Assembly: GCA_028554795.2 (NCBI GenBank)
Contig: CM068835.1
Coordinates: forward strand, 31,168,311 to 31,232,310
DNA length: 64,000 bases
Reading direction: 5' to 3'
Source of the DNA: Sinohyriopsis cumingii
Lineage: Eukaryota > Mollusca > Bivalvia > Unionida > Unionidae
Shown in pieces: positions 1 to 64,000 of this stretch (position 1 is its first letter; each line of letters begins with the position of its first letter). Below the pieces are notes generated by a model. It saw only the letters and a list, made by a program, of their open reading frames with translations, was not told where the DNA came from and did not search any database. The translations under genes and the position numbers were made by a program.

Positions 1-134
1 GGAAAGCTTTATTGTATAAATCTTTTCTTGATGAGGGGAAGTGTTATGTATATCTATAACTCTTGGTACATGATTGTGTCCATATTATGTGTCATTTTTA
101 TTGTGATGTGATGTGATCTGGATTTTTAATGTAG

Positions 135-412
135 CTTTAACAATATTTCAGTCATATCGCTACAATGTATGCAATGTGACAGTTTATAGTGATGTCTAGC
201 ACTGGAGAATCATGCCGCAGACATATAGCATGATGTCCCACCCAGTCACATTATCCTGACACCAGACTGACCAGTCCTAACACTAACCTCTTAATGCTGA
301 ACGCCAAGCAAGGCAGCTGTTAGTACCATTTTTATAAGTCTTTGGTATGACTTGACCAGGGATCGAACCCACAACCTCCTGCATCGGAGATGGATGCTTT
401 AACCACTATATC
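135..412 (-). mobile_element. tRNA-derived SINE (family 1), minus strand
   Basis: Reverse complement begins with a tRNA-like head: an A-box-like TAGTGGTTAAAGCATCC and a B-box GGTTCGATCCC, followed by a body matching the plus-strand copy near 49.0-49.3 kb (shared words such as ATAATGTGACTGGGT and the stretch ending in a GACTGAAATATTG-like tail). The two copies are diverged, so both are old insertions. SINEs of this build are transcribed by RNA polymerase III and mobilised by a LINE; I associate this body with molluscan genomes, from memory. It lies in the intron downstream of the shared transporter exon. Confidence 0.7.
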
Positions 413-1678
413 AAGATATTAGTTAATATTTGTACAAGGGTATACAATTCTATTTTAAGATTTTAAGAGTGTAGCTTGCATAGGATCTAAAATAGTTACT
501 GACATAGGTGTTCAAGACCATGAATAATAATATTAATGACAATACCTGTTTATGAATTTGGGGTTTTCTTCCCAATGACTGGACTAGGTCAGGTTGGTTC
601 TTAGAAGAAATAAGGCTGGTTTTTAGAAGAAATAGGTTACTTCCCATTAGACAGATTAGGTCACATGAATAGATATTTTGAAATATTATACTGAGTAGTA
701 AGGTCTGTCCTGTGGAGTGCATTGCAACATATAGTCTTAGCAGACTCTGAAGGTGTATATAAGGAGAGAACTGAGCAATCAGAATCATTCCTATTTTAGA
801 TTCATTCCTATTTCAGAATTTTATTTCATATGCTGACATCAGTCTGCAGATGTGTTTAATGTTGTGGTTTTTTATGACTATTCATTGGATTTACAATTAC
901 TGTGTATTATTCAAAGGAATTCTGGACAATACCATTTTGATATATAAATTCAAGGAAATTTATTCAGAACATTTGATTTTTTGGACTTAAAAGAACTTTT
1001 TAGGAATATTTGGGATTTACTTCATAATACTATAACATACTTATCTTTATATTTTTTAAAGTTATGTTAAAAACTCAAAACACACACACACACACATATC
1101 TAAACCACACATAATATTGTAAGTTTTTCTCTCATTTTCATTTATATCTTTGATAATTAAATTATTGCTAAAATTTCATAAACATGTTGGTTTTGCTTAT
1201 TTCATGTACTCCATTCTCCATTGTTAGGTGTAATGACTGAAAGCTTTCCATTCCACAAACTTTGCCACATGTACAGAACATACTTATCTTTATATTTTAT
1301 GTCATTGTATAATCTTTCGGTCCAAAATGGTGACTTTTTACAATGCAGCTCTGCTTGCTTTATCAGCCCTTTCATGGCAACCAACTTTTTTCAGATTATA
1401 TGAGCAAATCATGTTTGTGTGGCAACCAATTTTATTCCAAGTGCATGTGCAAATCATGTTTGTGTAACCTCTAAGGTGATAATGGATTGTCAAATTTCTA
1501 AGGTGCATAATGCAGTGTCACATCAGGTTTTAGGTTGCTCACTTGAATTTAAAAGTAGAACAAACAGTGGAGACCCAGATCTGCCAAATGTACTATGCCA
1601 TTGCTGATCTGAGTCAATTCTGTTCAGCACATGTTATGCACAAACAAAGCTGGAAAACAGATGGTAAGGAACAAACTT
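413..1678. other. Intron, no recognised coding sequence
   Basis: Sequence following the shared transporter exon on the minus strand. I see an (AC)n tract at about 1079-1096 and otherwise AT-rich unique sequence. No exon resembling TM8-TM12 of an SLC16 transporter was found, so the next exon lies beyond the left edge. Confidence 0.5.
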
Positions 1679-1680
1679 AC

Positions 1681-2288
1681 CAAGTGGAAGAATGAGACAA
1701 AATATCCCAGAAGGCCCACTCCTAGAGAGACAGTCCATAACACATAGGCTCGACTCTTCCATATCTTCACATTTAGAAACTTCTTTGTGAAGGTGCAGCA
1801 ATCATTGCAATGCTGGTACACACTCTCTGTTGACAAAGTCAGCTGTGCAAGATTGCTCTTCTTTGTGAACAAAGGCTTCCATGTTAGTGAAAATAGAATC
1901 AGCAAGAAATGCAGACCACTCAAGCATATAAAAGTGTACTTGATATCAACAGTCTCCAGTAGAATAGGAAGAACCCTTGTTAATGCTATTGTGAATATTG
2001 AACTACCAAAAGAGACAATACCATTAACTAAGCCCATGTGTCTCCTGAAGTAATGTCCAAGGATGACAAGAGAGGGGGAATATACAAGGGCCGAACCAAC
2101 ACCAAGAAGAACTCCATATGTGAGGTACAGCAGTTCCATCCTCTCAATAAAAGCACTTGACAGCAGACCAGCACAACCCAGTGTAGCCCCTACCACAGCT
2201 GTTTGTCTGATCCCAAACCTGTCACTGGAGATGCTGGCAAAGATGCACATGAAGAAGGTCACTCCAGTACATACCGACCCCACAAATG
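1681..2288 (-). CDS. SLC16A10-like: SLC16 (MCT8/MCT10-like) transporter, shared internal exon
   Basis: A 608-base internal exon coding for about 202 residues of a 12-TM major-facilitator transporter. Order: TM2 (FVGSVCTGVTFFMCIFASIS), the TM2-TM3 loop signature SDRFGIRQ, TM3 (TAVVGATLGCAGLLSSAF), TM4 (YLTYGVLLGVGSALVYSPSL), the VILGHYFRRHMGLVNGIV motif, TM5, TM6, a cytosolic loop of about 45 residues and the start of TM7 (YVLWTVSLGVGLLGYFVSFF). The TAVVGA...SLVILGHYF...GLVNGIV pattern matches SLC16A10/SLC16A2 better than the lactate carriers, as I recall those proteins. The acceptor is strong (TTTCTTTCAG at 2289-2290) and the exon opens in phase 1; the donor is TTG|GTAAGT (1679-1680), phase 0. 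The likely role is plasma-membrane transport of aromatic amino acids or related compounds, but substrate cannot be read from sequence. The C-terminal half lies outside the window. Confidence 0.9.
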
Positions 2289-2333
2289 CTGAAAGAAAAA
2301 AGAGAAATCCAAATAGAGAATAAGTCATTTCTG

Positions 2334-3790
2334 ACTTTGTATGCAGTTGAAATCTGCAGACCTTCTGAAGACATACTGCACCTTACCAGCACACTGTAAG
2401 AATAATTTCCTGACAAAAACTTTGCTATTATAAAAAAACAATGAGTGACAAAACTAGTGTGTATGAAGCTGCCATGTACCTTACAGATTTTTCCATCTAA
2501 AAATATGAACATATGCAATAATTACTGGCTAATGTATGACTGCAAAACTCAATTTTGGAAATTTCTCCTGCCTATATTGGGCATCCTCCCATTAAGAAAT
2601 AGTTCAAATGCCCCTACACTGACTTCAGTAATAAGTCAAACCTAATTATGCATTTGTCCATCACACAGATCTTTTAATTACCTGTTAACAGTAATAAGAC
2701 CAAAGTACTATATACTCCTCTTAGTCATCGACTACATCTTGTACAATCAATAAACTATAAAATGTAACACACATGAGGAAAGTAACTACAGTATGACACC
2801 AAACCCATTGAGACTGCTAATATTTATTAACAAGGAAAGTTGATGATCGTTCAGTCTACATAGAGGATATTTTATTTACCACTGTTAATACCAGATACAA
2901 TTTACATACATATATACCATCCACAAAGGAGGTATAAGTGTAATATTTGCTAATGTAAGTGACAAAAAAGCAGAACCTCAGTATAAAATATGTAATCTAT
3001 ATATTACTAGTACTAATATTAGTATAATCCTACTTAATCAAGGCTATGACATTGTAGCTAATAATTACATGCCATAATTACAGTACACTGTATGAAAAAT
3101 ATCCATTCATATGTACTACTAACCCAGATCTGCAGGTCAGAAATGGGCAAAATCCATGTGGATTACAACCAGAATAGAAACATAAAACAAACTGAAGAAT
3201 TAATTATATTCAACACTCACTGGTTTATATGTCTATCTTTTGCCAAATGATCATAAGTCCAAGCTTTCTGCAAAGAACACAAAGTGCTCCTCCAGGTGCT
3301 CCATTGCACCACTCTTATAATCTTCTTTCCAAATTTTTTTAAGTGGTGTCAATTTGTCCTTTTTCTTATCTGATCTGTTTTGAAGTTTAAAGACCCATCT
3401 GCATTAGAATTTTCATCTGCATGTCAACCATAAAACCCATTTCTGACAACATTTTTTTTAAACATACAGACTGGTCAGCTATCTAAGTCAATTATCAACA
3501 TAATGAATTTGTGAGGAATGTTTCAAATGAGAGAAACCCATCCATTTTTGGGGAAATGGGTCATATAAAGTTTCTATCTACCATAGACCAGTGCTATTCT
3601 AATATACAGCAGTCTTTCTTTTTAGAATATTCTCAAAATTTTATGATGACTGGAACTTAAAGAGATGATAATATAAATGACAAACACAACTTTTTATTGC
3701 TTTATTTTTTAATTTATTTTTTAACAAAATCTATATACAATAGAGCATAAGATGTAATTTGTTGAAACAATTTGTGCTGAATACACCAAA
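2334..3790. other. AT-rich intron, nothing recognised
   Basis: No coding similarity, tRNA-like head, TIR or clear tandem structure seen. A short AACCCAGATCTGCAGG word near 3122 recalls the arm of the MITE described at 9.8 and 14.2 kb, but it is too short to call. Confidence 0.4.
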
Positions 3791-3793
3791 GCA

Positions 3794-4050
3794 AAATGAT
3801 TGGCATGTATGCTGATATATTTCATTGTATGGTACAAAAAAGCATAATGATTGGCATGTATTGCTGATATATTTCATTGTGTGGTACAAAACAACCCAAT
3901 GACTGGTATGTATGCTGATATATTTCATTATGTGGTGCAAAAAACATAATGATTGGCATGTATGCTGATATATTTCATTGTGTGGTACAAAAATACCATA
4001 ATGATTGGCATGTATGCTGATATATTTCATTGTGTGGTACAAAAAAACTT
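3794..4050. repeat. Minisatellite, about 52-60 bp unit, 5 copies
   Basis: Five imperfect copies of a unit containing ATGATTGGCATGTATGCTG then ATATTTCATTGTGTGGTAC. The last copy runs directly into the foldback repeat at 4016-4300, and the unit is that element's left arm. A 137-codon open frame across it on the minus strand is a repeat artefact. Confidence 0.85.
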
Positions 4051-4300
4051 GATATTTTAATGAGTGGCAAAGCTGCAAGTTAAAATATATCGCTTTATTG
4101 TACCATATGATAAAATATACAAATAATTTATGCAGAAAGAACAATTTTAAAAAAAATTTATACCAAATTTACTCCTGAACTGAAGCATTCCTCAGTACAC
4201 TACCCCCTTTTTCTTAAATTCACCTCACTTTCATTGGCTGATCACATATTAGCAACTTCAGAAAGCGGTATATTGGGGTGACCTAATCTTTGAAGTAGAT
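4016..4300 (+). mobile_element. Foldback/MITE-like dispersed repeat, copy 1
   Basis: The segment GATATATTTCATTGTGTGG...GAGTGGCAAAG is followed about 50 bases later by its imperfect reverse complement (TTTATTGTACCATATGAT...), forming a hairpin. The same arms and the 3' flank (ATACCAAAT..., AAATTCACCTCACTT, TTGGCTGAT, GGGTGACCT) recur at 46.97-47.3 kb in the same orientation, so this is a dispersed element. No coding capacity. Confidence 0.6.
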
Positions 4301-4628
4301 TACATTCTAAACATTTTGTAAATTATTTTACCCTATCTGACAACAATGAAAGTTAATTCTGCATTGCATCAGAGCTGGTTTATCAAGGTTGTCATGGTAG
4401 CAAGGGTAAATAATGTCTTCAAGGTAATGCAGTTTTCATTTATTTGTTCTAGTTTATAAAGTACTCATTTTTCTTGCTGTAGTTAAACTTCTGTAGACAC
4501 ACACAATTGCAGCATGATGTGAAACCTTGTATCTAAACATGTGAAAAAATATACAGATGTTTTTTTTTAAATTTGATAATAGAAGAATGGAAAAATATGA
4601 AAAATCATTGGACAATGAACTTTCTATA

Positions 4629-5090
4629 TTTAACACTTAACAATTTTATCTACTCAACAGTAATCAATAATTTTATCTACTCAATTGTGATCAATAATTT
4701 TATCTACTCAACTGTAAGTGATGAATACATTTATCTACTCAATAACTGTATCTACTCCAAAAGTGATAAATCATTTTATCTACTAAATAGTCATCAATAA
4801 TTGTATCTACTCAACAGTGATCAATAATTCTATCTACTCAATAGTGACCAATAATTTGAATCAATAATTTTATCTACTCAATAATAATCAATAATTTTAT
4901 CTACCAAATAGTGATCAATAATTTACCTACTCAATAGTGACCAATAATTGTATCTACTCAATGGTGATAAATAATATTACCTACTCAATAGTGATCAATA
5001 ATTTACCTACTCAATAGTGATCAATAATTTTATCTACTCAACAGTGATCAATAATTTATCTACTCGACAGTGATCAATAATTGTACCTAA
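4629..5090. repeat. Minisatellite, about 26-27 bp unit, ~17 copies
   Basis: Tandem units built on ATCAATAATTTTATCTACTC plus a short variable AACAGTG or AATAGTG segment. Copies are diverged with small indels. It begins about 330 bases after foldback repeat copy 1. Confidence 0.9.
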
Positions 5091-5265
5091 CCTAGTTCTT
5101 ATGATGAGTAGCTTGTTGGTGATTTGTTTTTCACTTCATATAAAAGACTGGTGCAAACCAGAAGACAAGGGTGTCATTGTTTGTGGCTGCCCACTGTTAA
5201 AAGTGTAACAATCCTATTATGAACAGAATAATTCACAAAAAAACAACTGGCATCTTGCTGAGAAA

Positions 5266-5395
5266 ATGGGTGATACTGCCTTTTCCAAAGACAGAGAGGC
5301 AGCAAACCTGGGCTGGTCTGGGTGGTTATCGAACCTGAGACCCTTGAATTACCAGTCTGATGCTCTACAAACTAAGCACATGTGGTTCTCATATC
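5266..5395 (-). mobile_element. tRNA-like SINE head, minus strand
   Basis: Reverse complement reads CTTAGTTTGTAGAGCATCAG (A-box region), an anticodon-arm-like segment and a B-box AGGTTCGATAACC. It has a tRNA outline but poor stems and no acceptor pairing, so it is a tRNA-derived SINE fragment rather than a functional tRNA. It is not obviously the same family as the SINE at 135-412. Confidence 0.5.
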
Positions 5396-5654
5396 ACAAA
5401 GTGAAAGTAAATAACAATATTTATAAAATAAAAAAATTCTGTACTGCAGAATGAAATTGTAATGGGGGAAGGATTGCCAGATCAGATGAAACTGAATTAT
5501 TGTATATTTACAGACAACCTGATATTACAGCATTGCGGCAATTACTGTACATGCTTCACAAATTTGGGATTTCTCATTCAATACTGTGGTCATGGCCATG
5601 GGGCAGAGGTAAAAGGTGTCCAGTATGAATAATGGATATCTATTCAATTGTGGA

Positions 5655-6195
5655 ACTCTGTCAGGAATTGTATTGTGCCTGCAGTGGATATTTTGGCAAA
5701 CCCCACTGATAGGAATTGCCTTGTGACTGCAGTGGATTTTTTGGCACACCTCGCTGATAGGAATTACATTGCGCCTGCAGTGAATTTTTTGGCACACCCT
5801 ACTGATAGGAACTGTATTGTGCCTGCAGTGGAATTTTTGGCACACCCCACTGATAGGAACTGTATTGTACCTGCAGTGGAATATTTGGCACACCCCACTG
5901 ATAGGAACTGTATTGTGCCTGCAGTGGAATTTTTGGCACACCCCACTGATAGGAACTGTATTGTGCCTGCAGTGGAATTTTTGGCACACCCCACTGATAG
6001 GAACTGTACTGTGCCTGCAGTGGAATTTTTGGCACACCCCACTGATAGAAACTGTATTGTACCTGCAGTGGAATGTTTGGCACACCCCACTGATAGGAAC
6101 TGTATTGTGCCTGCAGTGGAATTTTTGGCACACCCCACTGATAGGAATTGCATTGTGCCTGCAGTGGAATTTTTGGCACACCCCACTTATACAGC
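5655..6195. repeat. Minisatellite, 48 bp unit, ~11 copies
   Basis: Units contain CCTGCAGTGGAATTTTTGGC, then ACACCCCACTGATAGGAACT. Because 48 is divisible by 3 and the unit lacks stops in several frames, open frames of 130-227 codons appear on both strands (for example a 16-residue SGVCQKFHCRHNTVPI motif repeated). These have no flanking gene structure and I do not regard them as genes. Confidence 0.92.
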
Positions 6196-6295
6196 ATTCT
6201 TCTAGCATGTCATGTCAACAGGCTAAGCAAACATATGGGAGACACCCAGATGCCATAAACCCAACCAAGTGAGGTGTCAATTTCATAACATTGTT

Positions 6296-7955
6296 TTGGC
6301 ATTTACCAAAGGCCATGCTAGACATACACAAATAGCACAACTGTGATATTTACCAATGGCCTTGCTAGACATATGCTTTAGTAACACTGTTTGTGGTATT
6401 TACCAATGGCCTTGTTAGACATATGTAATAGTAACATTATTTGTGGTATTTACCAATGGCCTTGCTAGACATATGTGACATTACTATTATTTGTGGTATT
6501 TACCAATGGCCTTGCTAGACATATGCGATGTTAACATTGTTTGTGGTATTTACCAATGGACTTGCAAGAAAAAAGTGACATTAACACTGTTTGTGGTATT
6601 TACCAATGGCCTTGCTAGACATAAGTGACATTAACATTGTGGTATTTACCAGTGACCTAACTAGACATTTGCAATATTAACATTGTGGTATTTACCGATG
6701 ACCTAACTAGACATCTGCAATTGTAACACTGTTTGTAGTATTTACCACTGACCCTGCTAGACATATGTGACATTAACATTGTTTGTGGTATTTGCCATTG
6801 GCCTTACTAGACATCTGCAATATTAACATTGTGGTATTTACCAATGGCCTTGATAGACATTTGCAATATTGACATTGTGGTATTTACCAATGGCCTTGCT
6901 AGACATATGCGATGTTAACATTGTTTGTGGTATTTGCCACTGGTCTTATAGACATATGCAGTAGTAACATTGTTTGTAGTATTTACCAATGGCCTTACTA
7001 GACATATGCGGCATTACTATTATTTGTGGTATTTACCAATGGCCTTGTTAGACATATGCAATATTAACATTGTGGTATTTACCAATGGCCTTGATAGACA
7101 TATGCAATGTTAACATTGTTTGTGGTATTTGCCACTGATCTTATAGACATATGCAATAGTAACATTGTTTGTGGTATTTGCTAGTGGCCTTGCTAGACAT
7201 ATGCAATAGTAACATTGTTTGTAGTATTTACCAATGGCCTTACTAGACATCTGCAATTGTAACACTGTTTGTGGTATTTACCATTGGCCTTGCTGGACAT
7301 ATGCAATAGCAACATTGTTTGTGGTATTTGCCAATGACCTAACTAGACATTTGCAATATTAACATTGTGGTATTTACCAATGGCCTTGCTAGACATATGC
7401 GATGTTAACATTGTTTGTGGTATTTGCCATTGGCCTTGCTAGACATATGCGATGTTAACATTGTGGTATTTACCAATGGCCTTGCTAGACATTTGCAATA
7501 TTAACAATGTGGTATTTACCAATGGCCTTGCTAGACATATGCACTATTAACATTGTGGTATTTATCAATGGCCTTGCTAGACATTTGCAATATTAACATT
7601 GTGGTATTTACCAATTGCCTTGCTAGACATATGTGATATTAACATTGTGGCATTTACTAATGGCCTTGCTAGACATCTGCAATTGTAACACTGTTTGTGG
7701 TATTTACCATTGGCCTTGCTAGACATATGTAATAGTAACATTGTTTGTGGTATTTACCAGTGGCCTTGCTAGGCATATGTAATAGTAACATTGTTTGTTG
7801 TATTTACCAATAGCCTTGCTAGACACATGCAATAGTAACATTGTTTGTTGTATTTACCAATAGCCTTGCTAGACACATACAATAGTAACATTGTTTGTGG
7901 TATTTACAAATGGATTTGCTAGACACATGCAATAGTAACATTGTTTGTGGTCTTA
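6296..7955. repeat. Minisatellite, 50 bp unit with 45-46 bp variants, ~34 copies
   Basis: The unit is built from GGTATTTACCAATGGCCTTG, CTAGACATATGC and AATAGTAACATTGTTTG. A shorter variant lacks the TTTG segment between adjacent units. Long and short forms are interspersed. Only about 100 bases separate it from the 48-bp array, yet the two units are unrelated. Confidence 0.93.
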
Positions 7956-8690
7956 TACAGACCAATGTGTATAATGTAGAGAAATCTTATATGTTTCAAA
8001 TTAACCCCTTCTCTCTGCTCCATGACAGCAGACACTAAACACGTTGCCTAAATACATACACAATCCTGTTCACCAACTACATGTATCTACAAGCATTCTT
8101 ACATGCAGAAATTTCAGTACTCTTCTGTATCAAGTGGCACCTTTCATGTTCTTTCTCAATAAATGATATTTAATTAAAGGTCCGGTTGCACTGAGTAACA
8201 GTTAAAATCCAGGAAAATGTGTATTTAATTCATCATCCACAAAATATTTCTGACCAAAAGGCTATATTATGTTTCTTTCTCTGAATCTCTGACATTATTG
8301 TTGTCATTTAACCCTATGCAAGAACTATTGTGTTATGTCCAAATCTACTCAGCCTCCAGCCAGATTTGAATTGGCCAATTGTGGCTCCTTTCTTCCATGG
8401 ATATTCCAAACAGTTTTGCTCATCAGTAGAGTTGTATTCATTCCAAATTTCAAAGCGTAAAGGAGTAATCATATCTTCTATGTCTCTAATATTTAGAGTG
8501 AATGATTATTAGTATTTTTATTTTACTTTTTAAGCAATGTTAACATCAGGCATTATATATTGGTCTATAATATTACAGTGGAAAGCTAAAACTCAGTTTC
8601 CTACCTATCATTCCTAAATGATTCAGAAAGAATTACATATTCAAAACATGCTAATCTGGAACTCAGTGTTCAAGAGGAGAAGCATTAACT
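7956..8690. other. Intron, nothing recognised
   Basis: No coding similarity, repeat boundary or RNA-like structure seen in this stretch. Confidence 0.4.
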
Positions 8691-8930
8691 AAGTTTTCAA
8701 AATGGTGGACACATTAGATGTCAGTTTGGTACCATTTTCATTTAGGACCAACTGGATATAGACATTATAAGAAGTCTTTTATTGATAACCCTACGATCAC
8801 ATGACCATATACTTAGATGGAGTAGGAATAACAAGATTTTCATGATGGCTGCAGTGGTGGCCATATTGGAAGTCCATGCAGAACCATTTTTTCAAGGACC
8901 AACTATGACAAGAAGTCTTCTTGTGAAACA
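8690..8930 (+). repeat. AAGATGGC-type ~140 bp dispersed repeat, 2 units
   Basis: Two diverged units with the landmarks of the family: an AAATGG or GATGGCTGC core, GTGGCCATATTGG, CACCATTTTCATTTAGGACC AACT, and ATAAGAAGTCTT. The family is best preserved at 35.0-35.9 and 36.8-37.8 kb. Confidence 0.65.
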
Positions 8931-9419
8931 AGTTACATGTTAAATGTTGAAATATGAAAGGCTTTTTATTTTAGGAGTTTTTTTCAAGGTTTAAAAATTT
9001 TGCTGTTACAAGGTTATGTATATGATGAGAATAACATTTATTAAAATTTAAAAGAATTGAAGTTTGGCTTGTGTCTTGCTCATTAAAAGGACAGTGGGGT
9101 TCAGAAAGGATGATCCAACATCAATATGCCGTTATTGGTCAACCAAATGAATGATAGAATAAAATGACTGGATGTCTTTAATTTGGATAATTTGTGTGTT
9201 TTGTTAAACACTAACTAGTCTAATGAAATCTGCACAAAGACACTTTTTGTGAGATCATGGTAGAGTCATTTATCATTTTTTTCTTCAAAATATTTTTTGG
9301 TGTTTTTTTTTATATTTAGGTTACCTTTATTTTCTTAAGGATTTTTCTAGGTTTGCAAGTTCACAATGAAATTTTAGTTTTTCAAGATTTCTGAGGTCTG
9401 CCTCTAATCCTAATGTTGA

Positions 9420-9810
9420 CATGACATGAGGAGTAGTTACAAGGATATTTTCAAGACAGCTGCTATTGCAGCCATACGGGTGTGGGTGTGTGGCCATATT
9501 GGCTGTCCAAGCAGAACCATTGTTCTTTTAGGACCAACTAGACACCATACAAGATCTATCTGTGGAACTCCCATGATGAATCACCTGCTCTGGAACAATA
9601 ATGATAATAAAATTTCCAAAATGGCTCCTGTGGTGGCCATATATTTTATGTCTGAGCTGCACCATCTCTTTTAGAGCCAACTAAGCCTTTGGATGAATGG
9701 TTATGTAAAGTTTCATGACAATCTTTTAAGAGTAAATATTGATAACAAATTTGTACTAACAGATGGATGGAGGTCACTTTGGATAATGAACAACTGGCTA
9801 TCCCATAATA
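9420..9810 (+). repeat. AAGATGGC-type repeat, 2 units plus terminal segment
   Basis: Two diverged units, then a terminal segment (GGATGAATGG...TTTCATGACAATC...GGATAATGAACAACTGG...CATCCCATAAT-like) that also closes the arrays ending near 31.34, 35.9 and 37.83 kb. The shared ending implies that the array is a mobile unit with a defined 3' end. Confidence 0.6.
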
Positions 9811-9819
9811 GCATGGATG

Positions 9820-10034
9820 TACCATATATACTCACTTATCAGTTGAAGCCAACTGCACTGACCCAGATCTACCATGATTACATATAGTGCCAGCAAATCT
9901 GGGTCTGTGCAGTTTGTTAAGAGCAATCAGTCAAACAAACAAGATGTATCCTGGTCTGCAGGCACATTATCCTCTGGCAGATAAGGATCTTTGTTGTTTG
10001 CAGTTTGACTCGACTTATAAATGACTGCATAAGG
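9820..10034. mobile_element. Palindromic MITE (family M1), copy 1
   Basis: Left arm CCATATATACTCACTTATC...GACCCAGATCTACC...GTGCCAGCAAATCTGGG is mirrored by the right end, ...CAGGCACATTATC...GTTTGCAGTTTGACTCGACT TATAA. Shares arms with copies at 14.2 and 46.0 kb. No coding capacity; superfamily undetermined. Confidence 0.65.
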
Positions 10035-10254
10035 TATTAATTAAAACTATTACATCTCGTCTTTTCCTATAAAGCTGCTGTTGTTATTATTATTGTTTAT
10101 ATTATTGTTATTATTATTAGTTTTGGGAACAGGCTGGAATTAATAAGGGTTTGCCAATCCACAGTTGGAAATTTGTTTTGCTTTAATTTGCTACACATTG
10201 TACCAGATGTCAAAATTTGGATGCAGAAGGAGCTGGCCATGACCTGCATGTTGA

Positions 10255-10350
10255 GCCTGCCTCCAAGCTTTGATAACTAATTCATATATCTAGACAGATA
10301 AAGATATCCAAGCTTTGATAACTACTTCATATATCTAGACAGATAAATAT
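10255..10350. repeat. Short tandem duplication, ~49 bp, about 2 copies
   Basis: CCAAGCTTTGATAACTA then TTCATATATCTAGACAGATA occurs twice almost exactly, followed by a partial third AAGCTT copy. Confidence 0.8.
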
Positions 10351-10544
10351 ATGCAAGCTTCGATAAAGAGGACATACTAAGATTGATAAAAATAATGTTT
10401 ACTGAAGCTATGTTCAAGTGGCTTGGATAAAATGGTACTGAAATAAAAGCAAAGTAAAAACTTTTAACAATGTGGTTAATCTAGGATGTGGATACATTTT
10501 TTCTGTTTTGGATTTGTGTTTTAAGGCATAGCAACACAAGTAGG

Positions 10545-10672
10545 CTACTTAATGCTGAGCCAATTGGAGTAAAATTCCTTGCCAAGGACACACAACAGTA
10601 ACTATCAGAGGGTGATCTGATGGTAGAATTTGAATGGATATCCTTTTGGGGTCATTAGTCCGGTATCCAACT
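10545..10672 (-). mobile_element. Degenerate SINE-like fragment, minus strand
   Basis: Reverse complement contains ACCGGACTAATGACC, then GTCCTTGGCAAGGAATTTTA. The GGCAAGG(C/A)A(C/A)TTTA core is shared with the SINE at 63.47-63.62 kb and is a common SINE core type. The tRNA-like head is poorly preserved. Confidence 0.4.
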
Positions 10673-10845
10673 GATAAATATTGATATGTGAAATTCTAAC
10701 CTATTATAAATTGCTGTTTTTAGATTATGAATAATTTCCAGCAATTTATACCTTTCATTTGAAACATATTTCACATCCCTAATCATGGTCAGGTTTTTTG
10801 ATTCTATTTAATTTTCCAACATAAACTTTCATTCTTTAGGCACCA

Positions 10846-10848
<3 letters not shown>

Positions 10849-10884
<36 letters not shown>
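10849..10884. repeat. (GT)n microsatellite
   Basis: Uninterrupted GT dinucleotides over about 35 bases. Confidence 0.97.
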
Positions 10885-10886
<2 letters not shown>

Positions 10887-12021
10887 ATAGTTTTAGATTC
10901 ATTGTTGTTAATTTAGTATGTCTTCAGGTCAATTTCAAGTATACAAATCAATTTCATGGTGGTCTACCGATTGTATCTTAATTCCATATGTTTTGCACAG
11001 AAATCCTGATATTCATCAGAGATCATCAATTATTTTTTTACTGAGAATCAATCTGTAATAGCAGGAAAAGATTTTGAGCTGGTGTGCTGCTTGTGTGCAG
11101 AATTATGGAAACACGTTTTGGTTATGATACCTCATCAGATGGCAACACCCGTATGAAATAATTAGGCGGATTCCACCTGAAACTTAGGCATACTCCAGGC
11201 GGAATCTGCCTAAAATGTTAAAAATATGGTTAATACGAAGGCGGACATAGAAAATTTAAGAAATCAAAGATGAATCCATCTAGAGTCCATCTAACTCTAA
11301 GATGGACTTTTGTCAAATTCCTGCTATAAATACATCTTTTGGCATAATTTTGGACTTAGTTGATTTTCCACCCACCATCTAGGTGGAATTAGGAACTTAG
11401 TCACTGACATCTATTATATGAAAGGTGGAATCTGGACTTAGTTTATTTTCTAACCAACATCTAGGCAGAATGAAGAACTTAGTCATTTACATCAGTTAAA
11501 TAAGGCATAATTAGGACTTGGCTTTTGTGTGTCTGTAAAGTTAAATGACTGAAAATATAGTGATATTTTGTGATTGTAATATCACTGACAGTTCAATAAA
11601 AATATCATTAAGATATAATTGTTTATTGTTTCTTGTACAATTTGAATGATTTTCAGCAGCATTTATATTTCCTATTTATGATAGCTGTAATTTTATTGTT
11701 TATTTTGGGCACAATTTATAACTTCTTTTTACAGCTTTTCATGTTAAATTTCTTTTTCAAATTTGTTGTTGTTGTTGTATTTTTGTTTAACTTCAATTGG
11801 ATTTAACTGCCCTCGAACAACTTTTCATCTTGTTTTCCGTTTTAAAACATAATTTCGCTTTTCTCCTGACCTGAATTTCCTCGATATGGACCCATTTTTT
11901 AATATCGTCTCCGAAACTTTTTTAAAATAATGCTCCATCCGGTCCCATTCCACAACGAACTTTCAAATAAGTATTTGTTCCGTTTATTGTTGAACAGATG
12001 ATCGTTGTATAAAGCTTTCTG

Positions 12022-12049
12022 ATTGGTCAAGATCTTTTAATTGACCAAT
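12022..12049. promoter_or_regulatory. Inverted CCAAT-box pair (ATTGGTCAA / TTGACCAAT)
   Basis: A perfect 9-base inverted repeat, ATTGGTCAA and TTGACCAAT, separated by 10 bases, within a CpG-richer island inside the putative CACTA-like element. CCAAT boxes bind NF-Y in animals. Whether this is a promoter is unproven; it could be captured regulatory DNA or chance. Confidence 0.25.
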
Positions 12050-12973
12050 GAATCGTCGCGTAACAGAAACTGATGAGAAAGAGCATGTTTGCTAAACATC
12101 GCGATTCGAATTTTCGAGCGGGGCGAGAGATTGAATAACCATTTGAAAAATGTGCGGCAATGACAATACCCTGAACGCAAATTTGATGGGAACATAACTG
12201 ATGAATCTGTATGAAAACTGAACGCCAGGACAAGCATTTTGCATTTTGTGCCATAAAGAGCTTTACAGTAGCGGCTAACGTGCTAAATAAGACAAGGAAT
12301 TGAATCAGGAATCAGGATGATTTCGAAGTTATACAACTCCAAACTGATTAACTTTAAGGAGGGACAACGTGTAGATCGCTGGTGGGAAATGTTGCCAGAT
12401 ATCCATGTCTATCAAAGATAGTCATATCTTTGCGGAATTTTCTTGACTGAAAAGTAGAATCTACTTTTAATCTCGTGAGGCATTATTGTGTATATTATCA
12501 AAATATTCTAGGTGTGTTGGAATTCAGTGTAAAATAAGAGTAATTATATCATGATAAACGTTTATCACGGCTGCTTATGGAACAAGGACTAATTCAAGAG
12601 ACCACAACAGCATCATAGTTTGTGCAATCAAAAATCCAGTCTACAGTACAAGTGACATAAGGCAGGCTCCTAGCTTTTATTCTTCTCATAATCAAATTGT
12701 CTCAAATGGATGCTTTTCTGTAATTTTGCATTATTTTCACGGCTGAATTTTTCAATGCAGATTAATATTTTATATTTTATATATGTTTATGTGTTCACAG
12801 ATGCCTGTGCATATGTTCCAGGCTTGATACTTGGATTTTTAAAACCACTTAATTATTTAGTGTCAGATACTTCATATCATGTTGTATATACAGTATATGT
12901 TGTACATCACAGAAGGCCTCAAAGTAGATTAGTTCTGTAACTAATTGAATTACCTTCTCTAAATAAAGTCATA

Positions 12974-12974
<1 letters not shown>

Positions 12975-13004
<30 letters not shown>
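12975..13004. repeat. (ATT)n microsatellite
   Basis: Ten or so ATT triplets immediately after AATAAAGTCATAT, an arrangement resembling a LINE 3' tail. Confidence 0.95.
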
Positions 13005-13009
<5 letters not shown>

Positions 13010-14204
13010 CCATTTCTCTTGCCTTGGATGTCATATAATTACAACGTCAGTATAATTGTTTTCATGCACACTTAAATATCACCTTAGATAATAAAGTCCT
13101 GTTTAATTCATATCCATTATTTCTTTGAAACCTGCTGAAATGTCTGACACACTAAAAAACTTAAGTACAATACTATATAATGATCAAAATTTTAGTGAAA
13201 TCATACAAAAGTTTTAGTCATTTTTTTGGTGAAACCTCACACATATTGCAAAGAAATTTGAGTGAGACCTCAACATAATTTCAAAGAATGTTTTGGTCAA
13301 AATATTTGTGAAATCTCACCAAACTTTAAAGTGAAATGAAAAATACTTAAGTGATGCCATGTTGGATTAGATTTTGTATGCAAGAAAGAAAATGGCATTG
13401 CCCCATAGGACAAGCAAAACCTAAATCTTATTTGATAATGTCTGTCAAAATAAAATTTATGATCCATTTTAAAAATTACTGTGAATATTTATCACTGATT
13501 CCCAATAATGCCTAAAAATCATTAGGCAGTTTAATAGAAATCTCAAGTATATTTTTTATGGTTTAGGCAGAAACTGCTTAAAAAAATCCGTCTGAAATCC
13601 GCCTTGACATTTTCATTATTGGATGGGGTTTCTGCAGGTATTTCCATCTAATTAGGCAGAAGTAAAGATTCCGCCTAGTAACAGTAATTTGCGTATTTCG
13701 AGCTATATTCCACCCTGAATCTGCCTAAAAGTGATAAGGGGAATCTAGGCTAAATAAGCAGAATAAACAGATTCTGCCTAGTAAACAGAATAAACAAATT
13801 CCACCTAGTAGGCAGAATAAACTAATTCCACCTTGTAATAGACGGACTAATTTGCATATTTCGGGCTGTATTCTGCCCTGAACCCACCTAAAATTTATAA
13901 TAAGTGGAATCTAGGCTTTAAGTGAAATCCGCTTTAAAATTCCACCTGGAATCTGGTTAAAGTCAGGGCGGAAGTTGTTTTCGTACAGGAGCAAGAAAGC
14001 AAGTTGATCACTTAGCAAGTCAGTCAATATATACAATTACACAACCTACAACAGAAGGCTCTGGCACAATAGTGCAATAAATTACTGTATATTGCTGTAC
14101 AAACATTAGTCATGGGCTGAAACATGATACTTGTCCACTTGATGACTACAAGTAGTCTTGCCATGGTACAAATAGATTTTTCAAGGTGCTAACCTTTGGT
14201 CAAG

Positions 14205-14443
14205 TGATTACCATATGTACTCACCTATAATTTGGATCCAAATGCAAATGGCAGAGACCCATGTCTCATAATGTGCCAGCAGATATGGGTTTATGTGGTT
14301 TGTTAAGACTAATCAGTAAAACATGCATCATGGACCCTGTAGACTGCCAGCACATTATGTGACAGCATATCTGGGTCTAATAGTTGTTTGCAGCTGGACC
14401 CAACTTATGAGTATATATGGCATACTATCCATGTCATGGTAGT
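14205..14443. mobile_element. Palindromic MITE (family M1), copy 2
   Basis: The best copy. Left arm CCATATGTACTCACCTATAA...TTGGATCCAAATGCAAA...GACCCATGTC...ATAATGTGCCAGCA; the right arm is its imperfect inverse, ending ...GCAGCTGGACCCAACTTATG AGTATATATGG. Arms of about 90 bases flank a short centre. Non-coding. Confidence 0.75.
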
Positions 14444-14864
14444 AAATAAAAGTTACTGTTTCAAACTCAAAAAGCCAATACTAATCTCCATCAAACTGGC
14501 TTTTACCAAACTGTATTAACATGATTTTCATGTATTGCCTAAATGATTCTGTGGATATTCTGGTTACATTTCCTTTTGAGCTGAAAGTGACAGGTGATGC
14601 CATAAGATATCACACTTCACAAGGTCATCAACAACCTTAAGTTTTAATTTTGTCTTGTACACATATTTGGTAACTAGTCAGAGTAAAGTAGGCAAAAAAT
14701 AAATTGGAAACTTGTTTCACTTTTTATTTACTTTGAACATTTTTGAAAATGACACCTGGTACAGTACAAAAGAATTTGGAGGCAGGGGAGCATTTTTAAA
14801 AAACAATTTTCCTGGGGACAAGTTCACTGTAAAATAACGATAAAACTCTGCACATAATGTAAGT

Positions 14865-15042
14865 GACACACCATAATAAACTTACATATATGTGACACAC
14901 AATATATTTAACTTACATATATGTGACACATAATTAACTTACATATGACACACCATAATTGACTTACATGTGACACATCACAATTAACTTACATATATGT
15001 GACACATAACTAACTTACATATATGTTACACACCATAAGTGT
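14865..15042. repeat. Minisatellite, ~25-30 bp unit, ~6 copies
   Basis: Units of AACTTACATATATGTGACAC plus ACCATAATT with length variation. Confidence 0.85.
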
Positions 15043-15724
15043 TGCGTTTATATTTTTACAGCTATCCTGGTCACTAAGTTTAACACCTAAAAGTTCCAGC
15101 TAAAGATTATCTCTGTGATGTCGGGACCAAGTCCCTTCTTTTTACATCTTGGTTCCTGTAAGCAAAAAGTCAGGACTACAGAACACTGAGAAACCCAAAT
15201 GGTGCATTGATAATGCTCTTGCTAAGTGTCTCTATATGTATATTAACATTTAAGCTGTAATGAGTGCAATGACCCTGTTGTTGTATGTACACAAATAAAT
15301 GTTTGTAGAAATGGTCAAAAAAATATGCCATCAATCACATAACAAGGGTAAAATCTCCACACCCTTGTAAAACTGACTAGTAAAACATGCAAGTAATCTA
15401 GCAATGCCAATGAAATTAATTAAAATATACAGTCAATATAAAACAAATAAGTTTAATCTGGAAAAAAGGACAAATTTGTTAGAAAAGAAAATGATGTACA
15501 GAATCATATAGGTCTGGAATGCTGAGTCAGTTACACATTTTATAAAACACAAATCAAAAGATTTCCTGGTTGTGAATCATACTATTTTATGTCATCTGTC
15601 ATTCAGTCATGACAATCCATTAGAAGAATGGATGCTGCCATTCTACTTTATCACATACTTTGCCTGTAGTGTAAGCAGTTTAATATTTTTGATATTATAC
15701 ATGTGAACATAACACTTTACGTGA

Positions 15725-15960
15725 TTCTGATTGGTCCAAATAAGCCCATGTAATTATTGTGCAATATTCCCTTTACTGATTGGCTGCAATTGTGGGGAAG
15801 CTATTTTAACCCCGCCTTCTATAATGTTTTGTTTTCATTAAACATTTTTTGGCTGCCATTTTTTTTAACCGACTCGCGAAAGGGAATTGGGAAAAAAATG
15901 GTCTCATCTGTTTTAATATTGCCAATTTACCACACATGGGTTTGTTATGTCATGTATAAC
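15725..15960. promoter_or_regulatory. Possible CCAAT-containing promoter-like patch
   Basis: Two inverted CCAAT boxes (CTGATTGGTCC near 15729 and CTGATTGGCTG near 15776) lie about 50 bases apart. They are followed by TGGCTGCCATTTTTT and an isolated CpG cluster, GACTCGCGAAAGG, in otherwise AT-rich intron. No transcript evidence; listed because the combination is unusual here. Confidence 0.2.
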
Positions 15961-16205
15961 ATAACATGAAAAATGGCAAAACATGTAAAACTACCAGTAC
16001 TGCTTAGATTATAACGAGGGTGGGGATGGATAGGCAGTATATCTGTAGCATGGAATCCACCCTATATACAAGCTTGGTTTAAATGTGAACTTACTGAAGT
16101 AAATAATTAATTCACCTTTATTCATGGAAGAATGTACTAGACATAAACCAGTCTCCCCAACTTACAGAACTTTATCCAACCACAGCATATTTACATGGTA
16201 AATAT

Positions 16206-16340
16206 GTGATACAAGTCTGCATGACTCAAACAGAGATTTGTTTATGTCTTCTGTACAATCTAATGTTCCAAATCATATACGGCAAATATCTGGTCACAAG
16301 TACATTATGGCAAATATCTGGTCACAAGTACATTACAGTC
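16206..16340. other. Intron with a 28-bp direct duplication
   Basis: GGCAAATATCTGGTCACAAG plus TACATTA occurs twice in tandem near 16281-16335. Otherwise no feature is seen between 15.97 and 16.72 kb. Confidence 0.6.
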
Positions 16341-16724
16341 AGTATGTGTATTTCTGCATCCAGTAATCTTCTTTTCACAAAAATATCACAACAATGTAAT
16401 GTTTAGTTGTAGAATTTCAATGTAAACACGGTCACTGTGTTGTGTTTGCTAACTCAAACCAGTACTGTGAACCTATCAAACAATGTAACATCACACGCAT
16501 TGGACATTTTGTGTTGACAAATGTTTTGTCTTTTGTAAAATGTTCTGTTTATTTGGATGGATGCTTATTCTTTGATTTATAGTTATCAAAAATGTATAAT
16601 ATACTTTTACTATTTCAACTTTGTTTGGGACCATTTTTTCCACACAACAAATGAAATGATCAAAATTATTCATTCTTCTTTCAATCTAAATAATTTATAA
16701 TGAAATAAAACCATATGATAAAAA

Positions 16725-16870
16725 GAATCTCAAATGGGTAAAGATTTAATATTAAATTAATGAAACTTCTTAAATAATGTCCTGCTTTTACAAGCCTTGG
16801 CAAGCAGAAGCTGGATATTATTCAACTTGTTTCATAAATTCAATATTAAATCGTTACCCATCTGAGATCC
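16725..16870. mobile_element. 146-bp foldback element
   Basis: Left arm GAATCTCAAATGGGTAAAGA...TTTAATATTAAATT...ATGAAAC...TCCTGCTTTTACAAGCC is mirrored by the right half, which ends ...AATATTAAATCGTTACCCAT CTGAGATCC. Nearly the whole element would fold into one hairpin. Probably a MITE; no target duplication identified. Confidence 0.65.
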
Positions 16871-16875
16871 TCTGT

Positions 16876-19010
16876 GACTTGTTATGCTGTAATAATACAA
16901 ATAGAAGTTAATGAAAAGGCTAGCAATTCAAAAGCCCAACCCATCAACTAAAGTACAGTATCAGGGAAGAACACCATCCCCCCAACCTCAACCTTTGCTT
17001 TTCTCTTATAATGGTATCTTTTCACCCAAACTATGAAAATTAGCAATCTAGAATAAATGTTTCATACAATGATACAGGTTAAAAATATTACCAGCTTATA
17101 AGGACCCACATAATACAAACAAAAAATACCAGAAAAAAGTGAAGAAAATCGGATTAAATAATTTTTCATCAAAAGTGCACTTTTAGAAAGCCATAATTAA
17201 AAATATAATTTACACACTTAAATTAAATAAAAATTAATACCCTCTTTATTTTGTCCAGTTCAAATGATACTACATTTGACCATCTATCACCTGCTGTTTC
17301 CATAAAATCTGGTCCTTTCCCATTAAAACTCAAGGTGGAGGTGGATGGGTGGTGGGAAATTGTTATTTGGCAGAGGTTCACAGTTAAAACAGTGTGCCCC
17401 ATGTTAGCATAATTCAAATTTATTAATGTATACAACATTTTTATAAACTACTTCATTCTTGACCTTTAGGTGTTTTTCAGAAATTGTAAATGAGACAGAA
17501 TACTGTAACAATTATCAACAATATGGACCTTGACATGTTTTTAAGGTGCATGATGTGATGATGAAAAATAAAACCAGACAAATAACACTCTGGAATGGAA
17601 AGGAAAATAACCTATGTAAATCAATGGTGGTAACATGATGACATAACATCATATGATATTGAATCAACTTGCCAGGAGTTGATTACTAAATCTTCACCAG
17701 ATAACATATATCATATGATACTGAATCAAGTTTAAATCACCAGATAACATATTACTAATAAACTGACCAAGAGTTTATCACTATGTTCTTAACCAAATGA
17801 CATAACATCATATAATACTGAATCAATAAGCCAAGAGCTCAATTAGAATCAAGAGTTGGTTAATGTACACAAATGGTGTTTATCATAGCACTGCCATATG
17901 AAGATGAATACAACATTGAGTCATAAGCTAGGATCATATGCAGTTGAATCAGAGATACATGTGAATGAAAACTTTCAAGTGTAGCAAAAAAGATGATGAA
18001 AAGATGATGAAGAACATTAAGTCTCAAAATAAAAACTAAATCCAAGTGTTGCTAAAACAGACTTAGAACCAGTCTCAAAGTAAAAACATTCAAGTGTTGC
18101 CAAAATAGATGTAAAATGGTCTAAGAATGAAAACTTCCATGCAGTGCTAAAATGGATGCAGAACAGTCTCTTTATGAAAACTTGAAAGTACTGCTACAAG
18201 AAAGAACTGTCTAAATATGAAAACTTTTAGGTATTCCTACAAGGCAATTAAAGTAGAACATTCTCAAAATGAAAACTTCTAAGTACAGTACTATAAGAAG
18301 GGTAGAAGAATCTCAAATTGAAACTTTCATTCTCAAAATGAAAACTTCAGTCTCAACAGAAATCTTGCACATATTGCAGCTGGAACACTAATGTTCTATC
18401 ATGTGTAAACATGATGCAGTGAAAAAAAAGCATAAACTTAAATTTAAAAAGGGGGTTTACTCTTGGTGCAGATGTATATACACAACCAACAAATATTTGT
18501 TGAACCCTTGGGTGGTTTCCATTTCACTAGGGAACAAAACATCAGAAGGGATTACTGCTAATCTTATAAACCCTTACTTGGATTAACTTCTGATTATCCT
18601 GCAATCTTAAATTTGTGTCCAATGTATATACATGGAATCTAAAATCCATCTAAATAACAATTAACATTGAACTAAACCAGAATCCAAATTTTATATGAAA
18701 CAGTTTGCATTTCCTGGATTCAGATTACCAAATTCTCTTACACCATGGACAGCTGACTCACCCATACAAGGATTTAAGGAGCATCAACTACTCTAACACA
18801 ATATACTTTCTTGTTACTTATCTAAAATGCCTTACACTACTATTCTTTACACTAAGTCTGTATGTACATGTTCTACAGAAGAAGTAGATCAATTATCTAG
18901 GTAATTAGCTTTAGAATAAACACTAACACTTGTAAAAAATTTACATCAATTATAAATAAAAAAAGACCTCACTAAAGATTAGTTTGTTATCAAAATGAGT
19001 TTTTATTTTA
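16876..19010. other. AT-rich intron with decayed tandem repeats
   Basis: Degenerate repetition at about 17.64-17.83 kb (CATATGATA-CTGAATCAA words) and 18.02-18.36 kb (AAGTGTTGC-TAAAA...GTCTCAAA-ATGAAAACTT words, period about 55-60). No exon recognised. Confidence 0.45.
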
Positions 19011-19013
19011 AAT

Positions 19014-19017
<4 letters not shown>

Positions 19018-19048
<31 letters not shown>
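19018..19048. repeat. (TCA)n microsatellite
   Basis: Ten consecutive TCA/ATC triplets, about 50 bases past the donor of the proximal first coding exon (on its intron side). Confidence 0.97.
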
Positions 19049-19096
19049 AATTATTGTTACTATTATTATATTACTAAAGAATTAACAATGGTTTAC

Positions 19097-19379
19097 CTGC
19101 TTTCAGTGACACCTCTGGATCATTCTTTGCATAGTGTTCTCTCATTTTGACATACACGATGCCAAAAGTGTTGATGATTCCCATTACTGTACCATTAACA
19201 ATTAGAGAACTAATACATACTACCCACCCCCATCCTCCATCAGGTGGGTTAAATGCATTAGCATCCTGGGTAGTTTTCCCTTCCGTCAAAAGTGACAATC
19301 TTTTCTCTAAATCCTTGTCATCTTTTTGTTTTGTTTCTTTTGTTTTCCAACAATTGTGGCTTCCTTCTTCTTTCACCAT
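19097..19379 (-). CDS. SLC16A10-like: SLC16 transporter, proximal alternative first coding exon
   Basis: Codes for 94 residues plus one base. A hydrophilic cytosolic N-terminus of 43 residues (MVKEEGSHNC...) precedes NPPDGGWGWVV, the SLC16 entry motif, TM1 (CISSLIVNGTVMGIINTFGI) and VYVKMREHYAKNDPEVSLKA. The ATG at 19379 is supported by an in-frame TGA upstream (19419-19421). The donor is GCAG|GTAAAC (GT at 19096-19095), phase 1, matching the phase of the exon at 1681-2288. A candidate acceptor CCATTCAG ends at 19446, which would make this an internal exon with about 66 bases of 5' UTR. 44 of 52 residues from the motif onward match the distal copy. Confidence 0.88.
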
Positions 19380-19734
19380 TGTGCAAAGTGTGATGAAATT
19401 GAAATGTTGAATTTCTTTTCAAACAATCAGTGTGTATTTACAACCCTGAATGGCTCTTTATGTCCAAAAAATGAAAAACTATCAGATCAATCAGTTAAAT
19501 CAGTTATAACCCAGTACTTAGAAAACAACACATCCTTCCAAGCCTTGAGGCAAATAGCTTGTGAGGTGCTTTGCTTGCTTAGTTATCAGATACAGACGTC
19601 TCAGATAACAGCTCTACCTATGCTGACCACTCAACAGCCTAATATCTGTTAACCACTGAAGCTATTTAAATGACACAATACAACAGGATTTTCACAGTTA
19701 TCTCTCCTTATTACTCTTCCATTGACAAGATATG

Positions 19735-21060
19735 AAAACAAAGAATACATCTGAATAACTCATATTATTAATTTAACTCCCATAGAAAACCTATTGTCTC
19801 TATTTAGTTCTCTTACAAATAGAATATTAGGCTTTCAAAAATTATTTTTAATAAAATTTAGTTGAATTATCAAACAATCCTGGCTGGCAAACTATACTCT
19901 TTCTTTTCTTTTATTGTAACTTTAAAATAGATTTGAATTACAAAAATTATAACTTGAAATTCCTCCAGAACAGATATAATCTAAAATTTAAATAAGATAA
20001 AACTTAAATAAGATAGGCATAAGCCAATTAAATATAAACAAAATATATACAAAACATAAAGTTCCAGAGCATTCACTGAATGAAACTGGTTGGACTCATA
20101 TTCATGAGTGGAACCAATTTAAGGATGCTGTTCTATATTGGACTCATGGTACTAATTCAGCTCCCATAGTAAACCTATCGAAATATCATAATATTAATAA
20201 TTCCATATCTTTACATTTCTGAATTCTCATGAACAAAATTATATTTATCAATATAGACATATCCTTGATGACAGCTTCCGTGTAGAGAAAACCATATAAG
20301 CTGCAGCATTTTTGCAATCTATTGGCGTTTTAAATGTTTCTTTCAATTCCACACCAAAGGGTCAGGTGCAAATCTCAGCAATGAGTATTCTAAACTCATC
20401 TGTAAAAGAATGAAATTCAATCAATCTCTATTTTTCTTTTCAAGTAAAGCCAAGATGAACTCTCAAAAATTTCCTTTTACTCAAAAATCTTACTCTCATT
20501 ATCAACCAATTCTGGCCAACCAAACCAATATAGACTCTATTTTATTTTCACCCATTTCAGGGCTGGTTCCCATTCTTCCTTATCATCAGTACAGTACCAT
20601 AAGTCCTTCAGGGCTTACATACTTATTCAGCTTCAGTAGTAAACATCTGGAAACACATGATATAAAAAAATTCAATAACTTTAAACTTCTGAATGTTCGT
20701 GATCAAAGCTATTTTTCTCAATATATGATCCGGCCGTCACTAATGCAAAGTCCTGCATGGAAAAAACCATATGTCCTGTGACATGTTTTAGTTTTACATG
20801 TCTTTTCAATTCATATCCAAAGAATTGGGTTCTAATTTCAGCAATGAGTGAATATGTCTCCCAAAGTGATGTCTGTAAAATGACTGAAATTTCATCAATA
20901 AAACACTGTTCCATGTTTTTTTTCCTTACAAATAAGATATGCTCTCAAAAATGCTTTTTACAAAAGTTTCACTTTTCGTTATCAACTGATCATGGCCTGG
21001 AGCCAGACCCATTTACACTCTATTTTATCTTCACACATTTCTAGACTGTTTGATATTTTT
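19735..21060. repeat. Degenerate ~460 bp tandem repeat, 2-3 copies
   Basis: Landmarks recur about 462 bases apart: AATTTCAGCAATGAGT-like (20381 and 20843), AAAACCATAT, CTCTCAAAAATG or CTCTCAAAAATT, and GACTCTATTTTATTTTCAC versus CACTCTATTTTATCTTCAC. A more decayed copy precedes them. Non-coding; a 123-codon frame inside is not convincing. Confidence 0.6.
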
Positions 21061-21229
21061 ACACTTAAATTAAGTACCAGAAGTCCTGATGAGTCACTGT
21101 TCCAATGAATTCCATTAAGTGAATGAGTTAAATAAATTAATAAATGAATGAATGTTCATTTAAACATAAATTCATTTTTTGGCATGTAAGTCTGCAAACA
21201 AACTGAGGCAAGCAAGATGTAAGCAGTTT

Positions 21230-21600
21230 AAGAAAATGGATATTTGTAACTTGCAACTGTTGTGGCCATATTGTGCAACAGATCGATACCATTTTCATTT
21301 TGGACCAACCTTTTAACAAGTTTGACAGTGATAACCCCACTGCAATATTACATTTCATTCATAAAGATTAGTGACAAGATGTCCAAGATGGCCAATGTCA
21401 GGACTAAATTGGACATCTGATCAGCATCATTTTCATTAAAGCCCACAAGAAGTCTTAATCCCCAGAAAATCCCTTGACAAAATGACTTTCTGTTTGGAAT
21501 AGCAGTAACAATATTTTCATGATGGTCACTGTGGCAGTCATACTGGATGTTTTAGTGGCACCATTTTCAATGTTCAATTTTCGATATGAAAATACGTAAT
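21230..21600 (+). repeat. AAGATGGC-type repeat, ~3 diverged units
   Basis: Contains TGTTGTGGCCATATTG, ACCATTTTCATTTTGGACCA, GTCCAAGATGGCC, ATTTTCATGATGGTC and the AAGAAGTCTTA landmark. Directly precedes the decayed LINE. Confidence 0.6.
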
Positions 21601-21879
21601 TAAGAGTCAATGTTTTATCAGGAAAAAACTAATTGGCATGAGCGAAATGGTGACAGAAAGGGGAGACCACTGACAATCGGGAAACTCGCGTGAACTGTTG
21701 TATGATAGCTAGCCACTGAAAGATTTTGGCGAAGGAGAAGCATACAACATTGCTATAGATACCACTATGGATGTTTGAGAGCAAGGGAGGATGATCAACC
21801 ACACAGCCAGACCATCAGCACAAACATGCTTGATCAATGGACAGTGAATGAGTATATGGACTTATACCGGTACTAGTAT

Positions 21880-24075
21880 ATAGTCTCCGTGGCAAAACAT
21901 GTAAAACTGAGAAAAATTCACAGTCCTCTGACCCTGAATCTAGTACAACACATCGTGAGAGATTGGAGATGCACCAGGATACACACCAAAAAGGTCAAGC
22001 ACCTCCAAGTGTTAGTGGATAAAAACGAGTTAAGCAACAAGGGGGAGAATATAAATACTTCAGAGGGTTGCAATGGTAAATAAAAGTGTTAGTCAACAGA
22101 AGCTAAGAGCAAAGTATGGCCTTTGAGTTCAAACATAACAATATGGAAACAGTTTGAAGAAGATGTAAACCAACTATTGGAAATAACTTGGGCAGGAAAT
22201 ATTGACAGAAAAGGTGGAAAAAAAAACAGCCACCATCATCAACAGCATTTTTATGACCCTTTGATCTTAAACTAAGTAAGAAAAAAAGCAAAACAAAAGT
22301 TTTGTAAATTTTACAAACTATTTATTTCCCTACAATACAAAGTGAAAATTTAAAAAGAACTTATAGTATTGTGAATTAAATCCCAAATAATATTGAAAGT
22401 TATATCTCAAGTTAAAAAATGCAGTGTTCTGAATGAATTCCTATTTTGAATGTACAGATGTGCCAACAGTCTTAAGTATTACAATGATATAATCCATAAT
22501 GTCTCTGACTGAATCCCAAATAATCACAAAATAGCATCTTAGTCCAAAAGTCAATGAGCACTTTGCATAAATAATTTAAATAAATGCTTCCCCTCAAATT
22601 TTATATCTAAACAAAACTAACAATAAAAGTTTGCTATCTAAACATGTTGCTTACAAAAGTTTGCTACCTAAACATGTTGTTTACAAAAGTTTGCTATCTA
22701 AACATGTTTACAAATGATCATTAGCTTAAACTATAACCTACAATCATGCACAACAGTTAAGCACACAACACAGACATAAATAACAGTACTGGAAATGATC
22801 GGTTTGAGTATAAGAAATGAAGCAGAGAAATAAAAAAGACAACCATTCACTGCAGAAAAGAGCAGAGTTGCGGAGACTGGTATGAAGGTAATATAATGCA
22901 GTGGATGAAGAGAAAAAGGTGCTGAGCCACTTTAGAGTAACCTATAAGAAAGGCTGAAGACAATAAAATGAGCAGAAAATTCAGAAAAAACAGAATGAAG
23001 CTTATGCAGGAGAGATCACACTTGACTGCTAATCTGGCTTCATCAAAGGGACAAAATATCAGGGAAACCTGAATGTCCAAGAAAAGCACTAGAAGAACAT
23101 TAGAGAAAACCCTCCAGTGATACTGATAGAGTGAAGGACATTGGAGAGCAGCCTTGACTAATAAATCCTGAAGAACCAGCAGAAGAGGCAAGTTGACTGA
23201 GAGTTGTCTGCTTACAGAGGGCAGCTTTATTCTGAAGGAAGAGAAAAATTCATCAGAAATTAAGCCATTCAGGTAAATATCCCTTCTAAACATCAAAGGA
23301 ACATGCAGTTATCATGCCAGCTTCTAATTTCTGCCATATTTGCAGTTGTGTAGTCTGACATTTTAAAGTCAGTAATCAAACAATGCAGGACAATATATCT
23401 GTAAATATCAAAGGCTAGGTATGCCTAGCCATCCTTGCCCCAGTAACGGATGAAACAAATCCTGAAGAACAAGTACATCAAAACTTCCGGTCAGAAAGGC
23501 ATAGTTCCAGAAGTAAAGTGTTTGCCTTGTGCACACAAGTACCATAATGGAGATCATCCAGGATGCTATTAAGGAAAACAAGTATGATCAGACAGTGATG
23601 TAGTGAGACCTTTCCAATGCATATGGCAGCATTCCACACAACTTCAGGTGAACCTTACTCAACAGAATTCTCATGCACCAGATAAGTTCAGGGGCATGTT
23701 TGAAAACTGCCTCAATAACTTCAAACTATATTTCACCATGTCTGACTACACTACAACATGGCTGAGATTAGAAGCTGACATCATAACTGGATTTACCATT
23801 TTGTTGGTACTATTTTAGCTTTGGATTGACCATTTTGGTGGTACTATTTTCACTTTAATGAATCTCCATGCAAAGTCTACAGAGAAAATGAGTCAAGGAC
23901 CAATTATGTCATCTGTAGTTCCGCAGCCTCCTACAAGGGCCTTCATGGATAATATGACAATTACATCCAAGTTGGAACCAGATTTTAAATGGATCTTAGA
24001 AGATCTTGGAGACCCAATTAACTTGGCCTGGATGAAATTCAAGTCATCCAAGTCTAGAAGTCTGGTCTGGAAGAA
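21880..24075 (+). mobile_element. Decayed LINE with FMDD-type reverse transcriptase
   Basis: Scattered plus-strand frames match a LINE polyprotein type I know from fish, cnidarians and molluscs. Near 22.14-22.2 kb: WKQFEEDVNQLLE. Near 23.27 kb: ISLLNIKG. Near 23.61 kb: DLSNAYGSIPHN (RT motif A, expected DLANAYGSIPH). Near 23.77 kb: LEADIITG. At 23858-24066: QPPTRAFMDN and FKSSKSRSLV. The catalytic FMDD is FMDN here, so the second Asp is lost, and several frame breaks and stops occur. An AT-rich unrelated stretch (about 22.29-22.8 kb) interrupts it. Clade not assigned. Clearly dead. Confidence 0.7.
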
Positions 24076-27000
24076 TATTGGTTTTCACATGACTCAGATT
24101 TTCTATGAATGCTACAGTATATTTGCTGAAGGTATATATTGGTTTTCACATGGTTCAGACAATCTACACATTTGTACAGTTTGAATTTCAAACTTTGTAT
24201 GTATAATGCAGCAGCAAATTCACTGTTGCTACATTTTACTACATGATGTATCATAATTATTTGGCTTGGCAAAAGCAGACAAAAATGTCTCTGTGATGAG
24301 GGACTTGCCAAAATTACAGGTCACAGCATGAAGGAAATGATTTCAGTGATTTGTCTGGTGATTTGGAAGAAAGAGCCAATGGTGGTACTGTGCAAATTCA
24401 AAATTATATTTTGAGCCAAAGATGGCAGAAAACACAAATTCTGGTCATTTGAAGCCACATGAAGATAAGCCAGTGTTTGATGAAGTTCGGTCAAACTGGA
24501 TCAAACAGGAATGAGATAGGTCAGGATGTGTTTCCTTCATTGAGAAAACTGATAAGGATAAATTGTTTGCTTATAGGAGTACAGTATCCTAAAAGGGTGG
24601 AGAAGAAAATAAGAGCTATAATGGAGAAAGAGAAAGATTAAGAGAGGAAACAAAGAAAGCAAAAGGTAGAATTAAAATCAAAAGTTCAAAGAAAGGTAAA
24701 GCTATTTAAATTTGTTATGAATTCTGATAAAATTGCAATGAATGATTTAAGAAAAATAAGGATGTTTAAAATAAGGTCCATACAAAATTTTCAAATTCAG
24801 GATATATTCCTTTGATTCAGAGTTCTTCATCCATCTCAGACGAGTTGGACAGTGAATCTGTTGATTGTTCGTGATGACCAAAAATCCAAATCTGATATAA
24901 AATATTTGAAGTTGTCTGATTCCAAGTCATTATATCCATCTGAGAGTTTTAAGAATAGTAACATGCTAAATCCAAAATAAAAAAAGTAAAATATCTCAAG
25001 AATCAAGGCCAATTGTTTTGACAAGGTCAAATTTAAGCAAAACTGGTCTCATTCCCATTTACAATTTGAATTTGTGAATGAAGCCAAATACTTTGATGAT
25101 CTCCACTTGAATACCTTTGAAGCAGATGCAGAAATTTCAATGTCCAAAGACACAGTGGAATGAATTTATAAAAAAAAACAAAAACAATAATACCACAATC
25201 TATGAATGGAAGTCACTAAAAGCCTTGCATTACAGCCTGACTTTGACAAATCAAATTAGGAAACATATGTTGTCAGATGATCAGAAACAAATTAAGAGGC
25301 AATGTTAGCTAACACTGTGCTACTTAACGATTTCAGGAAAAGCAGGTCTTTCTTGCCTGCTTTTCATAAGGTTCAGTGCATATCCACTTATTTCACTAAA
25401 CTAAAATGGTTAAACACCCAATTCTGTCTTGCAGTGTGTGTACCACATAAGCAAATATTTTTTATCACTGAAAAGATCATTGTTTCTCTGCCTATATTTA
25501 AGCGAACAGCTGATTTAAATGTCTGGTCAAATTTTATTGTCTGGTGACACACGATCTATAAAATAAACTAAAAAGACACATGATGTTACAACTCTATGGT
25601 CATAAAGAAAGTAACAGAAAGAAGCAAAACTAAAATGTTTTCTAAAACTTAACAATTTAATTATCAAAGTTATAAATGAAAAATTGAGAGGAATTTACAG
25701 TACTATGAAGTGAATCCAAATTATACCTGATAAAGTTCTAATAAAGTCCAAAAGAATGAAAAGTTCCGTATAAATTTCAAAACTGGAAATAAATTGGTCT
25801 GCTAAGAATCATAACATTGTCAATATGGCATCATTCAGAACTCCTCTGAACAATTCACATAGTTCCAGAATAATATTATATTCCAAATAATGAGCACTTT
25901 CTATTTTCAAAGAACAGTCCAAACAAATGTTTTTTTCGTTTGGAATAATATCTAAGTAGAACCTAAAGCATGTGTGCAGACTTACAACAGGAACACAAGA
26001 AATGATGATGACTCCAAAATAAGAATGAATCTGATTGCACAGTTCCCTCTTTATATACACCTTCTATCATGACTATATTTCACAACATACCATGTGACGT
26101 ATTTTACCACTCAATTTATTTTGAACTTTATGCTTATTTCATTTTGAGTGCAGCAAGGAGGATGTAATTGCAATTATATTCAAAATTACACTACAATTTC
26201 GAAATGTGTAATCAAGATTGAGAACCTATGACATGGCTCATGTAATTCAGATTTGCAGAACTAAGAAAGTACATTTTGAGGAAATTCAGGATGTAAACTG
26301 TAAGTATATTTTATCTGCCGTTCTTATCACCAGCTAAAGAAGACAGTATATGACTTGTCACTTGTATGTTATTTGTAAGGACCCTTTCTTGCGTCTGTTG
26401 TAGGCCTATAGCTAGCCTAAATCCAGAACAATGTATCAACAAAGTTGACGTGGAATGTGCCAAAGCAGCTGGTAGGTGGCAGTCCACAAAACATCTGCTT
26501 TAGTTTATTTAAAAACAAATTTAAACAACCACAACGTAAAGCACCTACTACATGAGTGTACATGATTTGTTTACAAATCAAAAGTGCTGGCGTCTGTGTC
26601 CATTGTTTGTTTACAGTCTGACTTTTTTGAAAGGATGCTTGCTTGCTTGTTTCTTGTGCAAGATCAAGTTTTCAGATAATTTCAGACATAGGCTAAAAAT
26701 GTTGTGAGCAAATGATGGAGAAAATCTGTTGTTGAAATTAGTCATAAGAAATTTATTTTGATTAAGAAAATAAAGTTAAACAAAAATCATTGGGTGTTTT
26801 TTCAATTCTAAATGTTTATCAATTTAAACTTAAAAATACCCAATTATTTAAGTAAAAACCCACCTATGGGTTTATCTCCTTTAAATTCTGTATGTAAGAA
26901 AGGCAGAGTTATTTTATATTCCAGTTTCCCAAGCAGCAAGCTGTCACTGATTATTTTGCTAAAAATTATTATTAAGGTGATTTAGTGAATTCTGTCTATC

Positions 27001-27944
27001 AAAGTGTAGATGATTTTTATAGAGATAATCAAAAGCAACAGGAGAGGCTGTCTTTTATTAAAAAGAAATCTTAGTAGAGCTTACAGACAAATACAATCAA
27101 CTCGGGTTGTTGGACACTTTTATTAGGTACAGGATTGTCAGAGGACCTAACTCTTTATAGCTTCCCAATTTCTATTGCATTTAGGTTCCTGAAAAATTGT
27201 CTGCTCTTAAGTTATTTTTGTATATGAATTTTGACCCATATTAGAATGCAAAAACAACAGAATAAACATCATTACATGTTTTGACAATAACTGGCCTGTA
27301 GATTGAAATGTTGTAGAAGAAATGACGATTCAAAAATTTTATGTCCACATATTAGGAGGTAAACATGGTAATTATTAAGCTGCCAGCCCATTTAGAAATT
27401 ATCTATATATGTTTCATATTTCTAAATAACTTCTATTTGCCAAACAAAGCCTCAATTCAATACACCTACTTGGTCATTTCAGTGACAGGAAAATACCCAG
27501 TGCATAGGACACATTATTTCTCAAATATTTAGCACATTGTTGGTTACCAGTATTATTGTGCGAAACTTGATTTAATATAATAATTTCTGTTAAATATATA
27601 TTAATGACATGTGACACATTAATTGTTGAAAAGTCATTTTCTTGTATGCCAAAATTAAAGTATTTTACAACCAGATAAAAGTCTGTGCTTCATTTTTATT
27701 AAAAAACTAAAATACCTGTCACCTTTGTGCATGATATCAATTTTATTAAAATTCTGTAGGAATTACCAAAAACAATGGCAATAACAAATTGGCTATCAAT
27801 ATGAGTTGTTCAAACATGCTGGATTCAAAGCAAAGATGGTATTCAACTCAGTCCATATAGGACCTAATAGACCCCAAACATAGTTTAACAACTTTCAGAC
27901 AATGAATTGATCACTGGGTTTCTAAGCCATCAGCAGATGTTGAC
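24076..27944. other. AT-rich intron, nothing firmly recognised
   Basis: No gene, tandem array or terminal repeat that I can support. The stretch 24.3-25.56 kb carries fragments of low-complexity, Lys- and Ser-rich frames on the plus strand that could be a decayed element, and 25.6-26.07 kb differs in texture, but I cannot name either. The rest is unique-looking. Confidence 0.35.
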
Positions 27945-30525
27945 TTGATATTGAATTTTAATCCTTCATTAGAAGACCTTGATCTACTAGGATAATATTG
28001 ACCTATAATCCTTTATTAGAAAACACTGATCTACTGAAATAATATTGTCCTTTAACCCTTCAATAGAAGACCTTGATCTACCGGGATAATATTGACCTTT
28101 AATCCTTCATTAGAAGACTTGGATCTACCGGGATAATACTGACCTTTAATCCTTCATTAGAAGACTTGGATCTACTGGGATAATATTGACTCCTTCATTA
28201 GAAGACTTGGATCTACTGGATAATATTGACCTTTAATCCTTCATTAAATGACTTGGATCGACTGGGATAATATTCACCTTTAATCCTTCAATAGAAGACC
28301 TTGATCTACTGGGATAATATTCACCTTTAATCCTTCATTAAATGACTTGGATCTACTGGGATAATATTGACCTTTAATCTTTCATTAGAAGACTTGGATC
28401 TACTGGGATAATATTGACCTGTAATCCTTCATTAGAAGACTTGGATCTACTGGGATAATATTGACTCCTTCATTAGAAGACTTGGATCTACTGGGATAAT
28501 ATTGACCTTTAATCCTTCATTAAATGACTTGGATCTACTGGGATAATATTGACCTGTAATCCTTCATTAGAAGACTTGGATCTACTGGGATAATATTGAC
28601 TCCTTCATTAGAAGACTTGGATCTACCGGGATAATACTGACCTTTAATCCTTCATTAGAAGACTTGGATCTACTGGGATAATATTGACTCCTTCATTAGA
28701 AGACTTGGATCTACTGGATAATATTGACCTTTAATCCTTCATTAAATGACTTGGATCTACTGGGATAATATTGACCTTTAATCTTTCAATAGAAGACCTT
28801 GATCTACTGGGATAATATTGACCTTTAATCCTTCATTAAATGACTTGGATCTACTGGGATAATATTGACCTTTAATCTTTCATTAGAAGACTTGGATCTA
28901 CTGGGATAATATTGACCTTTAATCCTTCAATAGAAGACCTTGATCTACTGGGATAATATTGACCTTTAATCCTTCATTAGATGACTTGGATCTACTGGAT
29001 AATATTGACCTTTAATCCTTCATTAAATGACTTGGATCTACTGGGATAATATTGACCTTTAATCTTTCATTAGAAGACTTGGATCTACTGGGATAATATT
29101 GACCTTTAATCTTTCATTAGAAGACTTGGATCTACTGGGATAATATTGACCTTTAATCTTTCATTAGAAGACTTGGATCTACTGGGATAATACTGACCTT
29201 TAATCCTTCATTAAATGACTTGGATCTACTGGGATAATATTGACCTTTAATCCTTCATTAAATGACTTGGATCTACTGGGATAATATTGACCTTTAATCT
29301 TTCATTAGAAGACTTGGATCTATTTGGATAATATTGACCTGTAATCCTTCATTAGAAGACTTGGATCTACTGGGATAATATTGACCTTTAATCTTTCATT
29401 AGAAGACTTGGATCTATTTGGATAATATTGACCTATAACCCTTTATTAGAAGACTTGGATCTACTGGGATAATATTGACCTTTAATCCTTCATTAGAAGA
29501 CTTGGATCTACTGGGATAATATTGACCTTTAATCTTTCATTAGAAGACTTGGATCTATTTGGATAATATTGACCTGTAATCCTTCATTAGAAGACTTGGA
29601 TCTACCAGGATAATACTGACCTATAATCCTTTATTAGAAGACTTGGATCTACTGGGATAATATTGACCTTTAATCCTTCATTAGAAGACTTGAATCTATT
29701 TGGATAATATTGACCTGTAATCTTTCATTAGAAGACTTGGATCTACCGGGATAATATTGACCTTTAATCTTTCATTAGAAGACTTGGATCTATTTGGATA
29801 ATATTGACCTGTAATCCTTCATTAGAAGACTTGGATCTACCAGGATAATACTGACCTATAATCCTTTATTAGAAGACTTGGATCTACTGGGATAATATTG
29901 ACCTTTAATCCTTCATTAGAAGACTTGGATCTACTTGGATAACATTGACCTTTAATCCTTTAAGACCTTGATCTACTGGGATAATATTGACCTATAATCC
30001 TTTCTTTAGAAGACATTGATCGACGGAGATAATATGGTCCTTTAGTCCTTCATTAGAAGACTTTGATCTATTGGGATAATACTGACCTTTAATCCTTCAT
30101 TAGATGACTTGGATCTACTGGGATAATATTGACCTTTAATCCTTCATTAAATGACTTGGATCTACTGGGATAATATTGACCTTTAATCCTTTAAGACCTT
30201 GATCTACTGGGATAATACTGACCTATAATCCTTTCTTTAGAAGACATTGATTGACGGAGATAATATGGTCCTTTAGTCCTTCATTAGAAGACTTTGATCT
30301 ATTGGGATAATACTGGCCTTTAATCCTTCATTAGATGACCTAGATCTACTGGGATAATATTGACCTTTAGTTCTTAATTACAAGACGTTGACCTTTAATT
30401 CTTTATTAGAAGATCTTGATCTACTGGGACAATATTGACATTTAGTTCTTTATTAGAAAATCTTGATCTATTTGGATAATATTGACCTTTAATCCTTCAT
30501 TAGAAGACTTTGATCTACTGGGATA
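27945..30525. repeat. Minisatellite, 47 bp unit, ~54 copies
   Basis: Units contain GAAGACTTGGATCTACTGGG, ATAATATTGACC and TTTAATCCTTCATTA. A shorter variant lacks about 9 bases after GAC. Other variants (TATTTGGATAAT, CCAGGATAATACTG) recur as blocks: the CCAGGA marker at 29605 and 29840 is 235 bases apart, exactly five units, showing higher-order duplication. Edges are more diverged than the middle, as expected for unequal exchange. Confidence 0.95.
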
Positions 30526-30949
30526 CTTTTCGATGGCTTCTGTCTAGGTGAGTTAGTGGGTGTACCAACTATTCATATCTGTTTTGATCTATGTACCTAT
30601 GCCATCATGGTGGGCCTTCTGCTTGGTGACCTGAGTGATTTCAATATTTTCTTTACATTTTCATGTGAATTTGTATAATTTCTACAGCCATTGACTAAAA
30701 TTGCTTTGCTGTGTCATTCTTATATAATTCTGAGTGAACAGTCATTCTGTAATTGCAACTCTCAAAGTAACTCTCTGGAAAGACATCTGAACACAAATAC
30801 AATCTGAACACTCAGTACTTCTTTCTGTTGTAATTTAATTTTATTATCAAGCACATTCATTCTTGCCTTCCATCTTAATTATTATTGTCAGTATATTATA
30901 TTTTCTCAAATAGCTTTCTTTTGTGATGGATCAACTAGTTATCATATCT
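30526..30949. other. Intron, nothing recognised
   Basis: Unique AT-rich sequence between the 47-bp array and the next dispersed repeat. Confidence 0.4.
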
Positions 30950-31345
30950 TCAGGTGAAAATCAGATGTCAGTGTGACTTCTATTCAGGAGTAGCTATAAT
31001 GATTTTCACAATATCCACTGTGGCAGCCATACTGGATGTCCAAGTGGCACTGTTTTCATTTAAGACAAACTAGACACCCAATAAGAAGTCTTGCGGTGAA
31101 ACCCCATGTCAGCATGATTTTCAGTTCAGGAGTAATGGAAACAAGATTATCAAAATGTCAACTGCAGTAGCTATATACTGGATGTCTAAGCAGCACCATT
31201 TGCATTAAGAACTAACAACTGGGATATGCATCTACAGGTTCATGACAATCTTTGAAGTAGTTTATCAGGAATAGTGATAAAACCTTGTCCTAATGAACAA
31301 TGAATGATGGACAAGAGAACATCCCATAAGCTCTTCCTGTTTATC
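30950..31345 (+). repeat. AAGATGGC-type repeat, 2 units plus terminal segment
   Basis: Units with GTGGCAGCCATACTGGATGT, AATAAGAAGTCTTG and CAGGAGTAATGG. It closes with the family terminal segment (TTCATGACAATCTTTGAAGT...GGACAAGAGAACATCCCATA AGCTC). Confidence 0.65.
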
Positions 31346-32480
31346 ACCAATAAAGCCAAACATTGCTGCAATGATATGTACATTTAATCTGCTCATCTAT
31401 GACCATAATAAAGTGCTTATAATTATAATGGTCTACATTTTACAGGAATTGTGCTACCATGCTAAAACTGGCTGGACATAAATATGGACAGCAGGATAGC
31501 AAATGCTACCATAGTGTAGTACTGTAAGTAGTGATGTCTTCCCCATGTTTGATAGTTCTAATGAAGGCACTAGTATATTACTACACATGACTGTACAGCA
31601 CTAGTTAACTTATGAGTAACAATGACCCTGACCTTATCAAAATAAAAGACATCTGTTACATTCCTTACCCCAATGACAAACCATTTACTGTGAAATTTAG
31701 TCAATGAAACTGGTGCACAACACAAGTTATAATGTAAAACAATTTTTGTTTCTTACATCATTGCGACATGGAGAGCTTTAAGATATCTAGCCCATTTACA
31801 GCTAAGGTTCCTACCATAATAGCAGCTCAGCCATACTTAAAGTTTGCTGCCATTATACAGTTTGCACTTATTTTACATACATAGTTTCCTTTAGTTTTTG
31901 TCATGGTGATCTTTGATCTTACGACTCCCAAATCAATAGTCAAGGTGAGTGGTCTACAAATAATCTATTATGCAATTTTTTTATATTTTGATAACTGTTA
32001 CTTTGAAAAAAAGTTCCTGCCTCTACAGCAACCAATCCACCAAGTTAGGTCAAGGTCAAGGTATTTCTTTTCTAAGTCACTGTTACCATGACCACTGATA
32101 TTTTGAGCCAAAATTGATGGGTTTCTTCAAGACCTCATCTGAACACCAATCACAAAGTCTGATGAAAATATGAGGTCTAAAACTAAATATTGCATAGCAA
32201 AAAACTTTCTTATTCGAGCTGTTGTAACCTTAACCTCTGACTCTTTTTTACTTTATTATTAATAGATTTCTTCCTTACACTAAGTGTAAGCCACAGGAAA
32301 AATTTGGTCAAATTCTGAAACCTGAAACCAAAACTATTGTGCAAAAGTCCCAAAACATGTCAGAGAGATGGACCACATTATAGCAGTAATTTGTCTTATG
32401 GCCAGCTCTAACGAATTACATTTCTTGAGGTGACTGACGTGTTACTGTATTAAAAATTTTACCAGGAATTCAACACAATT
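31346..32480. other. Intron with a TCAAGGTCA-bearing dispersed repeat
   Basis: About 31.88-32.35 kb resembles, in wording and order, 46.25-46.8 kb (GGTCAAGG..., ...GATTTCTTCCTTAC...CTAAGTG-CAAGCCAC..., ...GGTCAAATTCTG). It contains overlapping AGGTCAAGGTCAAGG at 32046-32063. Probably an old dispersed element common in molluscs; boundaries not resolved. Confidence 0.4.
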
Positions 32481-32690
32481 TTACATAATGACACCATCAT
32501 TCATGACCAACTAATTAACATAATAAGCCTTCTGGTGAAATATCCATTTCCATATAACTTTCCAAACAGGAGGAGCACCAATAACTAGATGGTTCTCATG
32601 GTGGTAATAGTGATGTCATATTGGCGCCATTTTCATTTACTACCAACTAGGCATCATAAAAGGTTTTTGATGAAAACCCAAGGCTGATTA
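32481..32690 (+). repeat. AAGATGGC-type repeat, about 1.5 units
   Basis: GATGTCATATTGGCGCCATT, TTCATTTACTACCAACTAGG and CATCATAAAAGG landmarks of the family. It sits on the far side of a MITE and a LINE from the array at 34.97 kb, so those elements may have inserted into one longer array. Confidence 0.55.
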
Positions 32691-32765
32691 ACTGAAACGA
32701 TTGCTTACTTCTCTGGATAATTAATGCTTATTACAATTTTCCCTTACAAAGAGCATCTGAGAGCA

Positions 32766-32969
32766 TAAATATCTTAGGAGTTTGAAATTTTTGGCAATAT
32801 CACATGACTAATAATGGTCATGCGATACAAGACTAGTATACATGGGTGGTAATGCAAGCACCAGTCTCCTCATATCACACAATCTCCTGTTATCACATGA
32901 CCATTATAAGTTACATGATCAACTGACGATGGCTATATGATATTGCCAAAAAAACTCAAAAGATATTTA
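32766..32969. mobile_element. ~200 bp MITE with TA flanks
   Basis: Left end ATAAATATCTTAGGAGTTTG...TTTTTGGCAATATCACATGAC is mirrored at the right end, ...ATGATATTGCCAAAAAAACT CAAAAGATATTTAT. Terminal inverted repeats of about 50 bases, TA at both borders, suggesting a Tc1/mariner-type MITE. Its right border abuts the LINE tail. Confidence 0.7.
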
Positions 32970-34962
32970 TAATAATAATAATAATAATAACAATAATAAT
33001 AATAATAATGACGACTTTGTAGAGCACCTAATCTTCAGAAGCTCTAAGCACTTTACAACATTAGACAACATCTATAACATAAAAAACATATGATATGATT
33101 ACAAAAAACAAATACCATGAAATCAGAAAACATAAAAACATGCTGAAAATATTTAATGTAGGGAACATTATTAGGTCTTTAAGTTTGTTCTTGCAGTCGA
33201 AATAAGTGAGTTTTAAGAGCCCTCTTGAATGTGATCACTGTGTCTTTGTGTCTAAGTTCAGTGGGCAATTCATTCTACTTTGCTGGGCCCTGGTATGCAA
33301 AAGAACGTTGTCCATATTACTTTGTTTTCATAGTGGGAATAATGAGTATATGGTTGTCAGAAGAGGAGAGTAAGTATCTTGCTAGTGTGTGCACATGGAT
33401 GAGGTCAGATAGGTATGTTGGACTAGAGTCCAACAGTGAAATGTAGCACAGAGAACAAATTTTGTGTTTGATTCTGGATTGAATGGATAGCCACTGTAGG
33501 GTACAGAGCAGCGGGGAGGTGTGCTCTGATCGTGGTACTCTAAGTATGATCCGAGCAGTGTTGTTTTGAACTTTTGAAGTTTCTGGAGTAGATATTGAGA
33601 TGAACCAGACAGAATTGAGTTACAATCGATCATCAGCTCCATTTGCAAATATCTTTCAGTTGATGCCACTAAAACACTTGTGTGTTCATTAGTACTTTCA
33701 AGACTGCAGTCTCAGCTCAAGATATGCAGCCTTGCATATGTTCATGACATGTTGGTGCAACGTGAGAGTACTGTCCAGAGTAACACCTATGTTTTGTACT
33801 GATTGTGTGAATTTAATGTTGGTGTTGCTGATATTTATTGTTTGAGGTAAAAAATGTGAATGAGAAAGTCTTTGTGTTGTGATCAGAATGGCCTCAGTTT
33901 TATCATCATTCATCTGCAGCTTGTTACATGTCATCCATGATTTCACATTAGAAATGCACCTCTCTACACCTTGGATGGTAGCATCAACTTCAGTTAGGTG
34001 GCTAGATTTGTATATTTGGGTGTCATCAGCGTACAATTGGTGAGACACTGGATGATGATTTATGACACTTGAGAGCGGATGAGTGTATAGAATGAAAAGA
34101 ACAAGTCCAATAACAGACCCCTGTGGAACACCACAACATAGATCAACTGGGCTGGAGTGTATTCCATTTGCAGACACAATTTGTGTCCTGTTGACTAAGT
34201 AGGACTTGAACAACAGTAAGGCTGTATCATGAATGCCAAATACATGCTGGAGATGGTGAAGTAATATATCATGGTCTATTGTGTCAAATGCTGCAGACAA
34301 ATCAAGGAGGGTAAGGACTGTAATCATTCCGCTATCCAAAGCAGAGAATGTCATTAACTACTTTTAGAAGATTAGTTTCAGTACTGTGGCAAGGGCAATA
34401 TGCAGATTGTACATTGCTAAAAAGACTTTGAATTCAGATGAGATACAAGTTGGAATAGAACAACTTTTTCTAAGATTTTTTGTATGAATGGGAGATTAGA
34501 AACTGGGCGGTAGTTCTTTAAACTGTTATGGTCTAGTGTTGGTTTCTTCAGCAGAGGCTTTACAATGGCAGTTTTGAAAAATGATGGGAATTCCCCAGAT
34601 GAGAGGGAGGTATTAATAACATCAGTTAGTGAAGGCAATACTGGATTTAAGCTCTCAAGCAGCAGTAATGTTGGAACTGGATCAAGTTCACATGACTTTG
34701 GTGCACTCTTCACCAGGATTGTACGTACGAAATCCATAGAGACAGGTTCAAATGCTGCTAATGGTTGCTGCTCAAATTCTGTATCCCAACTGTATGGTGA
34801 CAATGAGTCAACTGAAAATTTATGCTCTGAGTACGGGAAAATTCTAATAACAACTGCTGATATGACTTTCCATCTAAGAGATGTAGTCACAAGACTTATG
34901 ATGGAAGCTGTTAGGCTGCAATGGATATCAAATCAGCAAAATTTGTTTTTAACACTGACTTG
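32970..34962 (-). mobile_element. LINE of the CR1/L2/Jockey group, 5'-truncated
   Basis: Minus-strand RT domain, in order: KSCELDPVPT, FFKTAIVKPLLKKP, LKNYRPVSNLPFIQKILEKV, then in another frame LDLSAAFDTIDHDILLHHLQ (motif A), CCGVPQGSVIGLVLFILYT (motif B), HQLYADDTQIY (motif C, catalytic YADD intact), then the C-terminal thumb (CNSILSGSSQYLLQKLQKF) and a final ITFKRALKTH-like segment. The 3' end is a (ATT)n tail at 32970-33008. At least two frameshifts separate the RT pieces near 34.35-34.43 kb, and stops occur downstream. The endonuclease region is absent. Inactive, moderately old. Confidence 0.88.
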
Positions 34963-34964
34963 AC

Positions 34965-35905
34965 ACTATAAAATCTCCTGTTAAAACCCAATGTTGATAT
35001 GACTTCCCATTCAGCTGTAACACAATTTTCAAGATGGCTGCTATGATGGCCATATCAGATGTCAGATCATCACTATTTTCATTTAGGATCAACCAGACAT
35101 TATAAGAAGTCTTTTAGTGGAAACCCAATGCTAATATAACCGCTCATTCAGGCAAAGTAGTGATAACAAAACAGTTGCTATGGTGGCCATATTGGGTGTC
35201 CAGGAGCACCATTTTCATTTAGGACCAACCAGAGATCATAATAAGTCTTCTCATGAAAACACCATTTTGATATGAAGACAGATAGAAATAATAAGATTTT
35301 CAGGCTGGCTGCTTTGGTAGAACGTCCAAATAGATGATTTTCATTTAATACCAACTATAAATCATAAGAATTATTATGAAAACTGTGTCTCAATGGCTTT
35401 CTGTTTAAGAGGAATGGCAGTAACACGACTTTCAAGATGCCTAATTGTATAGCAACTATATTGGATGTCAGATTGACATCATCTGCATTTAGGCCCAAAT
35501 ATGAACCATAAGAAGTATTTTAGTGAAAACTACCATTCATTTAGAAGTAGTAGTGATAAACAAGCTGGCCATTGTGGCAGTTATACTGGGAGTCAGATCT
35601 GCCCTACTTTCAGCTAGGTCTAGCTAGACATAAATACAAATTATGTTCATGAAATTCCCATGTTGATATGACCATCAAAAAAGGAGTATCAAATGATAAC
35701 ATTTTCAAGATGGCTGCTATGATGGCCATACTGGGCAGTACCAATTTCATTCTAGACCATCTAGACCTTGGAATGAATGTGCGTCACTGGTTTCATAGCA
35801 ATCCTCCAAGCGGGAGCAGTAATAAGAAACTTGTAATAATGGACAGTTGGACACTGGATGACAGGCAACTGGACAATGACCAGTAGAGCTAGAGCATGAA
35901 AGCAT
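34965..35905 (+). repeat. AAGATGGC-type array, ~7 units of ~135-141 bp, with terminal segment
   Basis: The clearest array. Each unit has CAAGATGGCTGCTATG, GTGGCCATATTGG, CACCATTTTCATTTAGGACC, AACTAGACATCATAAG-type and AAGTCTTTTAGTGAAAACCC words. Cores lie at 35030, 35171, 35305, 35440, 35570 and 35706. The array ends with a GGAATGAATGTGCG...TTTCATAGCAATCC...GGACAGTTGG segment. Not coding. Confidence 0.8.
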
Positions 35906-36779
35906 TGACCACACAGGTCTACCTAAACCCCCACAGTCTGATAATGAAACATTTACATATATTTTGCAATACATCCTGTTACAAAGATTTGTTGTTGATT
36001 ATAAGAAAGCCAACCAGATCTACAATAAATTTGCAAGGAACAATAATTATCCCTCCATTTCTGAAATAAAAGATGGGGATTATTTCATCCAGCCCATCTG
36101 TACTTCTGCCCATCATTCTGTTAATGTGGTTATCTCTGATAACTGTGACAGCTAAATATACCCTCTTGAAACAGTGGCTATGAGCTGTGATTGGGATATG
36201 AAGTTCCTATTTATCAAATCAGTGTAAATTACATGTCCTTATATTTTTTACATTTTTATATGCACACACGTATTATATCCATGTAATAAGGAAATGACAG
36301 AAATTTAGAGGGGGAACAAGACACTATACATTTATATATAAGGCAAGGTTGGCAACATATTCTCCAGGTGGGGTGCAATATAAACATTGATAAATATTTG
36401 TACAAATCATACCTTATTTTAAAAAAAACGAGTGTTAATCATCCATCAAGCAGCATGGTAACATGACTTTAAGGATTGTAGTTCCAAAGTAATCCAGAAA
36501 AATGACAGTAAATCCAATGTGAAGATATTTAGTTTGACTCCATTTCCAAGGTCAAGGTCACATTTCCTATGCCATGGAATATTCCCTTCGTATTTAAATT
36601 ATAAATGTTTAATAAAAAAATTATAAACAGTGCAGACTTTATGTATTTACTAATCCATAAACTTACAACTGAAAATAAAATGAAAACACTTTATATTTGT
36701 TCGGATCTATTGTTGTAAACTCAGTCATATGTAAATAGCAAAGGTAGACAATTCAGGTTGCAAGTATCATTTTGCATAT
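35906..36779. other. Intron, one nuclear-receptor-like motif
   Basis: Mostly unique. AAGGTCAAGGTCAC at about 36548-36561 is a tandem AGGTCA. No exon seen. Confidence 0.4.
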
Positions 36780-37835
36780 ATTTACTGCAGTGAGTATTAT
36801 GCAACCTTGCCCTTGGAAATGCAACCTTGACTTTGGAAATGGAGTCACACTAAATTTTGAACATGTTGGATTTACAATGATTATGGCTGCTGTGATAGCC
36901 ATACTTGACATCGGAGAGGTACCATTTTCACCACACATGGTCTTTTATTGAAAACCTCATGTTGATAATGAGCAAGCATTCACGAGGAATTGTAACAACA
37001 ATAACAAGATTTTCAAGATGACTGATGTGGTTGATATAGTACTGTATGCCTGATTGGCAAAATTTGTATTTCAGACCATTCAGACATAACAATAAGTCTT
37101 TTAGTGAAAACCTCATATTGTGTTGAACATCCATTCAGGTGTAGCAGTGATAACAAGATTTTTAAGATGGTGGCCATACTGGATACATACTGTCACCATT
37201 TTTGTTTAGGTCCAACAGGAAGAAATCTTTCAATGAAATTCTCATGTTGATATGACCATCTATATAGGAGTAGCAATAAAAAGATTTTCAAAATGGCTGC
37301 CATGGAGTCTTTTAGTGAAAAACTCATGTCCCTATAACTTTCTGTTCCTTTGGAGTTGCAAAGAAAAATTCAAGATGGTGGCCATTTTGGACATCATATT
37401 GGCACCATTTTTACTTAGGCCCAACAAGGCATCATAAGGAGTTCTCAAATGAAATCTTAATGTTCGTATGACCATGAAAGGGTAAGGATGACAAGATTTT
37501 CAAAAATGGCTACCATAGTGTCCATATTGGACATTAGATCAGCACTATTTTCATTTATGACCAACTAGACGTCATAAGAAGTCTTTTAGTGAAAACTATA
37601 TATTTATATGATCATCCATTCAGGAGAAGCATTAAAAAAACATTTACAAGATGGCCACCATGGCAGCTATATTTGATAGCTCAGCTGCACCATTTTCATT
37701 TATAAACAGCTAGACCAGAGGATGAATATGTTTCTACAGTTTAAACAGTTTCAAAAACAGTGAAAACAAGCTTGTGCTAAGTGACAGACAAGAGACCATA
37801 TCATAAGCTCTCTGGTCTGTGACAGCTGAGCTAAA
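36780..37835 (+). repeat. AAGATGGC-type array, ~7 units with terminal segment
   Basis: Cores near 36885, 37010, 37165, 37275, 37370, 37500 and 37645, some units shortened to about 95-110 bases. Ends with GGATGAATATG...GACAGACAAGAGACCATATC ATAAGCTC and CTGAGCTAAAA, the same kind of terminus as the other arrays. Lies about 290 bases on the intron side of the distal first coding exon. Confidence 0.78.
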
Positions 37836-38123
37836 ATAAGAACATATCCTTATGAAATAATCCTACCGTGTTTGATAAAGTTGGCTCAGGCTTTCTTGAG
37901 AATGTGAAAATCAGTGTTTCATATTCCTGCTATGGAAGTCACACTGCTACTATGTGGGTCACCCCAATCAAAATATTAGTTGAGCATGTCCTAATAAAAA
38001 CTACCGTGAAGTTCAATCCAAACTGCAGTTTGGGAGAAGAAGGTTAAAAAAGTATATAAAGATGGATCATGAGCTATTTTTACCTCTAAAAATTCCTTAA
38101 TGGAGTTAAAAATTTGTAGACTT

Positions 38124-38126
38124 GCC
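38124..38126 (-). promoter_or_regulatory. Non-canonical GC splice donor
   Basis: The distal first coding exon ends AAAGCAG|GCAAGTC. The intron would start with GC at 38125-38124 inside AG|GCAAGT, the strong consensus of GC-AG introns. The GT in the paralogous position of the proximal exon is 19096-19095. No GT donor in the right phase lies nearby, because the frame stops 24 bases later. Confidence 0.75.
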
Positions 38127-38387
38127 TGCTTTTAAAGAGACTTCAGGGTCATCCTTTGCATAATGTTCTCTCATCTTAACATAGACTATCCCGAAAGTGT
38201 TGATGATGCCAAACACTGTACCATTGGCCCAAAGGGAAGTCAGACAGACCATCCAACCCCAACCACCATCTGGCGGAATGAGCTCATCTAAAGGGGTTGC
38301 CACTGAGCTCTTCTTTCTGATTTCTCCATTTTCCTTAAGAGGCTGTTTAGCTTCATTGTCAGATTTAATGCTACCATCTTTTGCCAT
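38126..38387 (-). CDS. SLC16A10-like: SLC16 transporter, distal alternative first coding exon
   Basis: Codes for 87 residues plus one base: a 36-residue hydrophilic start (MAKDGSIKSD...), then IPPDGGWGWMV, TM1 (CLTSLWANGTVFGIINTFGI) and VYVKMREHYAKDDPEVSLKA. The ATG is supported by an in-frame TGA 13-15 bases upstream. The acceptor CTTATCTTCCAG ends at 38414, so this is an internal exon with about 26 bases of 5' UTR, and a further upstream non-coding exon is implied. It ends in phase 1, like the proximal copy. LWANGTVFG is closer to the MCT10 pattern MWCNGSVFG (as I recall it) than the proximal LIVNGTVMG, so this may be the ancestral version. Confidence 0.88.
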
Positions 38388-38430
38388 CTCGATCCTAAGT
38401 CATCCAGTTCAACCTGGAAGATAAGGTCCA

Positions 38431-39274
38431 ATAAAGATGTCAGAAGAATAATTATTTGTATGGAAACATCCAGTAAAGATATGTCAGATGAATAATTGGC
38501 TGAATGGAAACATAAGATATGTCAGATGAATAATTGGCTGAAGGCAAACATAAGATATGTCAGATGAATAATTGGCTGAATGGAAACATAAGATATGTCA
38601 GATGAATAATTGGCTGTATGAAACCATAAGATAAGTCAGATGAATAATTGGCTGTATGGAAACATAAGATATGTCAGATGGATAATTGGCTGTATGGAAA
38701 CATAAGATATGTCAGATGAATAATTGGCTGTATGGAAACATAAGATATGTCAGATGAATAATTGGCTGAAGGCAAACATAAGATATGTCAGATGAATAAT
38801 TGGCTGAATGGAAACATAAGATATGTCAGATGAATAATTGGCTGTATGAAACCATAAGATAAGTCAGATGAATAATTGGCTGTATGGAAACATAAGATAT
38901 GTCAGATGGATAATTGGCTGTATGGAAACATAAGATATGTCAGATGAATAATTGGCTGTATGGAAACATAAGATACGTCAGATGAATAATTGGCTGTATG
39001 GAAACATAAGATATATCAGATGAATAATTGGCTGTATGGAAACATAAGATATGTCAGATGAATAATTGGCTGTAGGAAACCATAAGATATGTCAGATGAA
39101 CAATTGGCTGTATGGAAACATAAGATACGTCAGATGAATAATTGGCTGAATGGAAACATAAGATATGTCAGATGAATAATTGGCTGTAGGGAAACATAAG
39201 ATATGTCAGATGAATAATTGGCTGAATGGAAACATAAGATATGTCAGATGAATAATTGGCTGTAGGGAAACATA
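38431..39274. repeat. Minisatellite, 38 bp unit, 21 copies plus one degenerate
   Basis: Units of ATAAGATATGTCAGATGAAT plus AATTGGCTGTATGGAAAC. A marker variant (CTGAAGGCAAAC) at 38540 and 38768 is 228 bases apart, exactly six units, and the intervening unit variants repeat in the same order: a higher-order duplication. The first, degenerate unit ends 16 bases from the acceptor of the distal first coding exon. On the gene strand each unit contains CATCTGAC and, 22 bases on, TTTCCATACAG. Confidence 0.95.
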
Positions 39275-39419
39275 ATAGTTGTAGCATAAGTTGACCTCAC
39301 CAGTCTATGTTCTGAAGATATATTACTTTAAAGTTAATATATAAATTACTTTGTACAACAGTTTTCAAACTGTATTTGAGATATGATATTGCATTCACTG
39401 TTAAAGGGTTTCATACATG

Positions 39420-40830
39420 TTATAACATGCTCAGTATAAATGCTAGAGATCTGTAAACATGCTGAGAGTGGATAAAAATGCTGGAGAATTTTACCCCATG
39501 CTTTCATAACTCAGCCTTGTTTTACAGTGGTAGGCTGAAACTGAAAGGTAGAAGGTGGGTCATTATTCAACACAGTACAAATGTTGTATCTGTCATGGTG
39601 GAGGCAGCTACGTTGAGAAATCAGTAGGTAGAGCAAACAAACTATTTGGCTACATATTTAATGATTGCTTTTCAAAAGACACCAAATACAAATTGAAAAA
39701 TATCCTGATAACCATTGCTGCACTTTATATATACCAAGCAAAGACATCCTAATATCATAATTCTGTTTTGAATAGAAATTCTGACATGCATGTTTGTGTT
39801 CCCATGTCAAAACTAAACCTTTAATTTCTCAATAATGACTTGTCTAGAAGCTGATTTGTTAACATGTAAGTGATTGCTACATCTATGATCACATCTGGTT
39901 AGATATTATAGGGCTAAATTTAGTTATTTCAGGTGCTATGGTATTTATATAGATTTTAGAAGAGAAGATATATTTGTGTATACATTTTCAAATTCTCTCC
40001 ATAATTTTAATAACAGTATGTCTATGAAAGAGGAGTAGATCTACATTCGCTGTTAATGTAGAGGCTGAGATTTGGGGGAATACAATGTTATCAGCAGCTA
40101 TTCAAATGCAATGGTGTCAATTTAAAGTGCTGAGAAACTGAACCAAAGAAGTCAGTATGACAGTTGGATTATGTGTTCGTAAAGCTAATTAAAATCAATT
40201 ATAGCAAGTTTGCCTTAATACTTAAACATTAAAATTTGTGACCAGTTGAAGGGAAATTTGAATCTCTTTTAGTAGGTATAAAGTGCTTAAAATAGAGTTG
40301 GGTAGTTACAGTTTATTTTTTAATTAACTTGCTCAAAAGGATAAAGTTTACCAGTAATTTCCTACTCAAAATAATATTTTTGGAAATTCTGATGTACAGT
40401 ATCAGTGGGAAAAGAGTGTGTATGGAGAGTATTAATATGGCTTTATTTTGGATTATATAATTTAGATTCTGTGCATTTTGATATGTAGATAAAGGGTCTG
40501 CACCTAACCAGACCAGACCTTTAGTTCTAGAAAAGGTCTTCAGGGAATGCTCTCTCTGAAGTCTGCTAGGATTGTTTAAAAAGCCAGATCAAACATAGTA
40601 CAGCCTGGGAGTCAGCATGAAGAACTAGAGGTATCAGAGTTCCATTAAATGTAGAAAAGAAAAACCCTCTTGCTTGTGACTGATTCCCCATAGCACAGTT
40701 ACATCAATTAGGTGCTGCTACATAGAGCCCAACCTGAGAAACAAAGGATTTTTATGTGCATTGGGCATTTTGGGGTGGGTTAGCTGTAAAGATTCTGCTT
40801 AAGTACTTTTGAAGCAGAAACTTTCTTGAA
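39420..40830 (+). repeat. Dispersed repeat D1, long copy
   Basis: Shares ordered words with 60690-61440: GGCAGCTACGTTGAGAAATC versus GACAGCTACATTGGGGAATT, then GGTAGAGC(A/C)AACAAAC, ACATATTTA, GACATCCT(A/G)ATATCATA, GACTTGTCTAGAAGCTGATT and GCTGTAAAGATTCTGCTT. This copy is longer in the middle. Same orientation in both. Class unknown; no long frame. Confidence 0.55.
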
Positions 40831-41324
40831 CTGTGGATTAATGTGACTATGTAGATGACACAGTAAAAGTTAAATCTCACTAACTGTTTTAATATACAAC
40901 TCCAAAAATGATCTTTGAAATAACTGAAAAATTACATGGCTCAACTGGGAAAGTAGATTCATGTCTGGTTGATATTGTAAAGGCTATAAGCTCATTTTCT
41001 TTGCAAAAGAAAGATATTAATTTTAGAGATAAATGTAACAATGCTTGACATGACCTCAAGGCTTTTTGCAAACATTTTTGCCCTCTGATCAGCTGTATGC
41101 TGGTAATTATCTCTCATTTACTCATCACTGTGACATACATACAATGCCTTCAAGGAAACTTTCTGGCGATATTTTCCACACTTATATAATTTTTTAATCA
41201 TTGAACAATAACAGTAATTGTACATTAGAACATAGATTAAGACTGAGTTTGAAAATCGTCTGGCAGTTCTGGTAAACCTTCAGCACTGCAAATTTGCCTT
41301 TTGATAACTGTATTTAAATATTTA
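40831..41324. other. Non-coding, nothing recognised
   Basis: AT-rich sequence leading into the 34-bp array; no supported feature. Confidence 0.4.
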
Positions 41325-42265
41325 TCAAATGCCCTTGCCATCATGAAATGTTACTTCAAAGTAATTACCTGCCATCATGAACTGTTACTTCAAAGTAATT
41401 ACCTGCCAGCTAAAACTGTTATTTTGAAGTAATTACCTGCCAGCATGAACTGTTACCTCAAAGTAATTACCTGCTAGCAAGCACTGATACTTCAAAGCAA
41501 TTACCTGCCTGCATGAACTGTTACTTTGAAGTGATTACCTGCCAGCATGAATTTTTACATCAAATTACCTGCCAGCATAAGCTGTTACTTCAAAGTAATT
41601 ACCTGTCATCAGCATGAACTGTTACTTTGAAGTAATTACCTGCCAGCATGAACTGCTACTTTGAAGCAACTACCTGCCAGCATAAACTTTTATTTTGAAG
41701 TAATTACCTGCCTGCATAAACTGTTATTTTGAAGTAATTACCTGCCAGCATAAGCTGTTACTTCAAAGTAATTACCTGTCATCAGCATGAACTGTTACTT
41801 TGAAGTAAATACCTGTCAGCATGAACTGTTACTTCAAATGAATTACCTGCCAGCATGAACTGTTATTTTGAAGTAACTACCTGCCAGCATAAACTGTTAT
41901 TTTGAAGTAATTACCTGCCTGCATAAACTGTTATTCTGAAGTAATTACCTGCCAGCATGAACTGTTGCTTCAAAGTAATTACCTGCCAGAATGCACTGAT
42001 ACTTCAAAGCAATTACCTGCCTATATGAACTGTTACTTTGAAGTAATTACTTGCCAGCAATTTTTTTTACATCAAATTACCTGCCAGCATAAACAGTTAC
42101 TTTGAAGTAATTACCTGTCAGCATGAACTGTTACTTCAAAGTAATTATCTGCCAGCATGAACTGTTACTTTGAAGTAATTACCTGCCAACACAAACTCTT
42201 ACTTTCAGATAATTACCTTTTCTAACATACCACTTGCCAGCATGAACTGTTACTTTGGACTAAAT
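41325..42265. repeat. Minisatellite, 34 bp unit, ~27 copies
   Basis: Units of GCCAGCATGAACTGTTACTT plus TGAAGTAATTACCT. The core exists in two forms of about equal number, ACTTTGAAGT and ACTTCAAAGT, exact reverse complements of each other; no copy has ACTTCGAAGT. A few units are shortened (ACATCAAATTACC) or extended (GTCATCAGCATG). Confidence 0.93.
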
Positions 42266-42469
42266 ATGGGCATGATACATATAAAAAATTGAAAGGAGTG
42301 TTTCAATGACATAGCAAGAAATTCTCCCCATGCCAACCCCCATCCCATCCCCATTACAGCAATTAATTTTGGGGTCATAACAAGAATCACTCAAAGGACT
42401 GATGCTCTACTGGGTGAATAAAATGTCCAAGAATTCAAGACGAAACCATGTAATCCTTTCTCTGATATT

Positions 42470-43237
42470 CTTCAGTAATAACAAGATGATAAATTGGCTG
42501 TTGTGGTGTACATATGCGTAGTCAGATTGGTATAATTTTCCTTTCAGATAAAGTATACATCATGAGAAGTCTTTCTGTGAAATCCTGAATCATAATGATC
42601 ATCCATTCTGAGGGAGTAGTGAAAACAAAATTTTCAAGGTACCATTTTCATTCTGAAGAAAGATAGTTAAGATAATAAGTCTATTAGTAAAAAAAAACAT
42701 CCATTTGGAAAGAGCAGACATAAGTATATTTTCAAGAAAGCAGGGTTAGTATTTATCATTTAGGACTAGCTTAGGACACCATAAGAACTCTGGTGATGAA
42801 AACCAAACATCAAAAGGACTAAAAGAAGAAGTGAAAACAAGATTTGTACGATGGCCATCTAATGGACATCGGATCAGCACCATTTTAATTTAAGATCAAC
42901 AATGCAATAAAAGAAGTCTATTAGTGAACACCCCAAGCAAATATAATCTTTCATTCAGGATTAGTAATAATAAATTTTCAAACTGGCCACTATGGGAGTT
43001 GCACCAGACAATAGATAGGCCCCATTTCATTAAGGACTAACTATACATCATAAGACATTTTTCTGTGATGACCCCATGTCTGTATGACTTTCATTTAGGC
43101 CCCTTCATTACATAATAAGATGTCTTTCAGTGATGCTTCATGTTCATATATGACCATTATTTCAGGAATAATAGTGATAATAATAGTGACATTGTCAATA
43201 TAACTGATGTGGTGGGCATATTGGATCTATAGACATC

Positions 43238-43269
<32 letters not shown>

Positions 43270-43870
43270 GACTTTGTATAGTGCCTAATCTTTAGAAGCT
43301 CTAAGCGCTTTACAACATTAGACAGCACCTATAAGATAAAAAATATATAATAATATTATTACAAAAACAAACACCATGAAATTAGAAAAACATTAAAAAG
43401 TAAAAAACATGCTGAGAATATTTCAGGTAGGAAACATTTTTAGGTCTTAAGTTTGTTCTTGCAGTCGAAATAAGTGAGTTTTGAGAGCCCTCTTGAATTT
43501 GATCACTGTATCTTTGTGTCTAAATTCAGTGGGCAATTCATTCCACGTTGCATCATAACAAGCCTTTTACTGAAAACATTGCATTGATATAACTATCCAT
43601 TCAGAAGGAGGAACAATAAAAAGATGTTCAAAATGGGCATTTTATGAAGGCCATATTAGATGTCAAATTGACACCATTTTCATGGCAGACTAACTGGAGA
43701 GCATTAAAATGATTTCAAGATGGCGGCCTAACTGGAGATCAGATCGGCACTGATTTTATTAAAACCATGAGGACAACACAAGAAATATTTTAGTGATATA
43801 AGCATTCAGTTAGGATGAGTAGTGATGTGGCAGCTAATACCAGACATCCAGACAGCAAAAGAAGTCTGTC
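42470..43870 (+). repeat. AAGATGGC-type array, diverged, interrupted by a LINE
   Basis: Many decayed units (for example ATAAGAAGTC, CACCATTTTAATTTAAGATC, GATGGCGGCC near 43721). A 5'-truncated LINE (43241-43550) splits one unit at CATCATAA. Confidence 0.65.
43241..43550 (-). mobile_element. 5'-truncated LINE, same family as 32970-34962
   Basis: About 310 bases matching the 3' end of the LINE at 33.0 kb: (ATT)n tail, GACTTTGTA-AGCTCTAAGC-CTTTACAACATTAGACA words, and the C-terminal coding segment up to TGGGCAATTCATTCCACG. Flanked by CATCATAA (43234-43241) and CATCATAA (43551-43558), an approximately 8-base target duplication, in the same orientation as the longer copy. Confidence 0.85.
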
Positions 43871-43904
43871 AGTGAGACATCATCATGATACAACCATCCC
43901 TTCA

Positions 43905-44240
43905 CACAACACAGTCATTCTGTATTAGACAAAAAAGTCATTCTGTATAAGACAACACATTCATTATGTATATGACAACACATTCATTCTGTACATGACA
44001 ACAATCCTTTTGTGTAAGACAACACATTCATTCTATACTTATAAGACAAAACAGTTATTCTGTATAAGGCAACACATTCATTCTGTATATGACAACAATC
44101 ATTCTGTATAAAACACAGTCATTCTGTATAAGACAACACAGTCATTCTCTCTAAGACAACACAGTCATTCTCTATAAGACAAAACAGTCATTCTGTATAT
44201 GACAACACATTCATTCTATGTAAGACAACAGTCATTCCGT
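43905..44240. repeat. Minisatellite, ~23 bp unit, ~14 copies
   Basis: Units of CATTCTGTATAAGACAACAC plus ATT or AGT, with indels. Confidence 0.88.
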
Positions 44241-44479
44241 ACAACATAAACTACACATAATACTTTAACATACTATATTGCTTCATGATTGTTCAAAGTG
44301 AAAGCATTTGATTTCAAAATAATGATAACATCATACTGGAGTTAAAAAGATGACACAGTGTCATGCATATTGTTTAAATTGTGTCTATAAATTCTTGTGG
44401 TTTATCTATGTAATCTGGTGTATATCATATTCAACAATGTTAAACCATGACTGAACTGGGTCTCACATTTATTTGCATG

Positions 44480-44542
44480 TCATGTATGTATGTATGTATG
44501 TATGTATGTATGTATGTATGTCTGTATGTATGTATGTATACA
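44480..44542. repeat. (ATGT)n microsatellite
   Basis: About 15 ATGT tetramers with one C substitution (GTCTGTATG). Confidence 0.97.
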
Positions 44543-44884
44543 AGAAAGTGATTACAGTACAACATTTGGATATGGATTTGCATGAATTATAAGTGGTGAA
44601 CTACTGCCATTTAAAGCTAATTCGACTGAGTTGGACACAGATCAAGGTGTAGATCTATTTACTATTTCACTGTTCATGAACTCGATTACATTCAAACATG
44701 ATTTTGCATAAACAACCTGTGGGTTTCAATTATCATCTGACAGAATTTAATCATCGACAATTCTCTAAAGGCTCTAGGTTCAATATTATGAGGATTTTAC
44801 AGAACAATACAAACAAGCAATATCACTGACACTATGCAATTTATGTTAAGCTCATGTTCAGGCTATGGTAATTATATCACTGAT

Positions 44885-44980
44885 TGTATAATAATACTAA
44901 TAATAATACTTTATTTATAACAGGTTGATCATTAGCCAAGGACTATTCTTCCCCTGAGGCTCTCTTAAGGAGAGTATAAC
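44885..44980 (-). mobile_element. Probable LINE 3' tail fragment
   Basis: Reverse complement ends in GTTATAAATAAAGTATTATT followed by ATT-type triplets, a form typical of CR1/L2-type LINE 3' ends. No coding part remains, and it directly precedes the 41-bp array. Confidence 0.35.
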
Positions 44981-44989
44981 AATGTGAAT

Positions 44990-45785
44990 TATCAATAATA
45001 CCATAACGCAAAGGTAATTATATCTCACTGATTGTAATTTTGTCATAACACAAGGGAAAATTTTAAACTATGTATCACTGATTGTAATTTTGTCATAACA
45101 GAAAGGTAATGCCATAACACAAAGGTAATTATATATCATTGACTGTAATTTACCATAACACCAAGGTAATTATATATCATTGATTGTAATTTGCCATAAC
45201 ACAAAGGTAATTATATATCGATGATTGTAATTTGCTATATAACACAAAGGTAATTATACATCATTGATTGCAATTTGCCATAACACAAAGGTAATTATAC
45301 ATCATTGATTGTAATTTGCAATAACACAAAGGTAATTATACATTACAGATTGTAATTTGCCATAATACAAAGGTGATTATACATCACTGATTGTAATCTG
45401 CAATAACACAAAGGTAATTATACATCATTGATTGTAATTTACCATAGCACAAAGGTAATTATACATCATTGATTATAATTTGCCATAACACAAAGGTAAT
45501 TATACATCACTGATTGCAGTTTGCAATAGCACAAAGGTTATTATACATCATTGACTGCAATAACACAAAGGTAATTATACATCATTGATTGTAATTTGCA
45601 ATAACACAAAGGTAATTATACATCATTGATTGTAATTTGCCATAACACAAAGGTGATTATACATCATTGATTGTAATTTGCCATAATACAAAGGTAATTA
45701 TACATTATTGATATTGATTGTAATTTGCAATAACACAAAGGTAATTATACATCATTTATTGCATTTTACAATAACACAAAGTTTC
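44990..45785. repeat. Minisatellite, ~41 bp unit, ~19 copies
   Basis: Units of AACACAAAGGTAATTATACA plus TCATTGATTGTAATTTGCCAT, with some units missing TTTGC-type segments. Evenly diverged. Confidence 0.92.
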
Positions 45786-46006
45786 AGCTCATCATTTAAA
45801 TAATGACATCAACATCTCTAGGTTCGTTAACTAATGAAATCCTCAACTTGCATATGCATTCAAACCCAAAAACAACTTCTCAATTATAACTGCCATATTC
45901 TGCAAACTATTAATTCAATAAACTATTAATGTTGAGCAACAACTAGTCTTAATAAATGAGCTGCAACTCATAAACATTTTGCATGTTACTCTGTCTCTTC
46001 ATTACC

Positions 46007-46145
46007 GTCTACACTCACTTATAACATGAGTCCAACTGCAAAGTGCACAGACCCAGACCTGCTATTGCATTATGTGCCAGCAGATCCTAGTCTGTGCAGT
46101 TTGTCAGGAGTAATCAGTAGAACAAACAACACAGGAGAAATCAAG
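46007..46145. mobile_element. Palindromic MITE (family M1), half copy
   Basis: CTACACTCACTTATAACATG, AGTCCAACTGCAAAGTGCAC, GACCCAGACCTGC, ATTATGTGCCAGCAGATC and TGTGCAGTTTGTCAGGAG match the left arm and centre of the 14.2-kb copy. The right arm is missing. Confidence 0.6.
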
Positions 46146-46965
46146 TAGACCATATTATTTCCAGCATACACCAATGTCTTCAACTCAAATCCAAGTAAAC
46201 ATGTTTTTTCAAAAAGACATTAGTCCACTTAGTCAAGTAGGTCAATAATCCTACCTTCAATTATGGACAAAGGCCAATCACGCAACACAAATTAAATATA
46301 CATAACATGCAAGGCATCCACAAAGTTTTGTCAAGGAATTTATTCTATAAGCAAAGTTATTCTGCAAAATCCATTTTTCTTTGGACCACAATGATGCCAA
46401 CAATTAATGTCGAAATAAATAGGGCTCTTCCATTCCATACCTTAAGTGCAAGTGTACTCCACAAAATTTGGTCACTGCATGATTAAGAACTAAAGTCATT
46501 AAGCAAACTTGATTTTTATTCTTTTTTCAGTCATAGTTGCCTTGACCCATGAACACATAACCTAAAATTAACAGATTTCTTTCTCAACCAACATGGAAGT
46601 CATCTACAAACTTTGATGAAGGCACGTGGACAAGAACTGACACTTTTGTGTGCAAAACCATATTTCTTTTTTTTTATACAGACAGTGACCTTAGCCTTTA
46701 ACATTCCAAAACAATATTGATAAACTTCTTCCTTACCTGAAGTGCAAGCCACCTACAAAGTCTAGTCCATGTCACTGATGTTGAGCCATCTGAGTAAGTC
46801 AAAGATCAAATGCACACACAATTTTAACAGCAAAATACTTTCTGACTACACAATATATGCAATGATAACAGAAACACCACAAATGTGAATTTGTCTTTAC
46901 TGCCTCTGGATCACTGGCTGGGGAGTGGGATGAATACTGCAAAACAGAATATTTTCTTTGCATAT
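46146..46965. other. Dispersed-repeat remnant resembling 31.9-32.35 kb
   Basis: Carries GATTTCTTTCTCAACCAACA, CTTCTTCCTTACCTGAAGTG and CAAGCCACCTACAAAGTCT words similar to the 32-kb segment; old and without boundaries I can place. No gene. Confidence 0.35.
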
Positions 46966-46969
46966 ATTA

Positions 46970-47300
46970 ATAGCAGATACATTTCATCGTGTGGTATGAA
47001 AAGACACGACACCTTAACAGGTGGCAAAGTAACAAGATAACAAATATCGGTTTTTGTACCACAAGATGAAATACATCCAGTATTTACCCATGAAAAGAAA
47101 ATTTACTTTTTATTTTATACCAAATCTGCTCTCGAATCAAAGTTTATAGGATTAAACTCTTTCTTTGGCATACACACTCACCCCTCACCTCTTTTGTTTA
47201 AATTCACCTCACTTACAATCCTTTTTGTTGGCTGATTGTATAAATATCCGTGGCTTAAGAGAGAGGTAGGATTGGGATGACCTTAACTATTGCATTAAAA
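46970..47300 (+). mobile_element. Foldback/MITE-like dispersed repeat, copy 2
   Basis: ATACATTTCATCGTGTGGTA...AACAGGTGGCAAAG is followed by its imperfect inverse (TTTTTGTACCACAAGATGAA) and the same 3' flank as copy 1 at 4.0-4.3 kb (AAATTCACCTCACTT, TTGGCTGAT, GGGATGACCT). Here the left arm is single-copy. A different minisatellite starts about 60 bases beyond. Confidence 0.6.
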
Positions 47301-47359
47301 TTTAGTTTTTGGGGGGCTACAAGTAATCTGAATGATGTAATACTTACCTGCTGCTATTG

Positions 47360-47745
47360 CATAACTGGTAATTATCCTGGAGGAAAATATCCTGATTGTA
47401 TGACAAGAATTGGTCCTCCCATTAAGGTGGTAATTTTCTGGGAGAAAAATACCCTGATTGTATGACAAGAATTGGTCCTCCCGTTAAACTGGTAATTATC
47501 TGGGAGGAAAATACCCTGATTGTATGACAAGAATTGGTCCTCCCATTAAGGTGGTAATTATCTGGGAGGAAAATACCCTGATTGTATGACAAGAATTGGT
47601 CCGCCCATTAAACTGGTAATTATCTGGGAGGAAAATACCCTGATTGTATGACAAGAATTGGTCCTCCCATTAAACTGGTAATTATCTGGGAGGAAAATAC
47701 CCTGACTGTATGACAAGAATTGGTCCTCCCATTAAGGTGAAGCAT
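47360..47745. repeat. Minisatellite, 62 bp unit, ~6 copies, hairpin in each unit
   Basis: Units contain GGTAATTATCTGGGAGGAAA, ATACCCTGATTGTATGACAA and GAATTGGTCCTCCCATTAA. TGGGAGGA and TCCTCCCA in each unit form a perfect 8-base inverted repeat about 30 bases apart. Copies are nearly identical, so the expansion is recent. Confidence 0.93.
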
Positions 47746-48189
47746 AAGATTTTAGAACACAAGGTCCTTAGGATAGTCCACCCCACAGGTTTCTCATCCA
47801 TGTGCACTGTCCATAATTCTTTTCTGGATGCATCCTAAACTACTGGGACACCAGTGTGGTGCAGGAGGATGGGATCTGGCATTAGCAACACGTAAGCATT
47901 AGACCCATGAAATTAGTTTTATACACAAGTAATCTAAAACTTGTAGCTTTGCATAGTGGAATTTGATAGTTTGATGGGAGGTTGATGATCCCACAGCTGT
48001 GTGGAATCCACTTTGTTCATTTTTTGAGCTACAACAATCATATCAAAGGAAAATATGCTTTAACTTCGGTAAGTTAACAAGCAAAGGTAGAAGAAAGAGA
48101 CAGTAATATGAGATCACCAAAATGTGGCTTTCTGCATATCCTCCAGACAAAAATGAACTGAGCAGTGGATATCGTTACTTATGAAGTAC

Positions 48190-51100
48190 CAGAGGAATGA
48201 TCTAAAGGATGGGAAGGTGTAAGCAAACACTCAATCCAACTTCAGATTTAAAGCATTCACTTTCCTGTTCACCAAAATGAGAAATCTGAGAGGGCATAAG
48301 TACAGACTGCCAGAGGGAACCAGGTCCATTGCAAAGTAGAAGGTGCCCAGCAAAGAAAGAAAATAACAAGTCAATCACATGGTCATTTTTTCTCAGAGCA
48401 TCCGACCGGGACAGGATCTTGACTACTCTGTCCATGTGAACACAGACTAATCCCATTTGTTAGCAGATTCATCCCCACATAGATGAAATCTTTAGATGGG
48501 TTAAGCTTCAATTTCTCAAAGCTGGGTAGAAGACCCAGACTGGTTTCTACAGACAAACATTGAGACAGATAGAGTCTGAGTGACTCTAACTGGCCACTGT
48601 GGATCAACCAATCAAAACAGGAGGCTTGGGATACTTAGCGATTTTACACAGGCTGAAAAACCTCTCTACTGCACCCTTCTGAAGAAAGAAGGGTGCTTCA
48701 TCCTTCAATTGCACCTGAGATTCAGCTGAAGAAAACACAAGGAGGACATAACTAGAGAAGGGAGATCATGAAATCAAAACCAGTATCCACATTTCCTTAC
48801 AGAATAGACCCAGCCATCAACTGTGAGGCCAAACCAAGCTCTGCAAAGAGGTTTAGCCTACAAGATTCAATGGAAGAGGAACACTGAAAAAGAGGGAGAA
48901 AGTACCTGGGGCTGTCCACTCTTGTCCTTAGAACAAGGGGAAAAAAACTTCATTCCTGTGCACCTTTTTGGAACCAAAATGCCAAAGGGAGTTCTGAAAT
49001 GGGGTTTTTGCTTTGACTGGTGCTGACTGCTCTGGTGGCCTAGTAGTTAGAGCATCTGCCTCAGATGCAGGAGGTCATGGGTTCAAACCTGGCCGAGTCA
49101 TATCAAAGACTATAAAAATGGTACTAACAGCTGCCTCACTAGGTGCTCAGCATTAAAAGCTTAGTGTTAGGTCTGGTCGGCCTGGTGTCAGGATAATGTG
49201 ACTGGGTCGGACACCATACTATATGTGTGCAGCATGATGCCCCAGTGCTAGATATCACTATAAACTGTTACACTGTAGACATAGCAATATGGCTTTAAAG
49301 AACTTTACTGATGGACCTTGTGGTCCTTCAGGATGATTTTTGCCTTTTGGCCAGTTCAATGTGCCAGAAGTGGATGTGAAGGATGAATGTTGCTAGCCCT
49401 GACATCTGAGGAATGAACCATCTGAAGAATCTCTGCTTCTAGGAGAGCTGCCTGCAGAAGGTTCTTACTGTGCTCCAGTAAGACCTTGGATTTATCCTGT
49501 GCAACATCTCTCCAGAGGTGGAAAAGCTCCAATGACATGGCATGGACAAGGATAACATATGTCAATATGCTGCTGCTTCCAACAAAGGATGATGAACAAT
49601 TGGTGACAGAGATTCCACTTTCAGTAAGTTGAACGATGCTGCTGAAAAGTAGTTGGCATGTGAGGCTAAGGTTGCTAATGACTTAGCCTTTTGTTCTAAA
49701 GTTTCCTGTACTTAAACTGGGAGGCAGGCCCAAGTCACCCTGGAAATCCACTTGAGTTGCTTTGGTAACCAAAATGGCAGGTTAAACTGGCAAGGAATGG
49801 GTATGAATCTTACAGTTATAAGTAGAGCCCAAGGGTCTCAACATGGGGAGGGTGGACGTACCAACCCTATTATTGTCATCTATAATCTTGAACCGTACTA
49901 AATTTCTGGAAAGCACCTTAATCGTATCCATGTGAGGAGCAATAAGAAATCTGGTTGAGAGTTAGCTCCAGAAAGTTTCTCCTACCTGGAAAGAATTTTA
50001 GTGTAACACAGTCTGAGGGGTTGGGAATAGATCACTGGGCAAAAGACAGTAAATCATAATTACTACTTTGTAGAAAGACCGGATCTTGTACTTCTCTGCC
50101 ATCTTTATCAACATATGGGAGGAGGTATGAGCCTTTTCTATATCAAACTCATGCAAGATGATGAGAAAAGAAAGATGTTTTCATCCTGTTCTTCCTCTTG
50201 GGAAGCAGGACTTGTAATCCAATGTCCTTCTGATGTGGGGAAAACTTATGGGGTAAGTGAATCCTGATTCCAAAATCTTACGGACTGTCCCTAGTAGCTA
50301 GCTCAGCAGGTGGGGAAGAATGACTCTCTACCCACCAGGAGCATTTCAGGAAAGGCACACCCACCTCCCTCTTTTATGACACAAGTTGTAAGAGGAAGAT
50401 GTAGGTTCAGGGCTGACAGCATTGATGTTTCTACAATGTGTCCTGAAGGCTATGACTGCATGATGGGAAAGGGACAATTACCACCCTGTGGTAAAAGGCC
50501 TCACACCCAGTACAAATTTAGAGTGTTTATAAGAAATGGGGTTGTTGATCTCATCACCCTATCCAGTCTGGTGTCTAAGCCAATTCCTAATCCCCAATGG
50601 GATGAAACTGCAGTCTGGAGATTGGGGGGGGGGTCTCAATGCAATCCTTATCCCCATACTGAACAGGTTCCTATGACCAGTGACCGGCACCTAGTAATGA
50701 ATCAACGAATGGTGCCCAGTGACTCATGCCCTGTAATCAGTCAGGTAACTCAGATGGCCAGAGGATCATTCCCAGGATCAGATAGATTTAGATCAATGTA
50801 CTCCCCTTGCCAGGTGACTCAATTCTTTTGCCAATAACAGCCCTGAGGACTGAAATGGTGCAGCTCACCCCTTACTGTGGCCAACTCATTTTCAGTCAAC
50901 ACCAAGCTGTGGTTAAGTAGAAGGTGCTGTTCCTCTATAATGGGTGGTGGGCAGGACTCATTCTGCCCTTCTCTTTGAAAGAGGGCATTGCTTCCCCCCC
51001 CCCCAAATGGTGGAGTGCAACTGAATCTCTGTCCTAGTGGAAAAGAGAAAGTGCAGCTCCTCCCTCATGGAAAGGTGCAACTCTCTCTCTGCCTTTGTGG

Positions 51101-51380
51101 AATGCAGAGGGCACTGCTCCCCCCTAAAGGAAGTGTCACTCACTCTCCACCCATTTATGATCACCATTGGGAGGGTGCCCACTAAGAGTCTGAAATGAGA
51201 CTTTGGCAAACCTTCCCAAAGATCCAATGGATTCAGAGAGAAGGAAGCCTCCAAAAATTCTGAGGAAGATGAGAAAGGAACTTTATTCATTTCTTTATGT
51301 ACAACTAAGCTCAATGGGGTACCAGACCAAATCCAACTGGATTTCATGTGGCCACCACCACTTACACTCTGCATAGCAAT
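48190..51380 (-). mobile_element. Fossil DIRS-type retroelement (RT/RNase H recognised)
   Basis: A GC-richer block than its surroundings. On the minus strand, 48190-48810 shows reverse transcriptase/RNase H similarity of the DIRS kind (tyrosine-recombinase retrotransposons): WLIHSGQLESL and KLNPSKDFIYVGMNLLT are recognisable. The part at about 49.3-51.38 kb probably derives from the upstream gag-like region, judged only by position and composition. Tyrosine recombinase and terminal repeats were not seen. It is broken many times over, and a family-1 SINE lies inside it, so it is old. Outer limits are approximate. Confidence 0.45.
49024..49305 (+). mobile_element. tRNA-derived SINE (family 1), plus strand
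   Basis: Head GGCCTAGTAGTTAGAGCATC (A box) and GGTTCAAACCTGG (B box), then a body with TAAAAATGGTACTAACAGCT, AGGTGCTCAGCATTAAAAGC and GTCAGGATAATGTGACTGGG, matching the minus-strand copy at 135-412. Inserted within the DIRS-type fossil. The head keeps a tRNA outline but lacks a proper acceptor stem. Confidence 0.75.
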
Positions 51381-51524
51381 TGATGCAATGGAATGCTGTA
51401 AAGATATACTGAAAAACTAGTGTAAGTAAATATATATATATGTATGTATTTGTGTGGACTACATCTACACTAATAGAATATAACAGCAAGAATTCACCTT
51501 ATCTAGGCAATTAAAACAATTACT

Positions 51525-52250
51525 TATGTTTTAAAGCAACCCTAAGCTGAGAATAAACTGGATTTGATAACCTCTGTAACTGCACAACATTAAAGGAAAA
51601 ACTGGTGTGTGATCTGCCTTTCCAAAATAAAATAGCACAAATCACATTAAAAGAAAATGTGAAATTTGATGAATCATTACAATAATAAACAGTAAAATGA
51701 AGCAATATAGGTCAGCATACTAAATTTAGTTAAGACAAGGCAATAAAACTGTCAAATAATACAATCATACTAAAGATAATTACAAAATTATGTTGACCAG
51801 ATTTATTCAAGAAACTGGCAATGATTAAATTAGCAAAACGGCAGTTTGGTAAGATTGCTAATAAAAAGGACAATAACTTGGAATACCATCCAATACTAAT
51901 TAAGTGCATGAATTGGTGTACAATAGCTAAAAACACCAAATACAGGACAAACTGATGTTGTGACTTGCTTTTATGATATAAAAATAGCACAATTCACATT
52001 AAAAGAAAAATGTGAAATATGAAGATTCATTACTGTAATAAAACAATAAGCATAATTAATATGAGTCTGCACACCAAATTCAGTAAGAATGAGACTAAAT
52101 ACTTGGCTAGAAATAAATTTCTCAACAATGGTTACGCTAGTCTGTAAGAATCTGAAAGCAAGCTTGATTCTGCAAAACTAGATACCATTGTGAACAGCTC
52201 TCCAGAGAGCTCAATTTGAACAGAAAAAAAATCTTGACCAGGGGTTATTT
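51525..52250. repeat. ~352 bp tandem duplication, 2 copies
   Basis: AAATAGCACAAATCACATTA and AAATAGCACAATTCACATTA (each followed by AAAGAAAA-TGTGAAAT) are 352 bases apart. Further matches in order are GAT-CATTAC-AATAATAAAC, GTC-GCA-AC-AAATT-AGT-AG and the TAAAA flanks. Diverged and non-coding. Confidence 0.6.
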
Positions 52251-53010
52251 CACACCATAAAAATTAGACACATAAAGGGAAAACTCAGCTTAAAACATGA
52301 AGAGAAGGCAATTTCTCTACAACATAAGATTTAAGTTGCCCATAATGCCTGTAATCAGAAAAAGAATACTGGACAGTGCTCATGGGCAAGATACTTGCAG
52401 GGTGGACCAGGGGCAGTCTTGTGTTCTAGAACATTCTTGTTCAACCTAATGGGAGGAAGAATTATCATCATATGATCAGGGCATTTTCTGACAGGTTTTA
52501 TATTACTGATATTATATTATGTTTTGACATTTTGTAAACTATCTGACACTATATGACTACTAAGCTAGTCCAATTCAGCAGTGCATCACAGTGGGTTATC
52601 ATTGTAATTGTCACAGCAGCAGGAGGAAATAACTGCATAGAAACGTGAACAGCATCAAGTCCAATTTCTTCAGCAAAAAATAATCTGCATGTCTGAATGA
52701 TAATTCATTGTCCATTTCTTTGTTCTAGCTCACAAAGAGCTTGTTTTTTTTTCTAGCTGTAGGTATCAGTTCTGTGGGCACACAGAATCAAGCACCATAA
52801 ACTATGATGGGAAATGTTGTATTTTCACATATGAAAATATAAGGTTCTATTTTACACATGAGAATATAAAGAACAAAAAAAATATGAAAATTATTTCAAC
52901 AATATTTGTGATATTGCACAAGTATATAATAAAGATGGGCTTGTGGATTTTTAATATCTTGTGAAAAGCATGTTTGGGACAGGCAGTGAAAATCTGAGAT
53001 GATCAGCCAT
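52251..53010. other. Non-coding, nothing recognised
   Basis: AT-rich sequence. An (ATT)n tract follows at 53012-53041. Confidence 0.4.
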
Positions 53011-53141
53011 TTTATTATCATTATTATTATTATTATTATTTCTTTCTTCCAAAACCTTCTGATGCTATATTTTTTGCTAGTCTTAAATTTTCTTTAATGA
53101 TCTGACCACTCCTTTAGACTTACAACTCCTTCCAGCGTTCA

Positions 53142-53392
53142 TGGGGGCCCCGAGAGGCCGAGTGGTCTAAACCGCTCTCTGTTATGGATCACTGCCATCT
53201 CACCTCTGTCTGCGTGGGTTCAAGTCTCGGATTCAGCCAATGTGGGTATGTGAGAAAGCTTGCCAGTAGCTTCTCGTGGTTCAGTGGTTCTTTCCGTGTT
53301 ATTCCTCCACCAATAATATTGGCCGCCACGTATAGCCTATTGTGTGCTGAAAAATGGCATTAAACCCTACAACAACAACAACCAGTGTTCAT
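53142..53392 (+). mobile_element. tRNA-derived SINE (family 2), copy 1
   Basis: tRNA-Ser/Leu-like head with GAGGCCGAGTGGTCTAAACC (A box) and GGGTTCAAGTCTCG (B box), a body with AAGCTTGCCAGTAGCTTCTC, and a 3' end TGGCATTAAACCCTACAAC followed by CAACAACAAC. Matches the copy at 56.5 kb. Confidence 0.8.
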
Positions 53393-53429
53393 GGTGTTGA
53401 ATGAAATGCAAATTTCTATAGTAGGTGTG

Positions 53430-53730
53430 GTTTTTTAGTACAATTTCTAGCATTTTCTTGTATGGTATTACAGTAATCTCATCACAATTAGTAATGCAAG
53501 CATTTTCTTTATGGTATTACAGTAATCTCATAACAGTAATGCAAGCATTTTCTGTATGGTATTACGGTAATACCACCACAATTAGTAACCCTAGCATTTT
53601 CTGTATGGTATTACAGCAATCTCATCACAATTAGTAATGCATTTTCTGTATGATATTACAGTCATCCCATCACAATTAGCAATGCATTTTCTGTATGGTA
53701 TTACAGTAATCCCATCACAATTAGTGGTGC
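53430..53730. repeat. Minisatellite, ~48 bp unit, ~6 copies
   Basis: Units of AGCATTTTCTGTATGGTATT, ACAGTAATCTCATCACAATT and AGTAATGCA, some truncated. Confidence 0.9.
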
Positions 53731-54104
53731 AAGCATTTGAGTTTTCCTGACCTACAAATTGAAGTTCTCTTATTGTGTGACAGTACTGTCACTTTTGCTT
53801 CATCCTTGACCATGCAACAAGAAAGATTATAGTACTTGGTATATCTGTGACAAAAGGCAGGTTCCTCTTCTTGTCAACCAGTACTCTTGTTTCCAGTGCT
53901 GATGAAGTTCCTGAATACACCAAAAATCCACTATGATTGCAGCAACATGCCAAGAGTCACATGTAGATACAATATGAGGTTACAACAAACAGTGAATAAA
54001 TTTCAAAACAAACAATACAATCAGATCACATATTATTTATACGCCATCTTAGTACCACTATCAGACGAGAGTTTTGATCATTTACAGATCATGCAAGATT
54101 TCTG

Positions 54105-54355
54105 ACAAGAGCACAGCCTTCATATTGTGAAATACAAGTTTTAAAGACTTCAAACTGTTGTAAGATTTCTGACTTGGTACAGCCCTCATATTGTGAAATA
54201 CAAGTTTTAAAGACTTAGAGTTGTAAGATTTCTGACTTAGTACAGTCTTCATATTGTGAAATACAAGTTTTAAAGACTTACAGTTGTAAGATTTCTGACT
54301 TAGTACAGCCTTCATATTGTAAAATACAAGTTTTAAAGACTTACAGTTGTAAGAT
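54105..54355. repeat. Minisatellite, ~60 bp unit, 4 copies
   Basis: Units of AGATTTCTGACTTAGTACAG, CCTTCATATTGTGAAATACA and AGTTTTAAAGACTTACAGTT. Confidence 0.92.
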
Positions 54356-54459
54356 TGTCAGATAAGAGTTTTAAGATAAATAGAGCAACCTACCTCCCAT
54401 GCTTAGAGCTTACCAGTCCAATGGTACATGGACTTAACTGATAATAAATGGAAAAGATT

Positions 54460-54632
54460 GTTCCCATCACCTCGACTGGTCAGACTGCAACATTTACATA
54501 TTTCTAGTGTTCCCATCACCTCAACTGGTCAGACTGCAACATTTACATATTTCTAGTGTTCCCATCACCTCAACTGGTCAGACTGCAACATTTACATATT
54601 TCTAGTGTTCCCATCACCTCTACTGGTCATTT
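54460..54632. repeat. Minisatellite, ~49 bp unit, ~3.5 copies
   Basis: Units of GTTCCCATCACCTCAACTGG, TCAGACTGCAACATTTACAT and ATTTCTAGT, nearly identical. Confidence 0.93.
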
Positions 54633-55035
54633 AACAAAGTTGTAGAAGAAAAATAACAAAACAACAGAAACAAATGTCATACTTTTTATCAGGTTAATGT
54701 ATACATGTCATTAATAGAGATTACTCCTGTACATTTATGAACATTTTGAACTCTTAATCAAACATATATCAGTATTACAAACAAAATTTAAAAAAATTAT
54801 CAGAAACCAATTATAACTGATTATCAGTTGGTTAAGTGGAACTGATTATTGATTATGAAATTTTGACTGATTCCTATCACAAGCAATTTCCTGTTCATGC
54901 AATGAAATATTTTGGCAGAAGCATCAACCCAATATTTCATTCATGAAAGAACTAAATATTACTGTACAATCTTACAAACTGTCTTAAGCAATTGAGTTTC
55001 AGCAATTTTCATCACTACAACTGCTGTTTAACTCC
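54633..55035. other. Non-coding, nothing recognised
   Basis: AT-rich spacer between arrays. Confidence 0.4.
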
Positions 55036-55039
55036 AATA

Positions 55040-55255
55040 CTTATTTTAGTACTCATATATGCCTCAAAATACTCATTTCAGTACTCACATATGCCCCAAA
55101 TACTAATTTCAGTATTCACATATGCCCCAAATACTCATATCAGTACTCACATATGCCCCAAATACTCATTTCAGTACTCACTTATGCCCCATATACTCAT
55201 TTAAGTACTCACATATGCCCCAAATACTCATTTCATTACTCACATATGCTCCAAG
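55040..55255. repeat. Minisatellite, ~31 bp unit, 7 copies
   Basis: Units of ACTCACATATGCCCCAAATA plus CTCATTTCAGT. Confidence 0.92.
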
Positions 55256-55269
55256 TAGCATCTGGTGGC

Positions 55270-55445
55270 TATATGTACAGCTGAATGCCCTAATGCCTTC
55301 ACACAAGTCATAAGCACTGGGACTTGAGTTATGTACAGCTGAATGCCCTTGCCTTCACACAAGCCATAAGCACTAGGACTTGAGTTATGTACAGCTGAAT
55401 GCCCTTGCCTTCACACAAGCCATAAGCACTGGGACTTAAGTTACA
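55270..55445. repeat. Minisatellite, ~56 bp unit, 3 copies
   Basis: Units of GTACAGCTGAATGCCCTTGC, CTTCACACAAGCCATAAGCA and CTGGGACTTGAGTTAT. Starts within 20 bases of the end of the 31-bp array, with an unrelated unit. Confidence 0.92.
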
Positions 55446-56260
55446 GATTTACTTTGCATGTTTACAGTACTGGGAAACTCTTCTATTGCCATCTTTGGTA
55501 GCCAGTGATTGTTGATCCACTTTGTTTCACTGTTGACATATTTAAAAACTAAAACTGTGCTTTTAGCACACAGACAAAAGAGTCCCAGTCCATGGCATGT
55601 GCATTTAATTAAGCAATGAGTGAGCTCCTCACCTGACTTGTTAGGTACTTAATAAGGCAATTTCGTGATGTTTAGAGGCACTGATTTGAGATTCACAGCT
55701 GTTTAAAATACTTCAATTCAAGAAACTTACATGTGACATAGAGTCGTTATGTTTGGAGGCTTCTATGATTATTCCTCAGATCCCCCAATTTAAATGTAAC
55801 AAGATCTAACTGGATCAGTTTCTTTCAGCTGCATCCATTCAGATAGTGGAGCAATACATACTATTTTAGCTGGCTAAATATGCCCAGGGTTGATGTGGAA
55901 TGAAGTAAATTGATGACCCTTGGCTGGCAAAACATGCTTTGTTAAGACATTAATTCAAACATAACATGGACATAGCCTGACTCTTGAATTTTTATAACAT
56001 TTTTCACTAATATCTCTCAAACGAGTTTTTAATTAAAGTTTTAATGGTAGATTCGTAAATCTGGCATGATATGGTGTATTATTTAAGAAAATGTCTAAGT
56101 ATTCTGTCTTAACATGAATAACGCCATTAAAAATTTATATTCATGAATGAATGTTTCAGATGTTAATAGTCAGTTGATGCACTTTGTTGTAGTTTGTTAT
56201 TCTTTAATGGTACCAGCTCTTAAAAATACTGATCATTGTCAGTCTAAATTGTACTGGACC
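55446..56260. other. Non-coding, nothing recognised
   Basis: Unique sequence with no coding or structural signal that I can support. Confidence 0.4.
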
Positions 56261-56261
56261 A

Positions 56262-56512
56262 TCAACAGAAATGCAACTGTTGTCCATCAACACAAATGCA
56301 ATCAATTCTTTTCCATCAATGATCAGAATTACAATTAATTATTGTCCATCAACAGCAATGCAACTGTTGTCCATCAAAAGAATTACAATTAATTGTTGCC
56401 CATCAACAGAAATGCAATTGTTGTCCATCAAAAGAATTACAATTATCTGTTGCCCATCAACAGAAATGCAATTTATTCTTGTCCATCAACATAAATGCAA
56501 TTAATTGTTCTC
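56262..56512. repeat. Minisatellite, two-part ~50 bp unit, ~5 copies
   Basis: Alternates GTCCATCAACAGAAATGCAA with GTCCATCAAAAGAATTACAA, so the unit is itself an old dimer of about 25 bases. Confidence 0.85.
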
Positions 56513-56514
56513 GG

Positions 56515-56755
56515 GAGGGGTGGGGGGGAGGTAGCTGAGTGGTCTAAGACGTGTATGACTTTACAGATCACACACATCCCACCTCTGTCCATGTGAGTTC
56601 AAATTTCAGCTTGATCAATGTGGACATGTCATAAAGCTTGCCAGTAGCTTCTTGTGCATTGGTTTTTACTGGATTCTTACTCCACCAAATATAACGGCCA
56701 CCATGTACAGTCTATCATGTGCTAAAAACTGGCATTAAACCCCACAAAACAAACA
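56515..56755 (+). mobile_element. tRNA-derived SINE (family 2), copy 2
   Basis: GGTAGCTGAGTGGTCTAAGA (A box), GAGTTCAAATTTC (decayed B box), AAGCTTGCCAGTAGCTTCTT, and the 3' end TGGCATTAAACCCCACAAA. A preceding G-rich run (GGGGTGGGGGGGAGG) lies just upstream. Confidence 0.78.
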
Positions 56756-57064
56756 TTCTCTGTGTTTGACATGACTACAGTGTATTTTGTGTACAACTGT
56801 TGTTCAATCCAGGACAAACAAGAGCCTGCAGATGCTTGCTCAATCAACACAAAAACACAAACATACACCAAACAATGTAATTAATAAAATCAGTTAATTG
56901 TCACCCAAACTGATAAGTCAGATTTACCTAAGTAAGAAACTCAGATTGTTGCAGGTGCTGTTTTACAACAAATCATCAGTCCCTGAAAAGGGAATAATGA
57001 TCTACAAGGTGATAAGAATTTCCAGAAATGTAAGGTGACCACTTATTTCTTTAAACTGCTGAGT
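56756..57064. other. Non-coding, nothing recognised
   Basis: Short unique spacer. Confidence 0.4.
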
Positions 57065-57215
57065 GCTGAGATGATCTAATTTTCTTCAGCATTTACAAGA
57101 TTTTAAAAATTAGATGTTGTGATGGACATATTGGATATCAGATTGGCAATATTTTCATTTAGGATATCATTTAGAACCAACAACACATCATAAGGCATAT
57201 TATGGAGGAAACAAT
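57065..57215 (+). repeat. AAGATGGC-type repeat, 1 unit
   Basis: ACAAGATTTTAAAAATTAGA, GTTGTGATGGACATATTGGA, ATTTTCATTTAGGAT, AACACATCATAAGG. Directly precedes the 37-bp satellite. Confidence 0.6.
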
Positions 57216-57227
57216 ATGGAACACATA

Positions 57228-58805
57228 AGAAATCTGGCATTGTAATCAGCATCACATTGATTCAAGAAATCTGGCATTGTAATCGGCATGGTACTGATTC
57301 AAGAAATCTGGCATTGTAGTCAGCATGGCACTGATTCAAGAAATCTGGCATTGTAATCAGCATGGCACTGATTCAAGAAATCTGGCATTGTAATCAGCAT
57401 GGCATTGATTCAAGAAATCTGGCATTGTAATCAACATGGCACTGATTCAAGAAATCTGGCATTGTAATCAGCATGGCACTGATTCAAGAAATCTGGCATT
57501 GTAATCAGCATGGCACTGATTCAAGAAATCTGGCATTGTAATCAGCATGGCACTGATTCAAGAAATCTGGCATTGTAATCAGCATGGCACTGATTCAAGA
57601 AATCTGGCATTGTAGTCAGCATGGCATTGATTCAAGAAATCTGGCATTGTAGTCAGCATGGCATTGATTCAAGAAATCTGGCATTGTAATCAGCATGGCA
57701 TTGATTCAAGAAATCTGGCATTGTAATCAACATGGCACTGATTCAAGAAATCTGGCATTGTAATCAGCATGGCACTGATTCAAGAAATCTGGCATTGTAA
57801 TCAGCATGGCACTGATTCAAGAAATCTGGCATTGTAATCAGCATGGCACTGATTCAAGAAATCTGGCATTGTAATCAGCATGGCACTGATTCAAGAAATC
57901 TGGCATTGTAATCAGCATGGCACTGATTCAAGAAATCTGGCATTGTAGTCAGCATGGCATTGATTCAAGAAATCTGGCATTGTAGTCAGCATGGCATTGA
58001 TTCAAGAAATCTGGCATTGTAATCAGCATGGCATTGATTCAAGAAATCTGGCATTGTAATCAACATGGCACTGATTCAAGAAATCTGGCATTGTAATCAG
58101 CATGGCACTGATTCAAGAAATCTGGCATTGTAATCAGCATGGCACTGATTCAAGAAATCTGGCATTGTAATCAGCATGGCACTGATTCAAGAAATCTGGC
58201 ATTGTAATCAGCATGGCACTGATTCAAGAAATCTGGCATTGTAGTCAGCATGGCATTGATTCAAGAAATCTGGCATTGTAGTCAGCATGGCACTGATTCA
58301 AGAAATCTGGCATTGTAGTCAGCATGGCATTGATTCAAGAAATCTGGCATTGTAATCAACATGGCACTGATTCAAGAAATCTGGCATTGTAATCAACATG
58401 GCACTGATTCAAGAAATCTGACATTGTAATCAGCATGGCACTGATTCAAGAAATCTGGCATTGTAGTCAGCATGGCATTGATTCAAGAAATCTGGCATTG
58501 TAGTCAGCATGGCACTGATTTAGGAAATCTGGCATTGTAGTCAGCATGGCATTGATTCAAGAAATCTGGCATTGTAGTCAGCATGGCATTGATTCAAGAA
58601 ATCTGGCATTGTAGTCAGCATGGCACTGATTTAGGAAATCTGGCATTGTAGTCAGCATGGCATTGATTCAAGAAATCTGGCATTGTACTCAGCATGGCAC
58701 TGATTCAAGACATCTGGCATTGTAATCAGCATGGCATTGATTCAAGAAATCTGGCACTGTAGTCAGCATGGCACTGATTCAAGAAATCTGGCATTGTAGT
58801 CAGCA
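57228..58805. repeat. Satellite-like array, 37 bp unit, ~43 copies
   Basis: Units of GAAATCTGGCATTGTAATCA plus GCATGGCACTGATTCAA, differing at a few diagnostic sites (GTAGTC, CAACATG, GGCATTG). The GTAGTC...ATTG doublet that opens a block starts at 57612 and again at 57945, 333 bases apart (nine units), with the same order of variants between. The array stops exactly at the TA flanking the next element. Confidence 0.96.
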
Positions 58806-58807
58806 TA

Positions 58808-60348
58808 ACTCGCGAACCCGCTTATAACGCAGTGTCAGGTGTGGATCCCATTTTTTAAAACCGAAAATACCACAAAAATTTATCCCTATTTGTTGAACTT
58901 GAAGAAAATCGCGATCAAAATTGGTAACGGAAACTTTGATGTATCGCTCGTTTTATCGTTGAAAAAGGTAGATAGGACCGAAATATTATTCAACACTATG
59001 AAATATCAAATTTACAAATAGCTCATAACATTTTTTACATTTTCTTTCCAAACGACATTCCTAGTACACCGCAATTAACAATACGTAAGGAAATTTCGAT
59101 CAATGAAAATGTCACTTACGTCGAGTGGAGGCAGTACTTTAATAAATAAATACAAATTAAATAATTTTTTTATCAATTGAAATTTGTGTTCTAGTTCCAT
59201 CTTTTAGTTCCTTTAAAGTGTAATCGTCATAAATGCAATGTGTCCTCTTGTAATTAAACGTAAAATGCGTCAATCTACCGTAACAGCTATGTCCGTGAGC
59301 GTTTCTCTGAGAACCTAATTAAATGCCGACCGTGTTTTGATAAATGACTTGCGGAAGTATTTGTTGTATTGTTGCACTGAATTAAAAGCTGGCCCCCTTT
59401 GTATTATCACGTTAATGATGTCTTTAGAATTTTTTAAAAAAAGAGTGGAATAAAGAAAAGTTAAAGGGCACAAATATCGCACTAACTTAAAATCTAGCGG
59501 CCTCGGTCGTATGTCGGGTGAACTCACTTCATTTGATCAATCGAACACTGTAATAAACGTTATTGTGTATGTAACTGAAACTACCTTAAATTAACCAACC
59601 CTTTCATAACTGTGATCAAAGACAACAAGGCAGCCTAGCGAAATGAATACTTCACAAAATATAGAGCTTGATTTCACAGATATGGACCATTTGTGAGCAA
59701 GCGAGTTTCAGAGAATTCTTGAACTGGCATTCAGTGATATCCTCAGGGATGATAAGAAATTTCATTATTACTTCAAATGAAATCAGGACATTAACATTGT
59801 ACTAACTGAACAATAAAAAACTGAGTTTTGACGTAGACTTGTCACGAAATAAATGTCGCGTGTTTTTGGAGAAAAAAAAAAGGAATCTTGTTTGCTACTC
59901 TATCAACAGTTAGTCTAGTTCCCAAACTATGGGCTACCGATTTGGCAAGGTATTATTAAACACCACTACGGGAACCAGACTCATAATAATAAAAAAAAGC
60001 AGTGACGTAATACACAGATTTTTTCGCGTACACGTGTGGTTGTTCAAACCAGTTGGAACGATCTTTCATATGTTGGATATTTTGAAGAAGAAAAAAAATG
60101 TTATTTAAACAGAATAACGTAAACAGCTTCGTTAGAAAAAGCGCATTATTAAAAATTATTATCGACGTGATTGTAAAATGAGGATTCAGTCATTAAACAG
60201 CCCAGTTCCCTAACGCCGCTCCCCCGCCCCTACGGACGGTTTTCTCGATGTCCAAGCGATTTTTTTCTTTCAATTTTTGGAGGTCACTCGGTAATTCGCG
60301 CCTCGCTTATAGTGCGGTCTATGTTTGTGGACCCCGTTGTGCGCGAGT
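58808..60348. mobile_element. Putative non-autonomous Tigger/pogo-like DNA transposon
   Basis: Bounded by TA on both sides (58806-58807 and 60349-60350) and by inverted ACTCGCG(A/C)AC ends. Subterminal CGAACCCGCTTATAACGC (left) and CGCCTCGCTTATAGTGCGG (right) are direct relatives and resemble the ends of pogo/Tigger elements as I know them. The 1.5-kb interior is CpG-richer than the surroundings, with no transposase-like frame. An alternative is a genuine CpG-rich promoter, but the matching ends favour a transposon. Confidence 0.5.
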
Positions 60349-60689
60349 TATCGAGGGAGAGGTGTAGTTCCAATTGAATTCCAGTGGTGCTTCAATTAAA
60401 TTCTGTTACTGAATGTGTTGATGTGCCTATAATCTTGAACGTACTAAAGTAACAATGTCCTGGAGTGTGGTGATGTGGTAACAGTCGTTATATTTATGTC
60501 AAACATATAATCGAAAATGATCTTGTATGAATTCACTATAATTCCAAATTAAAGGTTTTGTCCAAGAATATTACTGAGCATCTTGTAATTCCAGTGAATA
60601 ATAATTTGAATAAATAAATCTAACCAAATTAAAAACTGAACAGAACAATAAGACAGGTTTAGCTTCATATGTCAGGCAAAAATGAGTAA
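60349..60689. other. Non-coding, nothing recognised
   Basis: Unique sequence to the right of the Tigger-like element. The 37-bp satellite does not resume here. Confidence 0.4.
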
Positions 60690-61440
60690 TACTTGGTAAA
60701 CAAGATTAAATACCCTATAACTGACCACAGTTGTAATTACCAATTTCCAAAATACTGTTGTAGCTGTGTGGGGTGGGCGACAGCTACATTGGGGAATTAG
60801 CTGGTAGAGCCAACAAACAAACATCTAGGTTACATATTTATTTCAAATTCAAAATCTCTCCCAACCATTTCTGCCTCTGTATATGTATACCAGCCTAGCA
60901 GACTTCACAGGAGACATCCTGATATCATATTTCTATAACTGGCTTGATTGTTTCTGGTACATAGATATCTGTTTCCTACATTAAACTAAACATTTGATAT
61001 CTCACTAATGATTTGTCTAGAAGCTGATTTGAAAACATAAATGATTATAATTTGTTTGATCAGACTCACACTCACTTTCAACCTCTTCCTCAAAATATAA
61101 ATGTTAAATAAATGTAGTTTATGTGTAAGGGTTGGCAAAGATTGTTAGAAATATATATTCCTTTAAAATCTATATAAAGATACTCTTGCTAATTAGAGAA
61201 ACTTAATCTACTTTCTTGTCTCTAATATCATCAGCATTTTCAAAATCTAAAACTAATTGTAAGTCCTCTAAATAATCATTTAATTAATTTGCATAAACAC
61301 AAATGCCTGCTCTCACATAGACCATAGAGCTAGACCTGTTAAACCAAATGACTAATGTCCATAAGGCCATGGGGTGAGTGTGCTGTAAAGATTCTGCTTG
61401 TATTGTTTTGGAAGATATGGATTCTATTCAACATGTACAA
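60690..61440 (+). repeat. Dispersed repeat D1, short copy
   Basis: Counterpart of 39420-40830 with the ordered matches listed there, missing part of its middle. Both copies precede a minisatellite by about 0.5-1 kb. Confidence 0.55.
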
Positions 61441-62439
61441 GACTAGAAAATTGGAAAACAGTTAAATCATTAAAAAAAAGTCCCTACTACAATACTCTGT
61501 CAACTTAATGAAAATTTCCATTATAGAAGTTTCTAAGGTCAGAATCAAGACTCCATCTTTAACTCAAAAATGAAGTAAACATGTTTACTACTATTAATGA
61601 CCTGAATATTTAATCTACATTCATAGAGAAATATTTAGCAATGTATTGTGTTGTTTACAAAGTAAATGTACAAAATACTGATGTATATAACATATAATCA
61701 TTAAGAAAAGCCAATAAAAACAAATTAAATATGCATAACACCTGATATAATGTTATTATCTTTAAACATATAAAACAAAAAGGTATGATTTGAGAAAGAT
61801 AGCTAGTTTGAATTGATCGATAAAAGAAATTCCCAACAAATCTTCCTATGTTTGAAGTTGAGAAAGATTTGAACTACAATGGTTATGTTGTACCTTTAAG
61901 GTTGGTTTTGCCACAGGACTGTTGGGATAAAAATGGCCACAGAAACATATAATTTTAGACGAAAACCTCATTTATCATGAACTATAGCTGCATATTGCTG
62001 ACTAGAGGTTTTTTTAAGCAATTTTGAAGTCAAAAGTCAAGGTCACTGTGACTGAAATGGCTTCTGCAGAGTAACATTAGCTTTACACAATAGACCTGGA
62101 CTAGACTGTGTTGATGGCTTGTAGTTCAGTTACTCATCATGCTGTTTATGATAAGTAAATTATGATCTATATGAATACTAATTTATACAAGTTCAGTTTT
62201 AATCCAAAAAAAGAGTGAACAGATTATATAATTAAGTCTTAATAATGTAAAGTTTTTTTTTACTTCCTGCTTTTACAATTTATTTGTGATATAAACCTTT
62301 CTTTGTAGTAAATGGGACTGATTATACTGAAAACATAATCACATGCTGAAATTCAGTGATGATGAATGTGACATTTATTTCACTGTGCAGTAAAATAACT
62401 CTTGTCATATCAAATATTAGTGTCAAATCTTGTTTACAG
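61441..62439. other. Non-coding with one TCAAGGTCA motif
   Basis: AT-rich. AGTCAAGGTCACTGTGAC at about 62035 is a nuclear-receptor-like half-site with a partial inverted partner. No exon seen. Confidence 0.4.
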
Positions 62440-63112
62440 TCATTGGACTACTGTTTGCATTCATTAGGATACTGTTTGCATTCATTAGGATACTGTTTGC
62501 ATTCATTAGAATACTGTTTTTACATTCATTGGGATACTGTTTTACATTAAATGGGATACTGTTTGCATTCATTAGGATACTGTTTTTACATTCATTGGAC
62601 TACTGTTTTACATTTATTGGGATACTGTTTGCATTCATTAGGATACTGTTTTTACATTCATTGGGATACTGTTTTACATTCATTGGGATACTGTTTGTAT
62701 TCATTAGGATACTGTTTTTACATTCAGTAGGATACTGTTTTTACATTCATTGGGATACTGTTTGCATTCATTAGGATACTGTTTTTACATTCATTGGACT
62801 ACTTTTTTACATTCATTGGGATACTGTTTGCATTCATTAGGATACTGTTTTTACATTCATTGGACTACTGTTTTACATTCAATGGGATACTGTTTGCATT
62901 CATTAGGATACTGTTTTTACATTCAGTAGGATACTGTTTTACATTCATTGGGATACTGTTTGCATTCATTAGGATACTGTTTTTACATTCATTTGACTAC
63001 TGTTTTACATTCATTGGGATACTGTTTTTACATTCATTGGGATACTATTTTTACATTCATTGGGATCCTGTTTTACATTCATTGGGATACTGTTTTACAT
63101 TCGTTGGGATAT
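62440..63112. repeat. Minisatellite, ~24-27 bp unit, ~27 copies
   Basis: Units of ATTGGGATACTGTTTTACAT plus TC, with variants GTTTGCATTCATTAGG and GGACTACTG. Open frames of about 100 codons (FIRILFLHSLGYCF-type) arise from the repeat and are not genes. Confidence 0.93.
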
Positions 63113-63412
63113 AGCATAGAATTTATTTCTTAATTATGTTGTGAATTACATGTATCTGTTGAATTTTGCTACTTATTCAATTGATTCATTTGTGTGTGTG
63201 TGTTTGATATTCATTTATATTCATATATATGTGATATTCATTTCTGTAATTTATATGTATTTGATATTAATTTCTATACATATATATGTTTGTAATATTT
63301 TCATAAATATAAAAAGTACTGAATAAAAGAATTGTGTAAATGAAAGTGAAGGTAAAAACATCATGACCTATTCTATTTCGCATGATCATGACTGAATAGG
63401 CATAAGGTTTTG

Positions 63413-63415
<3 letters not shown>

Positions 63416-63472
<57 letters not shown>
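63416..63472. repeat. (AT)n microsatellite
   Basis: More than 25 AT dinucleotides, ending where the minus-strand SINE tail begins. Confidence 0.97.
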
Positions 63473-63475
<3 letters not shown>

Positions 63476-63620
63476 TGTCAAGGAAAAAGGAATATTAAAG
63501 TGCCTTGCCAAAGGGCACGCCAAATAGTCGACCCAAGCTGAAGAGACAGTTGGATTCAAACTCTTGCAGTCTGGTCACCAGTCTAGCATGTTAACCACTG
63601 CACAAACATGGCTCTTGCAT
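63473..63620 (-). mobile_element. tRNA-derived SINE (family 3), minus strand
   Basis: Reverse complement: GTGCAGTGGTTAACATGC (A box), GAGTTTGAATCC (B box), then CCTTTGGCAAGGCACTTTA, a widespread SINE core, and a 3' end running into the (TA)n tract. Distantly like 10545-10672. Confidence 0.65.
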
Positions 63621-64000
63621 CCTTTAGTTCTTTCTCACAGCATGCAGGAGACTACCTACAACATGCCTGATATACGTTCCTGAGTGTATAAATGTATGGA
63701 CAATGAAGAATGCATAGCTGTACATTATAACATCATACTCAAATTAAGTCATTCTGACCTAGTATTACATGTATGTAGACATGAACCAGTTAATCTGGCC
63801 ACAGGCTGCAATACATAAATTAATTAGTTTTTAATCACACTCCAGTTTTTGACCTACAGGAGAGGAACCACTGGCAGGTGTGCTATTATTACAAGCTGGA
63901 ACCTACACAAGGTCCAGATTAGGCTCTGAGTTTGAATAAATAGGATATAATTACTTGGACATGGGTCATGAAAGTATGTTTATTTTGTGTGTTTATACCA
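63621..64000. other. Non-coding, nothing recognised
   Basis: Unique sequence to the right edge. Confidence 0.4.

Follow-up and report, generated by a model that had tools for sequence, protein, structure and literature searches.

Our analysis of a 64,000-nucleotide stretch of the Sinohyriopsis cumingii genome (the window; contig CM068835.1 of assembly GCA_028554795.2, positions 31,168,311 to 31,232,310) makes it likely that a single MCT10/MCT8-like (SLC16) gene possesses two homologous first coding exons, A and B, which stem from an old duplication and can each be joined to one and the same exon 2. The gene probably yields two protein versions, which would have different cytosolic N-terminal tails and different first transmembrane helices (TM1) and would probably be produced from two promoters. 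The features of the locus are as follows, with positions counted within the window.

19097..19379, minus strand: exon A, a first coding exon of 94 codons plus 1 nt, with its ATG at 19379 and the donor CAG|GTAAAC
38126..38387, minus strand: exon B, a first coding exon of 87 codons plus 1 nt, with its ATG at 38387 and the GC donor CAG|GCAAGT
38388..38413, minus strand: likely 5′ untranslated part of exon B, bounded by the ATG and by a putative acceptor, ttccag|GTTGAA (score 5.08), whose first exon base is 38413
38476..39275, minus strand: tandem array of 38-bp units (21.1 copies) directly upstream of exon B
1681..2288, minus strand: exon 2, common to both starts, with an acceptor score of 7.78 and the donor GTAAGT

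The two homologous first coding exons had been proposed by an earlier, sequence-only reading, and reciprocal tblastn searches within the window recovered them at these positions (E 6.3e-26 for the match of query A to B and 5.3e-26 for that of query B to A). Along the minus strand the order is B, A and exon 2; both first exons thus lie upstream of exon 2, A at a distance of 16.8 kb and B at 35.8 kb, with 19 kb between them. Each has its own ATG, neither contains a frameshift or a stop, and both end in phase 1, as the earlier reading had stated, on the letters GCAG. The codon split at the junction, which had been given as SLKA-G, was corrected: the codon g|CA encodes Ala, the junction reads SLKA-A-FVGS, and the G came from reading the intron. 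Exons 3 and 4 are located left of the window, and the frame is open through exons 2-4 from either start. The joined product considered below consists of one start plus exons 2-4 and leaves out the last coding exon, which follows exon 4.

By its MFS domain and overall similarity, the predicted gene product is a member of the SLC16 family. The Pfam domain MFS_1 was detected above the cut-off in both A plus exon 2 (E 3.9e-19) and B plus exon 2 (E 6.6e-21), and the NCBIfam model TIGR00892 (monocarboxylate transporter) gave 124.9 and 119.6 bits against a whole-protein cut-off of 586.1, the query being the N-terminal part only. MCT structures were the top matches of a PDB search. The joined B product aligned to residues 63-480 of the MCT10 chain (E 5.2e-119, 401 bits) and, over nearly its whole length, to MCT8 (360 bits), and scored 121 and 118 bits with MCT1 and MCT2. 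The earlier designation as an MCT8/10-like transporter was supported, and the predicted product is nearer to MCT8/MCT10 than to MCT1/MCT2 by bit scores against the PDB, which holds only some MCTs. Ahead of TM1, both A and B carry the signature PPDGGWGW; in MCT2, DGGWGW leads into TM1 (PMC7228944). Seven of the 20 longest stop-to-stop frames of the window were also compared with Pfam and comprised one reverse transcriptase, one repeat frame with weak matches and five frames without a match.

From PPDGGWGW to SLKA, A and B are identical in 43 of 50 residues (44 of 51 if the split Ala codon is counted), which retains the strong likeness reported before and replaces its count of 44 of 52. Seven residues differ, six of them within the first 22 and one, an N/D change, within the last 28; the clustering at the front and the N/D change had been described correctly, whereas the totals had been put at eight differences with seven in the first 23 residues. 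At the nucleotide level, the differences at codon positions 1, 2 and 3 amount to 6, 3 and 28, an excess at third positions with P = 1.7e-7 against an even third, and silent changes occur in 23 of the 40 comparable degenerate codons of identical residues. Maximum likelihood put dS at 4.9 for the whole pair and, over the last 29 codons, at 24.6, which we take as a sign of saturation only, and NG86 gave no dS. Since so many silent sites have changed while the residues were kept, both exons are old and have been preserved by selection. The pair probably stems from an old duplication of exon 1, and the pattern shows purifying selection on both copies. The same pattern speaks against the idea that one exon has fallen out of use and is dead or decaying, which the non-canonical GC donor of B might suggest. 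This donor, however, otherwise agrees with the donor consensus, silent sites are far more changed than residues, and an intact frame, the ATG and the donor have been retained in A as well as in B. A very recent loss would leave no trace. We rejected a pseudo-exon on the silent-site pattern and consider a dying copy very unlikely.

Searches of the 2.9-Gb genome bear on whether the window holds one gene or two. Exon 2 has one match at 100%, and the other 19 matches reach 24-33% (150 of 224 candidates scored). Exon A matches itself at 100% only at its own locus, followed by B at 74% and the next match at 45% (10 places); for exon B, the self-match is likewise confined to its own locus, followed by A at 74% and the next match at 47% (9 places). 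Downstream of nine other first-exon-like places, an exon-2-like match is present within 25 kb on the same strand in eight cases (counted by eye), which implies that whole-gene duplicates in this genome carry their own exon 2. Two close first exons thus stand against one close exon 2, in an assembly that may be incomplete and in which 5,000 bases adjoining the window are N, and this makes two separate genes unlikely. Tandem MCT-like genes do exist elsewhere in the genome, where three first-exon/exon-2 pairs lie on C5 near 94.2-94.3 Mb, and A and B could by analogy belong to two tandem genes, one of which has its remaining exons lost from view. However, the window contains no exon-2 relic between A and B, and donor and phase are conserved in both first exons. 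Two genes were rejected on these grounds, and we regard the tandem arrangement as extremely improbable. The earlier proposal of interchangeable first coding exons of one gene is supported, including its claim that exon 2 is the only exon in the window to fit A or B. A scan of bacterial and archaeal contigs for exon 2 gave 22 pattern matches, none of which was confirmed. A search for a mollusc haemocyanin domain had no match anywhere, not even in its 14 controls, which deprives the negative of meaning; a SINE-like stretch would be in keeping with a mollusc.

In the one-gene model, a far promoter would give rise to a transcript in which a non-coding exon is followed by B and B by exon 2, and a near promoter to a transcript that begins inside exon A. 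Splicing of A or B to the common exon 2 would result in isoforms that are alike after the first exon. Should A lack a usable 3′ splice site, the long transcript would skip it, and no dedicated exclusion device would be needed. Acceptors were scored with an approximate frequency matrix, which gave 7.78 for exon 2, 6.39 for exon 4, 5.08 for exon B and only -0.69 for the real exon-3 site of the same gene; scores of at least 5 are reached by 36 of the 3616 AGs on the minus strand of the window. Within 330 nt above the ATG of A there are 22 AGs, of which the best scores 1.01 and several exceed the exon-3 site, and AGs scoring 6.07 (at 1.4 kb) and 5.44 are found 1.0-1.4 kb above A. A non-coding exon ahead of A, or a long 5′ extension of A, is therefore conceivable. 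The probable 5′ UTR of exon B (38388..38413) holds in-frame stops together with a single short upstream frame (ATG-ACT-TAG), and the end of each array unit resembles a 3′ splice site.

A good acceptor at B and only weak candidates near A favour two promoters over mutually exclusive splicing, and alternative promoters are the more likely means of start choice. The sequence-only reading had named both mechanisms; its promoter side is strengthened, and classical mutually exclusive splicing, in which a single promoter and a single non-coding first exon would be combined with regulated joining to A or B, is disfavoured by an acceptor matrix that is itself weak. As the real exon-3 site scores -0.69 with this matrix, the lack of an acceptor at A is no more than a leaning, and mutually exclusive splicing keeps a small share of the probability. 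The good site at B and the candidates above A would be compatible with it, and homologous exons that behave in this way are common among transport genes (PMC9741552). On the other hand, the best site near A falls well below those of exons 2, 4 and B, and the presence of an ATG in both A and B is what separate starts would lead one to expect (which is no proof). Overall, we judge regulated exon choice behind a single promoter to be unlikely, and alternative promoters remain our preferred reading.

At human MCT8 positions 183 and 189, isoform B carries Trp and Phe, as do MCT8 and MCT10, whereas isoform A carries Ile and Met. Both isoforms share Asn at the N193-equivalent and, in a departure from MCT8/MCT10, Ile at the H192-equivalent. 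Position 189 of MCT8 appears to be the counterpart of Tyr34 in the substrate site of MCT2. Isoform B would retain the older state at 183/189, and isoform A would have changed both at a position of the substrate site and within the N-terminal half of TM1. In MCT2, the start of TM1 packs on the partner subunit, and it is the corresponding half that A rewrites. The previous suggestion that the differences occupy one face of TM1 was not borne out: although five of six helix differences face away from positions 192/193, one-sided clustering was not significant in a helical-wheel permutation (P 0.24 for 176-198 and 0.15 for 176-189). The sequence-only reading had proposed that the swap may alter substrate, trafficking or partner binding. 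More speculatively, and with the odds against it, the exon swap might act as a switch of substrate and dimer coupling (Phe189 to Met, with the N-terminal half of TM1 rewritten) that provides two specificities and hetero-dimers, while the array before B would also set the amount of 5′ UTR with upstream ATGs that isoform B carries.

In the clustered protocadherins of vertebrates, clustered first exons with alternative promoters are combined with a constant 3′ part. The 5′ cassettes of chelicerate Dscam (PMC4835542) similarly are homologous units, each able to start a transcript, in front of one constant part. In contrast to both, the gene described here encodes a transporter and has only two units, and its promoter use is a proposal. 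With the mutually exclusive tandem duplicated exon substitution events of PMC9741552, it shares homologous exon copies that are old, that selection has preserved and that belong to a gene for membrane transport. Here, however, the copies open the coding sequence with an ATG apiece, lie 19 kb from one another and are probably chosen by promoter. A limited literature search found no report of a pair of first coding exons in SLC16A2/SLC16A10. The device is therefore of a known kind, and what we have not found reported is its occurrence in this gene. If our model is true, the choice between homologous first exons would extend to the SLC16 family. Moreover, if both isoforms are made, they would amount to a natural experiment on TM1 in a transporter of the MCT8/10 type, in which the differences concern a probable substrate-site position and the half of the helix near the MCT2 dimer contact.

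Homologous first coding exons, A and B, lie upstream of a single exon 2 in the MCT8/MCT10-like (SLC16) transporter gene, and on the sequence evidence we regard this two-first-exon architecture as real and well supported. Their coordinates had been read correctly from the sequence alone; both lie on the minus strand:

19379 (ATG) to 19097, minus strand: exon A
38387 (ATG) to 38126, minus strand: exon B

Of the 50 residues between PPDGGWGW and SLKA, 43 are the same in A and B. The seven differences are concentrated early, with six in the first 22 residues and a single N/D change in the last 28. The high likeness described in the sequence-only reading stands, but its counts (44/52, eight differences) are replaced by this recount. 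In tblastn searches within the window, query A found B (E 6.3e-26) and query B found A (E 5.3e-26). Both exons stop one base into a codon, and the codon formed on joining to exon 2 (1681-2288) encodes Ala (SLKA-A-FVGS); in the 'SLKA-G' split proposed before, the G had been taken from the intron. The donor of A is CAG/GTAAAC, and that of B is of the GC type (CAG/GCAAGT); enrichment of GC donors in alternatively spliced genes is reported in PMC2490688.

The remainder of the gene was sought in the 60 kb left of the window, where exons 3 and 4 were identified and a last coding exon after exon 4 was not found. In contig coordinates of the 2.9-Gb genome assembly the features are:

C12:31168311-31232310: the window
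C12:31155429-31155063, minus strand: exon 3
C12:31153834-31153728, minus strand: exon 4

A 5,000-base N stretch immediately left of the window falls inside intron 2. From either A or B the reading frame is open throughout exons 2-4, giving a product of 448 residues with B and one seven residues longer with A. Thirteen distinct PDB sequences matched the B product below E 0.001, the best being MCT10 (401 bits, E 5.2e-119) and then MCT8 (360 bits); MCT2 and MCT1 scored 121 and 118 bits. Elsewhere in the assembly (C5:94.17-94.35 Mb), three MCT-like genes form a tandem group in which every gene has a first-exon-like and an exon-2-like match of its own.

Whether A and B could belong to two tandem genes, the alternative raised by the sequence-only reading, was addressed by comparing by eye the genome match lists of A, B and exon 2 as an inner control; all match counts are lower bounds, and the assembly may be incomplete. 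Exon A matched itself, B (74%) and next a place at 45% (10 places in total, 17/17 candidates scored), and exon B matched itself, A (74%) and next a place at 47% (9 places, 13/13 candidates scored). Exon 2 had one 100% match, its 19 other matches being 24-33% identical among the 150 of 224 candidates scored. Eight of the nine other first-exon-like places from the pooled A and B searches are followed, no more than 25 kb downstream and on their own strand, by an exon-2-like match, the sole one without a listed match being C8:39359401; other MCT-like genes here, tandem ones included, therefore bring their own exon 2. At the present locus there are two first exons per one exon 2, and the genome holds two close first exons and a single close exon 2. 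This argues for one gene and makes two separate genes unlikely.

Both exons are old. Their 37 nucleotide differences between PPDGG and SLKA are distributed 6/3/28 over codon positions 1/2/3, a third-position excess with P = 1.7e-7 against an even third. Silent changes occur in 23 of 40 identical degenerate codons and in 14 of the 26 such codons within the nearly invariant last 28; because they are so abundant there, the near-identity of the second half does not stem from recent copying or gene conversion. Selection on the protein has thus long kept both exons. By blastn, eight pieces of 17-101 bp are common to the 7-kb flanks of A and B, and the 101-bp one falls within the two exons.

As to how the first exon is chosen, our reading of the splice sites favours two promoters rather than one: transcripts from a putative far promoter would splice into B and skip A, and those from a putative near promoter would start within A. 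A good 3' splice site stands 26 nt ahead of the ATG of exon B (score 5.08, where 36 of 3616 AGs of the same strand reach 5 or more), and a non-coding exon farther upstream is therefore expected. The main rival is classical mutually exclusive splicing of A and B, against which the best of the 22 AGs within 330 nt above the ATG of A scores 1.01, compared with 5.08 for B. Acceptor scores are 7.78 for exon 2 and 6.39 for exon 4, but this test is weak because the real exon-3 site reaches just -0.69, and with AGs of 6.07 and 5.44 located 1.0-1.4 kb above A, such splicing could still find an acceptor.

The region between and around the exons contains further elements:

38476-39275: tandem array, 21.1 copies of a 38-bp unit, directly upstream of the exon B acceptor
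33701-34357, minus strand: retrotransposon piece in the B-A intron, coding for part of a reverse transcriptase (Pfam RVT_1, E 5e-20)
34420-34932, minus strand: probable further part of the retrotransposon, without Pfam match
5528-6214 (minus) and 5633-6202 (plus): long open frames of 229 and 190 codons
49029-49100, plus strand: tRNA-like stretch (Rfam 29.3 against a threshold of 29 bits; no ARAGORN call)

The array units resemble a 3' splice site, with a branch-point-like CTGA(C/T), a pyrimidine stretch and CAG. Among the 21 unit ends CAG/CCAATT picked by script, 20 have the branch-point-like motif 23 nt before the AG; all 21 units contain an ATG, and their acceptor scores range from 1.9 to 4.98. 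Matched to the splice-site region of exon B itself, the unit scores 34, a value that none of 4909 random same-strand stretches attained (best 32); this suggests that the array derived from B's splice site or shares its origin. Since in-frame stops precede B's ATG, splicing at array AGs would extend the 5' UTR only, and any function of the array is speculation. The two long frames overlie a 48-bp tandem repeat (11 copies) and are open on both strands because the unit is a multiple of three; their Pfam matches are likely composition artefacts. The tRNA-like stretch is perhaps a piece of a tRNA-derived SINE. Minisatellites are very abundant in the window, with 66 Tandem Repeats Finder rows when overlapping ones are counted.

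With the conserved TM1 tryptophan at 1.50 and H192 at 1.67 (PMC3155110), this tryptophan is W175, and the six TM1 differences, counted from it, fall at human MCT8 positions 176, 179, 180, 183, 184 and 189. Isoform B resembles MCT8 and MCT10 in having Trp at 183 and Phe at 189, where isoform A carries Ile and Met, respectively. Over the PPDGG-SLKA stretch, B is identical to MCT10 at 25/50 and to MCT8 at 20/50 residues, and A at 21/50 and 19/50. Both isoforms carry Asn at 193, like MCT8 N193, but Ile at 192 instead of H192. MCT8 N193 has been aligned with MCT1 K38, and its change affects T4 transport more than T3 (PMC11904026). By an ungapped count back four residues from 193/K38, we infer that 189 is the counterpart of Tyr34, named in MCT2 as a substrate-site residue whose Y34F change abolishes active transport (PMC7228944); Y34A weakened inhibitor binding 11-fold in MCT1 and 23-fold in MCT2 (PMC12894981). 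The other five differences lie on the helix side facing away from 192/193, with a clustering that does not reach significance (P 0.24 and 0.15), so that the proposed restriction to one face of TM1 was not borne out. In MCT2 the partner subunit has a pocket that receives the start of TM1 (PMC7228944), and by analogy an altered N-terminal TM1 half could influence coupling in putative dimers.

Among the papers listed in our literature searches, none dealt with a pair of first coding exons in SLC16A10, in SLC16A2 or in an invertebrate relative, which is weak evidence of absence. Choice between homologous exons is described as well known in ion-transport genes (PMC9741552), and the device is ordinary in kind. 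Its interest here is that the few changed residues include a likely substrate-site position.
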